Source: a virus. Taken from it: DNA of 43,636 bases. The position numbers were made by a program, and so were the translations under genes. The notes under the pieces are model-generated. The model worked only from the letters and a program-made list of their open reading frames with translations, made no database searches and was not told the DNA's origin. Positions 1 through 43,636 of this stretch are shown piece after piece (within the stretch, counting starts at the first letter, position 1; each line of letters opens with the position of its first letter). The stretch spans positions 1 through 43,636 of IMG/VR virus record IMGVR_UViG_3300025687_000088; one strand, 5' to 3'.

Positions 1-143
1 ACATTAGCAGCCGGGGTGGTAGAAATGTTGCTAGAGAGTTGGGGATGGGTGGAACCGTTCAAATACCAGCGAATTTTACAGAAGCAAGTAACAGGTTAAG
101 AAGTGTTGGTATTGACCCTGCAAGAAGGTTGCTAATTGATGCC
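1..143. repeat. Terminal overlap, left copy (matches 43493-43636)
   Basis: The first 143 bases match the last 144 except for one G missing from the run at about 14-19. A direct repeat of this size at both ends of a phage contig is what assembly of a circular or circularly permuted genome produces. A true short terminal repeat cannot be excluded, but it would have to lie inside a coding sequence. Confidence 0.9.
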
Positions 144-341
144 GTTACGTCACAGGACGACACTTTATTAAAAGCCTTGCTGGTTCTCCCTGGGAAAAAT
201 GACTTAAAGGCTGCAAATAGAATAAACGCTTGGGCTATAGGCGTTTTACATGAGTATGGGATTCATAGTCTTTATTCGCTTGCCGATACGCCAGCGCAAC
301 AAGACACACAATCACAAACAGAAACGCAACCGGGGATGTAA
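1..341 (+). CDS. C-terminal end of the 857-aa ejection-type protein (continues from 41261)
   Basis: This is the last part of the gene that starts at 41261 and crosses the circular junction. After the shared overlap, positions 144-341 add 65 residues and a stop. The tail of the protein is Gln/Thr-rich and ends in QPGM. In this copy one G is missing in the run near positions 14-19 compared with 43506-43511. With the base missing, the upstream frame would run into a stop, whereas the distal copy reads straight through. The frame break therefore looks like an error at the contig edge rather than a real frameshift. A TTG at 39 could be taken for a start but should not be used. Confidence 0.85.
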   Translation, partial: ISSRGGRNVARELGMGGTVQIPANFTEASNRLRSVGIDPARRLLIDAVTSQDDTLLKALLVLPGKNDLKAANRINAWAIGVLHEYGIHSLYSLADTPAQQDTQSQTETQPGM

Positions 342-396
342 GTGCTAATAAAATTAGTAGTGCTACCTCTACAGTTCTAAATAAGGCTCTAAACAT

Positions 397-2187
397 ATGG
401 CATTCCCTATACTTGGTAACCCGAAAGCCGGGTTCTTAAATTCCCTTCAAGCCCCTGCTTCTGGCTGGAAGATCAGCGTACTTAATCCTGCTGATGATAC
501 AGAGAAAAACAGTTACCCGACAGCCGACGATGCGGATGCTGCAACGAATGCTAACACAAACCCTATTATCTTAGATTCCAGGGGCGAAGTGCCTACGGGA
601 TTGTGGGGTGTAGATGGTCAAGAGTACAAAATTGTTCTAAAAGACGAAAACAACAATACGATATGGACCGCTGACGATGTTGGCTTAACCAATGCCGCAG
701 ATGTTACATATACACCATCCTATACAGGGGCTGCTTCTCGGACCATAAAATCAAAACTAGACGAAATGGTGTCTGTCACCGACTTCGGTGCTGTTGGTGA
801 CGGTGTAACTGATGATACCGTAGCATTACAAGCGGCTTTAGATGCAAAGATTCCTGTTTATATTCCGCCTGGCCCATACAAAACGACAAGCGAACTGGTT
901 TTAAGTGACGGTTCAAATCTTTACGGCCCCGCTCCAATGTCGGGCGCTCGTTCTGCAACTGGAATGACTTACGATACAGATCGCCATGCTGTAATTCTGT
1001 ACGCTGGTGCTGGCGGCAGCAACTCTTGTGTTGTGCGGGCGTCTGAAACGGCTGTAGGGGTACAGATAACAGACATTACGCCGCAAGAAACGCAGGATCT
1101 TTTTGATGCTCGATTTGAAAACATCGTTATTGATGGCGCAGGATTGGCTGAATATGGTCTATATTGCTACAGATTAATAAATTGCTATGGGATTAACAGC
1201 GTCACAGCAACCAGATGCAAGGAATATGGTTTGTTCTTGTGTGGCAGTTTTACTAATACCTTCCGAAATTGGAACGCTTACGCAAACGAGAAAAACGGCA
1301 TAGGTTTAGGCGAAGATATATTTTCGTTCACTGCTGGTGAAGATCATATTAACGCCAATTTGTTTATGAACTTTGTTGCGAGAAACAACGGAACTTCTGA
1401 AACATACAACCAGACCACCAACCCCACAGAAGGGCATGGTATGGTCATACAACCCAACCGTGGCAATACGTTCATCAATTTTGTATCAGAGGGGAATGAC
1501 GGGGCTGGTATTTTTCTAACCAACAACGACCAAAACATAGGTGGCCCTAATAAGTTTATTGGTGGATACCTTGAAGCAAATATGGCTGATGTTGTTGCTG
1601 ACACTCGTGGAACGGCTGCTTATTCTCTAATTGTTAATCTTTGGGAAGATATGGAGAACTGCGAGTTCGATGGCATGTACTTTAATGGTACAAATGATAT
1701 TTGGATTTACAGAACAGCACCGACTCCGGCTAACAGGGACTCATTTTTAACTTTTAAAAATTGTAATTCCCAAGAGGCATCTTTAGACATTAACTCAGAC
1801 ACACCCGCGTTTAAGGTCGAAAACTTTTCCCCTACGCCTGTTTATACAGATGAGCAGCCAGATGTTTTCGAGGTTTCGTTTACCACTGCTGGGGCGTCAC
1901 TTGTTGCAATTGGCTCTAATATTCCCGTTTTTCGCACGATACATCTAAGCAGCACGTCTGCCTCTAGTACGGGCGCATTGGGGTTGGGTGATGGCAAAGA
2001 GGGTGACAGAACAACAATCATAATGATTGCTGACGCTGGTACTTCTGGTGTTATTACTCATAACGGTTCTACGGTAAACCTCGGCAATGCCTCCACAATC
2101 ACATTTGACGATGTTGGAGACAGTGCCGAGATGTTATTCACTAACGGCAGTTGGCACTTTTTAGGTGGCACGGCTACTGTGGCGTAA
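397..2187 (+). CDS. Tailspike/tail fibre protein 1 (beta-helix, pectate-lyase-like)
   Basis: 596 aa. The N-terminal ~110 residues form a small head-binding-type domain (PTADDADAATNANTNP, then a strand-rich stretch ending IWTADDVG). This domain is closely mirrored in the 661-aa protein at 24114. Around residue 127 comes VTDFGAVGDGVTDDTVALQ, the start signature of pectate-lyase-3/tailspike beta-helices. The following ~300 residues are rich in short Asn/Gly turns typical of right-handed beta-helices. The C-terminal ~100 residues look like a separate beta-rich trimerisation or receptor domain. Role: host-surface binding or polysaccharide degradation at the short tail. It follows the ejection protein gene by 55 bases with only a weak Shine-Dalgarno. 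Catalytic residues cannot be assigned from sequence alone. Confidence 0.85.
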   Translation: MAFPILGNPKAGFLNSLQAPASGWKISVLNPADDTEKNSYPTADDADAATNANTNPIILDSRGEVPTGLWGVDGQEYKIVLKDENNNTIWTADDVGLTNAADVTYTPSYTGAASRTIKSKLDEMVSVTDFGAVGDGVTDDTVALQAALDAKIPVYIPPGPYKTTSELVLSDGSNLYGPAPMSGARSATGMTYDTDRHAVILYAGAGGSNSCVVRASETAVGVQITDITPQETQDLFDARFENIVIDGAGLAEYGLYCYRLINCYGINSVTATRCKEYGLFLCGSFTNTFRNWNAYANEKNGIGLGEDIFSFTAGEDHINANLFMNFVARNNGTSETYNQTTNPTEGHGMVIQPNRGNTFINFVSEGNDGAGIFLTNNDQNIGGPNKFIGGYLEANMADVVADTRGTAAYSLIVNLWEDMENCEFDGMYFNGTNDIWIYRTAPTPANRDSFLTFKNCNSQEASLDINSDTPAFKVENFSPTPVYTDEQPDVFEVSFTTAGASLVAIGSNIPVFRTIHLSSTSASSTGALGLGDGKEGDRTTIIMIADAGTSGVITHNGSTVNLGNASTITFDDVGDSAEMLFTNGSWHFLGGTATVA

Positions 2188-2205
2188 TCACTTACCCCCG
2201 CACTC
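2188..2205 (+). repeat. 18-base repeat, copy 1, directly after tailspike 1
   Basis: TCACTTACCCCCGCACTC begins at the base after the tailspike 1 stop. The same 18-mer with one difference occurs at 26159-26176, just after tailspike 2. See findings. Confidence 0.7.
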
Positions 2206-2218
2206 TTTAGCAACCCGC

Positions 2219-2299
2219 TCAACAATTATTAGAATTTTTATTGGTTGCTCCCGCTTGTGCGCTAAACAGCAGCGCGGTTATTAGTACGATTGTTTTCAT
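2219..2299 (-). CDS. Tiny secreted or membrane peptide (26 aa)
   Basis: The ATG at 2299 overlaps the stop of the preceding gene (TAATG), so the two are likely translationally coupled; a GGGA element lies just upstream. The peptide begins MKTIVLITALLFSAQA, a textbook signal peptide with a Lys start, hydrophobic core and A-Q-A cleavage-like end. It finishes with ten polar residues ending in Cys. No family was recognised. Context (end of an early minus-strand operon, next to a one-TM protein) would allow a role at the cell envelope, for example superinfection exclusion, but that is speculation. Confidence 0.45.
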   Translation of the reverse strand: MKTIVLITALLFSAQAGATNKNSNNC

Positions 2300-2508
2300 T
2301 ATTTCCCTACAGTTGTTAAGTGATACAGCCCACACTCGCACCGATAGGGTTTAAGTGTTTTATTTTTACTAGCCGCCTTTTTAGCCGCCTTTATCGACAT
2401 ATAAGTGCGTTTAAACGGTGTTTTGCATGGCTCGCCGGTAACGGTGATAGAGTTTGCTTTTATGGCAATCAATCTCCGTTGGCCGGTGAACTTAGTTTGG
2501 TGTTTCAT
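2299..2508 (-). CDS. Small phage protein with C-terminal zinc-knuckle-like motif
   Basis: 69 aa from the ATG at 2508, which overlaps the stop of the upstream 49-aa gene (ATGA). An upstream ATG at 2565 also exists in frame but has no ribosome site. The protein is basic (QRRLIAIKANSI, then a Lys/Ala-rich stretch) and ends in KPYRCECGLYHLTT. That ending resembles the RPYxCxxCxxWHLT tail of many small phage proteins thought to bind zinc. A fragment coding for QRRLIAMKANSI is found again at about 26100-26160, so this gene seems to have left a relic beside tailspike 2. Confidence 0.55.
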   Translation of the reverse strand: MKHQTKFTGQRRLIAIKANSITVTGEPCKTPFKRTYMSIKAAKKAASKNKTLKPYRCECGLYHLTTVGK

Positions 2509-2654
2509 CCCACTAAATCCGGTAAAGCCATCCCCACCAAAAACCCCGCTACAAACATCAGCCAAAGTGCTGTCCTGGTATACCGGGCTACGTTATCTCT
2601 CCATCTGCGGCCAACGTTGTTACGCCGACCTGTGATTGGTGGTATTGGTTTCAT
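2505..2654 (-). CDS. Small one-TM membrane protein (49 aa)
   Basis: Starts at ATG 2654 with a very good Shine-Dalgarno (GAGGTGAGG), four bases after the stop of the 107-aa gene. The first 28 residues are basic (ITGRRNNVGRRWRD). They are followed by a single hydrophobic segment ALWLMFVAGFLVGMAL (about residues 29-44), giving an N-in membrane topology. The stop overlaps the start of the next gene. No family was recognised. The strong ribosome site and overlap on both sides argue that it is real. Confidence 0.6.
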   Translation of the reverse strand: MKPIPPITGRRNNVGRRWRDNVARYTRTALWLMFVAGFLVGMALPDLVG

Positions 2655-2658
2655 ATCC

Positions 2659-2982
2659 TCACCTCATTGTCATTTCGGCACGTTTAGTACTTTCTAGTGT
2701 GCGCCACGCCTCAAACCACGCCTTTGCAGCCTCATACTCTACTGCCGCTACACCAGCGCCCGATTCTGCCTGTTCTGCTTCCTCACACGCTTTGATGTAG
2801 TCCTCATGTACCAAAGCCTTGTTTTCGGCCTTGCCTAGCGTGTCTCCCTGGTTGACGTAGTGAACTACCCACTTTGCACGAACCTGCTTTCTAAGCCTGT
2901 CCTTTGTCGTGTACAGCGCGGCTGTTCTAGCCTTTTCAACGCCTTTTTCTACTAGGCTTTCATGTAGTTTTGTCGGGTTCAT
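2659..2982 (-). CDS. Hypothetical protein in recombination operon (107 aa)
   Basis: A highly charged, mostly helical protein, rich in Lys, Glu and Ala with no cysteines or membrane segment. The start overlaps the stop of the YqaJ-type nuclease gene (ATGA), so it is co-expressed with it. A small accessory to the recombination module is plausible from position, but there is no motif to name. Confidence 0.65.
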   Translation of the reverse strand: MNPTKLHESLVEKGVEKARTAALYTTKDRLRKQVRAKWVVHYVNQGDTLGKAENKALVHEDYIKACEEAEQAESGAGVAAVEYEAAKAWFEAWRTLESTKRAEMTMR

Positions 2983-3605
2983 TTCACCCTCAATTTATTC
3001 AATTCTTGAATTTTTTCGTCTAATTCAATTAGAAAGGTTTGCACCTCTACGCTTATTTCCTCAATTAACTTGTCGTTACGGTTAACGCGCTCGGTGTAGT
3101 ATTGCAATTCTTCCGGCATACGTGGATCGAACGAAACGAAGTCGCACCACAGCCTTTCTGTGCAAGCCATCTGCCATTGCATTTGCAAATAGTATTTTCT
3201 ATCTATTTTTTTGTTTACCAGTGTTTCTATATGGGTGGCTGTCATAGGCGCTTTTATTTCAACCAATCCATCGCTATCTATTAATCCGTCAGGGCTTGCG
3301 CCTGTCATTTCTATGCTTGGGTGATCCACAAAAGCAACCTCAGTAACCAACTTCCCGGTAACCGCTTCGTGCGCTTTCCTTGCGAGATGTTCATTTTCTA
3401 CGCCCCACAACATTGCCGCGCTCAAAAACCCTTCTGGTGTTTCTCCTGTTAATCTTTCTACAATTAATTGGGCCATGTATTTTTTACGTCCCGCGCCATA
3501 ACCACTTTTGGTCTTAGCCATCACATCAGATATGCGTGAGGCCGTGACTTTACCTACTCTCAGTTGCTTCCACTCCTCACTTCCCTGAATTATTTGTTCT
3601 GACAT
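2979..3605 (-). CDS. YqaJ/lambda-exonuclease-like recombination nuclease
   Basis: 208 aa. It carries the PD-(D/E)xK core of the YqaJ viral recombinase family: GASPDG with Asp106, then LVEIKAP with Glu116 and Lys118, followed by the LQMQWQM helix whose Gln is conserved in lambda-Exo-type enzymes. The N-terminal QGSEEWKQLRVGKVTAS is also the usual family opening. Role: 5'-3' resection of double-stranded DNA ends, supplying single strands for the Erf annealing protein encoded at 4081-4650. The two are separated by an HNH endonuclease gene whose 3' end overlaps this start by 16 bases. Length is normal for the family. Confidence 0.88.
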   Translation of the reverse strand: MSEQIIQGSEEWKQLRVGKVTASRISDVMAKTKSGYGAGRKKYMAQLIVERLTGETPEGFLSAAMLWGVENEHLARKAHEAVTGKLVTEVAFVDHPSIEMTGASPDGLIDSDGLVEIKAPMTATHIETLVNKKIDRKYYLQMQWQMACTERLWCDFVSFDPRMPEELQYYTERVNRNDKLIEEISVEVQTFLIELDEKIQELNKLRVK

Positions 3606-4084
3606 TTAACTCTCTCGTAATATTGTTTCATTGCTTGTTTGCGGCATGACCTACATTGACGCCTACCTTTTGGCGTTACATATAAGTTATCCCCGCTTAA
3701 TGCGTGGCCTCGCTTACAGTTTTTCTGTCTAGATTGCCTGGCCGCTGGAGAGAATCCGCGAATTACGTTTTCTTTGCGGGTTACAGGTTCCAAATGATCT
3801 GGATTAACACAATCACGCTGTCGACAAAGATGGTCTAAAACCATGTCGCCTGGAATATCTCCTACAATTTCTTGGTATGCGTATCTGTGCGCACCAATCC
3901 TTACACCGTTGCGTCCGCCATAATTAAATTGACCATATCCGTTGCGCTTGTGCCCGACCCACATCCAACAGTCCGTTATGTGGTTTTTATCGACCTTAGA
4001 CCAGAATCGTTCTTTCGTTGTGGGTCGCATTGCCGCTAGCACTTCTCGGCCAATCGCCAAATCTTTTCTGCTGTTAGGGTTCAT
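3590..4084 (-). CDS. HNH homing endonuclease inside the recombination operon
   Basis: The ATG at 4084 overlaps the stop of the Erf gene (ATGA) and has an AAGG element upstream, giving a 164-aa protein. An in-frame extension to 4156 lies wholly inside Erf and is unlikely. The core WMWVGHKRNGYGQF...AHRYAYQ...LDHLCRQRDCVNPDHLEP is the HNH_3/NUMOD-type HNH of phage free-standing endonucleases. It is followed by a Cys-rich tail (CKRGH...CRSCRKQ). It probably acts as a selfish nuclease that spreads by cutting related genomes. Its position between annealase and nuclease genes, which are usually adjacent, marks it as an insertion. Confidence 0.85.
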   Translation of the reverse strand: MNPNSRKDLAIGREVLAAMRPTTKERFWSKVDKNHITDCWMWVGHKRNGYGQFNYGGRNGVRIGAHRYAYQEIVGDIPGDMVLDHLCRQRDCVNPDHLEPVTRKENVIRGFSPAARQSRQKNCKRGHALSGDNLYVTPKGRRQCRSCRKQAMKQYYERVKCQNK

Positions 4085-4650
4085 GCCAATGCCTTTTTCA
4101 TCTCGTCTTTCACATTCTCCAGCGCCGCTCGATTGTCTGCTGAAAGATCTTTCCAAAACTCACCTAACTCGCTCAAGGTCGCACATGCTCTCATGCCTTC
4201 CGATAGGAATTGCTGTGCTTCTGATAGTTCAGCACCAGGCATATTCACTACCTCAGTTTCACCCTTCTTAGCCGCGTCAGGGTCTTCTTGTGTAATTCCA
4301 GCCAAGGCAGTAAGCATGTATCGACGTGAGTACGTGATAATCACACCGATACCCTGAGCCAAAGATAAGTTTTTAGGTTTCTCAGCAGGCATAACCAACG
4401 TGTCCTCTAGCCACTGTCCTGATTGATGGCAGAGTCTGGTTGTAACGGCAATGCCCCCGTCTTTGTTATGGGGTAACTGTATTACACTTAGTCCATGCTT
4501 TGAGAATACAGGTCTGATAATGCCTAGCACCTGTGCAAGATCAGCGTAGTTGTATCCATAACCCGTCTTATTCTTTTCTGCATCTTCAAGTTCGCCTTGA
4601 GCAGCAGCCAAGGCCGTAGCCAGTTCGTTTATGTTTTCTGATGTATTCAT
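4081..4650 (-). CDS. erf: Erf-family single-strand annealing recombinase
   Basis: 189 aa, matching the ERF superfamily pattern: GYNYADLAQVLGIIRPVFSKHGLSVIQ, then VTTRLCHQSGQWLEDT, then QGIGVIITYSRRYMLTALAGI with an acidic DPDAA after it. ERF proteins of P22-like phages form rings, bind single-stranded DNA and anneal complementary strands. With the YqaJ-type nuclease downstream this makes a two-component recombination system, which may circularise or repair the incoming genome. The start overlaps the stop of the upstream 103-aa gene. Confidence 0.87.
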   Translation of the reverse strand: MNTSENINELATALAAAQGELEDAEKNKTGYGYNYADLAQVLGIIRPVFSKHGLSVIQLPHNKDGGIAVTTRLCHQSGQWLEDTLVMPAEKPKNLSLAQGIGVIITYSRRYMLTALAGITQEDPDAAKKGETEVVNMPGAELSEAQQFLSEGMRACATLSELGEFWKDLSADNRAALENVKDEMKKALA

Positions 4651-4958
4651 TCTTCATTCCCTCTATCGTCTATGTATCCGGTGTAATCCTCGCAAACCCA
4701 ATCGCACTCTTCGCAGTACAGTTTTTCCTCTTCTGGCGGTTCGTACTGCGACCCTGGAAAGGGCTTGTCGTATGTCAATTCAGACCCGCACTCAGGGCAG
4801 GGTTTTATGAGTAGCACTTTCAATAATTCCTCAATCAAATCAGCGGCCTGCTCCCCTAAACTTGTAGGGAATCCATCGGAGGGTGGCTCTGTTATTCTTG
4901 CGTTCCTAAGCCTGTAAACTAAATCAGTTTCCCAGGGACGTTCATGCTTATCGCTCAT
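4647..4958 (-). CDS. Small zinc-ribbon protein (103 aa)
   Basis: The N-terminal half contains ERPWETDLVYRLRNAR...SLGEQAADLIEEL, typical of phage proteins of unknown role. The C-terminal half has two Cys pairs (CPECG and CEECDW), a likely zinc ribbon, and ends in an acidic tail. It overlaps both neighbours, so it belongs to the recombination operon. The function is not known. Confidence 0.65.
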   Translation of the reverse strand: MSDKHERPWETDLVYRLRNARITEPPSDGFPTSLGEQAADLIEELLKVLLIKPCPECGSELTYDKPFPGSQYEPPEEEKLYCEECDWVCEDYTGYIDDRGNEE

Positions 4959-5322
4959 TATCCATCTCCCTTGCCAACCTAACTATTTCCGCCACATCAC
5001 CCTCGATGGTTCCAGACCAATCCCTTACATCTGAAACCAAATCTTTTAGCGCGTTTTCTGCGTCCAACAGCGGAAGTCGCATAGCCCGATTTATCCGCTC
5101 ACTACGCAACTGCAACCCCAAATCTATGTGCTTATAATTTGTCAGCAATCTAAGCGCGATTCTGAGCCGTTCTAACCTAGCCATACATTCACCAAGGTCA
5201 GCCTCAAACATGGCTTCTTGCGCGATTCTAGGCGCTCCTGTGGCTATCTCCGCTATGCGGTCACGGTCCTGTCTTTTCATATGTCTCATTTCAATATCCT
5301 CTAAGTCTGAGTAATGGCACAT
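4948..5322 (-). CDS. Hypothetical protein (124 aa)
   Basis: An alpha-helical charged protein with many Arg/Leu/Glu, no membrane segment and no recognised motif. The start overlaps the stop of the upstream 69-aa gene and the end overlaps the next gene by 11 bases. An internal ATG (MRHMKRQ, about residue 12) is an alternative start. Confidence 0.6.
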   Translation of the reverse strand: MCHYSDLEDIEMRHMKRQDRDRIAEIATGAPRIAQEAMFEADLGECMARLERLRIALRLLTNYKHIDLGLQLRSERINRAMRLPLLDAENALKDLVSDVRDWSGTIEGDVAEIVRLAREMDNER

Positions 5323-5531
5323 TATGTATTCTCCAAAAGTTCAATCGCTCGCTTTACGCCTGTGTTCTGAAAGTATTGCCCCGAAGGATTAGCCGCTTTG
5401 CGCACTTCTGGTACTAAATTCGCAAACCCGTTAGTTCCAAGTATTAACGCGACCTCTTCAAAAACGTAAAAGTTATTCCCTTCGCTGGTTGTGCTGGTTG
5501 GGAGAGTTTTAATTTCGTCTAGTGTTCTCAT
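5322..5531 (-). CDS. Hypothetical protein (69 aa)
   Basis: A small soluble protein (MRTLDEIKTL...). The middle reads FEEVALILGTNGFANLVPEVRKAA, which could be a helical repeat or degenerate helix-turn-helix. The preceding GGGAATCAC provides a ribosome site. Function unknown; second gene of the minus-strand early operon. Confidence 0.55.
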   Translation of the reverse strand: MRTLDEIKTLPTSTTSEGNNFYVFEEVALILGTNGFANLVPEVRKAANPSGQYFQNTGVKRAIELLENT

Positions 5532-5547
5532 GTGATTCCCTTGATTT

Positions 5548-5787
5548 TTAATTAAACTCTACGGCTGCGCCGATTGCTGCAATGCAAGCCTCTTTGTAGG
5601 TGACTTCCTTATCAACGTAGATGGCGAGCAAAAAGGAATCCAAATTTTCGCTTGCTATCATTAACTGGGTTTCTGTTGCTTGTGGGAAAAGAGCCTCTGC
5701 CTCGTTCCAAAGCGCCTGCGCTTCGTCGCTGGTGTAATGCGCCTTGTCCTGTTCGCTTATGTATTGGAAGTCTCTGTGCGTTCCCAT
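5548..5787 (-). CDS. Hypothetical protein, first gene of the left early operon (79 aa)
   Basis: An acidic soluble protein beginning MGTHRDFQYISEQDKAHYTSDEAQALWNEAE; no family recognised. It has a GGGAA ribosome site and lies directly downstream of the divergent promoter region at 5824-5889, so it is probably the first product made from the leftward promoter. Confidence 0.6.
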   Translation of the reverse strand: MGTHRDFQYISEQDKAHYTSDEAQALWNEAEALFPQATETQLMIASENLDSFLLAIYVDKEVTYKEACIAAIGAAVEFN

Positions 5788-5818
5788 TTTCTTTTCCCGT
5801 TCCGTGATTCGATAACTT

Positions 5819-5848
5819 CATTCTACACATGCACATACAGAATGCAAC
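5819..5848 (-). promoter_or_regulatory. Leftward early promoter with operator in spacer
   Basis: Reading the minus strand, TTGCAT (-35) and TAGAAT (-10) are separated by 16 bases, and the spacer contains GTGCATGTGTA, one of the repeated operator-like words. It would drive the Erf/YqaJ operon. Confidence 0.5.
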
Positions 5849-5889
5849 ACTATTGTTTATGTTTCTGCGCATGTGTATCATGCACACAT
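5824..5889. promoter_or_regulatory. Operator cluster between divergent early operons
   Basis: TACACATGCAC (5824-5834) and GCGCATGTGTA (5867-5877) are inverted copies of one word (10 of 11 bases). CATGCACACAT (5879-5889) is a related third site. Relatives occur at 7257-7267 and 22501-22511. The sites overlap both promoters, as expected for a repressor switch. The ribbon-helix-helix protein encoded at 5908 is one candidate ligand and the HTH protein at 20261 another. Confidence 0.5.
5853..5881 (+). promoter_or_regulatory. Rightward early promoter
   Basis: TTGTTT (5853-5858), a 17-base spacer and TATCAT (5876-5881) fit a sigma-70-type promoter. An operator-like word fills the spacer's second half. 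It would transcribe the regulator at 5908 and the rightward operon. Confidence 0.45.
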
Positions 5890-5907
5890 CACAAAACGGA
5901 GATGGAT

Positions 5908-6054
5908 ATGGAAAATAAGACGCACCGACTACCAGTTTTAATTGAGCCATCAGTAGCAGCGCAATTGGCAGAGGTCGCACGGCGGCAGGGTGTAACCAAG
6001 GCCGAGGTAGCCCGTAGGTTGATTCAGAAAGAGATTAAGCGGGTTTTGAAGTGA
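5908..6054 (+). CDS. Ribbon-helix-helix regulator (48 aa)
   Basis: The ATG at 5908 is preferred because CGGAG lies 6 bases before it; an ATG at 5902 is too close. THRLPVLIEPSVAAQLAEVARRQGVTKAEVARRLIQKEI has the Arc/CopG pattern: a short beta strand (HRLPVLI), helix A, the turn G-V-T-K, and helix B. Such proteins dimerise and insert the beta ribbon into the major groove. As first gene of the rightward operon, next to an inverted-repeat operator, it probably regulates this divergent promoter. Confidence 0.75.
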   Translation: MENKTHRLPVLIEPSVAAQLAEVARRQGVTKAEVARRLIQKEIKRVLK

Positions 6055-6341
6055 GTGACGCGCCAGAAAGGATTGATATGCTGTGGTATGAAGATTATGG
6101 AAATTCAGTTGGTTTGCCAATCAATTCCAAAGGCAACACTGAATACATACGCGCCGATCTGTACTACGACTTAGAAACAAGGTGCGACAACTACCTGGAT
6201 CGCCTTGGGATGGCTAACATTGAATTGTCCGAACAAACCAAGCGTATAGAAGATTTGGAGGCTAAATGTAAATCCTACCGCAACTTTTTAGAGGCAGGCG
6301 GGTTTAATTTAGCGTTTGTTGATCGCGCAATGAAGGCTTAG
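6051..6341 (+). CDS. Hypothetical protein (96 aa)
   Basis: The GTG start overlaps the stop of the regulator gene (GTGA), so translation is probably coupled. It contains EYIRADLYYDLE, a short stretch seen in many small phage early proteins, followed by a coiled-coil-like helix (LSEQTKRIEDLEAKCKSYR). Function unknown. Confidence 0.6.
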   Translation: MSDAPERIDMLWYEDYGNSVGLPINSKGNTEYIRADLYYDLETRCDNYLDRLGMANIELSEQTKRIEDLEAKCKSYRNFLEAGGFNLAFVDRAMKA

Positions 6342-6364
6342 AGGGGATTGATATGAGTGTAAAA

Positions 6365-6408
6365 AGATAACGCCCCATATTGATTCTGAAATCTCAGGGG
6401 CGTATCTT
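6365..6408 (+). terminator. Strong hairpin after the 96-aa gene
   Basis: ACGCCCC (6370-6376) pairs with GGGGCGT (6397-6403), extended by AGAT/ATCT outside it. Only a short T run follows, so it may be a weak terminator, an RNA-stabilising hairpin, or the first helix of the structured region that follows. Confidence 0.5.
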
Positions 6409-6409
6409 T

Positions 6410-6680
6410 AGATTGTCGGTTTGGCTCCGGCAGCAGATAGACATTGGAAACTCTACAACCGGCCCGACATTGGCCGCCATTCTACCAAAGTTTATCCCTG
6501 CCTTGCTACCGTCTTGTGCGTGAGCGCTATTGGGTGGGAAGAAATAAACCCACTACCCGCTACCCTTTGCGGAAACAGGCGTCCTGCGGCGATGACAAGC
6601 CAGAGGGAATAGACTCGCTATTCGATACTTGACGCACAAGTCGCCAGAAAAAGTACCAACGTTGATTTATCAACGGTTAA
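6410..6680 (+). ncRNA. Candidate structured non-coding RNA
   Basis: There is no convincing gene between 6342 and about 6687; a 5-codon ORF at 6353 and two weak ORFs with non-ATG starts are all that is present. The stretch is instead dense in hairpins: TGTCGG/CCGACA (6414-6469, with CCGG/CCGG and TAGA/TCTA nested), GTGGG/CCCAC (6534-6553), CAGG/CCTG (6577-6587), GAATAG/CTATTC (6607-6623), ACTTG/CAAGT (6627-6641) and CGTTGAT/ATCAACG (6660-6675). A 9-base word CTTGTGCGT (6513-6521) can pair with ACGCACAAG (6632-6640), competing with a local hairpin. It could be a small RNA or a long leader. Ends are not defined. Confidence 0.4.
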
Positions 6681-6725
6681 AAAGGCTTGTCTGAAGAAAA
6701 GTTAAGCAATGAAGAGAGAAGATAT

Positions 6726-6872
6726 ATGCAATGCAAATGTGGAGATGAACCGAGACAGAGACAGCAGGACAATATGTTTTATTTACGTTGCCCTGGTTGT
6801 ACGAGGTCCTATTTACCTAATTACCTTGTTATGGAATTTATTAGTTATATCTACGCGGGTTGTAAAAGATGA
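6726..6872 (+). CDS. Small zinc-ribbon protein (48 aa)
   Basis: The ATG at 6726 follows GAGAGAAG. A longer version from a TTG at 6687 adds 13 residues but has its AAGG too close. CKCGDE and CPGC form a two-pair zinc ribbon, followed by a hydrophobic stretch (YLVMEFISYIYAG). The end overlaps the next gene (ATGA). Confidence 0.5.
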   Translation: MQCKCGDEPRQRQQDNMFYLRCPGCTRSYLPNYLVMEFISYIYAGCKR

Positions 6873-7114
6873 TTAAGTTTAGCAAGGCGGTTAAATACGG
6901 CGTGGCTAAATTCCCGACAGAGGAGCAATTTATGGCTGGCACTATGGGGGCGGCGCATTATTGGTGTACTGATTGTGGTTTTTCCGGTTGGTTCTCATGC
7001 AGGGAGGGGCTGGATCAATTCGTTGCATCTGTAGATGATTGGGAATGTACAACGTGCCTGCGGCTAAAAAACAAACCTGAACAAAGACGCGTCCAAACAA
7101 GCATCTCTGCATAG
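6869..7114 (+). CDS. Small cysteine-pair protein (81 aa)
   Basis: Contains CTDCGFSGWF and CTTC separated by about 30 residues, a possible zinc site of the kind common in phage early proteins. It is coupled to the preceding 48-aa zinc-ribbon gene by ATGA overlap. Function unknown. Confidence 0.55.
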   Translation: MIKFSKAVKYGVAKFPTEEQFMAGTMGAAHYWCTDCGFSGWFSCREGLDQFVASVDDWECTTCLRLKNKPEQRRVQTSISA

Positions 7115-7145
7115 AAATATGGCTTGTTTGCGTGTGAAGCAAAGA

Positions 7146-7189
7146 CCAGGTTCGTCTGCCTGGCATGGCTCTTTGGCTGCAACCAAAGA
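7146..7189 (+). other. Two adjacent hairpins in the 7115-7298 gap
   Basis: CCAGG/CCTGG (7146-7163) and TCTTTGG/CCAAAGA (7170-7189) lie side by side with no T run after them. Together with the promoter at 7245 this 184-base gap appears regulatory rather than coding. Confidence 0.4.
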
Positions 7190-7244
7190 CTATACACGGT
7201 GCGAAAGCCAGCCCTCCCGTGGCCAAAATGAGGGCACAAACCGC

Positions 7245-7273
7245 TTGCAACACACATACACATGTGCAAAGAT
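7245..7273 (+). promoter_or_regulatory. Internal early promoter with operator
   Basis: TTGCAA (7245-7250), a 17-base spacer and AAAGAT (7268-7273). The spacer contains TACACATGTGC (7257-7267), the same word family as at the 5.8 kb divergent promoter. The -10 is weak, so it may need activation or be a second repressed start for the replication genes. Confidence 0.4.
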
Positions 7274-7298
7274 AAGTAGAACGAATGAGGGGTTTAAG

Positions 7299-7544
7299 AT
7301 GAAGTGGTTTGTAGAGTTCGAATCAGGCAGGACAGAGGTTATCTCCGAATATTCGCCTGGTAAGTTTTACATAGAGTCAACACAAAAGTATCAATGTTGG
7401 CCTGTAGACTGGCCTAAATCAGTATTGAGCGCGGTTGCTTATCCAGAGGTGAAGTTTCAACAAGCAGATTTGAGCCGCTATGCAAACCTTCAGTTGGCCG
7501 CAATTGGTTACGATTTTAATATGGGGCAAAGAAATGCCACTTGA
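7299..7544 (+). CDS. Hypothetical protein (81 aa)
   Basis: The ATG at 7299 with a GAGGGG site is chosen; an in-frame upstream start at 7119 would run through the hairpins and promoter. The protein (MKWFVEFESGRTEVISEY...) looks like a small beta-rich domain. Its end overlaps the replication gene by 11 bases. Confidence 0.55.
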   Translation: MKWFVEFESGRTEVISEYSPGKFYIESTQKYQCWPVDWPKSVLSAVAYPEVKFQQADLSRYANLQLAAIGYDFNMGQRNAT

Positions 7545-7965
7545 AAAAACCTACAGTTACGACTTCGAACGCATATACCGCGTATGGCCTATGTGGCCTA
7601 AAGGCAGAACTAAAAAGGCTCTGGCAGCAAAGGCGTTTGAATCAGCAAAGAAAGAGTTTGAGTTTACGCCTAGCGACATAGACGAATTAGTGTTGTTGAT
7701 TGAGCGCATGAAGAAAGATCGTAAATCATGGCAGAAAGGCAATACATACGGCCCTCAAGGGTTGCAGGTTTGGTTAAATCAGCGTGGCTGGCTGGACGAA
7801 TACGAGACTGTTAAACGCTCACACAAGGCGTTTATAGATCAGCCGGTAGAAACGGAAACACCTGAACAGATAGCCCAGAAAATGCGGCTACAGCAGGAAA
7901 GGTTTGAAGAGGCGCGGCGACAAGCAGAGTTGCGCAAGGAAATGCAAAGGAAGGGGATAGCATGA
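7534..7965 (+). CDS. Replication-initiator-type protein (C-terminal domain type)
   Basis: 143 aa from ATG 7534. The pattern FERIYRVWPMWPKGRTKKALAAKAFESA...W.KGNTYGPQGLQVWLNQRGWLDEYE matches the C-terminal module shared by many phage replication proteins (the ...YPRRVGKKAARKAWEKA...YIPHPATWLNQRRWEDE type). A longer protein would normally carry a winged-helix DNA-binding domain in front of it; here that domain is absent. The C-terminal ~40 residues are a charged helix. It probably helps recruit the host replisome, since no phage polymerase, helicase or primase is present. Confidence 0.65.
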   Translation: MPLEKTYSYDFERIYRVWPMWPKGRTKKALAAKAFESAKKEFEFTPSDIDELVLLIERMKKDRKSWQKGNTYGPQGLQVWLNQRGWLDEYETVKRSHKAFIDQPVETETPEQIAQKMRLQQERFEEARRQAELRKEMQRKGIA

Positions 7966-8174
7966 ACATTAATCCAATAGCAATTGTCTGTGAAAATACT
8001 CAGCAGTTCAGAGATTTTAAAGATAGCAACCAAGAACTAAAGAACGTTCGCATAGTGACGAGAATGGAAGATGCTTTAGGTTTTGAGTTTTCAGGTATGG
8101 AAATAATTGGAACACCACGTGGTTATTTGGTTGATTTAGTTAAAACGAGAATCAGGGATTTTAACAATGGGTAA
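7962..8174 (+). CDS. Hypothetical protein (70 aa)
   Basis: Coupled to the replication protein gene by ATGA overlap. A small alpha/beta-looking protein (MNINPIAIVCENTQQFRDF...), no family recognised. Confidence 0.55.
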   Translation: MNINPIAIVCENTQQFRDFKDSNQELKNVRIVTRMEDALGFEFSGMEIIGTPRGYLVDLVKTRIRDFNNG

Positions 8175-8259
8175 GCGCACCCCTGACGCGCAAGAGGAAA
8201 GCACCCTTGTAGCGGGGAAACTGAACACTTCCCCGCATTTATCAAAGCGCGGGAGGTGA
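8167..8259 (+). CDS. Possible tiny basic protein (30 aa)
   Basis: ATG 8167 overlaps the end of the preceding gene in another frame. The peptide is short and polar, and the coding region contains a perfect 8-bp hairpin (8212-8236), so the stretch may instead be a non-coding spacer. Confidence 0.25.
   Translation: MGKRTPDAQEESTLVAGKLNTSPHLSKRGR
8212..8236 (+). other. Perfect GC-rich hairpin
   Basis: GCGGGGAA (8212-8219) and TTCCCCGC (8229-8236) around a 9-base loop, followed by ATTTAT rather than a T run. It may attenuate transcription or protect mRNA between the replication gene and the 96-aa gene. Confidence 0.5.
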
Positions 8260-8262
8260 AGG

Positions 8263-8553
8263 GTGATTGATACATGGTTACAAGGAATTGAGTTCATCCC
8301 CGTAAAACCAAGCATTTTGGACGCTTATAAAGCACAAATGAAAGCGCCAGAGGTTTACGACAGGTTGCACCCGCCAAGGGTAGGCGCTAGAAACGCTTGG
8401 ACCGATTGGCACCAGGAACAGGCAGAGCATTTACGCTCGCAAATGATTGTCGTAAACGGCATCGAGGTTCACAAATATCAACTAGATGAGATAGCCAAAC
8501 GAATAGGCTCAACATCACCAACCGTAAGTAAGCATTTGAAGGAAGGGAAATGA
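8263..8553 (+). CDS. Small HTH-containing protein (96 aa)
   Basis: The GTG start at 8263 has GGAGG 6 bases upstream. The C-terminal part YQLDEIAKRIGSTSPTVSKHLKEGK reads as a helix-turn-helix (IAKRIG-ST-SPTVSKHL). The N-terminal half (FIPVKPSILDAYKAQMKAPEVYDRL) is of unknown function. Possibly a DNA-binding accessory to replication. Confidence 0.55.
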   Translation: MIDTWLQGIEFIPVKPSILDAYKAQMKAPEVYDRLHPPRVGARNAWTDWHQEQAEHLRSQMIVVNGIEVHKYQLDEIAKRIGSTSPTVSKHLKEGK

Positions 8554-8897
8554 TTAGACCCACAGAAAAAAAACGGCAAGAACGCCTGCAATTAGAGCGT
8601 GATTTGGCTGCGTTCATAAACGGAGGCGGAGTAATAAAAACGCTTGCGGGTTTCGGGATGGTCCCGACGATTCAGGACATATCTCTTAAAAAGCAGTTTG
8701 AAAGCAACTATGCAAAGAGAACGTCACGCAATACGAAAAGAGAAATTCCATCTGACATAAAAGCCGAAATGGACCGAGCGATATTAAACGGCGAAACGCT
8801 GGTATCTATACGCAAGCGTTTAGGTGTGACGAAGGCTGAGACAACAAGGGCTAGACTACGCTTAGAAGGTCAACGCAGGGAGGATAGAAGTTACTAA
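8550..8897 (+). CDS. Hypothetical DNA-binding-like basic protein (115 aa)
   Basis: Overlaps its upstream neighbour (ATGA) and ends overlapping the next gene. Basic, helical; GETLVSIRKRLGVTKAETTRARLRLEG has a helix-turn-helix flavour. No family recognised. Confidence 0.5.
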   Translation: MIRPTEKKRQERLQLERDLAAFINGGGVIKTLAGFGMVPTIQDISLKKQFESNYAKRTSRNTKREIPSDIKAEMDRAILNGETLVSIRKRLGVTKAETTRARLRLEGQRREDRSY

Positions 8898-9100
8898 TGT
8901 ACGCAGGACCAAAATTAAGAATTGAGGCGTTGTATCAACTGAACTTGGCAGGAACAGGTTTAAGGTGGGGAGGTTCAGAATCTAAGCGCATACAGGAGCG
9001 CATGGAGATAATAGAAAATTTAAACGATAAATCGTTTCCCAGATACAGGGATATGATGCGCAGCAGACACCAGGAAGCGTTTTTGAGGAACAAAAGATAA
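8897..9100 (+). CDS. Hypothetical protein (67 aa)
   Basis: The start overlaps the preceding stop (TAATG) and the end overlaps the SSB start in the same way, so it is embedded in a coupled chain. Basic; no recognisable motif. Confidence 0.55.
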   Translation: MYAGPKLRIEALYQLNLAGTGLRWGGSESKRIQERMEIIENLNDKSFPRYRDMMRSRHQEAFLRNKR

Positions 9101-9492
9101 TGCAAAAAGTCATGGCTATAGGTAATTTGGGTAGAGATCCAGAAACTCGCTACACACAGGGAGGGCAGGCAGTAACCAACTTTAGCATTGCTGTTACAGA
9201 GCGTTACAAGAAAGACGGTCAGAACGTAGAGAAAACAGAGTGGATCAACTGCGTTGCTTTTGCGCGGCTCGCTGAGGTGTGCGGGGAGTATCTTAAAAAG
9301 GGTTCAAAGGTTTACATAGAGGGTAAACTGTCCACATCGAAGTACGAAAAGGAAAATCAAACGCACTATAAAACCGATGTGGTGCTGCGTGAAATGCAGA
9401 TGTTGGACAGTAAATCTAGTGAAAAACCAGACAGAAGTACGGCAATGCCGGAGTCGGATACAGGTTTCGAGGACGATATACCTTTTAGATGA
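9100..9492 (+). CDS. ssb: Single-stranded DNA-binding protein
   Basis: 130 aa OB-fold SSB. It shows the family hallmarks MAIGNLGRDPETRYTQGGQAVTNFSIAVTERYK, EWINCVAFARLAEVCGEYLKKGSKVYIEGKL and TDVVLREMQML. It has a short linker and the acidic tip GFEDDIPFR; the usual bacterial tip ends DDIPF, so this one has an extra Arg. It protects single strands made during replication and by the YqaJ-type nuclease, and may recruit host enzymes through the tip. Confidence 0.93.
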   Translation: MQKVMAIGNLGRDPETRYTQGGQAVTNFSIAVTERYKKDGQNVEKTEWINCVAFARLAEVCGEYLKKGSKVYIEGKLSTSKYEKENQTHYKTDVVLREMQMLDSKSSEKPDRSTAMPESDTGFEDDIPFR

Positions 9493-9525
9493 ATCCCCTT
9501 GTAGTTAATCTGTGTAAAGATTAAT

Positions 9526-9984
9526 ATGCCTTTGGGATGTAAAACATTAGAGGCAATCGTGAACAAGAAAGAGTGTTTTAAGTGCTATAGAACCCTGCCA
9601 TTAACAGAGTTCTATAGGCACAAACAAATGAGTGACGGGTATCTTAATAAGTGTAAAGAGTGCAATAAGATAGATGTCAGGGCTAACAGGGAAAAGAACA
9701 TTGAATACTATCGTGAGTATGACAGGAAACGGGGCAACCGCTTGCCGCCTGGATACCAAAAAGAGTATCAGGCAAAATTTCCAATTAAGCGCAGGGCGGT
9801 AAATATGGTAAGCAAGGCGATAAGTGGCAAAAAGTTATTTAAAGAACCTTGTGAGGTGTGTGGTTCTGAGGATCACGTTCACGCACATCATGATGATTAT
9901 GCCAAGCCCCTGAACGTGCGCTGGTTATGCGCGGCACATCATAGACAATGGCATCTTGCTAACGGAGAAGGGTTGAATGGATGA
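9526..9984 (+). CDS. HNH endonuclease with N-terminal zinc finger
   Basis: The N-terminal CFKCYRTLPLTEFYRHKQMSDGYLNKCKEC is a zinc-binding domain. The C-terminal part CEVCGSEDHVHAHHDDYAKPLNVRWLCAAHHRQWH is an HNH nuclease core. ATG 9526 gives 152 aa, but GTG 9559, with GAGG upstream, gives the usual family beginning (VNKKECF) and may be the true start. Probably a free-standing homing endonuclease lodged behind ssb. Confidence 0.82.
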   Translation: MPLGCKTLEAIVNKKECFKCYRTLPLTEFYRHKQMSDGYLNKCKECNKIDVRANREKNIEYYREYDRKRGNRLPPGYQKEYQAKFPIKRRAVNMVSKAISGKKLFKEPCEVCGSEDHVHAHHDDYAKPLNVRWLCAAHHRQWHLANGEGLNG

Positions 9985-10115
9985 TGAACAGAATTAAACA
10001 AAAAGCCGGTAAACTAGGCAAGAAAGCCTCCCCTTGGTCCCGTAAGCCGATGGTAGAAACAAAGAGGGCCAAAGAACTGTATGAGAAAAACAACCGAGAC
10101 AGGCTTGGTTCGTGA
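9981..10115 (+). CDS. Small basic protein (44 aa)
   Basis: ATG 9981 (or 9984) overlaps the HNH stop and has a GGAG site upstream; the stop overlaps the GTG start of the next gene. The product is strongly basic (KQKAGKLGKKASPWSRKP, then TKRAKELYEKNNRDRLGS). Overlap on both sides supports it as a real gene. A nucleic-acid-binding role is possible from charge alone. Confidence 0.5.
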   Translation: MMNRIKQKAGKLGKKASPWSRKPMVETKRAKELYEKNNRDRLGS

Positions 10116-10939
10116 TTGTTTCCAGTTTTAGCGGCGGGAAAACCTCGGCTTACATGACGTGGTGGTTAAAAAACAACACCGAAGAGGAATTGGTTGTGTT
10201 GTTTGCTAATACTGGTCAAGAGCATCCTAACACTTTAGATTTTGTTAACCGCTGTGATATTGAGTGGGGGCTAAACGTTGTATGGCTTGAGGCTGATGTA
10301 CAACCAGAACTAGGTATTGGAACAAAGTATAAAATTGTTGATTATGGTTCGGCCTCGCGTGATGGGAAGCCGTTTGAAGACGTTATAAAAAAGTATGGAA
10401 TCCCTAACCAATCATATTTGCACTGTACTAGGGAAATGAAACTTGCACCTATAAACGCCTGGGCGAAAGATCATTGTCCGAAAGATAGAAAAATGGCAGT
10501 TGGAATCAGGGTTGACGAAATAGATAGAATGCAAGCAGACGCCAAAGCAAAAAATATTATATACCCGCTTGTATCAATGAACCCTACAGACAAACGTAAG
10601 GTTGATAGATTTTGGGAGGTGCAACCGTTCACGCTAGATATTCCTCCCCTATTGGGAAATTGTACGTGGTGTTGGAAAAAGACATTGCGGAAACATTTAA
10701 CGCTTATAAAAAGTAATCCTGAAATTTATGAGTTCCCCGCAAGAATGGAACGAGAGTACGCTATGTGCGGTAGTGGTGATGATCCTAGAGTTTTCTTTAG
10801 AGGTAATAAATCAACACAGGATTTAATCCAGATGGCGAAAAATCCTTTTATGCCTTGGCATGAAGATTATCAGCCTAGCCTGTTTAATGAGTTTGATGTA
10901 TCTGATGGGTGCGTTGAGGGATGTGAGGTTGAGTTTTGA
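10112..10939 (+). CDS. PAPS-reductase-like PP-loop protein
   Basis: 275 aa. SGGKTS (residues 7-12) is the PP-loop that binds ATP in adenylyl-transferring enzymes, followed by FANTGQEHPNTLDFV, a motif of the PAPS reductase/sulfurtransferase family. Cysteines are placed at about 105 (HCTRE), at CTWCW near 186-189 and near the C-terminus (CVEGC); they could hold an iron-sulfur cluster. Phage members are often annotated PAPS reductase, but the family also includes DndC-type enzymes acting in DNA sulfur modification. Its neighbours are HNH and methyltransferase genes, so a role in nucleic-acid modification is as likely as sulfur assimilation. Confidence 0.8.
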   Translation: MIVSSFSGGKTSAYMTWWLKNNTEEELVVLFANTGQEHPNTLDFVNRCDIEWGLNVVWLEADVQPELGIGTKYKIVDYGSASRDGKPFEDVIKKYGIPNQSYLHCTREMKLAPINAWAKDHCPKDRKMAVGIRVDEIDRMQADAKAKNIIYPLVSMNPTDKRKVDRFWEVQPFTLDIPPLLGNCTWCWKKTLRKHLTLIKSNPEIYEFPARMEREYAMCGSGDDPRVFFRGNKSTQDLIQMAKNPFMPWHEDYQPSLFNEFDVSDGCVEGCEVEF

Positions 10940-10998
10940 TGCACGATAGACCCTACACATACTGGCAATGGCGGGGAGTTAGTTTTGCCGGAGAGTAA
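10939..10998 (+). CDS. Possible tiny peptide (19 aa)
   Basis: ATG 10939 overlaps the stop of the PP-loop gene. Codes MHDRPYTYWQWRGVSFAGE, with many aromatics; it ends after the start of the next gene in another frame. It may only serve to couple translation. Confidence 0.25.
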   Translation: MHDRPYTYWQWRGVSFAGE

Positions 10999-11404
10999 AG
11001 TTTGCACCTACTGTAAAATAGAAAAACCTTTAGAGGATTTCCCCCCAAACGGTAGCCGAAGGCACTCACGTTGTAAGGAGTGCAGGAATGAGTACAACAG
11101 GGCTAAATATCACTCAGCAAAAAAACCATGCTCTAACTACAAGGAAAATATTGTAGAAAACGCAGAGCGCCATATGCTGATATTGCTGCGGGGTGAGCGT
11201 CAAGAAACAGAGAATTGTAACTTTGGTTATTATTGGCGCAAGCAGTCAGATCATTTTCGGTTGATGGAGTTGTTTGCCAAAACATTTGCCCAGGCGAGTG
11301 ATTTAGCATCAGATGATAGGACAGAGCAACTGGTTGCCAGCATAGGCGCAAATGTTCGGCACCAGTTGGTGCGGTTTATAGATGAGGTGGAAGGTGGGGA
11401 GTGA
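10985..11404 (+). CDS. Zinc-finger protein resembling the N-terminus of HNH endonucleases
   Basis: Uses a TTG start at 10985 with GGGGAG 6 bases upstream. The first 40 residues (CTYCKIEKPLEDFPPNGSRRHSRCKECRNEYNRAKY) match the zinc-binding front part of phage HNH proteins such as the one at 9526. No HNH core follows; instead there are ~90 residues of helical sequence (LMELFAKTFAQASDLASDDR...VRHQLVRFIDE). Either a domesticated fragment of a homing endonuclease fused to another domain, or a DNA-binding accessory. Confidence 0.6.
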   Translation: MPESKVCTYCKIEKPLEDFPPNGSRRHSRCKECRNEYNRAKYHSAKKPCSNYKENIVENAERHMLILLRGERQETENCNFGYYWRKQSDHFRLMELFAKTFAQASDLASDDRTEQLVASIGANVRHQLVRFIDEVEGGE

Positions 11405-12092
11405 AAAATTAAAGGTACTAGATCTTTTTAGCGGTATAGGTGGTTTTAGTTTAGGTTTGGAACGCGCAGGTATGGAAACCGTGGCGTTTTGCGAGATTGA
11501 AGAATTCCCGCGCAAAGTTTTGAAAAAGCATTGGCCTGATGTACCGATACATGACGATATAAGGACTTTAGATGGAAGCCAGTACAAAGGAACAGTTGAA
11601 GTTGTTTGCGGGGGATTTCCCTGCCAGCCATTTTCAACCGCAGCAGCAGGGAAAAACCCAGAAGATAAATTGTCCTCAGAGTTCGGCAGAGTTATATGGG
11701 GAGCAATGCCAAAATACGTTATTACCGAAAACACAGAAAGAAAGGCATTTTCTCAAGAATTTATTGGTGGACTGTCAGCACTTAAATACAAAACATATCC
11801 AAAATACATCCCTGCATCTAATGCGGGGGCGCCCCATGAGCGAGGCCGTTGGTGGGTTGTTGCATACCCCGACAACAAAAGCGAACTTCCGAGCATCATC
11901 AATGCAAAAGTGGCCGAGTTGCAGGAGGTATGTAAAGGCGTTTGGGGAGCAGAAAATTACGCCAGAGCAGTTCGAGTATCTAATGGGGTACCCAATAGGA
12001 TGGACAGAATTAAAGGACTCGGAAACGCAGTAGTTCCCCAAATCCCTGAAATGATTGGTAGAGCCATTCTTGAGGTTGAGTATGGTAGATAA
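11382..12092 (+). CDS. Compact C5-cytosine DNA methyltransferase
   Basis: 236 aa with the ordered motifs of the family: motif I DLFSGIGGFSLGLERAG (14-30), motif IV GGFPCQPFS with catalytic Cys81, a degenerate motif VI (YVITENTE; usually ENV), motif VIII APHERGRWWVV (150-160) and motif X GNAVVPQ (214-220). The stretch between IV and VI and the target-recognition region are very short. It methylates cytosine at an unknown site, perhaps for protection from host restriction. The start is uncertain: ATG 11382 or GTG 11394. A second reading frame at 11572-12033 lies entirely inside it. Confidence 0.82.
   Translation: MRWKVGSEKLKVLDLFSGIGGFSLGLERAGMETVAFCEIEEFPRKVLKKHWPDVPIHDDIRTLDGSQYKGTVEVVCGGFPCQPFSTAAAGKNPEDKLSSEFGRVIWGAMPKYVITENTERKAFSQEFIGGLSALKYKTYPKYIPASNAGAPHERGRWWVVAYPDNKSELPSIINAKVAELQEVCKGVWGAENYARAVRVSNGVPNRMDRIKGLGNAVVPQIPEMIGRAILEVEYGR
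11572..12033 (+). CDS. Overlapping-frame phage protein within the methyltransferase gene
   Basis: 153 aa read one frame away from the methyltransferase. ATG 11572 has its own strong Shine-Dalgarno (AAGGA, 6 bases upstream). The protein starts TKEQLKLFAGDFPASHFQ and ends EYLMGYPIGWTELKDSETQ. I recognise both as hallmark ends of a widespread phage protein usually encoded beside C5 methyltransferases (LLLFAGDSHAS... and ...WVEWLMGYPxGWTxLExSETQ). The FAGDFPASHFQ motif is read from the same bases as methyltransferase motif IV, and the end from those of motif X. Its function is not known to me. Both frames keep conserved features, so the locus is probably truly dual-coding. Confidence 0.55.
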   Translation: MEASTKEQLKLFAGDFPASHFQPQQQGKTQKINCPQSSAELYGEQCQNTLLPKTQKERHFLKNLLVDCQHLNTKHIQNTSLHLMRGRPMSEAVGGLLHTPTTKANFRASSMQKWPSCRRYVKAFGEQKITPEQFEYLMGYPIGWTELKDSETQ

Positions 12093-12264
12093 ACTAGGGC
12101 GATGTATGGCTTGCGGCGACAAACGACCTTTCAGGCGTGTTATCCAAGTGAATGCCATTGGGGAGAAAACCGAAAAGGGCATATGTCAGAACGGGCATAC
12201 CCAAGAGGTTAAGTTTATTTCGTCTATGCCTGCTAATCCTTGGGGTTACTATGGCTCGCCGTAG
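12082..12264 (+). CDS. Small zinc-binding protein (60 aa)
   Basis: ATG 12082 with GAGG upstream; the longer form from 12055 lies inside the methyltransferase. CMACGDKRPF and CQNGH give a probable Cys/His zinc site. Overlaps the ends of both neighbours. Function unknown. Confidence 0.55.
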   Translation: MVDKLGRCMACGDKRPFRRVIQVNAIGEKTEKGICQNGHTQEVKFISSMPANPWGYYGSP

Positions 12265-12553
12265 CAAATTCAGAGATTCTGCAAGGGGCGAGGATTGCCA
12301 GGTTAGGCTGCCGGGTATATGTAACCACAACCCTGAAACAGTTGTACTAGCGCATTTACCGGATGGTACAGGTGGTAAGATGGGCGGCAAGTCTTACGAT
12401 TTGTGTAGCGTCTATGCCTGTTCATCCTGTCACGACACTATAGATAGGCGAGCGCATACTGAAAAGCACAGGGATTGGGTTATGTTGGCCGCCTATGATG
12501 GACACATGCGAACCTTAAACAAGTTTGTAGAAAAGGGTTTAATCAGTGCGTAG
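12251..12553 (+). CDS. DUF1364-type putative nuclease
   Basis: 100 aa from ATG 12251. SKFRDSARGEDCQVRLPGICNHNPETVVLAHL...GGKSYDLCSVYACSSCHDTIDRR is the DUF1364 pattern, an HNH-like domain with two Cys pairs and conserved His residues found in lambdoid phages near recombination genes. It probably cuts or processes DNA intermediates. Overlaps the preceding gene by 14 bases and the VRR-NUC gene by 8. Confidence 0.8.
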   Translation: MARRSKFRDSARGEDCQVRLPGICNHNPETVVLAHLPDGTGGKMGGKSYDLCSVYACSSCHDTIDRRAHTEKHRDWVMLAAYDGHMRTLNKFVEKGLISA

Positions 12554-12839
12554 AGCCGCAAAGGTCGATAAGAACCAGACAGAAATAGTCGCAGCCTTAC
12601 GCGCAGCCGGGGCAAGTGTTGTCCCATTACATGCTGTAGGCAATGGGTGTCCTGATTTACTGGTAGGCTATGGAGGTAAAAACCTGTTAATCGAAGTCAA
12701 GGACGAAACGGGACGTGCAGTGAACAAAGGACGCGATTTATCGAAAGCGTTAACCAAAGACCAACATAAGTTTCATTTCTTTTGGCAGGGACAGTTGGCG
12801 GTTGTTTGGAGTGCAGAGGAGGCGTTGTCGTTACTTTGA
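12546..12839 (+). CDS. VRR-NUC domain nuclease
   Basis: 97 aa, GTG start. GCPDLLVGYGGKNLLIEVKD holds the PD-(D/E)xK residues Asp37, Glu50 and Lys52 of the VRR-NUC family, and KDQHKFHFFWQGQLAVVWSAEEAL completes the fold. Stand-alone phage VRR-NUC proteins cleave branched DNA such as Holliday junctions, which would help resolve recombination products before packaging. Confidence 0.85.
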   Translation: MRRAAKVDKNQTEIVAALRAAGASVVPLHAVGNGCPDLLVGYGGKNLLIEVKDETGRAVNKGRDLSKALTKDQHKFHFFWQGQLAVVWSAEEALSLL

Positions 12840-12943
12840 ACTGCCCCAACTGTGAAAAGACGCTTACAAAAGGCAAGTTACTAATCAACTATTACAAATG
12901 CCGGTCATGTGGTCGGGTTTATCATAGGAATGCTGTGGAATGA
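12836..12943 (+). CDS. Tiny zinc-ribbon peptide (35 aa)
   Basis: TTG start at 12836 overlapping the VRR-NUC stop; AGGAGG lies 13 bases upstream, rather far. CPNCEKTLTKGKLL...YYKCRSCGRVYHR is a complete two-pair zinc ribbon. The stop overlaps the next start (ATGA). The conserved zinc pattern supports a real product despite the weak start. Confidence 0.5.
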   Translation: MNCPNCEKTLTKGKLLINYYKCRSCGRVYHRNAVE

Positions 12944-13326
12944 CCCGCGATAACCTATCCTACTACGTGATGCTATACGCAGCCGCACAACGCACAGGGA
13001 TGGCTCAAAACGGTTATCCTAAGCAGGTTCCCTGGTACACACCTCCCAGGCGTGGGGAGACTGATGAAAAGCGGGAAGATCCGCCAGGTGTAGAGGAATG
13101 GGAGGCGGCGGCACGGGTAGAGGCGGAACTAAATCGTTTTAGGGCGTTTGACAAAAAACGCAGGGCTTTAGTCGAGGCGTTAGATATTTGGGAGGGCGCT
13201 TTTGTTGACGCGCCGTTTAGTAAGAAGGAAAGGTGTAAGGTGATGCGGGTAGAATACAACCAGTGTCGGAAGGCGGCGGGGCGGTGTTTTAGGTTGTTGG
13301 ATAGGAAGTTGTTTCCAGATGGTTAG
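12940..13326 (+). CDS. Hypothetical protein (128 aa)
   Basis: A helical, charged protein with Tyr- and Pro-rich N-terminus (YPKQVPWYTPPRRGE) and a C-terminal helix pair (VMRVEYNQCRKAAGRCFRLLDRKLF). It sits near the end of the early operon, where lambdoid phages keep a late regulator, but nothing in the sequence proves such a role. Confidence 0.55.
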   Translation: MTRDNLSYYVMLYAAAQRTGMAQNGYPKQVPWYTPPRRGETDEKREDPPGVEEWEAAARVEAELNRFRAFDKKRRALVEALDIWEGAFVDAPFSKKERCKVMRVEYNQCRKAAGRCFRLLDRKLFPDG

Positions 13327-13960
13327 AGTAGAAAAAATAGGTGACGCGACTTTATACCTGGGCGATTGCTTGGAGATATTGCCGACGCTAGACCCTGTGG
13401 ATGCGGTGGTGACTGACCCGCCTTATGGTATGAAGTTTCAGAGTACTTATAGGCATAAAAAACATTCAACAATTAAAAACGACGAGGGCACCACTCACTT
13501 AATTGAAGCCTGCGCTCTTGCTGCAAACCACAGCAAATATATTTTTTGCAGGTGGGACAACCTTGCCGAAGTGCCAAAACCCAAAAGCGTTATCACATGG
13601 GTCAAAAACAATTGGTCCATGGGTGATTTGGAGCATGAGCACGCAAGACAAACGGAAGTTGCTCTTTTCTATCCAGGGAAAAATCACGACTTCCCAGGTA
13701 AGCGTCCAACAGATGTGATAGACGCAAGAAAGATCGGAAACAGTGAGCACCCTACAGAAAAGCCGGTCTATTTAATTGAGCAAATTTTGGGGTGGACGCG
13801 AGGCGGCGTCCTTGATCCATTTATGGGCAGCGGCACAACAGGCGTTGCTTGCGCCAATCTAGGTCGAAAGTTCATCGGTATAGAACTAGAAGAAAAATAC
13901 TTTGATATAGCCTGTGAGCGAATAGAGGCGGCTTATGCTCAAGGCAGGTTGTTTAGTTAA
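13319..13960 (+). CDS. N4-cytosine/N6-adenine DNA methyltransferase (beta class)
   Basis: 213 aa. The catalytic motif IV DPPYG (33-37) comes before the AdoMet-binding motif FMGSGTT (168-174), the order of the beta class. HPTEKPVYLIEQIL and GIELEEKYFDIACERI are further family signatures. It methylates an amino group of A or C in an unknown sequence. It is the second methyltransferase of this operon, and may protect phage DNA or control expression. ATG at 13319 overlaps the preceding gene. Confidence 0.88.
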   Translation: MVRVEKIGDATLYLGDCLEILPTLDPVDAVVTDPPYGMKFQSTYRHKKHSTIKNDEGTTHLIEACALAANHSKYIFCRWDNLAEVPKPKSVITWVKNNWSMGDLEHEHARQTEVALFYPGKNHDFPGKRPTDVIDARKIGNSEHPTEKPVYLIEQILGWTRGGVLDPFMGSGTTGVACANLGRKFIGIELEEKYFDIACERIEAAYAQGRLFS

Positions 13961-14018
13961 CTATTGCAAAATGGCCGCTAGATAGGCATCATTGGTCAAT
14001 CTGTATAATTGACACTTG

Positions 14019-14040
14019 AAACCGCGAAAGCGGTTTTTTT
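14019..14040 (+). terminator. Rho-independent terminator of the early operon
   Basis: AAACCGC-GAAA-GCGG with a run of seven T: a GNRA-capped GC hairpin directly followed by T residues. It closes the long rightward early operon and separates it from the lysis genes. Confidence 0.9.
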
Positions 14041-14061
14041 ATGCCTGCATGGAAATTATGA

Positions 14062-14406
14062 ATGACCGAATCTATAACACACGAACAAATCATGGAGAGG
14101 GTTCAGGCGGTAGAAGGTCAAGTCAGGCTACTAGACAATAGCCAAACTGAGATGTGTACGCAGTTAAAGTTGGTTCGCCATGAAGCGCAAGAAGCGGTCC
14201 AAGGTGTAGCCAACAACAGAACACATTTTGACGAACAGTTAACAAAACTTAGGGATAAACAATCACAAACTCACATCATGCTAGAAAAGCATGTTGTTGA
14301 AGTGAACACCACACACAAAACGATTATCGGAATGGGCAAGGGCTTGATCGGTGTTGTAGGTTTCGGTGTAACGCTTTTAACGTTGTTAGAGTTGATTGGA
14401 AAGTGA
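14062..14406 (+). CDS. Coiled-coil protein with C-terminal membrane segment
   Basis: 114 aa. About 85 residues of heptad-like helix (RVQAVEGQVRLLDNSQTEMCTQLKLVRHE...) lead to one hydrophobic segment at the C-terminus (IIGMGKGLIGVVGFGVTLLTLLEL). This layout recalls XhlA-type accessory lysis proteins. First gene of the presumed lysis cassette; overlaps the next gene. Confidence 0.6.
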   Translation: MTESITHEQIMERVQAVEGQVRLLDNSQTEMCTQLKLVRHEAQEAVQGVANNRTHFDEQLTKLRDKQSQTHIMLEKHVVEVNTTHKTIIGMGKGLIGVVGFGVTLLTLLELIGK

Positions 14407-14714
14407 CGGTTAAAGCAAGAATTGTCGAAAAGTTCGAAACTTACCTGCTTTTATTGGTTAGTGTTGTTCTGGCACCAGCGGCCTTGATTGGCTTTTACGC
14501 GCACATGGATGCTAGGCACGATGAAAAAGGCTCTTCGCAAATCGCCACACAAAAGGCGCTAGACGAGATTAGAGCCGTAGAGATTAAAGAATTGAAGAGG
14601 GAAAAGCGGAAACTCGAAACATATTTAGAGTTAGCCCCCTCAGATACATATTATTTAAGCAGAAAAGCCGAGATTAGGGCTTTAGACGATGAGATTGCCG
14701 AGTTAGAGCGTTGA
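14403..14714 (+). CDS. Membrane-anchored coiled-coil protein (possible spanin-like)
   Basis: 103 aa, GTG start. One N-terminal membrane segment (TYLLLLVSVVLAPAALIGFYA, about 13-33) is followed by a charged coiled coil (EIKELKREKRKLETYLEL...EIRALDDEIAELER). This is the shape of an inner-membrane spanin such as Rz, but the coil is short and no partner lipoprotein gene is seen. Alternatively it pairs with the preceding coiled-coil protein. Confidence 0.5.
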   Translation: MTVKARIVEKFETYLLLLVSVVLAPAALIGFYAHMDARHDEKGSSQIATQKALDEIRAVEIKELKREKRKLETYLELAPSDTYYLSRKAEIRALDDEIAELER

Positions 14715-15100
14715 AATTAGAGCGTTTTGCCTACCTCCCGAACGGGACACTAGGCCGCATTATTCTAAGTGGCAAAGAGATATTCACATTAGAGCGTCCG
14801 TGGCTTGATAACACACCTTCTATCAGTTGTATTCCCGAAGGGGTATACAAGGTCAAGCCCGACGAGGAAGGCCGCTATACGGGCTATCCAGAACTTCAGG
14901 ACGTACCTGGACGCTCAGAGATCATTATTCATACTGCTAACCACGTCCATCAACTAGAGGGTTGTATTGCTCCTGGTTTCCAATGGTCAGTTAGCAATTT
15001 AACCCCAAGCGTATGGCAGTCCAAACTAGCGTTAGATTTAATCCGCGCAGTAGGTGAAGAATTTACGCTTGAGATAACGAGTATTAGCGCAAAGATTTAA
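14711..15100 (+). CDS. DUF5675 family protein
   Basis: 129 aa from a TTG overlapping the preceding stop; no ATG is available. The pattern TLERPWLDNTPSISCIPEGVYKVK...DVPGRSEIIIHTANHVHQLEGCIAPG matches DUF5675. The His and Cys in IIHTAN...GCI are reminiscent of L,D-transpeptidase-type active sites. In phages this family often sits with lysis genes and could act on peptidoglycan. No recognisable lysozyme, amidase or transglycosylase endolysin is present, so it is the best endolysin-like candidate here (inference). Confidence 0.75.
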   Translation: MKLERFAYLPNGTLGRIILSGKEIFTLERPWLDNTPSISCIPEGVYKVKPDEEGRYTGYPELQDVPGRSEIIIHTANHVHQLEGCIAPGFQWSVSNLTPSVWQSKLALDLIRAVGEEFTLEITSISAKI

Positions 15101-15103
15101 GAT

Positions 15104-15198
15104 CAACAAACCCGGCACACCAGCCACAAGGTTGATTCCCTTGCCCTGGTGAGCGTCAACCCCCCTCCCTCTCCCCTTTGACGCGGGCCGGGTTGTTG
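15104..15198 (+). ncRNA. Predicted three-way-junction RNA leader
   Basis: The closing helix is CAAC/GTTG plus AACCCGGC/GCCGGGTT (15104-15116 with 15187-15198, one bulged A). It encloses two hairpins: CACCAG/CTGGTG with inner CAAGG/CCTTG (15118-15151), and GCGTCAA/TTGACGC (15153-15184) with an 18-base loop made only of C and T. Linkers are 1, 1 and 2 bases. The helix ends four bases before the AGGAG of the small membrane gene. The C/T loop holds CTCC, able to pair with that GGAG. It could be a cis-regulatory RNA or a complex terminator. Confidence 0.55.
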
Positions 15199-15211
15199 TT
15201 TAGGAGTTCCA

Positions 15212-15355
15212 ATGGAAGAAATGAAACGCAAATTCATGCGAGTTCTGCGATGGGCAACCGCAATATTGCAGTTAGGCTGGCAAGAGGCCGCGCAATGGCT
15301 GCGTGAATACTGGTTTGCATTACTGATCGGCGTGGTTGTGGGCATATTGCTTTGA
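15212..15355 (+). CDS. Small membrane protein (47 aa)
   Basis: ATG 15212 with AGGAG 6 bases upstream. The first ~30 residues form an amphipathic basic helix (MKRKFMRVLRWATAILQLGWQEAAQWLR). They are followed by one membrane segment at the C-terminus (WFALLIGVVVGILL). The stop overlaps the TTG start of the holin-like gene. Size, topology and place fit a small holin, antiholin or lysis regulator, with the structured RNA just upstream controlling it. Confidence 0.6.
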   Translation: MEEMKRKFMRVLRWATAILQLGWQEAAQWLREYWFALLIGVVVGILL

Positions 15356-15726
15356 ATTGGTTTACGGCGTTATTTACGCCCAAGACGATAGCGGAAACCG
15401 CTAAGAGCGCGGTTAAAGGCTTAGATTCAATTGTCTACACTGACCAAGAGAAGGCGGAAAAAACCCAGGCGGCGCAGGCTTTGTATGCTGATTTGTGGAA
15501 GGCTGCTACACCAAGCGCAATTTCACGGCGAATAATTGCTGCTGTGATGGTTAGTGTGTGGGCGTTTCTTATTTTACTTGGTTCGCTGGTTTACAAGTTT
15601 GACCAAGCGTGGTCGGAGTTCATTTTCCGTGTTTTGGGCGAGGTTGTTTTGCAGCCGGTCAATATTATTGTTGGGTTCTACTTCCTGTCCCAAGTGGTGA
15701 CTAAATACAATGAAAGCAGGAAATAA
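15352..15726 (+). CDS. Holin-like membrane protein
   Basis: 124 aa, TTG start overlapping the previous stop. A soluble N-terminal part (LFTPKTIAETAKSAVKGLDSIVYTDQEKAEKTQAAQALYADLW) precedes two hydrophobic segments, IIAAVMVSVWAFLILLGSLVY (about 62-82) and VLQPVNIIVGFYFLSQVV (about 99-116). It then has a short charged end. The layout matches the holin-type membrane proteins of marine phages and gene transfer agents. Probably forms the inner-membrane lesion at lysis. Confidence 0.6.
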   Translation: MNWFTALFTPKTIAETAKSAVKGLDSIVYTDQEKAEKTQAAQALYADLWKAATPSAISRRIIAAVMVSVWAFLILLGSLVYKFDQAWSEFIFRVLGEVVLQPVNIIVGFYFLSQVVTKYNESRK

Positions 15727-16952
15727 TGTCCGAGATTAAAAAATATTACGAAATTACGGACATTAAAACCCCCGGCTATTACCAGGCTTTTTACAACGGG
15801 CAAAAAATCAATCGCGATGGGCATAGCGGGAATCATCGAAATATCCATGAGTGTGAGCAAACAATATTTTGGCATTTGCAAAACGCAGATGTACCGGAAG
15901 GAAAGGTTAGTTATGAAATTCGCAAGCCGAGCACTATTTTGGAGGCTGATGTGAGTTTAATAATATTGGGTGGGGGTGTTGGCGGAGGTTCTACGGTTAC
16001 AGAAACGGCAGTGACCGGTAAACTGGCGTGGGGCGATGTAGGTCACACTGGGGTGCTCACTGCGTTTACGGGAAGCGGCCTTCTTACCACTCCAGGGATA
16101 ACGTATACAGATTTGGATTTTTCGGGCAGGAAGATACTGAGGGCGAACAATCTCACATTCAGAAATTGTCGCTTTACTGATACCGCTGTTAGTGGGTCAT
16201 CGTACCTAATTGATGGCAATTCGTTCTCCTACGGCTTTGACGGTCCCTTTTTATTCGAGGACTGTACGTTCCTTGGTGCAGATAAGCAGATTTTAATGGG
16301 CGGAAATGTCGATGTCACGTTCAGGCGTTGCCAATTCCGCGACCCCTACGCTGATTTGCTACGGCCTTATGGCGGGACTTGGTTGTTTGAGGATTGTTTC
16401 TTTGGTCCGCACGGGGTGACTGGGACAAGCTCTCACGCTGATTCAACACAGGTAATTGGCGCCCCGGATATGTCATTCACTCGATGTACATGGGATTGCC
16501 CTTCTCCTACGCATGGCGAGCCAGTCGAGACAGGCTTCCCGATAGCTGACTCTTGGAGCGGCAGGAATTACAAAGGCGATATTGGACAGTTCTGGGATGA
16601 AGGAGGCGGTACAGGGGTTTACACAGACTGCCATTTCGTGCGAGCAACATCCACAGCTATTCAAATTGGTCGTGGGACAGCGGATGGCTCCCCTCAAACC
16701 GCATCTTTAACCCTTTCCGGGTGTCGTTTTTATCTGGGCATCATAAATATCATTACAGATAACAGCAACGAGTACAAAATTGGGTCTTCCGCGTTCCCGC
16801 ATTCAGACGGAATTTTTCATGGAAACATCACAGACAACGGCGGTAATCAGTGGGCCGAAACAGGCACCACGACAGGTGGAGACGCGGTAACTGCTGGACA
16901 GAGCATCACGTTCACTTATTCGCCCGGAGGAGGAGGGGGTGTCTCATATTAA
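15726..16952 (+). CDS. Right-handed beta-helix virion protein
   Basis: 408 aa. The N-terminal ~80 residues form a distinct domain (EIKKYYEITDIKTPGYYQAFYNGQ). A Gly-rich linker (GGGVGGG) is followed by repeating rungs of the type LTFRNCRFTD, FLFEDCTFLG, VTFRRCQFRD, WLFEDCFFGP, MSFTRCTWDC and LTLSGCRFYL, each ~25 residues with a conserved Cys. This is a parallel beta-helix with a cysteine ladder. It ends in a Gly run. Likely a receptor-binding or glycan-active structural protein, distinct from the two tailspikes. Confidence 0.7.
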   Translation: MSEIKKYYEITDIKTPGYYQAFYNGQKINRDGHSGNHRNIHECEQTIFWHLQNADVPEGKVSYEIRKPSTILEADVSLIILGGGVGGGSTVTETAVTGKLAWGDVGHTGVLTAFTGSGLLTTPGITYTDLDFSGRKILRANNLTFRNCRFTDTAVSGSSYLIDGNSFSYGFDGPFLFEDCTFLGADKQILMGGNVDVTFRRCQFRDPYADLLRPYGGTWLFEDCFFGPHGVTGTSSHADSTQVIGAPDMSFTRCTWDCPSPTHGEPVETGFPIADSWSGRNYKGDIGQFWDEGGGTGVYTDCHFVRATSTAIQIGRGTADGSPQTASLTLSGCRFYLGIINIITDNSNEYKIGSSAFPHSDGIFHGNITDNGGNQWAETGTTTGGDAVTAGQSITFTYSPGGGGGVSY

Positions 16953-16971
16953 ATTTTCAACGGGTCCATAT

Positions 16972-17052
16972 ATGACTCCTCAGAATTTTATGCTACTTGG
17001 AATAGCTATAAGACTTGTTCTGAAACAGCAAGTTGCTCTGGAATGTAAATGA
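16972..17052 (+). CDS. Possible small hydrophobic peptide (26 aa)
   Basis: ATG 16972 to a stop overlapping the next start (ATGA). MTPQNFMLLGIAIRLVLKQQ has a short hydrophobic helix. No clear ribosome site, so it is uncertain. Confidence 0.3.
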   Translation: MTPQNFMLLGIAIRLVLKQQVALECK

Positions 17053-17804
17053 CGATTACTTGGCGCACACCTACTACCGACGCAAACACAACAACCGGAG
17101 ACCCGGTTGTATTAAACAAGCCGACTGGCCTCGCTAACGGCGACATTATGTATGCTTGTATTGCGACCAGAGACACGAATGGTGTCTCCACTTCAACTCC
17201 TGTATGGAGTAAGCCAGGAGCAGAATGGGTAGAAATTTATACTAGCAACGGTAGTACCGATTCGGGACATTTGGCCGTTTTTCGGAAGGTAGTCACGGAT
17301 GCGGTGTCGGAGCCAGCAAGCTACTCTTTTGATATGACAGAATTAAACCCTAATATCTCTGGTGCAATTTTGACCTCCGTTGGGGCGGATACAACAACAC
17401 CGGAGGATGGGGTTACACCCTTGGGAAATGCAGGCACCAGTTCGACGGCTACTTTCCTTGGCGTCACAACTAACACAGATGGTTCGCATTTGCTTGCGGT
17501 GTTGAACTACCGCAGGGACGTAGCCATTACATTTAACGACTCAATAACTGAGTTGTCAGAGAATGCAACGAGTGTCGGAGACATTGCCGATGAATGCGAC
17601 CTCGCAACTGGTTACTTGGAAGTGGCTAGCGCCGGGGCTACCGGCGATAAAACGGCAAGTTCCAGCGAATCTAGAAGTTGGAGAACAGTTGTTCTCGCTA
17701 TAAAGCCCGCCGGTGGCGGCACAACACAAGTCAGAACTATGCAGGACTTAAGTGGTGGTTTTGGACCCCACAAATCGCAACAACTTAATGGTATTTTACA
17801 ATGA
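17049..17804 (+). CDS. Beta-sandwich structural protein (251 aa)
   Basis: Thr/Ser/Gly-rich, strand-rich protein with phrases such as NGDIMYACIATRD, WVEIYTSNGSTDSGHLAVFRKVV and SWRTVVLAIKPAGGG, resembling phage virion or fibre-associated beta-sandwich proteins. The C-terminal ~25 residues (GGGTTQVRTMQDLSGGF...) look like a linker. Lies in a run of adhesion-type genes. No enzymatic motif. Confidence 0.6.
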   Translation: MTITWRTPTTDANTTTGDPVVLNKPTGLANGDIMYACIATRDTNGVSTSTPVWSKPGAEWVEIYTSNGSTDSGHLAVFRKVVTDAVSEPASYSFDMTELNPNISGAILTSVGADTTTPEDGVTPLGNAGTSSTATFLGVTTNTDGSHLLAVLNYRRDVAITFNDSITELSENATSVGDIADECDLATGYLEVASAGATGDKTASSSESRSWRTVVLAIKPAGGGTTQVRTMQDLSGGFGPHKSQQLNGILQ

Positions 17805-18619
17805 GAATAGCGTCAGGCGTTACAGACCAGTACGTTTACTTTGTGGCGGTTGATGCCACGGATTTCACAACAAGGGAAACGGGTTTATCTTCGTTTACCG
17901 TTTATCGCTCGCGTGATGGTGGTGCGGCGGCGGCAATGACCACTCCAACTATCAATGAAACAGACGCGACTAATATGCCTGGTGTATATGAATTGTTGCT
18001 GGATGAGGATATGACGATTGGTTCCGGCAATCTGACTGAAGCCATTACATATCACATAACCCATGCGGGTATGGCTCCAGTGACAAAAGAAATTGAGTTG
18101 TTTGCCCCCGCGAATTACACGATTGGTACGGTTACGACTTTAACCGGACACACAGCGCAAACGGGTGACAGTTTTGCTCGTATAGGCGCGGCTGGCGCTG
18201 GTCTGACTGCGTTGGCTACTCAAGCCAGCGTGAATACGGTGGACACAAATGTAGATGCGATTCTGGTAGATACAGGAACGACTATTCCTGCTTTGCTTGG
18301 TACGCCTACAACCAGCATTGCGGCTGATATAGCGGCAATAGCGCCAGAACCTCAAAAGAACGTGGCGCTCGCTGATATTCCTGTATACATGGTTGATTCT
18401 ACTGACCACGCCACGCCTGAAACGGGTTTAACGCTTACCGTAGAAAGATCTATTGACGGTGGGGCGTTTGCTTCAGGTACAGGTACGGCGGCAGAAATAG
18501 GCAACGGTTTATACCAGTATGACGCAAGCCAAGCGGACATGAACGGAAATGTGATTATATTTAAGTTCACCGCGACGGGTGCTGATCCTTATCTGCTAAG
18601 TATTTCAACCAGGGCATAG
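17801..18619 (+). CDS. Structural protein with duplicated Ig-like domain (272 aa)
   Basis: Two similar beta domains: residues ~10-100 (YVYFVAVDATDFTTRETGLSSFTVYRSRDGG...MPGVYELLLDED) and ~195-272 (IPVYMVDSTDHATPETGLTLTVERSIDGG...GNGLYQYDASQAD). They are separated by an Ala/Thr-rich helical spacer (TGDSFARIGAAGAGLTAL) seen in many tailed-phage structural proteins. An internal duplication is clear. Likely a virion surface or tail-associated protein. Confidence 0.6.
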   Translation: MRIASGVTDQYVYFVAVDATDFTTRETGLSSFTVYRSRDGGAAAAMTTPTINETDATNMPGVYELLLDEDMTIGSGNLTEAITYHITHAGMAPVTKEIELFAPANYTIGTVTTLTGHTAQTGDSFARIGAAGAGLTALATQASVNTVDTNVDAILVDTGTTIPALLGTPTTSIAADIAAIAPEPQKNVALADIPVYMVDSTDHATPETGLTLTVERSIDGGAFASGTGTAAEIGNGLYQYDASQADMNGNVIIFKFTATGADPYLLSISTRA

Positions 18620-19702
18620 ATGTTGGCTTTTCAAATACCGCGAGGTGGTTTAACAGACTACACCAATCGGTTTGCGCGTATCAGCAAAAACGTGGCCGGT
18701 ATGTCTGTTGGTGCTCCGTCTATTGTTTCTGTGGCAATAGGCACAAACGGCACTGACCTCACGATCAATTTTAATCAGTCTGTTACGGCGACGATTAACA
18801 CAGGGTTTACCCTTACAGGTTTGACCGGCGGTGTGACTACGCTTGCGTATTCAAGCGGCTCTCCTGGCACTTCACTTGTTTACACGATTAGCCGGACTGT
18901 TGAAGGCACAGAGACAAGTGGTGTTTTAGGTTACACGCAACCTGGGAACGGGATTGAGGCAACTGTAGGTGGTGAGGATTTACCTTCATTCAGCGGACAG
19001 AATGTAACAAACAATTCGACTCAGGACGCTACGCTACCTGTTCTTCTCACAGCAACACTAGCGACAAATGGCACAAGTCTCACACTGGCTTTTACTGAGA
19101 CTGTCAATGTGGGCGTTGGCGGCAACGGTGGCTTTGCTGTGACCCCTTCGGGTGGCGCGGCGACTGTTTCATATGCAAGCGGTGCTGGATCAAGTTCGCT
19201 AGTCTATACAGTCAGCAGGACTATCGAGGCGGGTGAAACTCTTACACTAGACTACACGCAGCCTGGGAATGGTATAGAAGATGATGCTGGTAATGATCTG
19301 GCGACATTTTCTAGTGTGGAGGTTACTAATGATTCAACCCAAGACGTAACCGCGCCAACATTATCTAGCGCGACTGTCAGCGGGGCAGGAACGACTTTAA
19401 CACTAGCATTTAGTGAAGCGGTCACGTTTGGCGCTGGTGGTAACGGTGGATTTGTTGCCACAATGAGCGGCGGGGCTTCGGCTTTAACTTACTCAAGCGG
19501 CGATGGCACTGCTACATTGATCTACGGGTTTGCTAGGACAATTGCCGCAGATGAAACGGGAACTCTAGCCTATACACAACCTACTAATGGGGTTGAAGAC
19601 GCGGCGGGTAATGATCTAGTGACCTTTAGCGGTACAACAGTCTTTAATACCTCTTTAGTCGCGCAGCAAAAAATAGCACTTAAAATAGCAATAGGATTAT
19701 AA
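18620..19702 (+). CDS. Protein with three tandem bacterial Ig-like repeats (360 aa)
   Basis: After ~35 residues the protein consists of three ~100-residue repeats. Each contains a LTLAFSEAV-like strand, an LTYSSGDGT-like turn, an ARTIAADET-like strand, LAYTQPTNGVEDAAGNDL and a final T/S-rich linker. This is the SwmB/Big-type Ig repeat found in surface adhesins. Likely binds the cell surface or decorates the virion. Repeats 2 and 3 are most alike. Ends with a short Lys/Ile-rich tail. Confidence 0.7.
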   Translation: MLAFQIPRGGLTDYTNRFARISKNVAGMSVGAPSIVSVAIGTNGTDLTINFNQSVTATINTGFTLTGLTGGVTTLAYSSGSPGTSLVYTISRTVEGTETSGVLGYTQPGNGIEATVGGEDLPSFSGQNVTNNSTQDATLPVLLTATLATNGTSLTLAFTETVNVGVGGNGGFAVTPSGGAATVSYASGAGSSSLVYTVSRTIEAGETLTLDYTQPGNGIEDDAGNDLATFSSVEVTNDSTQDVTAPTLSSATVSGAGTTLTLAFSEAVTFGAGGNGGFVATMSGGASALTYSSGDGTATLIYGFARTIAADETGTLAYTQPTNGVEDAAGNDLVTFSGTTVFNTSLVAQQKIALKIAIGL

Positions 19703-19945
19703 ATGGCTTTTGATATAACAAGACCGGCAGAAGGTGTTGAGGCGGTTACACCGAGTGACGCAACAAACTTAACGAACAATGCTCGCGGTTTATATGTTGG
19801 CGTGACTGGCAATGTTTCTGTTGTGACAATTACAGGCGACACGGCTGTTTTTGTTGGTGTTCCTGCGGGGTCGATTATCCCGCTAAGGATCAAGAGAGTT
19901 AACAGCACAAGCACGACTGCAACGGACATGGTTGCCTTGTATTGA
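19703..19945 (+). CDS. Small virion-type protein (80 aa)
   Basis: The sequence DITRPAEGVEAVTPSDATNL...ARGLYVGVTGNVSVVTITGDTAVFVGVPAGSIIPLRIKRVNSTSTTATDMVALY matches the small beta-rich minor structural proteins carried by many tailed phages (spike or decoration type). The stop overlaps the next ATG. Confidence 0.65.
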   Translation: MAFDITRPAEGVEAVTPSDATNLTNNARGLYVGVTGNVSVVTITGDTAVFVGVPAGSIIPLRIKRVNSTSTTATDMVALY

Positions 19946-20280
19946 TGGCGGACAATACCTGGAATGGTGCAGCCTGGACGGGTGACAGTGTACCTAGTAA
20001 CACAGTAACAGCGGCGGAAGCGCCGACTAACACTGACGCGGTAGAGGAAGGGAGCAATTACCTTATCTGTGACCGCTCTGGCTTTCGTGTACGCGTTTCT
20101 GAAGGTTTAGTAGATACCTGGGACGGGTTGAAGGTAAGACGCCAGGATTGGGAACCTAGACACCCACAGGACTTTGTAAGATCGGTTCCAGAATCATCTA
20201 GCGGAAGTATGCGGCCTGAACAAACAGACCGCTTTATAACCGACGAATACCCGAATGGAGTTACAAGTTCCGATTTATAA
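19945..20280 (+). CDS. Structural-region protein (111 aa)
   Basis: Starts at ATG 19945 (overlapping the previous stop; a TTG one codon earlier is less likely). The C-terminal half QDWEPRHPQDFVRSVPESSSGSMRPEQTDRFI resembles small proteins found next to the decoration-type gene in other phages. The 3' end overlaps the convergent HTH gene by 20 bases. Confidence 0.6.
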   Translation: MADNTWNGAAWTGDSVPSNTVTAAEAPTNTDAVEEGSNYLICDRSGFRVRVSEGLVDTWDGLKVRRQDWEPRHPQDFVRSVPESSSGSMRPEQTDRFITDEYPNGVTSSDL

Positions 20281-20491
20281 ATTCGTCATGGGTCCATGCG
20301 ACTTCTGGCAAGTCAATTGTCTTAACTCGCAAGGTATGCCAAGCGGTATAAGGTATGACTTGTTTTCCGCTCATCCAGTGTCGGACAGTAGAGCTTGAGA
20401 CTTTTAGCATATCGCTAATATCTCTCGAACTAAGGGCGCGGGACTGAATATAGTCCTTTAAGTCTTGGGCTTCAGGTGGGTATTTATCCAT
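20261..20491 (-). CDS. HTH transcriptional regulator (76 aa)
   Basis: LSSRDISDMLKVSSSTVRHWMSGKQVIPYTAWHTLRVKT is a Cro/CI-type helix-turn-helix (helix 2 RDISDMLKV, recognition helix STVRHWMSG). It lies at the distal end of the minus-strand operon. It may bind one of the operator types seen at 5.8, 7.25 or 22.5 kb. No repressor C-terminal domain or integrase gene is seen. Confidence 0.72.
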   Translation of the reverse strand: MDKYPPEAQDLKDYIQSRALSSRDISDMLKVSSSTVRHWMSGKQVIPYTAWHTLRVKTIDLPEVAWTHDEFINRNL

Positions 20492-20583
20492 TTTTGTGCT
20501 TTCTCTCTGGCTTGTTTGTGATTCTTGGTTTCGACTAAAAACCAGCCTGTTAGGTAGGATAGATTAGTTTTCTTGGGCTTCAT
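20458..20583 (-). CDS. Small basic protein (41 aa)
   Basis: ATG 20583 lies inside the end of the 62-aa gene and the stop lies inside the start of the HTH gene. The sequence (SYLTGWFLVETKNHKQAREKAQKWINTHLKPK) has good amino-acid composition for a folded small protein and fills the gap between two genes. The ribosome site is weak. Confidence 0.45.
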   Translation of the reverse strand: MKPKKTNLSYLTGWFLVETKNHKQAREKAQKWINTHLKPKT

Positions 20584-20752
20584 CTGGTGTTAACCCATCT
20601 AGGTTTACAGGTATAAGTAAATTAAATTGTTGTTCTGGTGTTAACCCATCGGAAGATGTTTCCCATTCTTCCATATCGGCGCGCCAGTTCTCGATGGTGT
20701 CGATTGATCCACCAAGGCTCATTAGGTGGTATTGGCTTTCTATGTTGACCAT
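20564..20752 (-). CDS. Hypothetical acidic protein with internal repeat (62 aa)
   Basis: Two copies of DGLTP(E/D) lie 17 residues apart at the C-terminus, encoded by a 17-base direct repeat. Acidic, no known family. The start follows AAGGAGCAGCATA, a ribosome-site module shared with the gene starting at 21033. Confidence 0.55.
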   Translation of the reverse strand: MVNIESQYHLMSLGGSIDTIENWRADMEEWETSSDGLTPEQQFNLLIPVNLDGLTPDEAQEN

Positions 20753-21033
20753 TATGCTGCTCCTTTTTCGGTGAAAAGTTTGTGTTCTTCAATGACGCAA
20801 GCCAGGTTAAAAATTGCATCTTCATCGCAATCAAAAAGTTTAGCCACGGATTTATTGTCCGTATTTTCCCAATATAGAATGGCAAAATTTAAGTTCTCGG
20901 AAAAATTGCATTTAGCGGTAAGGTTGCCGTCTTTATTTTGCACTAAGATGGAAAAAGCGTTTTTATTTTCGCCACCGCTTTCTTTGTAATCCTTTATTGA
21001 CTGATTGATTGCGGTCATTAGATTGTTAATCAT
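20752..21033 (-). CDS. Hypothetical protein (93 aa)
   Basis: A mixed alpha/beta, acidic protein (INNLMTAINQSIKDYKESGGENKNAFSILVQNKDG...). Ends in KGAA, the codons of which form the ribosome site of the next gene. No family recognised. Confidence 0.55.
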   Translation of the reverse strand: MINNLMTAINQSIKDYKESGGENKNAFSILVQNKDGNLTAKCNFSENLNFAILYWENTDNKSVAKLFDCDEDAIFNLACVIEEHKLFTEKGAA

Positions 21034-21221
21034 TATGCTGCTCCTTGGGTTAAATTAGTGAGAATGTCATAGGGGCGCACTAGCAGCGCAGCCCCATTAG
21101 GAAACAAGGCGCGGTATTGAGTGCCAACACGCGCAACAATTAGGCATTGATGGATGGTGTCGTTTAGTTCTACTTGAACAACGTCACCGACGCGGGTATC
21201 GGGATAGATTCGGTAAATCAT
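21033..21221 (-). CDS. Hypothetical small beta-rich protein (62 aa)
   Basis: IYPDTRVGDVVQVELNDTIHQCLIVARVGTQYRALFPNGAALLVRPYDIL looks like an SH3-like or OB-like small beta barrel. The start overlaps the stop of the upstream membrane peptide (ATGA). Confidence 0.55.
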   Translation of the reverse strand: MIYRIYPDTRVGDVVQVELNDTIHQCLIVARVGTQYRALFPNGAALLVRPYDILTNLTQGAA

Positions 21222-21331
21222 TGGAATTTCTCCAATCCATTTAAGAAAGCAATGTCAAAAAGAATTGCCAGCAGGCTTAGAGTCAAGACTAGGCCAAGCC
21301 GGATAAGCGAGTTTCTTTCGTGGTCGTACAT
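21218..21331 (-). CDS. Small one-TM peptide (37 aa)
   Basis: ATG 21331 with GGAG upstream. MYDHERNSLIRLG is followed by LVLTLSLLAILFDIAFL, a single membrane segment, and a short tail. The stop overlaps the start of the next gene, and the GGAG lies inside the last codons of the preceding membrane peptide. Function unknown. Confidence 0.55.
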   Translation of the reverse strand: MYDHERNSLIRLGLVLTLSLLAILFDIAFLNGLEKFQ

Positions 21332-21332
21332 T

Positions 21333-21416
21333 TTAGGCTCCGAGTTTTACGATAGTGGGCAGCAGTAAGACTACCCATAATAGGATTGAGAAAATAACGG
21401 GTTTGAGTTTACGCAT
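21333..21416 (-). CDS. Small one-TM peptide (27 aa)
   Basis: ATG 21416, ten bases after the preceding stop. MRKLKP then VIFSILLWVVLLLPTIV, a single membrane segment, and KLGA. Its last codons contain the ribosome site for the next membrane peptide. An in-frame extension upstream lies inside the 87-aa gene and is not needed. Confidence 0.45.
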   Translation of the reverse strand: MRKLKPVIFSILLWVVLLLPTIVKLGA

Positions 21417-21426
21417 TACGTTCGGC

Positions 21427-21690
21427 CTAAATACCAGACATAAACGCGCATATACGCTCGAATAACTCTCTTTTAGGGATGTGTCCGCAACTGAAAACAT
21501 CCTGAACGCCACCACCTTCTGTGCACATACGGTGGAGACATACGCCACCATAAGCGCCTGAAATGTGGTAATTGCCTATGTTGGCTTTCATCTTGCCTTC
21601 GGCGTTTTTAGTCCAAGGAGTAGCGGGCTGGTTTGTTAATTCATTTAGCCAGTCAACGCGGGCTTGTAACATTTTTTCGGTAATTCGCAT
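21427..21690 (-). CDS. Conserved phage hypothetical protein (87 aa)
   Basis: The pattern MRITEKMLQARVDWLNELTNQPATPW...NIGNYHISGAYGGVCLHRM...GGGVQDVFSCGHIPKRELFERICAFMSG is one I recognise from many phage genomes, where it is annotated only as hypothetical. The start follows the AACC(G/A)AAAGGATCTAAA-type leader found at five genes here. Confidence 0.7.
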   Translation of the reverse strand: MRITEKMLQARVDWLNELTNQPATPWTKNAEGKMKANIGNYHISGAYGGVCLHRMCTEGGGVQDVFSCGHIPKRELFERICAFMSGI

Positions 21691-21734
21691 TTTTTAGATC
21701 CTTTTGGTTTGCCGGTGTAAAACACACCATAGAA

Positions 21735-21748
21735 CGCCCCGTAGGGCG
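21735..21748 (-). other. Intercistronic hairpin
   Basis: CGCCC-CGTA-GGGCG between the DnaJ-domain gene and the 87-aa gene. No T run follows on the minus strand, so it may be an mRNA processing or stability element rather than a terminator. Confidence 0.4.
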
Positions 21749-21754
21749 CTCTAG

Positions 21755-22237
21755 TTATGCTCTAGCAAGCCTATTGTTAGGGGTATAGTTCGGCCTGGCA
21801 GAGCCGTATTTTGCCCGTATTTCATCCATCGAGGCTTTGCCGCGTCCATAAGACTTGAAGCCTTGAGGATGAAAAGACCATTGCTTCTTTTTAGGTGCCC
21901 ATTTAAAGCCGGAAGACTTCAAGACGTCTTTATGTGTTCGAGTGTCTCCAGATACCCACAACCAAGATCCGCACAGTTCTATGTCTAGCCCTGGTAGGTC
22001 GATAATAGCGTTCAAGGCTGCGTTCAATTCGTCGCCATAGTCTGTAAAACTTTCGGGCTGTTCTAAGTCTTTGGCGTTTAACAGTGTCTCATAAGCCTCA
22101 TTGACTGCTTGCATCATGTGAGTAGATCCGCCTTTGTCGGGATGGTACTTAGAGCAAGCCTTACGCCATGCTGACTTGATCCCGTCATGGTCTAGCGAGT
22201 CCGGCTTTAGAATGTTTAGAGCGTCTTTGATTTGCAT
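21755..22237 (-). CDS. DnaJ-domain protein
   Basis: 160 aa. The N-terminal J domain (residues ~1-55) holds the HPD motif at 32-34 (KYHPDKGG) that stimulates Hsp70/DnaK ATPase. There is no G/F region or zinc-finger domain. The C-terminal half (LPGLDIELCGSWLWVSGDTRTHKDVLKSSGFKWAPKKKQWSFHP) is a separate domain common in phage and plasmid J proteins. It may steer host DnaK to phage replication or assembly complexes; the phage also encodes its own GroES. Confidence 0.82.
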   Translation of the reverse strand: MQIKDALNILKPDSLDHDGIKSAWRKACSKYHPDKGGSTHMMQAVNEAYETLLNAKDLEQPESFTDYGDELNAALNAIIDLPGLDIELCGSWLWVSGDTRTHKDVLKSSGFKWAPKKKQWSFHPQGFKSYGRGKASMDEIRAKYGSARPNYTPNNRLARA

Positions 22238-22263
22238 TGTTTAGATCCTTTCGGTTTGTTTAA

Positions 22264-22452
22264 TTAATCTCGAACAGGGCTGCCATTAGGCATTGTGTAC
22301 GGTCTAGGACCGTCAAGGTAAAAGCCTACAGGAGTGTATTTATTGGGGTTTGCTTTTTGGGCAATCTTTAACAAATCAAGATATTCCGGCGTGCCATGCT
22401 TGCCTTCATTTATAAGGCTTTGTAATTGTCTTATTATGTAATTGAAGTTCAT
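22264..22452 (-). CDS. Hypothetical protein (62 aa), first gene of second minus-strand operon
   Basis: An alpha-helical N-terminal half (IIRQLQSLINEGKHGTPEYLDLLKIAQK) and a Pro/Tyr-rich end. Preceded by the repeated AAACCGCAAGGAT leader. No family recognised. Confidence 0.5.
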   Translation of the reverse strand: MNFNYIIRQLQSLINEGKHGTPEYLDLLKIAQKANPNKYTPVGFYLDGPRPYTMPNGSPVRD

Positions 22453-22500
22453 TGTTTAAATCCTTGCGGTTTGTTTCGATGGGGTAAGATTAGGGATAAA

Positions 22501-22547
22501 ATGTGTGCATGTATAGTGAAACGTTTTCATGTTCACATGAATATAAT
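22501..22547 (+). promoter_or_regulatory. Promoter/operator between divergent genes at 22.5 kb
   Basis: TATAAT (22542-22547) follows directly on a palindrome TTCATGT-TC-ACATGAA (22526-22541), a likely operator lying in the promoter spacer. ATGTGTGCATG (22501-22511) is the reverse complement of the word at 5879-5889. No good -35 box is seen, so an activator may be needed. Confidence 0.5.
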
Positions 22548-22612
22548 TCATTATGCAGGATGGGTTTAATTCGATAGGATTGCTGCACTAACAAACCGAA
22601 AGGATGATAAAG

Positions 22613-22855
22613 ATGGAAAAGAGATTTTCAGGAAGTGAGCCCAATTTAGGCCATTTTGATTGCCGTGTGGCACCAGATGGCGAGGATTGGTGCATTTATG
22701 TTACATATAATGACGGGAATAGAGTAGAACGCTGGTGTTCAACCTGGGGGAATGAGGCTTGTTACGGGCTTACTAAGGTTTATTCAATCCTTAGAGAGTT
22801 GGGTTTTACATTAAGCGGGTATCAGTCCGCGCAAGTTCTGCAAATCAATAATTAA
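22613..22855 (+). CDS. Hypothetical protein (80 aa)
   Basis: ATG 22613 is favoured because AAGGA lies 8-9 bases before it; ATG 22604 overlaps that site. Sequence SEPNLGHFDCRVAPDGEDWCIYVTYNDGNRVERWCSTWG suggests a small beta-rich protein with several Cys and Trp. No family recognised. Confidence 0.55.
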   Translation: MEKRFSGSEPNLGHFDCRVAPDGEDWCIYVTYNDGNRVERWCSTWGNEACYGLTKVYSILRELGFTLSGYQSAQVLQINN

Positions 22856-22872
22856 CCGAAAGGATACAAGAC

Positions 22873-23124
22873 ATGAAAATCAAAAAATCAGACTTAGAAA
22901 TTCTGCAAAACGCTATAGATAAGGTTATCGCGGACAATCCTAACGCAGCCCAAGACTACAAAGACAACGGTTTAAGCGAGAAGCGGTTTAGATGGGACGT
23001 ATTACGCGCCACAAAGTTAAACGTGTTCGGGGATGGTAGAGGGACGCATGGAGATTTAAACTTGTACGCTTATCTCAATGACAGCCACATAGACACGGCA
23101 CTCAAGCATTGTTTAAAGCAGTAA
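22873..23124 (+). CDS. Conserved phage hypothetical protein (83 aa)
   Basis: The stretch YKDNGLSEKRFRWDVLRATKLNVFGDG...LNLYAYLNDSHIDTALKHCLK resembles small proteins recurring in tailed phages, of unknown role. Preceded by the AACCGAAAGGAT leader and followed by a terminator. Confidence 0.65.
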   Translation: MKIKKSDLEILQNAIDKVIADNPNAAQDYKDNGLSEKRFRWDVLRATKLNVFGDGRGTHGDLNLYAYLNDSHIDTALKHCLKQ

Positions 23125-23141
23125 ACACACAATCAACCAAG

Positions 23142-23164
23142 AAGGCCTTAACCGGCCTTTTTTT
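23142..23164 (+). terminator. Rho-independent terminator
   Basis: AAGGCC-TTAACC-GGCC followed by TTTTTTT. It closes the two-gene unit before the terminase small subunit. Confidence 0.88.
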
Positions 23165-23179
23165 ATGGAAGCAAGATAA

Positions 23180-23710
23180 ATGAGTGAATCACCCCTACTC
23201 AATACACCTATGCCACCTAACACTAGCCAATACACCACAGACCAGAAGCTAGAAGCCTGTGCCCTATACGCTATTCATGGTAAAGCCAAGAGAGTGTCCG
23301 AACTGACGGGTATTCCAGAGAACACAATCACGCATTGGAAGAATCACAGCGATTGGTGGGAGCATCATATAGTGTCAATTCGCGCACAAACTCGTGATTA
23401 CACGCTATCGCGCATAGAAAAAGCTATCGAAAAAGCGTTCGACAAGACCGATGAAGCCCTGGAACTGGGTGATGTGGTCAAAGTTGACTGGGATCGCGAC
23501 ACTGGCGAAGAAAAAGCCATTCGAGCACCAGTGAAAGGCAAGGATGCTGCCACAATTGCGGCGATTATGATCGACAAGCGCCAGATACTACTGAACCAAC
23601 CGACCAGCATTCGAGGTGATGCGGCAGGCGGAATGGCGGATTTACTCAAGCAGTTCAAAGACTTAGCAGCGCAGAATAGCAGGGACGAGCGGGTAGTGGA
23701 TGAGCAGTAG
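23180..23710 (+). CDS. terS: Terminase small subunit-like protein
   Basis: 176 aa. The N-terminal helix-turn-helix (KLEACALYAIHGKAKRVSELTGIPENTITHWKNHSDWWEHHI) is of the type in small terminases. A helical oligomerisation part follows (RDYTLSRIEKAIEKAFDKTDEALELG), then a C-terminal region (MIDKRQILLNQPTSIRGDA...MADLLKQFKDLAA). It would recognise the packaging site and feed DNA to the large subunit. The large subunit gene lies 2.5 kb away because tailspike 2 is in between, which is unusual. Confidence 0.75.
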   Translation: MSESPLLNTPMPPNTSQYTTDQKLEACALYAIHGKAKRVSELTGIPENTITHWKNHSDWWEHHIVSIRAQTRDYTLSRIEKAIEKAFDKTDEALELGDVVKVDWDRDTGEEKAIRAPVKGKDAATIAAIMIDKRQILLNQPTSIRGDAAGGMADLLKQFKDLAAQNSRDERVVDEQ

Positions 23711-24113
23711 CGTACTTAACATAATGAAGGTTATGCGCAATATCCAATAGGATGCGATATAAGCCATTTACACCTCGAGTAATGCGATGGCATAGGGTAG
23801 GCGTGAATCGTGCTGTATGTGGCTTGTACGCGCTCCTAGCACGGTGTTTGTGATTGGTTCGGAATGGGTCCCATGCTCGGGCCGGTGCGGAGGCAAAAAA
23901 TCCATCCCCGAATGTCGCCATAACCCCCCTTGTCGAATTTACATAAAAACAAAGGGCAACCCCCCTTGTAAAATTTTGATAAAAACAAAGGGAAAGTGCA
24001 CTGCACAAAAACGGTATAATGCGGCCTCCAGCCCCGAAAGTGCTGGAAATCACGGGGTTATATCCCCTGTTTTGAGTAATGAAATGTGCGCTGCACAATA
24101 AATGAGTAATTAA
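23711..24113. promoter_or_regulatory. 400-base non-coding region with repeats and dyads (possible pac/promoter region)
   Basis: No credible gene. Contents: two imperfect ~36-base tandem units (about 23925-23994) of the form CCCCCCTTGT...ATAAAAACAAAGGG, each able to fold. GTGCACTGCAC (23996-24006) is a perfect odd dyad and GTGCGCTGCAC (24086-24096) a near copy. TATAAT lies at 24015-24020. Hairpins CCAGC/GCTGG and GGGG/CCCC (24026-24070) are followed by TTTT. Lying beside terS it may hold the packaging site; lying before tailspike 2 it may also be a regulated promoter. Confidence 0.5.
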
Positions 24114-26099
24114 ATGTCCTATCCCTTTACAGTACCGAAGCAGACGTTTTTTGACGGTGGAGTTATTGCTGCTGCTGGGACGATAGAGTTCCGTAGTCCG
24201 TCTACGAATGCATTGATTGACACGTTTCCGACTGCTGATGACGCGGATGCTCAGACGAACGCGAATGACAACCCGTTGACTTTGGATGCTAATGGTCAGG
24301 CGGTGATCTTTCTCGAAGACGATGTGACGTACAAGGTCATATTAAAGAATGTGAATGGTGACACGGTTTGGACTGTAGATGATGTACGTTCACCTGAGAG
24401 GATTGATACGGGTTCTTATACGCCTTCTGGTGGTGTGTCGCGGACGTTGGCGAGTAAGTTGGATGAGACTGTATCTGTGACCGACTTTGGTGCTGTTGGT
24501 GACGGGATTACGGACGATTTAACCGCGCTACAGGCAGCAGCCGACTCTGGGGAACTTGTTTATTTCCCGCCAGGAATTTATGCCGTATCTGATTCTGTGA
24601 ACTTTTCAGACTACACTAGGTTTATTGGGGCTTCTGCGTTTTATAAGCGCAGGACGGGTTACACGTATTCCGCGAACAAGCATGCAGTTATTAAATATAT
24701 CGGTTCTGGGGGCACTAATAGTTGCGCTGTTCGTGTGTCAGCAACGTCTGTCGGAGTGGTGGGTTCTGATTTTACCGCCCCCAGCACGGATGATTTGGTG
24801 GATTACCGTTTAGAACACATCCACATTGACGGAAATAATCTGGCTCAATATCCACTGTACATTTACAGGGCGGGAAATCAAAAGTATGGAATTAATGATG
24901 TAACCGTTGAGAGAGGGACGATTAATGTTGTTATGCTAGGTTGCTTTGCGGCCAATTTTGGGCGGATAGGTTCTTTTGAAGCCAGTGATAAGGGCTTCAG
25001 TATAGGCAGAGACATTTTTGGTTGGGGTGGTGCAGAATTTAATTGCTTTGACCTTAGAGCAGATTTGATTGCGTCAAACAACGGTACAGATGGGACGTTT
25101 GTTGCGGAAACCACAGATGAGGACGGTTGTGGCGTGTTGGCTGACGTAGGTCGAGGTTCCGAATTGCACATCACATCTGAAGGTAATGATGGAAGGTCTG
25201 CTATTATTGGGGGCACCTCTAGTGGCGGTCCGGCCACGATACACTGGCACTACCTGGAGGGGAATGGTGCTGGCCCAAGGGTGGATTTGCGGCCAGGATT
25301 CACAGGACTGCGATTTAAATGCGGCTTCCTTCACCCAGGTTCAGCGACGATTACTAAGGAAACCATATACTTAGTCGGTCGAAACTCATCAGGTGCAGCC
25401 ACTACAAATGAAGGGCCTATAGATGAGGGCGAGTGGCCTATTTTTGAAAACATAGGCGGCAAGAGTGGAAACACCTCCATTTACATTGACTCAAATACTT
25501 ATAAATATGATGTTCGAGACAGCACAGGGGTTAAGTTTATAGATAAGGCGCCCAAGGGTAAGGGCGTTTTCTGTTCTGGTACATTTTTGGGGGATAGTGG
25601 ACTTACAGATATTAGAATGCTGCGCGGCCAAACAATTTATGACGATTTTGAGGGTGATGGCAGCACAACGGCATTTACCTTGTCGCATACCTGTACCGCG
25701 CCAACAAATAACTCAACAAACCCTCTTGTTAGGGTTTATGTAAATGGGGTCTTACAAACATACACAACACACTACACTGTAGCAGGAACAACACTGACTT
25801 TTGTTACTGCCCCCACATATGGAGTTAAAATTAGAGCAGAATACTCTAACGCATCATTAACTAGGACGGGTGCTGGCGCATATACAATTACGTTTGGACA
25901 CGACCAAGTAGATGAAAACTACCATATCAGTCTGACAATGATACAAGGAAGTGGTTCGGGGTATGCTTATGTGCAAAGCCGGGCTGCGGATAGTTTTACT
26001 ATAAGGACGGTAAACCCGGCAACACCAGGAACTCCCGTTGATCTGGGTGCTGGATTTTTTATATCTTTTTCCTGCTCTTATTCAGGGACAGACTTATAA
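24114..26099 (+). CDS. Tailspike/tail fibre protein 2 (beta-helix, pectate-lyase-like)
   Basis: 661 aa. The N-terminal 110 residues (PTADDADAQTNANDNPLTLDANGQAVIFLEDDVTYKVILKN...) closely match those of tailspike 1. They are followed by the same linker and VTDFGAVGDGITDDLTALQ at about 122. The beta-helix domains align in places (HAVIKYIGSGGTNSCAVRVSATSVGV versus HAVILYAGAGGSNSCVVRASETAVGV) and then diverge. The C-terminal region is wholly different, with a DGSTTAFTLSHTC...RVYVNGVLQ type domain common in phage fibres. Gives the virion a second receptor or enzymatic specificity. Confidence 0.85.
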   Translation: MSYPFTVPKQTFFDGGVIAAAGTIEFRSPSTNALIDTFPTADDADAQTNANDNPLTLDANGQAVIFLEDDVTYKVILKNVNGDTVWTVDDVRSPERIDTGSYTPSGGVSRTLASKLDETVSVTDFGAVGDGITDDLTALQAAADSGELVYFPPGIYAVSDSVNFSDYTRFIGASAFYKRRTGYTYSANKHAVIKYIGSGGTNSCAVRVSATSVGVVGSDFTAPSTDDLVDYRLEHIHIDGNNLAQYPLYIYRAGNQKYGINDVTVERGTINVVMLGCFAANFGRIGSFEASDKGFSIGRDIFGWGGAEFNCFDLRADLIASNNGTDGTFVAETTDEDGCGVLADVGRGSELHITSEGNDGRSAIIGGTSSGGPATIHWHYLEGNGAGPRVDLRPGFTGLRFKCGFLHPGSATITKETIYLVGRNSSGAATTNEGPIDEGEWPIFENIGGKSGNTSIYIDSNTYKYDVRDSTGVKFIDKAPKGKGVFCSGTFLGDSGLTDIRMLRGQTIYDDFEGDGSTTAFTLSHTCTAPTNNSTNPLVRVYVNGVLQTYTTHYTVAGTTLTFVTAPTYGVKIRAEYSNASLTRTGAGAYTITFGHDQVDENYHISLTMIQGSGSGYAYVQSRAADSFTIRTVNPATPGTPVDLGAGFFISFSCSYSGTDL

Positions 26100-26160
26100 A
26101 CATTATTGAGTTCGCTTTCATAGCAATTAATCGGCGCTGCGCGATCAATACAATCTCGTC
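26100..26160 (-). pseudogene. Relic of the small QRRLIA gene
   Basis: On the minus strand this gap codes QRRLIAMKANSI, nearly identical to part of the 69-aa protein at 2299-2508 (QRRLIAIKANSI). The rest of that gene is missing and the reading runs into the tailspike 2 coding region. It is a fragment left by recombination. Confidence 0.5.
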
Positions 26161-26176
26161 ACTTACCCCCACACTC
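26159..26176 (+). repeat. 18-base repeat, copy 2, after tailspike 2
   Basis: TCACTTACCCCCACACTC, one base different from 2188-2205. Lies 59 bases after the tailspike 2 stop and 5 bases before the terminase large subunit start. Confidence 0.7.
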
Positions 26177-26181
26177 ATTAG

Positions 26182-27651
26182 ATGGAGCAACAACTTTTGC
26201 TGGATGCACAGGCCATTGAAGGGTTTTCTACAGCGCTTCTGGCGGCGAAGTACGACAAACCCAAACCTATCCCTCAGTTCCACAGAATCATGTGGGATGA
26301 TGCGTGTGATCTTGAGAAAGTCTTTGTTGCTGAAGCGGCGCCTCGTGGCCACGCAAAATCGACATCAATTACATTTGCTTACTTACTCGCGATGGTTTTA
26401 TTCAGAATCAGAGACTTTGTCTTACTGGTATCTGACACTGAAGGGCAAGCGGTGGAGTTCCTGGGCGATATTCGCGCAGAGATGGAAGAGAATGACGCGC
26501 TTCGACAGACCTTTAGTATTAAACGAATTATAAAATCTACTGATACAAACTTGATTGTCCTGTGTACTGATGGGCATATGTTCAGGATTATGGCTAAAGG
26601 CTCTGAACAGAAACTTCGTGGTTTGAAGTGGAGAAACAAGCGTCCCAATTTAATTATTGGCGATGATCTTGAAAACGATGAAATCGTAATGAACCCAGAG
26701 CGGAGAGAGAAATTCCGCAAATGGTTTATGAACGCTTTAATCCCTTGTGGAGCCGAAGATTGTCTGTATAGGATTGTAGGCACGGTCCTTCATTTGGATT
26801 CGATGCTAGAACGGTTACTGAACGACCCTAACTGGTTCACCCGTAGGTTTGAGGCTCACAATCCAGACTTTTCAGAGATTCTATGGAGAGATCAGTTCTC
26901 TAAAGAGCGTCTGTTGGCTATTCGAGGCAGGTATGAGGCGCAAGGTGACTTAGATGGTTACGCGCAAGAATATCTCAACAAGCCGATTGCTGAAGGTAAC
27001 ACGTACTTTAGGAAAGAGGACTTTTTAGACTTCGAGCGCGACGATAGTGGGCCAATGATACCCCCGCTGGTTTATTATGCGGCGGCTGACTTTGCTATCT
27101 CTGAAAAGGAAAAAGCGGATTACACCGCAATCATGGTTGCTGGTATGGACCCTGAAGGGTTTTTGTGGGTGGTTGACTTAAGGTACGGACGATGGGACTC
27201 AGAACAGATCATCGAAGAGTTAATCTCCGTACAGAAAGCCTATGACCCTCAAGTATTCACGTTTGAGACTGAGAAGATTGATAAAGCCATTGGGCCTTTC
27301 TTAGAAAAACGAATGCGCGATGCCAATGTCTTTTTGAACATAGACAAAGTAACCCCGACAAAATCAAAGACTCAACGGGGTAGATCTATACAGGGTATGG
27401 TGAAGTCACGTTCAGTCAGGTTCGACAAGCAAGCCTCATGGTATCCAGACTTAGAAGGTCAGTTACTGACCATTTCTAACTCAGGCCCAAGAGGTAAGCA
27501 CGATGACTACTTTGATGCGTTTTCTTATATCGGTTTAACCGTGGACAAATACTACGAAGCCCATACGGTGCAGGAAGAGGAAGATTGGGAATATGACGAT
27601 GCGTTTGAACAATATCACGACATGGGACGCTGCGCCGCAACGGGATACTAA
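26182..27651 (+). CDS. terL: Terminase large subunit
   Basis: 489 aa. The ATPase half has a deviant Walker A (APRGHAKST, about 52-60) and Walker B with catalytic acid (LIIGDDLEND, about 157-166). The RNase-H-like nuclease half has the acidic residues in YYAAADFAISEKEKADYTAI (near 303) and in DDYFDAFSY (near 441). It cuts concatemeric DNA and drives it into the prohead through the portal encoded next. Overlaps the portal start by one base (TAATG). Length is normal. Confidence 0.92.
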   Translation: MEQQLLLDAQAIEGFSTALLAAKYDKPKPIPQFHRIMWDDACDLEKVFVAEAAPRGHAKSTSITFAYLLAMVLFRIRDFVLLVSDTEGQAVEFLGDIRAEMEENDALRQTFSIKRIIKSTDTNLIVLCTDGHMFRIMAKGSEQKLRGLKWRNKRPNLIIGDDLENDEIVMNPERREKFRKWFMNALIPCGAEDCLYRIVGTVLHLDSMLERLLNDPNWFTRRFEAHNPDFSEILWRDQFSKERLLAIRGRYEAQGDLDGYAQEYLNKPIAEGNTYFRKEDFLDFERDDSGPMIPPLVYYAAADFAISEKEKADYTAIMVAGMDPEGFLWVVDLRYGRWDSEQIIEELISVQKAYDPQVFTFETEKIDKAIGPFLEKRMRDANVFLNIDKVTPTKSKTQRGRSIQGMVKSRSVRFDKQASWYPDLEGQLLTISNSGPRGKHDDYFDAFSYIGLTVDKYYEAHTVQEEEDWEYDDAFEQYHDMGRCAATGY

Positions 27652-29777
27652 TGAAACTTAAAGACTTACAAAGCCTAGAGAACATTGCCGACAGACTCTC
27701 AGACGAACGCTTAGACGAGATTGGTGCGGATATTGTTCGAGACTATGAATCTGACCTAAGCACCAGGGGTACATGGGAGAAGAACAACAAAGAAGCACTT
27801 GAACTTGCGCTTCAGATTACCAAAGAGAAGTCTTGGCCTTGGGCAAATGCCGCGAATATCAAATTTCCCTTATTAACGATTGCTTCTCTACAGTTTGCAT
27901 CACGCGTTTACCCAGCACTGGTTAAAGCGCCTGATTTAGTTAAGTTCCGCCCTCAAGGTAATGACCCAGGTGGAATAAAGGCATCTAAAGCCCATCGCGT
28001 ATCTAGGCATATGTCCTACCAGATGCTTGAACTGGATGAGGCGTGGGAGGAACAGCAAGACAAAGCGTTCTTTGCGCTCCCGATTATCGGTTCAGTCTTT
28101 AAAAAGACCTACTACGATAAAGTAAAAGGCATCAACTGTTCAGAAATGGTCCTGGCGAATGATTTAGTGATTCACTACTACGCCAAGTCTGTTGAGGACG
28201 CAGAAAGAATCACACATAGATTCCGCATGTCAGAGCGGAAGATCAAAGAAAAACAACTTCGTGGTATTTACTCTAAGCATAAGTTAGCGCCAGCATCACC
28301 CCAAGAGCCGGACCAGGCCGAAGAGCGGCAAGGTATTACTCAGCCGGTAGGTGATAGTGACGTGCCTAGACTGCTATTAGACCAATACTGCTACTTAGAT
28401 TTGGATGAAGATGGATACAAAGAGCCATACGTAGTCACTGTAGACAAAGAAACCAAAAAGGTTTTTCGCATTGTCTCTCGATTCAAGAAAGTAACCACTG
28501 AACAATCGCTTGAAATCGAATCTATACAGAAACGTATCAAAGATATTGTCACTTCTCTACCTCAACAGGCAGAAACCGAGCAGGAAGTAGCGTTAATCAA
28601 GCGGGCTGAAATGACTGTCCAGCAGTTAATGCAGCAAATTGAAGACCTTACTAACGAAAAACCGAAGGTTCTGTCTATTGAACCTATGCAGCACATCACC
28701 AAATACGGAATGATACCCTCTCCTGACGGTGGAATATACGATATTGGGTTTGGTGCCTTGTTATCCCCGCTGAATAACGCTGTTAGTACGCTAATTAACC
28801 AGTTAATTGACTCAGGAACGCTGCAAAACGGCTCAAGTGGCTTTATTGGACGTGGTGCGCGTATAAAAGGCGGGAAATTGTCGTTTTCACCGAACGAGTG
28901 GAAGCGTGTTGATGTTGCTGGCTCGGTTTTGCGTGATTCGCTTGTACCATTGCCTGTAAATCAGCCTTCTAACGTCTTATTCCAGTTGTTAGGGTTGTTG
29001 ATTAACTACACTGAGCGAGTTTCTTCGGTAACAGACTTGATGAGTGGTGAAAATCCAGGTCAAAACACCCCTGCGTACAACATGAGTGCCATGTTGGAAC
29101 AAGGGATGCAGGTCTTTAACGGTATATTCAAAAGAGTATATAGGTCGTTCAGGTCTGAGATTAGAAAGTGGTATGAACTGAATGCCTTGTATATGGATGA
29201 AGTTGAATACTTTGAGTACCACGATGCTGAAGGCGAGGTTTATCAGTCTGACTACCAGGGCGATTCAAGAGATATTATCCCTGCTGCTGACCCGAATGCG
29301 TTTGCAGCGAAAGAAAAGCAAGCGAAGGCACAGATGATTGCTGAACGGGCAATGGTTGTGCCTGGTTACGACCCTATAAAGGTCGAAATGAGACTGTTAG
29401 AAGCAATGGATATTCCAGATTCTTCTGACATATTCCCCGTAAGGCAGAATGAAGAAACCGGCGCACTTGAACTTGTGTTCGCGCCTGGTCCTGACCCTGA
29501 GTTCGAGATTAAACGTGCTGAAGAACAGCGCAGAACAATGGAAGCGCAAGACCGCGCTGAGAATAATCGTATTAAGGCGGCTAACGACACTTCTTTAACT
29601 GAAGCCCAGGTCTTAAAGATCATGGCCGAGGCTGAAGTAGCGGCGGACAAGCCAGAACTTGAGCGACTGAAGTTAATCCAACAGAGATTGGCTGAACAAA
29701 GTAAGACATTATTGGAGATAGCGAAGATTGAAGAAGGAAGAGATACAGGAATGGGCGCAGAACCCGATAACGATTGA
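27651..29777 (+). CDS. Portal protein (P22 type)
   Basis: 708 aa, close to the size of P22-type portals. Features: LALQITKEKSWPWANAANIKFPLLTIASLQFASRVYPAL near the N-terminus, VLANDLVIHYYAKSVEDAERITHRF, a coiled-coil wing (SLEIESIQKRIKDIV...MQQIEDLTNE), GFIGRGARIKGGKLSFSPNEW, and a long charged C-terminal helix. It forms the 12-mer ring through which DNA enters and leaves, and on which the scaffold and coat assemble. Its 3' end overlaps the next gene by 50 bases. Confidence 0.88.
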   Translation: MKLKDLQSLENIADRLSDERLDEIGADIVRDYESDLSTRGTWEKNNKEALELALQITKEKSWPWANAANIKFPLLTIASLQFASRVYPALVKAPDLVKFRPQGNDPGGIKASKAHRVSRHMSYQMLELDEAWEEQQDKAFFALPIIGSVFKKTYYDKVKGINCSEMVLANDLVIHYYAKSVEDAERITHRFRMSERKIKEKQLRGIYSKHKLAPASPQEPDQAEERQGITQPVGDSDVPRLLLDQYCYLDLDEDGYKEPYVVTVDKETKKVFRIVSRFKKVTTEQSLEIESIQKRIKDIVTSLPQQAETEQEVALIKRAEMTVQQLMQQIEDLTNEKPKVLSIEPMQHITKYGMIPSPDGGIYDIGFGALLSPLNNAVSTLINQLIDSGTLQNGSSGFIGRGARIKGGKLSFSPNEWKRVDVAGSVLRDSLVPLPVNQPSNVLFQLLGLLINYTERVSSVTDLMSGENPGQNTPAYNMSAMLEQGMQVFNGIFKRVYRSFRSEIRKWYELNALYMDEVEYFEYHDAEGEVYQSDYQGDSRDIIPAADPNAFAAKEKQAKAQMIAERAMVVPGYDPIKVEMRLLEAMDIPDSSDIFPVRQNEETGALELVFAPGPDPEFEIKRAEEQRRTMEAQDRAENNRIKAANDTSLTEAQVLKIMAEAEVAADKPELERLKLIQQRLAEQSKTLLEIAKIEEGRDTGMGAEPDND

Positions 29778-29988
29778 ACTAAAATCTTACATCGTCAACG
29801 AACTTAAAAGTTTGCAGGCTGGACAGGCTGATGCTTATCACCCTTTCGAGCCGCAAAAAACTCAGGAAATACTAGCGAACCTTAATGGCGCTAGGGATAC
29901 CTGGGAAATCATAGGCTCTCTGCTTTCGGGAGAGTGGGATTACTTTATAGAAGCCGAGGAAGAGGATGGAAAATCTATCGGGGATTAA
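29728..29988 (+). CDS. Small head-region protein (86 aa)
   Basis: TTG start inside the portal gene. The beginning KKEEIQEWAQNPITIELKSYIVNELKSLQ and end TWEIIGSLLSGEWDYFIEAE fit a small acidic protein often found straight after P22-type portal genes. Function unknown. Overlaps GroES by 23 bases. Confidence 0.6.
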   Translation: MKKEEIQEWAQNPITIELKSYIVNELKSLQAGQADAYHPFEPQKTQEILANLNGARDTWEIIGSLLSGEWDYFIEAEEEDGKSIGD

Positions 29989-30373
29989 ACCCCTGCTGGA
30001 CCGGGTGTTAGTAAGACCCGACGAGATAGAAGAAAAGACGGAAAGTGGAATCGTGATACCTGACAAGGTTAAAGAACATCACCAGATGGCGCAGGCAACA
30101 GGAACATTGGTAGCAATGGGACAGGATGCTTTTGTGACTTCGAGAGTTGAAGTTCTTAATGCCGACAATTCTATCCGAGAAATACGGATAGAGCGTTGGA
30201 CAGGAACACCTAAAGTCGGGGATAGGGTGATGTTTGCCAAATATGGTGGACTGACAACCCAAGGTATAGATGGTGTGGAATACAGATTGCTCAATGACCG
30301 CGACATTACTGCGGGAGCGGAGCATAACGTCAAGTACACCGGAATCGAGTCACGTAAGCGAGTAGGATCATGA
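29966..30373 (+). CDS. GroES-like co-chaperonin
   Basis: 135 aa. IKPLLDRVLVRPDEIEEKTESGIVIPD is the Cpn10 start with the mobile loop (KTESGIVIP) that grips GroEL. ATGTLVAMGQ and KVGDRVMFAKYGG are further Cpn10 hallmarks. It is longer than host GroES (~97 aa), with an insertion between them (RVEVLNADNSIREIRIERWTG) and a C-terminal extension. By analogy with T4 gp31, it may alter the GroEL cage to fit the phage coat protein. ATG 29966 has GAGG upstream. Confidence 0.88.
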   Translation: MENLSGIKPLLDRVLVRPDEIEEKTESGIVIPDKVKEHHQMAQATGTLVAMGQDAFVTSRVEVLNADNSIREIRIERWTGTPKVGDRVMFAKYGGLTTQGIDGVEYRLLNDRDITAGAEHNVKYTGIESRKRVGS

Positions 30374-31092
30374 GCGAAGACAGAAATTATGAGGCAGAAG
30401 CAAGAGAGCAAGGGTGGGTGCCTGAGTCCGAATTTAAGGGCGATGAACCACCTAAGAACGGGTTTGTAGACGCTAAAACGTTTGTTGAAAATGGCGACAA
30501 GATTACAGGGAAATTGCGTAATCAACGCGATGAGTTACGTGAGCAGGTCGAGGACTTGCGGCGCACAACTCAGGAGTTGCAGCAGTTTCACCAGCAGTCA
30601 TTAAAACGACAGCAGAAAGAGTACGAAGTGCGTATTCAAGAGTTGGAAAAAAAGCGTGAAGACGCTATCAACGAAGGTGACGGTCAAACGTTCACTCAAG
30701 TTGACAAAGAACTCAACGATATGCGTTTGGAACAACCCAAGCAGGACACCAGTATGGCGGATGCTTGGTTAGAGAAAAATTCCTGGTACAAGACCGACAC
30801 AAGAATGTCTGCATTTGCCGATGGCATAGCGGAACGAATTGTAAGTGAAGGGTACACAGGTAAAGCGTATTTCAACGAACTGACTCGCCGCACAAAAGAG
30901 GCGTTTCCAGAGGCGTTTGAAACCCAGAAACCACCTGGCGTGGATTCAAGTAAGACAGAAGGAGATAGCACACCCAAACCGAAAAGTTACGAAGCGTTAC
31001 CTGCGGATGCGAAGCAACAGTTTGAGCGATTTAAAGAACTGATGCCGAACTATACCAAAGAACAATATGTAGCCGACTACGAATGGGATTAA
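30370..31092 (+). CDS. Scaffold protein
   Basis: 240 aa, highly charged, with a long central coiled coil (LRNQRDELREQVEDLRRTTQELQQFHQQSLKRQQKEYEVRIQELEKKRED). The C-terminus is acidic (KELMPNYTKEQYVADYEWD). Composition and place between portal and coat are those of internal scaffolds in P22-like phages. Directs prohead assembly and exits before packaging. Overlaps GroES by 4 bases. Confidence 0.75.
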   Translation: MSEDRNYEAEAREQGWVPESEFKGDEPPKNGFVDAKTFVENGDKITGKLRNQRDELREQVEDLRRTTQELQQFHQQSLKRQQKEYEVRIQELEKKREDAINEGDGQTFTQVDKELNDMRLEQPKQDTSMADAWLEKNSWYKTDTRMSAFADGIAERIVSEGYTGKAYFNELTRRTKEAFPEAFETQKPPGVDSSKTEGDSTPKPKSYEALPADAKQQFERFKELMPNYTKEQYVADYEWD

Positions 31093-31096
31093 AGCC

Positions 31097-31549
31097 ATGA
31101 GCGATGAATTAAAGACAAGACGACGAGCAGTAGACAAAAAATCACGTATATCCTTTGGTGCACACCGCACCAAGTTGCAATTGTCCGAAGAGGACCAAAA
31201 GCACTTTAAGGAAGCCGGATATGTAGTGCGCTGGTTTAACGATCAGGACGGACGTGTAGAGGCCGCTGTACGTGGTGGATATACGTTTGTAGAACCTGAT
31301 GAAGTGCCTAGTTTGGGTGTTTCAGGGTTACACCAGGAGAATACTGACCTCAACTCAAAAGTTAGCAAAGTGGTGAGTAAAAGCAGTAAGTCAAATACAC
31401 CGATTCGAGCCTATCTTATGAAAATAAGTAAAGAGTGGTACGACGAAGACCAGGCGGCAAAAGAAGAGGTGAACATGGCGGTAGATAGAGCGTTACGTCC
31501 CACAGAACAAGGTGGACAAACTATTGAAGGGGGTTATACCCCTAGATGA
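31097..31549 (+). CDS. Head-region protein (150 aa)
   Basis: TRRRAVDKKSRISFGAHRTKLQLSEEDQKHFKEAGYVVRWFNDQDGRVEAAVRGGYTFVEPDEVPS is a pattern seen between scaffold and coat genes of related podoviruses. It is basic at the N-terminus. A minor head or assembly protein is likely; no enzymatic motif. Confidence 0.6.
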   Translation: MSDELKTRRRAVDKKSRISFGAHRTKLQLSEEDQKHFKEAGYVVRWFNDQDGRVEAAVRGGYTFVEPDEVPSLGVSGLHQENTDLNSKVSKVVSKSSKSNTPIRAYLMKISKEWYDEDQAAKEEVNMAVDRALRPTEQGGQTIEGGYTPR

Positions 31550-31586
31550 TTGTCCAAAATGACAATTCATATAAAAGGAAAAAGTA

Positions 31587-32150
31587 ATGGCTAACGCTGA
31601 TACACCCTTTGGCTTTCGTCCAGTAGGCGGCATGGATAGTTCACCGTACAACGGTGCAGTTATCGAAGCCGTGTTGCTTGCTGCCGATGGCACTGCAACC
31701 TTTGTAGGTGACGCAGTAAAACTTTCTGGCACCGCTTCTGCGGATGGTCACGCACCATCTGTAGCACAGTGTGCTGCTGGCGATGCGGTTTTTGGTGTTG
31801 TTGTGGGTTTTGCCCCTTCCCCTGAAACCTCTTTGGAAGACCAATACCGTAAGGCTTCAACCTTGCGCCGAGTCTATGTTGTTCCAGCACTCGATAACTT
31901 GTTTGTTATCCAGTGTGATGGCGCTTTTGCAATCACTGATGTTGGCAATACTGCTGACTACGTGGTTGGTTCTGGTAGCACTGTTACTGGAATGAGCGGC
32001 ATGGAACTGGATAGTTCCGACATTGGCACTGGTGCGGGCTTGCAGATTCTTGGTCTGTCCCGTGAACCCGATAACTCAGTTGACACCAACGCAAACGTGA
32101 TTGTTCGTATAAACGAATCTATCTTGCGCGGTGACGGCACGGCTGTATAA
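31587..32150 (+). CDS. Head decoration-type protein (187 aa)
   Basis: The sequence ANADTPFGFRPVGGMDSSPYNGAVIEAVLLAADGTATFVGDAVKLSG...VVGFAPSPETSLEDQYRKASTLRRVYVVPALDNLF is a beta-rich type encoded just before the coat protein in many podoviruses. Probably decorates or cements the capsid. Strong AAAGGA site upstream of the ATG. Confidence 0.65.
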   Translation: MANADTPFGFRPVGGMDSSPYNGAVIEAVLLAADGTATFVGDAVKLSGTASADGHAPSVAQCAAGDAVFGVVVGFAPSPETSLEDQYRKASTLRRVYVVPALDNLFVIQCDGAFAITDVGNTADYVVGSGSTVTGMSGMELDSSDIGTGAGLQILGLSREPDNSVDTNANVIVRINESILRGDGTAV

Positions 32151-32162
32151 GGAGAATTAAAT

Positions 32163-32204
32163 ATGGCTATTTCTACAGGAAATCACCCCAAGGCACTTTG
32201 GCCT
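32163..32204 (+). CDS. Major capsid protein, exon 1 (14 codons)
   Basis: ATG 32163 with AAGGAG upstream codes MAISTGNHPKALWP and then meets TAA at 32205. This is the start of the coat protein whose remainder begins at 33087. The last exon bases GGCCT can pair with GGGCC inside the intron, giving the U-G pair that marks a group I 5' splice site right after codon 14. Joined product: 14 + 287 = 301 residues. Confidence 0.85.
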
Positions 32205-33086
32205 TAACTCATTGATTTATAAGGAATTTTCCTTAGGGTAATCAATGAAGGGCCCCTATTTGGTAACAAATAGGGATAACTCATTTAATTGCTGGGAACC
32301 CCTAACGTATAATGGCGAGGGCAATCAGCAGCCAAGTTTAAAAGTATGGCAAGCATCATTTACAAGATAACCAACCAAGTGAATGACAAGGTATATATTG
32401 GTCAGACTAGACAGTCTTTATCAAGGCGGCGATCTGAGCATATACACCGGCTTAAAGCCAATGAGAGACAGCATAAACTGTACAGAGCAATAAGAAAGCA
32501 TGGACTGGAAAACTTCTTTTGGGAGGAGTTCATCACAGTTCTTAACGATAGTTATTTGGACGACCTTGAAATGGAGTCCATTGCAGAATATAACTCATTT
32601 AATAGAGGTTATAACTCAACTCCTGGTGGAGACACTTTGTCAGACGCCACGAAACTCATCATTTCAGAAAAAATGAAGGGTCGAAAGATAACCTGGTCAC
32701 ATAAAATTGTGACCTCAAGAAAATTAAATGGGAATTACCCTAAAAAGGGGTTTGGTGGTTTTGGTGCAGACCATAAGGCGTCAAAAAAGTATCAAGCGCG
32801 AACCCCTAAAGGCGACATAGTTGTCTTTGATGGGTTACGCCAGTTCTGTCGGGATAACGGGCTATCGCATAATTTATTGCTCTCTACATTGAGTGGTGAA
32901 CAAAGTCACCACAAAGGTTACATACTTTTAAAAAGGTTCAACGACTAGTCCATTGTGGACGTAGGGCCAAGCGGCTCGAAACGGTGAGGGTCCCAATCTC
33001 AGGGATCAAGATATAGTCTGGTCTGGATAGAAATATGCAGCAGCCGAAAGGCGGGATAAGCGTAGCGAACTTATCTGAACATAACG
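32205..33086 (+). mobile_element. Group I self-splicing intron in the coat protein gene
   Basis: 882 bases. The 5' exon end GGCCT pairs with GGGCC near 32250 (P1), the long loop of which contains CATTGATT/AATCAATG. A hairpin CCTATTTG-GTAA-CAAATAGG follows (P2-like). Conserved core elements are visible: AATTGCTGGGAA (P, 32287-32298), AATCAGCAGCCAAG (Q, 32323-32336) and AAGATATAGTC (S, 33008-33018). The last base is G (33086), as required. Splicing joins codon 14 to GGT ATA AAA in frame. A GIY-YIG endonuclease gene fills a loop between Q and S, as in T4-type introns. Confidence 0.9.
32346..32948 (+). CDS. GIY-YIG homing endonuclease (intron-encoded)
   Basis: 200 aa. The N-terminal nuclease domain has IIYKITNQVNDKVYIGQT (the GIY and YIG elements as IYK/YIG), then RR..H and a catalytic Glu region (HGLENFFWEEF). 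The C-terminal part (GDIVVFDGLRQFCRDNGLSHNLLLSTLSGEQSHHKGYIL) is a NUMOD-like DNA-binding helix-turn-helix. It would cut intron-less copies of the coat gene near the exon junction and spread the intron. Confidence 0.88.
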   Translation: MASIIYKITNQVNDKVYIGQTRQSLSRRRSEHIHRLKANERQHKLYRAIRKHGLENFFWEEFITVLNDSYLDDLEMESIAEYNSFNRGYNSTPGGDTLSDATKLIISEKMKGRKITWSHKIVTSRKLNGNYPKKGFGGFGADHKASKKYQARTPKGDIVVFDGLRQFCRDNGLSHNLLLSTLSGEQSHHKGYILLKRFND

Positions 33087-33950
33087 GGTATAAAAGCCTG
33101 GTTTGGTGCGAAATACGATGAACATGCTCCCCAATACACCAAGTTGTTTGATGTGGAAACCTCCCGTCAGGCGTATGAAGAGTTGGTACAGCAAACTGGT
33201 TTCGGTATGGCTCCGGTCAAGCCTGAAGGTGGTTCTACTGTGTATGACTCTCATACTCAGGGTTACACGGCGCGTGGTAAGAACGTTGCATACTCTTTGG
33301 GTTACATTGTGACCAAAGAAGAACTTGCGGATAATCTTTATTCGGAAGTCTCCATGCAGCGTGCCGCTTCACTGGCTTTCTCTATGGCTCAAACGCGTGA
33401 GAACGTTGGTGCAAACGTCTACAACCGTGCGTTCAATTCCAGTTATGTTGGTGGCGATGGCGTAGAACTTCTGTCTACTGCTCATCCTACTTTGGCTGGT
33501 AATCAATCTAATGAACTGTCTACCGCTGCTGACTTCTCTGAAGCCTCACTGGAAGATTTGACCATTCAGATTATGAATGCTACTGACTCACGCGGGTTGA
33601 AGATCTCTATTACGCCTAAGTGCTTAGTAGGTCCGACTGCACTCGTATATGAGTTTGAACGCGTACTGTCTTCTAACCTGCGCTCCGGCACAGCAGAGAA
33701 TGACATTAACGCAATCCGCTCTATGGGTGTGATTCCTGAAGCCGTGGTAAACAACTACCTCACCGATACTGACGCGTGGTTCATCCGAACCAACGGCGTA
33801 CAAGCTGGCCTGAAGTGGTTTGATCGTAGTCCTGTTGAATTTACCCAGGATACAGACTTCGATACCGATAATGCGAAGGCGAAGGCGTACATGCGATTCG
33901 TTCCCATGTGGGGCGACTGGCGTTCTCTATGGGGGTCGTCTGGCGCCTAA
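33087..33950 (+). CDS. Major capsid protein, exon 2
   Basis: 287 codons beginning GIKAWFGAKYDEHAPQYTKLFDVETS. It continues with strand- and helix-rich sequence typical of a HK97-fold coat of about 300 residues (GYIVTKEELADNLYSEVSMQRAASLAFSMAQTRENVGANVYNRAF...ISITPKCLVGPTALVYEFERVL). It ends in RFVPMWGDWRSLWGSSGA. The first in-frame ATG is well inside, so without splicing the protein lacks about 33 residues. It has no ribosome site of its own, so expression depends on intron removal. Confidence 0.85.
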   Translation, partial: GIKAWFGAKYDEHAPQYTKLFDVETSRQAYEELVQQTGFGMAPVKPEGGSTVYDSHTQGYTARGKNVAYSLGYIVTKEELADNLYSEVSMQRAASLAFSMAQTRENVGANVYNRAFNSSYVGGDGVELLSTAHPTLAGNQSNELSTAADFSEASLEDLTIQIMNATDSRGLKISITPKCLVGPTALVYEFERVLSSNLRSGTAENDINAIRSMGVIPEAVVNNYLTDTDAWFIRTNGVQAGLKWFDRSPVEFTQDTDFDTDNAKAKAYMRFVPMWGDWRSLWGSSGA

Positions 33951-33978
33951 GTCATTGATTTATAAAGGTTTCTTTGAT

Positions 33979-34006
33979 TTGATGTAAATATGGATTCGGA
34001 TATAAT
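33979..34006 (+). promoter_or_regulatory. Promoter for the free-standing HNH gene
   Basis: TTGATG (33979-33984), 16 bases, TATAAT (34001-34006). It lies in the gap after the coat gene, 28 bases before the HNH start, suggesting that the endonuclease carries its own promoter. Confidence 0.5.
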
Positions 34007-34033
34007 GGTTTCACCTTGCAAGGAGTTACTAGT

Positions 34034-34750
34034 ATGTCTACTCACGAATGCCGATACTGCGAAAAGTCTTTTAACCGAGACGAGTCAAAGCGTAATTGGC
34101 GGCACATCAAGTTTTGTTCTGACAAATGCCGAAAGGCGTACGCGGCGCAAAAGAAAAGAGAAATCTATAAACCAAGGCTGATTGAGGACAAGGCGTGTTT
34201 GTTCTGTAAAAAGACTTACACGCCGAGTCCAACTCAGGGTGCAAAGCAGAAGTATTGCTCCCGAAAATGCTACTTAAGCCAGAAAAAATATGAGCGTGCG
34301 AAAGATTGGAAGTGCAACAAGACGATATTAACCTGTCCTTATTGCGATGCTGATTTTACGCCGCATAAGTACAGCCCTAATGTTCAGGTGTATTGCTCTA
34401 TTCGGTGCCAAGTAAATAGTTCAAATAAACGCCATAATAAAAAATGGAAGCGCCCAGGCGCAGCGTTGTACGAGTTCAATAAAATAAAACCTCTAATCCT
34501 CGACAGGGACGAGAGATGCGTTGTTTGTGAATCAACAGATCGTTTACATGTCCATCATTGGGATAATTCTGGTCGCAGTGAGACGTGTAACAACACATTG
34601 GATAATTTGGCTACACTTTGCTCGCAGTGCCATAGTGATATTCACAAGGTAACACTGGCGAAGGTGGACGGAGAATGGTGCTTGGACGGCAGCATTTTTG
34701 AAAAATTAGGTCTTGCTGGGTCCGTCCAGATAATGGCAGCGAGAAATTAA
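34034..34750 (+). CDS. Free-standing HNH endonuclease with zinc-finger array
   Basis: 238 aa from ATG 34034 (AAGGAG 8 bases upstream; an in-frame TTG at 34016 is less likely). Three Cys-rich modules in a row (CRYCEKSF...CSDKC, CLFCKKTY...CSRKC, CPYCDADF...CSIRC) precede an HNH core (CVVCESTDRLHVHHWDNSG...NTLDNLATLCSQCHSDIH). The zinc modules probably read DNA. It sits between the coat gene and the next structural gene, an insertion site close to the intron. Confidence 0.87.
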   Translation: MSTHECRYCEKSFNRDESKRNWRHIKFCSDKCRKAYAAQKKREIYKPRLIEDKACLFCKKTYTPSPTQGAKQKYCSRKCYLSQKKYERAKDWKCNKTILTCPYCDADFTPHKYSPNVQVYCSIRCQVNSSNKRHNKKWKRPGAALYEFNKIKPLILDRDERCVVCESTDRLHVHHWDNSGRSETCNNTLDNLATLCSQCHSDIHKVTLAKVDGEWCLDGSIFEKLGLAGSVQIMAARN

Positions 34751-34751
34751 C

Positions 34752-34778
34752 GTACTAACCCTCCGGGGTTGCTCAGGA
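34752..34778 (+). other. UNCG-capped hairpin before the 167-aa gene
   Basis: AACCC-TCCG-GGGTT, a stable UNCG-type tetraloop hairpin, lies just upstream of the AGGAG of the next gene. It may block read-through translation or stabilise the mRNA end made after the HNH gene. Confidence 0.4.
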
Positions 34779-34785
34779 GAAAAAA

Positions 34786-35289
34786 ATGAGTGGTACTAAC
34801 TTTGGTTCGGGTATTGCTACCCGTAAACAATATAGCGGTTCGACTTCAGCAACGGATAAATCCTACCTGAATGCTCAAACCAAGTTCGTGCGTAAAACTG
34901 CGGTTATCCGTTGTGATGCGCAAACTGCCGAAACCCAAACCGGCTTTACCCTTCCTGCTAGTGCAATCGTGCATGACGTTTTTCTAAACGTTATCACTGT
35001 TGACGCTACAGAAACGGTAGACGTAGGTACGCAAGGCACGTCTAATGACCCTAACGGTTACTTGGCTGCGGCTTCGCTGGCTACGGCTGGTCTGGTATTT
35101 GGCTCACTGGCTGATGGTGCAGTGACACGTGGCGCACTACTGTATGAAACTACAGAGGCGGTTACGGCTGCGGCTCGCAAACCTGACACGACAGCAGGAG
35201 GTGATCCTATCTCTTATACCTGTTCTGCGGGTTCAGATACTGCGGTCTTCGATATTATTATCGACTACACCGAAGTAGTGACCGAGTAA
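34786..35289 (+). CDS. Structural protein downstream of coat (167 aa)
   Basis: A Thr/Ala-rich beta-type protein (VIRCDAQTAETQTGFTLPASAIVHDVFLNVITVDATETVDVGTQGTSNDPNGYLAA). It resembles capsid-associated proteins encoded just after coat genes in podoviruses. Strong AGGAG site. Followed at once by a strong terminator, so it ends the head transcription unit. Confidence 0.6.
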   Translation: MSGTNFGSGIATRKQYSGSTSATDKSYLNAQTKFVRKTAVIRCDAQTAETQTGFTLPASAIVHDVFLNVITVDATETVDVGTQGTSNDPNGYLAAASLATAGLVFGSLADGAVTRGALLYETTEAVTAAARKPDTTAGGDPISYTCSAGSDTAVFDIIIDYTEVVTE

Positions 35290-35295
35290 ATGAAT

Positions 35296-35318
35296 GGGGG
35301 CTTCGGCCCCCTTTTTTT
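35296..35318 (+). terminator. Rho-independent terminator
   Basis: GGGGGC-TTCG-GCCCCC followed by seven T. A UUCG-capped, six-GC-pair stem: a very strong terminator between head and tail genes. A partial read-through ratio could set coat excess over tail proteins. Confidence 0.93.
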
Positions 35319-35329
35319 GAGGATTTAGC

Positions 35330-36256
35330 GTGGCTGTATCAGGTTCAAAAAACTTTGCTCTGACTAGAGCGCAAATTATAGAAAGCGCCTTACTTAAAAT
35401 AGGCGAATACGACCAGGGTGAGTCTATCCCTGGTGATGAGATTACACAGGCTGCGCGTTCTTTGAATATGATGGTCAAAGCATGGGTAGGCCGAGGCATT
35501 GATTTGTTTTTGCGTAGGGAAGTAACATTATTCCTACAACCACAGTCAAAGACATATCTTTTAGGAAGTACCGCACATGCTACAACCTCATACGTTGAAA
35601 CCACGTTATCGGCGGATGAGGCCCTTGGACAAACGGAATTATCAGTTACATCGGAAACTGGTATATCGGTATCGGACTTCATAGGGATTAAGTTAGACGA
35701 CGATTCAATTCATTGGACTACTGTTGCGTCCCTCGCAACGCTTACTGTGGCCGATGCGCTGCCCTCTGCGGCTTCTTCTGGCAACAAGGTCTATGCGTAC
35801 ACCACCAAGGTAAATCGCCCTCAGAAACTCTTGTACGCGTTCAGGAGGGACACTTCTAACATAGACACCCAGGTTTCTATTGTTGGTGAGAATGAATACC
35901 AGAATTTAAGCAATAAACTTTCCGAAGGTGAGCCGATAATGGTTTGGTATCGCCCTACATTGGATGCAGGAACGCTTCATGTTTGGCCTGTAGACGGTGG
36001 CAAGAACACCGACAAGTTAATAATGATTGCTCAAGTCCTGCCGGATGATTTTGACGACCAAGCGGATAACCCTCAGTTCCCAATAGAGTGGGGTGAGGCG
36101 CTGGTTTATAATCTAGCCTCCCGTTTGTCGAGGGATTATGGTTTGCCCTTACAGGAGCGACTAGACTTAAAGCGCGAGGCTGAAATGATGCTGGATGAAG
36201 TTCTTGATTATGATGTTGAGAATGCGTCAGTAATATTCACGCTGGATCGTAGATGA
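35330..36256 (+). CDS. Tail accessory factor/head-tail connector (P22 gp4-like)
   Basis: 308 aa, GTG start. The start LTRAQIIESALLKIGEYDQGESIPGDEITQAARSLNMMVKAWVGRGIDLFLRREVTLFLQ is typical of gp4-type adaptor proteins that bind under the portal ring. The middle (VTSETGISVSDFIGIKLDDDSIHWTTVASL) is a beta-domain insertion, making it longer than P22 gp4. The C-terminal part (YNLASRLSRDYGLPLQERLDLKREAEMMLDEVLDYD) completes the helical fold. Confidence 0.78.
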   Translation: MAVSGSKNFALTRAQIIESALLKIGEYDQGESIPGDEITQAARSLNMMVKAWVGRGIDLFLRREVTLFLQPQSKTYLLGSTAHATTSYVETTLSADEALGQTELSVTSETGISVSDFIGIKLDDDSIHWTTVASLATLTVADALPSAASSGNKVYAYTTKVNRPQKLLYAFRRDTSNIDTQVSIVGENEYQNLSNKLSEGEPIMVWYRPTLDAGTLHVWPVDGGKNTDKLIMIAQVLPDDFDDQADNPQFPIEWGEALVYNLASRLSRDYGLPLQERLDLKREAEMMLDEVLDYDVENASVIFTLDRR

Positions 36257-37671
36257 AGTTACCTTTCCTTGGCGGCGCATATACAGGGCGTTCTACTAAC
36301 GTATCCTCTCAGCAATGCGTAAATTACTTTTATGAGAAAGGCGTTGATGGCGAGGCGTTAGTTTCTACGCCTGGTTCAACCGTGTTCAACTCTACGTATA
36401 CGGGTGAGGTAAGGGGTGGGATTGCTTATAACAACCTGGCGTATTTTGTTATCGGTAGCCGACTGGTAGAGATAAACTCTGTTGGTACAGCGACTTCACG
36501 TGGAACACTAAGTAGTTCTACGGGTAGAGTCTCAATGGCTCACAACGGAGTTAGAGCAGGTGCCAATCAGCAGATAATGATTGTTGATGGCTCTACGGGG
36601 TATATCTACGACAACACCACATCGACTCTAACTGAAATCGCTGATGCTGACATGGTATCGGCTGATACGGTTGTGTTTTTTGATGGTTACTTTGTTTTCA
36701 ACCAGACCAATACAGACAGGTTTTGGAATACTGCTCAGTATGACGGTACATCTATAGATGGACTGGACTTTTATACAGCAGAAGGTGACCCAGACAAACT
36801 ATTGGCTTTGGTTGCTGAACAACGACAATTGTTTGCTTTAGGCGAGATTACTACATCTGCCTGGTACAACTCAGGCGATGCAGACAACTTATTTCAAAGA
36901 TTCCAGGGTGGTTACACGCAAACTGGCTGCGCGGCTGCTTTTACTGCTCAAAGATTCGATAATTCGATCATATGGTTATCGTCTAATGAGCGTGGTGACG
37001 CTCAAGTAGTTCGGTTGGGTGAAGGATTCCAGCCTATAGTGGTTTCAACGCCCGAGATTAACTACCAGTTCTCTACTTATTCTACGGTTTCTGATGCGTT
37101 TGCTTATGTCTATCAGGATGAAGGGCATGAGTTTTATGTACTGACATTTCCTACCGCAAAGAAAACTTGGGTTTACGATGCTTCTACGAAAGAGTGGCAC
37201 GAACGCGGCCATAATATAGACGGTCAACTTTCCAGAGAAAGATACAACTGCCATGTGTTCGTCTTTGGGAAACATTTGATGGGTGATCTTTCCAATGGAA
37301 AGATTTATGAATTAGATTCCACTATCGGCACGATTGATGGTGAAAGAATCCCCCGAATCAGGGTGTCTCCAAATATCACAAACGATGAAAGACCTATCCG
37401 ATTTACGTCTGTTCAGTTAGACATGCAGGAAGGCGTAGGTGATCCAAACGTTTCTGATACGTCTATTTGGCTGTCTTACTCAAAAGATGGTGGGCATACT
37501 TATTCAAGTGAAGTTGAGCGGTCTATTGGCGATACAGGCGAGTACGACCACAGGGTTATATGGCGGCGTTTAGGCCGAGGTAGAAATTGGGTGTTTAAGA
37601 TTCGTACCTGGACACCACAGAAGCACGTTTTAAAAGGACTAATCGGAAGGCAGTACGGTGAGCCTTTATAA
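36253..37671 (+). CDS. Packaged DNA stabilization/tail hub protein (P22 gp10-like)
   Basis: 472 aa. MKLPFLGGAYTGRSTNVSSQQCVNYFYE...GEALVSTPGSTVF is the recognisable start of gp10-type proteins. The rest alternates beta-propeller-like blades (NNLAYFVIGSRLVEINSVGTATSRGTL, YVLTFPTAKKTWVYDASTKEWHERG). It sits below the connector and closes the tail channel. Overlaps both neighbours by a few bases. Confidence 0.8.
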   Translation: MKLPFLGGAYTGRSTNVSSQQCVNYFYEKGVDGEALVSTPGSTVFNSTYTGEVRGGIAYNNLAYFVIGSRLVEINSVGTATSRGTLSSSTGRVSMAHNGVRAGANQQIMIVDGSTGYIYDNTTSTLTEIADADMVSADTVVFFDGYFVFNQTNTDRFWNTAQYDGTSIDGLDFYTAEGDPDKLLALVAEQRQLFALGEITTSAWYNSGDADNLFQRFQGGYTQTGCAAAFTAQRFDNSIIWLSSNERGDAQVVRLGEGFQPIVVSTPEINYQFSTYSTVSDAFAYVYQDEGHEFYVLTFPTAKKTWVYDASTKEWHERGHNIDGQLSRERYNCHVFVFGKHLMGDLSNGKIYELDSTIGTIDGERIPRIRVSPNITNDERPIRFTSVQLDMQEGVGDPNVSDTSIWLSYSKDGGHTYSSEVERSIGDTGEYDHRVIWRRLGRGRNWVFKIRTWTPQKHVLKGLIGRQYGEPL

Positions 37672-38206
37672 CTTTCGGGAGAATCCCCGCTTACAGAGAA
37701 TGCCCACTAATCAACAGGAGTGGGTTCATTGGATGAATGAAGCGGCCAAGCATATTGCTGATGCGCTTGAGTTGGCTACCGCACAGACAAATATTGCTAC
37801 GGCTCAAACGGATATTATTTCTGCGGCCAGAACGTCTGCTTACGCAACTTCTATACCTAGTGGATATGCTTGGAACTCTGATCCTTCAGGGACGTTTCCC
37901 GCTGGCAATCCTACTTTTGACATAACCACAACATTCTACGATCAAGAAGGCACACAGGTCGCTCAGAGGGTGTTACGGGGCACTTTAACCAGTGCTAGTG
38001 GAACTATAGCCATAACAAATGTCTCGGCGTCAGCGTCAACTGGTTACGCCACAGCCTATGCTTTGACTAATGATGGTACAGCAAGTGTATTGGCGACCAT
38101 GACTTTGACGTTACCCGATAGTTCAGAGATGGAGCATTCTGTAGCCTGGAACGCCATAGATTTATCTGTTGCTGGTGGCACCCCGGCTTCAGGTGGTGGC
38201 AAGTGA
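37658..38206 (+). CDS. Tail protein (182 aa), possible needle/fibre-type
   Basis: GTG start. The N-terminal helix contains a heptad-like repeat ELATAQTNIATAQTDIISAARTSAYATS, a short trimeric coiled-coil candidate. The C-terminal half is a beta domain (TFDITTTFYDQEGTQVAQRVLRGTLTSASGTIAI...) ending in a Gly-rich tail. In P22-like gene order this is where the tail needle or a short fibre is encoded. Confidence 0.5.
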   Translation: MSLYNFRENPRLQRMPTNQQEWVHWMNEAAKHIADALELATAQTNIATAQTDIISAARTSAYATSIPSGYAWNSDPSGTFPAGNPTFDITTTFYDQEGTQVAQRVLRGTLTSASGTIAITNVSASASTGYATAYALTNDGTASVLATMTLTLPDSSEMEHSVAWNAIDLSVAGGTPASGGGK

Positions 38207-38622
38207 GAAAGCCGGTTATTGAAGACGTACCTTGGATATATGAGGCGTATAAAGATTGGCCGCCTACCCCACAAAAGGGTTATCCAACGTTTGAAAAGGT
38301 GGAAAATTGGGTCCGTAGGTGGATACATAGGGATGATGAGTTATGCCTTGTAGAACCTGGAATTGGGCTTATTTCATGGCGTCAGAATGCTTTTGTAGCG
38401 GTAGTAGACAACATTGTTGTTCATCCAGACCATAGGCAGAAAGGTCACGCCAACCAAATGATTGCCTATTTAACCGAATTATTATTCGAATCAGGGGTTT
38501 TAGTTGCAGAATTTGACACATTACCCGGTCCTATCCGAGATAAGTACGGGAAAAGAGGAAGAGTCACCGCGCTCGACGGAAGCGTTGTTAGCCGAGGCGG
38601 AAAAGCAAATTCAGAAGTATGA
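38203..38622 (+). CDS. GNAT-family acetyltransferase-like protein
   Basis: 139 aa, GTG start. VVDNIVVHPDHRQKGHANQMIAYLTELLFESG holds the GNAT acetyl-CoA-binding motif A (V-HP--R-KG-A--M), with the expected strand and helix before it. Similar small acetyltransferases sit between tail and ejection genes in other podoviruses; substrate unknown. The last ~119 bases overlap the next gene in another frame. Confidence 0.7.
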   Translation: MRKPVIEDVPWIYEAYKDWPPTPQKGYPTFEKVENWVRRWIHRDDELCLVEPGIGLISWRQNAFVAVVDNIVVHPDHRQKGHANQMIAYLTELLFESGVLVAEFDTLPGPIRDKYGKRGRVTALDGSVVSRGGKANSEV

Positions 38623-39049
38623 GTCAGAGCGTTCGATTAAGGCTTTGGCTAAATCCATGCTGGAACTTCCTGGTGTTGTTATTGGCGACTTTGAAGGTAA
38701 TGAGGAATTTCCTGTATTCCATCACTTTGCCAACGGTGTTTACTGTAGAGAAACACATTTACCGGCTGGCTCTGTAGTAGTCGGTAAGAAACACAGATAC
38801 GAAACAAATAATATTTTGGTCACTGGAAAGATTGGCACAATCAATCCAGGCGTACCGGATGAAGTTAGAGAAGCGCCTTCAGTATGGCAATCCCCTCCTG
38901 GGACTAAGCGAGCGGTTGCGACTATTGAAGATGCCATTTGGATTACTACACACCCTATACCTAAAGAATGGGGTATTGACGATTTGGATAAGATTGAAGA
39001 GTACATTTCAATCAAAGAGGATATTGCGATGTTGGAGAACTTAGAATGA
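38504..39049 (+). CDS. Cupin-like phage protein
   Basis: Up to 181 aa; the start is uncertain (TTG 38504 deep in the GNAT gene, or TTG 38585). FPVFHHFANGVYCRETHLPAGSVVVGKKHRYETNNILVTGKIGTI matches the cupin-type pattern (HHFAPGVYIREV.LPAG..VIGH.H...H.NIVLSG) of small proteins in phage structural regions. The usual second-motif His residues are partly changed (RYETNNI). Possibly a minor virion or assembly protein. The end overlaps the next start (ATGA). Confidence 0.6.
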   Translation: MQNLTHYPVLSEISTGKEEESPRSTEALLAEAEKQIQKYESERSIKALAKSMLELPGVVIGDFEGNEEFPVFHHFANGVYCRETHLPAGSVVVGKKHRYETNNILVTGKIGTINPGVPDEVREAPSVWQSPPGTKRAVATIEDAIWITTHPIPKEWGIDDLDKIEEYISIKEDIAMLENLE

Positions 39050-40047
39050 GTATGCTTTGGGTTGGTGTCGGTTCTTCTGCCGTGGGTGCTGCAGCTAATA
39101 TATACGGTGCTAATAAGGCAGCTAAAGCGGCAGAGAAAGGCGCTGAGCAGCAAATAGGGTTTGCGCGTGAAAGTAGAGATTTAATCCGTTCTGACACGGC
39201 ACCCTATCGTGCTTCTGGTTACAACGCTTTGAATATGTTGAACCAACTTGTAGGTCTGCCTCCTGTAGCCCAACCAGACGCCTACAGTTCGTCTACAGGG
39301 CATCCTTTGTACGGTGATGGCAATACCCCGCTGACAGAAGCGGGGCTCAGACAGGCTTACCAGGACGTTCTTGGACGCGATGCAGATGCGGGTGGGTTAC
39401 AACACTATCTTACTAGAAGTCCACGAAGGGGGGCCACAGATGGGTTGCCTATTATCGGTGGTGGGGCTGCTGCTGGTTTATTAGGTATTGGTGGAAAGAA
39501 AGGTAAGCGTGGAGCATTTACGTTCAATGAGTTTTTAGAAAAGACGCTTGGCAGTAAAGAATACAACGAGCGTGTGGCTTCTGGTGCTTTAAAGGCGTGG
39601 GAAGGTATACCTACACAAGGCACACAAACTGGTGCCGCTGCAACCCCACAGATGACGCCTGAACAGATAGTTAAGCAAGACCCTAGTTACCAATTCAGAA
39701 TGGATGAGGGGCAGCGTGCTGTAGAGCGTGGTGCGGCAGCAAGGGGTGGCTCATTATCAGGTGGCGCTTTACGGGCGCAGACTCGATATGCACAAGACTA
39801 CGCCTCTACTGAATACGGCAAGATTTATGATCGTTTATCCAACATTGCTGGATTAGGAACAGTGGGGACGTCGCAATCCAACCAAGGTGCCATGCAGTAC
39901 GGACAAATTGCTTCTGGTGCTGCTGGCAACGCAGCATACACACGTGGTTCTGCGTATATCGCTGGTGGGAATGCCATTGCTAGTGGTCTGAATAGCGCGG
40001 CTCAATTGTACGGATACTATAATCGCAACCAACCGGGAGTAAGTTAA
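39046..40047 (+). CDS. DNA-ejection protein (P22 gp7-like) with DUF4214-like insert
   Basis: 333 aa. The outer parts (VGVGSSAVGAAANIYGANKAAKAAEKGAEQQIGFARESRDLIRSDTAPYRASGYNALNMLNQL, and PSYQFRMDEGQRAVERGAAARGGSLSGGALRAQTRYAQDYAS...) are the conserved core of gp7-type ejection proteins. In between lies a stretch with LRQAYQDVLGRDADAGGLQHYL, a DUF4214-type helix, and FNEFLEKTLGSKEYNERV. The internal hydrophobic, Gly/Ala-rich helix could insert in membrane. Leaves the virion with DNA to form the entry channel. Confidence 0.8.
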   Translation: MSMLWVGVGSSAVGAAANIYGANKAAKAAEKGAEQQIGFARESRDLIRSDTAPYRASGYNALNMLNQLVGLPPVAQPDAYSSSTGHPLYGDGNTPLTEAGLRQAYQDVLGRDADAGGLQHYLTRSPRRGATDGLPIIGGGAAAGLLGIGGKKGKRGAFTFNEFLEKTLGSKEYNERVASGALKAWEGIPTQGTQTGAAATPQMTPEQIVKQDPSYQFRMDEGQRAVERGAAARGGSLSGGALRAQTRYAQDYASTEYGKIYDRLSNIAGLGTVGTSQSNQGAMQYGQIASGAAGNAAYTRGSAYIAGGNAIASGLNSAAQLYGYYNRNQPGVS

Positions 40048-41264
40048 TGCCAGCACTAGATATTGCAGCACAACAGCAACCGATAGACATTGCTGGAAGT
40101 TTCATGCGCGGAAAGGCCATGCGTATTGCTGAAGAGAACGAAGCGCGGAAGATGCAGATGCTCGAAAAGCAGTTTGAGACACAACAGAAACTTGATGAGT
40201 CTAAAATTGCTGAAGTTGCCCGCGCCGAGCGTGATGCGTTTATTATGGATGATGAAAACATTGGTATTCTCGACGCCATCATTGAGGGCAAAGAATCTGG
40301 TGCGGCCTGGAATGAAGCCAATACGCGCAAATACCCAAGTATGCGCGCAAAGTTAGACCAAGACGGTGACGGTGTTATAGATGAGATAACACCAGAAGAA
40401 GCAAAAGAGGCAAAGGCGATAATACTAGATGCTCGTAGCAAAATGCCTAAACCAAAACCTACGGTTTCTAAGCCTGGTGATATTTTTAGAGATCCTGTTA
40501 CAAATGAAATCGTGGATCGAAACCCGGTAACCCCCAAAAAATCTGGAACTGTATCAAGGGATCAAAAAATAGAAAGTTTGGTGGCTCAAGGCGTTTCTCA
40601 ATCAAGAGCAGCAAACTTAGTTGACGGACGAGAGAGAATTGAGGTTACTGAAACTGGTGCTGTAAGACATATAAATGATGTGACAGGTACGGTCACTGAA
40701 ATACCTATTGGCGGGGAAGATGTGATTATTCCTGAGCCGGAGGTGGGGAAAACTTTGTGGGATTATGCCGAGGCTGGTACTGGCATTAGTTCTGCTGTTT
40801 CTGCCGGTCTTGCTGTTCCAAAATCAATGATGGGTCTTGATTATAACCAGGCCGCCGTAAAAGCGAGGCAGGCATTAAAAACCGAAACCGGAGCGTTAAT
40901 ACGAGCGTTGTCTATCAACCCCCGATTCCCTGTCGCAGAAATGGAGCGTGTTCGGGATGAAGTAAGTTTGGACCCCGCTATGCTGGATACCGCCGATTTG
41001 ATGCGTGACCGCATGAGAGTTATTGATGAAAACTTAAGCAAGCGAGTCGAACAATACAAAAGGGATGCAGACGACCCTAAGTTGCCATCTGACTTGCGTG
41101 AAGCGCGATTGCAGGCCGCCTCTGATATTGAGAACTTCCTTGCTGTCCTGGGTGTTCCAGAAGGTGACGCTCCACAAGCGGCGATAAAGCATTTAATGAA
41201 AAATCCAGATCTGAAAGATGCCTTCATGGATAAATATGGCTACCTACCTAAAGGTGTTGAATGA
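40047..41264 (+). CDS. DNA-ejection/internal virion protein 2 (405 aa)
   Basis: A helical, charged protein: MRGKAMRIAEENEARKMQMLEKQFETQQKLDESKIAEVARAERDAFI is a long amphipathic helix, followed by KLDQDGDGVIDEITPEEAKEA, an EF-hand-like loop (DQDGDGVIDEIT). Then come a linker and a C-terminal helical domain. Place and composition match the gp20-type middle ejection protein of P22-like phages. The start and end overlap both neighbours by 1-4 bases. Confidence 0.7.
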   Translation: MPALDIAAQQQPIDIAGSFMRGKAMRIAEENEARKMQMLEKQFETQQKLDESKIAEVARAERDAFIMDDENIGILDAIIEGKESGAAWNEANTRKYPSMRAKLDQDGDGVIDEITPEEAKEAKAIILDARSKMPKPKPTVSKPGDIFRDPVTNEIVDRNPVTPKKSGTVSRDQKIESLVAQGVSQSRAANLVDGRERIEVTETGAVRHINDVTGTVTEIPIGGEDVIIPEPEVGKTLWDYAEAGTGISSAVSAGLAVPKSMMGLDYNQAAVKARQALKTETGALIRALSINPRFPVAEMERVRDEVSLDPAMLDTADLMRDRMRVIDENLSKRVEQYKRDADDPKLPSDLREARLQAASDIENFLAVLGVPEGDAPQAAIKHLMKNPDLKDAFMDKYGYLPKGVE

Positions 41265-43636
41265 ATCCGTTTGACCAGTTTGACGAAACATCTAGTGGTA
41301 ATCCGTTTGACCAGTTTGATGCGCCGGTTGAAAAAGAAACCTCAATACTTCAATCAGCCGCAAACGTAGCCAACGATATTAACTACGGCATTACTTCCAG
41401 CATCCCAGGCTTAAATTATTTTACTTCTAGGTATTTAGGCATAGGTAAGGAAATAAACAGGGGCGACGATGGAAACGCCACTATCACTCAGGGTGCAACC
41501 AGGATGATAGGTACTGCTGGTGCATTGGGCGCTGGTCTTTTGGGTGTCGGAATGAAAGCCTCAGTCCCGCTTATAGAAAAAAGCGGTGTTACTGAAAGTG
41601 TGAAAAGATTTTTAAGCGAAACCTCCCAAGCGTTTCTAAAAAACCCCAAGTCATATACGGCTATTGAAGTTGCTTCTGCTGGTGCTGCTGGTGCTGCTGG
41701 ACAGGCGGTTGAAAATGAGGGTGGTTCGCCAACCCAAAGAGCGGCGGCAGAATTAGCGGCAGGTTTGGTTACGGGTGGTTTAACTGCGGTTGCGCCTAGC
41801 GCGAGACAACTAGCCGATTTAAGTTTGGTGGGTGCTGTTGTGCGAAGGTCTATAAAGGCAATCAAAGGCAAAGGTAAAACACCACTGGCAACAGATGAGG
41901 GTGGCCCAAGAGCCGCAAAACGGTTGCGTGAAGTGGTAGAAGATGTAGATAGTGTTATTACAACGCCAAAACCAGATGTTTTAGAAAACGCGCCTTTAAC
42001 AGCGGCTGAAAAACTAGATGAACCGGAACTTCTTTCTTTGCAGCAAGCGATCATTAGAAGTACCGAAGACTTACAGTTTGCCAATAAAGGTCGGTATGAC
42101 GAGATAAACGAAGTTATAAAGAACGAGGCTAATGTTGTTGGAGGTGACGCAGACCCTCAACAAATAAGAGTTTACTTGGCTAATTTGTTGGATGAACGTT
42201 TATCTATAGCGCAAACAAAACTTGAAGAAGTTTTGTTTGAAATGCCTGGTGCTTCAAGAGAAGTGGTAAACCGCACTGCTAAGAAGATAATTGACGATGC
42301 GTATAGTGACTCTTTGCTACAAGAGAAACAAAATTGGGATTTAGTGAATGACGATTTAACAACAGTTCCGACTAAAGCAATACAAACTTTACGTACAAGG
42401 ATTGCCCAAATGGAAGGCAATCGAGTTGCTAACTTCCTTCAAGACCTACCGCCATCTATTAAAACTTTTTTAGGCAGGCCAACAAAAGACGGATTCAAAG
42501 ATGGAGAGTTTGCAAAAGGTGCTAAGTTGGGGGAACTTCAAACGCTGCGTAGTGAGGTGCTGAGAGAGATCCGCGCAGAACGGGCAAAAGACGCACCTGA
42601 CCGCGCAAAAATCAGTTTATTAGGTGATATTCAAGAATCTCTTTTGGGGGACATGGATTTGCCGGGTGGAGATCAACTTAGAGCGGCAATAAACTTTTCA
42701 AAAGACTTAAACCTTAAGTACAGACAAGGTGATGTAGGCCGAATACTTGGTTTCGAGCGCACTGGCGAAGGAACCGTACCCGAATTATTAACTTTAGAGT
42801 CAACACTTGGCTTGAAGGGTGCGAGTGGGGCTAGAGCGAAGGTTGCTGTTAATAGTCTCCTTGAGGCAACAAATAAGTCTCCTGAAATGAAGTCTGCTAT
42901 GTCTGACTTTTTAATAGATGAATTTCTATCTAATTCAAAATTGGGGTCTGATTTTTCACCCACTTCCGCCGCAAGATATATGGTTAGTCGCAAAGAGGTG
43001 TTAAGCGAGTTTCCTGAATTGAGTGCGCAGATGGAAGCGGCTATAAACGCTGGAAACGCTAAAAAACTAGCAGAGCAATTAAAGAACCCCTCTCAATCTG
43101 TTGCTGCTTTAGTCATAGGCGGAGATGTTAATAGCACCCTAACGCGTATTATTAAAAACCCGCAACCAGGGAAAGCCATTAAAGAGATTGTTGCCTTAGC
43201 GAAACAAGATGCAACAGGGCAGGCAATGCCTTCACTGAAAAAGGCTTCAATGGATTGGCTTCTCACTCAGTCCGAATCTAACGGCATGGTGCTAGGTTCA
43301 AAAATGAAGTCTGCTTTAGATGATCGTGCGGTTAGTCTGGTTTTAAAAGAGGTGTTCTCAGAGCAAGAAATAATCAGAATAAAGCGAATAATGAACACTG
43401 CTGTTCGTAGTGAGGCAGGACAAAAGGCAGATCCGGCCCAAGCGGGGGTATTAAATGATATTGAAGGGCTTGCAACCGAACTAATAAGAAAAACATTAGC
43501 AGCCGGGGTGGGTAGAAATGTTGCTAGAGAGTTGGGGATGGGTGGAACCGTTCAAATACCAGCGAATTTTACAGAAGCAAGTAACAGGTTAAGAAGTGTT
43601 GGTATTGACCCTGCAAGAAGGTTGCTAATTGATGCC
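41261..43636 (+). CDS. Large DNA-ejection/internal virion protein, N-terminal 792 residues (continues to 341)
   Basis: ATG 41261 overlaps the previous stop. Reading on through the circular junction gives about 857 aa. It begins with a repeated NPFDQFD motif (residues ~2-8 and 14-20). Hydrophobic, Gly/Ala-rich segments between ~80 and 170 (MIGTAGALGAGLLGVGM, SAGAAGAAGQAV, AELAAGLVTGGLTAVAP) could cross or insert into membrane. The rest is long charged helix. This fits the gp16-type largest ejection protein. At the right edge the frame is open through 43636, which supports the distal copy of the overlap. Confidence 0.78.
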   Translation, partial: MNPFDQFDETSSGNPFDQFDAPVEKETSILQSAANVANDINYGITSSIPGLNYFTSRYLGIGKEINRGDDGNATITQGATRMIGTAGALGAGLLGVGMKASVPLIEKSGVTESVKRFLSETSQAFLKNPKSYTAIEVASAGAAGAAGQAVENEGGSPTQRAAAELAAGLVTGGLTAVAPSARQLADLSLVGAVVRRSIKAIKGKGKTPLATDEGGPRAAKRLREVVEDVDSVITTPKPDVLENAPLTAAEKLDEPELLSLQQAIIRSTEDLQFANKGRYDEINEVIKNEANVVGGDADPQQIRVYLANLLDERLSIAQTKLEEVLFEMPGASREVVNRTAKKIIDDAYSDSLLQEKQNWDLVNDDLTTVPTKAIQTLRTRIAQMEGNRVANFLQDLPPSIKTFLGRPTKDGFKDGEFAKGAKLGELQTLRSEVLREIRAERAKDAPDRAKISLLGDIQESLLGDMDLPGGDQLRAAINFSKDLNLKYRQGDVGRILGFERTGEGTVPELLTLESTLGLKGASGARAKVAVNSLLEATNKSPEMKSAMSDFLIDEFLSNSKLGSDFSPTSAARYMVSRKEVLSEFPELSAQMEAAINAGNAKKLAEQLKNPSQSVAALVIGGDVNSTLTRIIKNPQPGKAIKEIVALAKQDATGQAMPSLKKASMDWLLTQSESNGMVLGSKMKSALDDRAVSLVLKEVFSEQEIIRIKRIMNTAVRSEAGQKADPAQAGVLNDIEGLATELIRKTLAAGVGRNVARELGMGGTVQIPANFTEASNRLRSVGIDPARRLLIDA
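43493..43636. repeat. Terminal overlap, right copy (matches 1-143)
   Basis: 144 bases equal to the window start plus one G at 43506-43511. This version keeps the ejection gene open (ggg gtg ggt aga), so it is probably the correct one. Confidence 0.9.

Follow-up and report, generated by a model that had tools for sequence, protein, structure and literature searches.

A putative three-way-junction RNA between the DUF5675 gene and the small membrane/holin genes of a phage lysis cassette

The window analyzed here is the whole 43,636-nucleotide stretch of the viral record IMGVR_UViG_3300025687_000088. On its + strand, positions 14711 to 15100 encode a DUF5675 protein (PF18925; E value, 2.8e-25), the predicted model of which has a pLDDT of 94. 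A structural search of this model against the viral proteins in BFVD matched other members of DUF5675 as well as a phage protein annotated as L,D-carboxypeptidase/transpeptidase (E value, 5.6e-6); a comparison with the PDB gave no match. These viral matches, together with the invariant H and GC residues that the protein carries, indicate that its product is a probable peptidoglycan (L,D-transpeptidase-like) cell-wall enzyme. The next genes on the same strand encode a 47-residue protein with a single C-terminal transmembrane (TM) segment (15212 to 15355), which has no family match, and a 124-residue holin-like TM protein (15352 to 15726), which belongs to phrog_9646, a group with no function assigned in PHROG. 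The spacer that follows the DUF5675 gene contains the RNA element described below (15104 to 15198), the place of which is thus the lysis cassette. After the lysis genes, a 14-nt inverted repeat (86%) extends across the start codon of a 408-residue open reading frame (ORF) (15724 to 15765).

Several other features of the window deserve mention. The gene at 12940 to 13326, which carries GYPKQVPWYTPP, has no PHROG match; it is 41% conserved two to three genes upstream of the DUF5675 gene in a second phage locus, L005, and stands shortly before terminase-like genes in three other loci (L041 to L043). Between 10112 and 13960, a gene resembling PAPS reductase, an ORF judged by eye to be cytosine-methyltransferase-like, and a DNA methyltransferase gene lie close together. 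Two large tail proteins (397 to 2187 and 24114 to 26099) both match PHROG 18522 in a short N-terminal region of similar extent and are probably tailspikes with a common virion-binding domain.

The three-way junction is both the minimum-energy and the centroid structure that RNAfold predicts for positions 15090 to 15225, in full agreement with the geometry given in the preliminary description (a 12-bp helix enclosing two hairpins, with linkers of 1, 1, and 2 bases and an 18-base pyrimidine loop). The closing helix P1 pairs 15104 to 15109 and 15111 to 15116 with 15187 to 15198, leaving A15110 bulged. Its 5' arm (15104 to 15116) is A-rich and then reads CCCGGC, and its 3' arm (15187 to 15198) is GCCGGGUUGUUG. 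Hairpin P2 (15118 to 15151) has a 6-bp basal stem (15118 to 15123 with 15146 to 15151), an internal loop, and a 5-bp upper stem (15127 to 15131 with 15139 to 15143) closed by a 7-nt loop. Hairpin P3 (15153 to 15184) consists of a 7-bp stem (15153 to 15159 with 15178 to 15184) and an 18-nt loop (15160 to 15177), CCCCCCTCCCTCTCCCCT, made only of C and T. The linkers are at 15117, 15152, and 15185 to 15186. A U-rich tract, UUGUUGUUU (15193 to 15201), follows the GC part of P1 in a terminator-like manner. The AGGAG ribosome-binding site (15202 to 15206) and the ATG codon at 15212 are outside the structure.

Comparison with shuffled and with Markov sequences bears out the claim that an ordinary spacer would be unlikely to give rise to such a geometry. 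The exact element has a folding energy of -38.7 kcal/mol (z = -4.1) on the sense strand, with 2 of 2,000 shuffles equally good, and the antisense strand gives z = -2.6; with wider flanks, the fold energy is unremarkable (z = -1.95). In 3,000 shuffles of the spacer, a scanner for the P1-P2-P3 geometry that requires a pyrimidine-rich loop in P3 gave no score as high as that of the real sequence. When the loop condition was dropped, about 1.1 Mb of Markov sequence yielded a single compact three-way junction with a score of at least 19. In addition, the 20-nt pyrimidine run that holds the P3 loop is the longest run of a single class, purine or pyrimidine, in the 43.6-kb window.

A second copy is found in L005, the only close relative of the window's DUF5675 protein among the viral contigs (62% identity). 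As in the window, it lies between the DUF5675 stop codon (5411) and a 43-residue ORF with one TM segment (5562 to 5693), and a phrog_3427 holin is encoded a little further downstream. No BLASTP alignment is obtained between the 47- and 43-residue proteins, so that their kinship rests on place and make-up. The L005 element reads AAACCCTGCCC-[GCATGT tgtgac ACATGT]-TT-[TCCCAAA tcctccccctctatcg TTTGGGA]-TA-GGGCAGGGTTT, that is, an 11-bp closing helix around two hairpins with linkers of 0, 2, and 2 bases, the second hairpin ending in a C/T-rich loop. Its energy is -32.2 kcal/mol (z = -5.4 for the sense strand versus -4.5 for the antisense strand), its geometry score was matched by none of 3,000 shuffles, and it contains G-U pairs, which only the sense strand tolerates. 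Two observations concern the protein-coding part of this locus. The 43-residue protein shows weak similarity to ElaB-like proteins in their C-terminal membrane tail (E values, 0.008 to 0.02). A 76-residue ORF (5562 to 5859) in another frame overlaps its gene; this ORF has a lipobox-like LPSC|SS signal, resembles an Rz1-type outer-membrane spanin, and has weak PHROG matches.

Because MAFFT alignments misplace P2 and P3, paired changes were counted by hand on a structural alignment. All 6 basal pairs of P2 differ between the two phages and 4 of the 7 P3 pairs are altered on both sides, with pairing kept throughout; P1, read from the A-tract, has one paired change in eight, the other seven pairs being identical. 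Conservation within the structure is strongest at the P1 base and its flanks: AAACCC.GC/GC.GGGTT is common to both, bordered by A-rich and U-rich tracts (on the U side, UUUUCU in L005). Although P2 and most of P3 differ, the loop core CCTCCCYCTCY is also common to both. The proposed test for compensatory changes is therefore positive in the one close relative, where the pyrimidine loop is kept as well. The structure has thus been retained in the same position by a distantly related phage, although most letters of its stems differ, which argues that the element is probably a real, conserved structured RNA. This conservation is supported by one independent member, and two sequences are too few for certainty or to define a class.

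Searches for further members were negative. The structure scanner found no third copy in about 170 other DUF5675 loci from viral contigs and genomes. In two scans of viral contigs with P1 and loop patterns, the sole structured match was the contig of L005 itself, and the pattern gave only two chance matches in 369 gammaproteobacterial genomes. Neither the relatives of the upstream GYPKQVP gene nor the phage and plasmid collections yielded another member. The structure upstream of the DUF5675 gene in locus L016, which scored in a generic scan, was rejected, since it does not form a junction of this kind in its minimum-energy fold. The terminase-defined relatives of the window lack both DUF5675 and the lysis cassette and so offer no closer comparison. 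As these relatives are without DUF5675 and the window and L005 records have no portal protein in common, the DUF5675 cassette and the RNA appear to travel together as one module.

The search of structured-RNA models suggested in the preliminary description did not place the element in any known family: there was no Rfam match above the gathering score in the whole window, and a permissive search found no family for the window element. The L005 copy scored 22.0 bits (E value, 0.015) against DUF3800-IX RNA (RF02968), for which the gathering score is 36.8, whereas the window gave no match to it up to an E value of 5. The likeness consists of the three-way junction, the 11-bp closing helix, the 2-nt linker preceding the 3' arm of P1, and the U tail. 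However, an alignment of true DUF3800-IX members (L226 to L228) shows conserved CCGAACxGUC and CCGUAUGG motifs in P2, plus CUAGG, and these RNAs are convergent to a DUF3800-like gene (an opposite-strand ORF, read as DUF3800 from its sequence). Both P2 motifs are absent from the window and L005, where the flanking genes encode DUF5675 and small TM/holin-like proteins. Membership of L005 was therefore rejected on the grounds of its subthreshold score and the missing P2 motifs and neighbor gene; the match reflects a common topology, and the element works at most like a DUF3800 RNA but is not one.

The loop and the stem invite different functional readings. A translational switch, in which the loop CUCC would pair with the AGGAG just 3' of P1 and delay synthesis of the small membrane protein, appears very unlikely. 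The CUCC/GGAG complementarity is present and P1 of the window ends 3 nt before the ribosome-binding site, but this distance is about 25 nt in L005, and the pairing comprises only 4 bp in the window, at -5.7 kcal/mol (-6.0 in L005) before loop costs. Nor is the pairing better with the element's own site than with unrelated ones: the start region next to the window element comes 16th when compared with 46 others of the window, and that of L005 comes 7th of 13. Several of the other window regions could pair with the loop far more strongly (down to -12.8 kcal/mol), which would fit a regulatory or protein-binding RNA that displays its 16- to 18-nt C/U loop either as a trans-acting seed against Shine-Dalgarno sequences, like C-rich small RNAs, or to a protein, for example S1 or one encoded by the phage; P1 and the U-tract would then form the 3' end of this RNA. 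The very stable junction scaffold, the constancy of the loop core on changed hairpins, and the uniqueness of the long pyrimidine run in the window all favor this reading. We nevertheless consider it unlikely, as any C/U loop pairs with purine-rich ribosome-binding sites, making the targets unspecific, and neither a promoter nor an Rfam family match is seen. A broader version, with a class of lysis-cassette RNAs presenting the conserved polypyrimidine loop to a partner (S1, 16S-like or Shine-Dalgarno targets, or a phage protein), timing the small membrane/holin genes, and carried between unrelated phages along with the DUF5675 cassette, seems quite doubtful.

In T7-like phages, the intergenic RNase III hairpins are stable stems between late genes. 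The long stacked helices of the element (P1 on P2 or P3, about 19 to 23 bp), which lie between genes of a late operon and keep their structure with changed letters, might similarly be cut by RNase III or a like enzyme, or might stop exonucleases, so that two messages with unequal lifetimes result. Such a processing site or mRNA stabilizer is rather improbable, since the conserved A/U tracts and the loop would be left unexplained; moreover, T7-type elements are simple hairpins, in contrast to this compact three-way junction with its pyrimidine loop. Least credible is a DNA-level element (a protein site, an origin, or a recombination feature) or the coincidence of two unrelated spacer structures. 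The inverted repeats do fold on both strands, and the minus strand of the window would have a G-rich loop; however, this G-run pattern is absent from L005, the sense strand is favored in both phages, and chance junctions are as rare as about one per megabase, with shuffles never reaching the score.

We tentatively favor a branched terminator-like element, acting as a read-through attenuator or a 3'-end or processing structure between DUF5675 and the small membrane/holin genes. A complex terminator fits best among the three functions originally offered, given the conserved P1 base with an A-tract before and a U-tract after it, although a standard terminator pattern scan (loops of 3 to 8 nt) calls the element in neither phage. 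As in intrinsic terminators, the A-rich tract precedes a GC-rich helix directly followed by a U-rich tract (U-tract scores, 3.1 for the window and 3.6 for L005; an eight-U control scores 5.2), and the conserved base with its A/U borders is as expected of a (bidirectional) terminator. The sense-strand preference in both phages likewise favors an element that acts as RNA. Neither phage has a promoter-like + strand site separating the element from the genes downstream, so that expression of these genes would depend on read-through. Against this, there are only two members, neither has a perfect U tract, and inside the stem lie two hairpins (70 nt in the window, 52 nt in L005) rather than a 3- to 8-nt loop. 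A simple terminator has no need of a three-way junction or of a conserved pyrimidine loop; this mechanism leaves the role of the loop unexplained, and the loop suggests an additional partner.

Under the terminator reading, the element would be made as part of the late lysis mRNA. P2 and P3 would fold first, drawing the P1 arms together, and the GC-rich P1, with the U-rich tract directly after it, would act as a branched intrinsic terminator, an attenuator, or a 3'-end structure. Only some transcripts, or those under antitermination, would reach the small membrane-protein/holin genes. We infer from sequence that termination or attenuation might set the dose or timing of the lysis proteins in this way.

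The element is a candidate for an RNA family not represented in Rfam, so far consisting of two sequences with paired changes, and is small enough for a plasmid reporter test. The timing of lysis is known mainly from the dynamics of holin proteins; a conserved branched RNA between the gene of a cell-wall enzyme and those of membrane proteins would add a control point at the RNA level.
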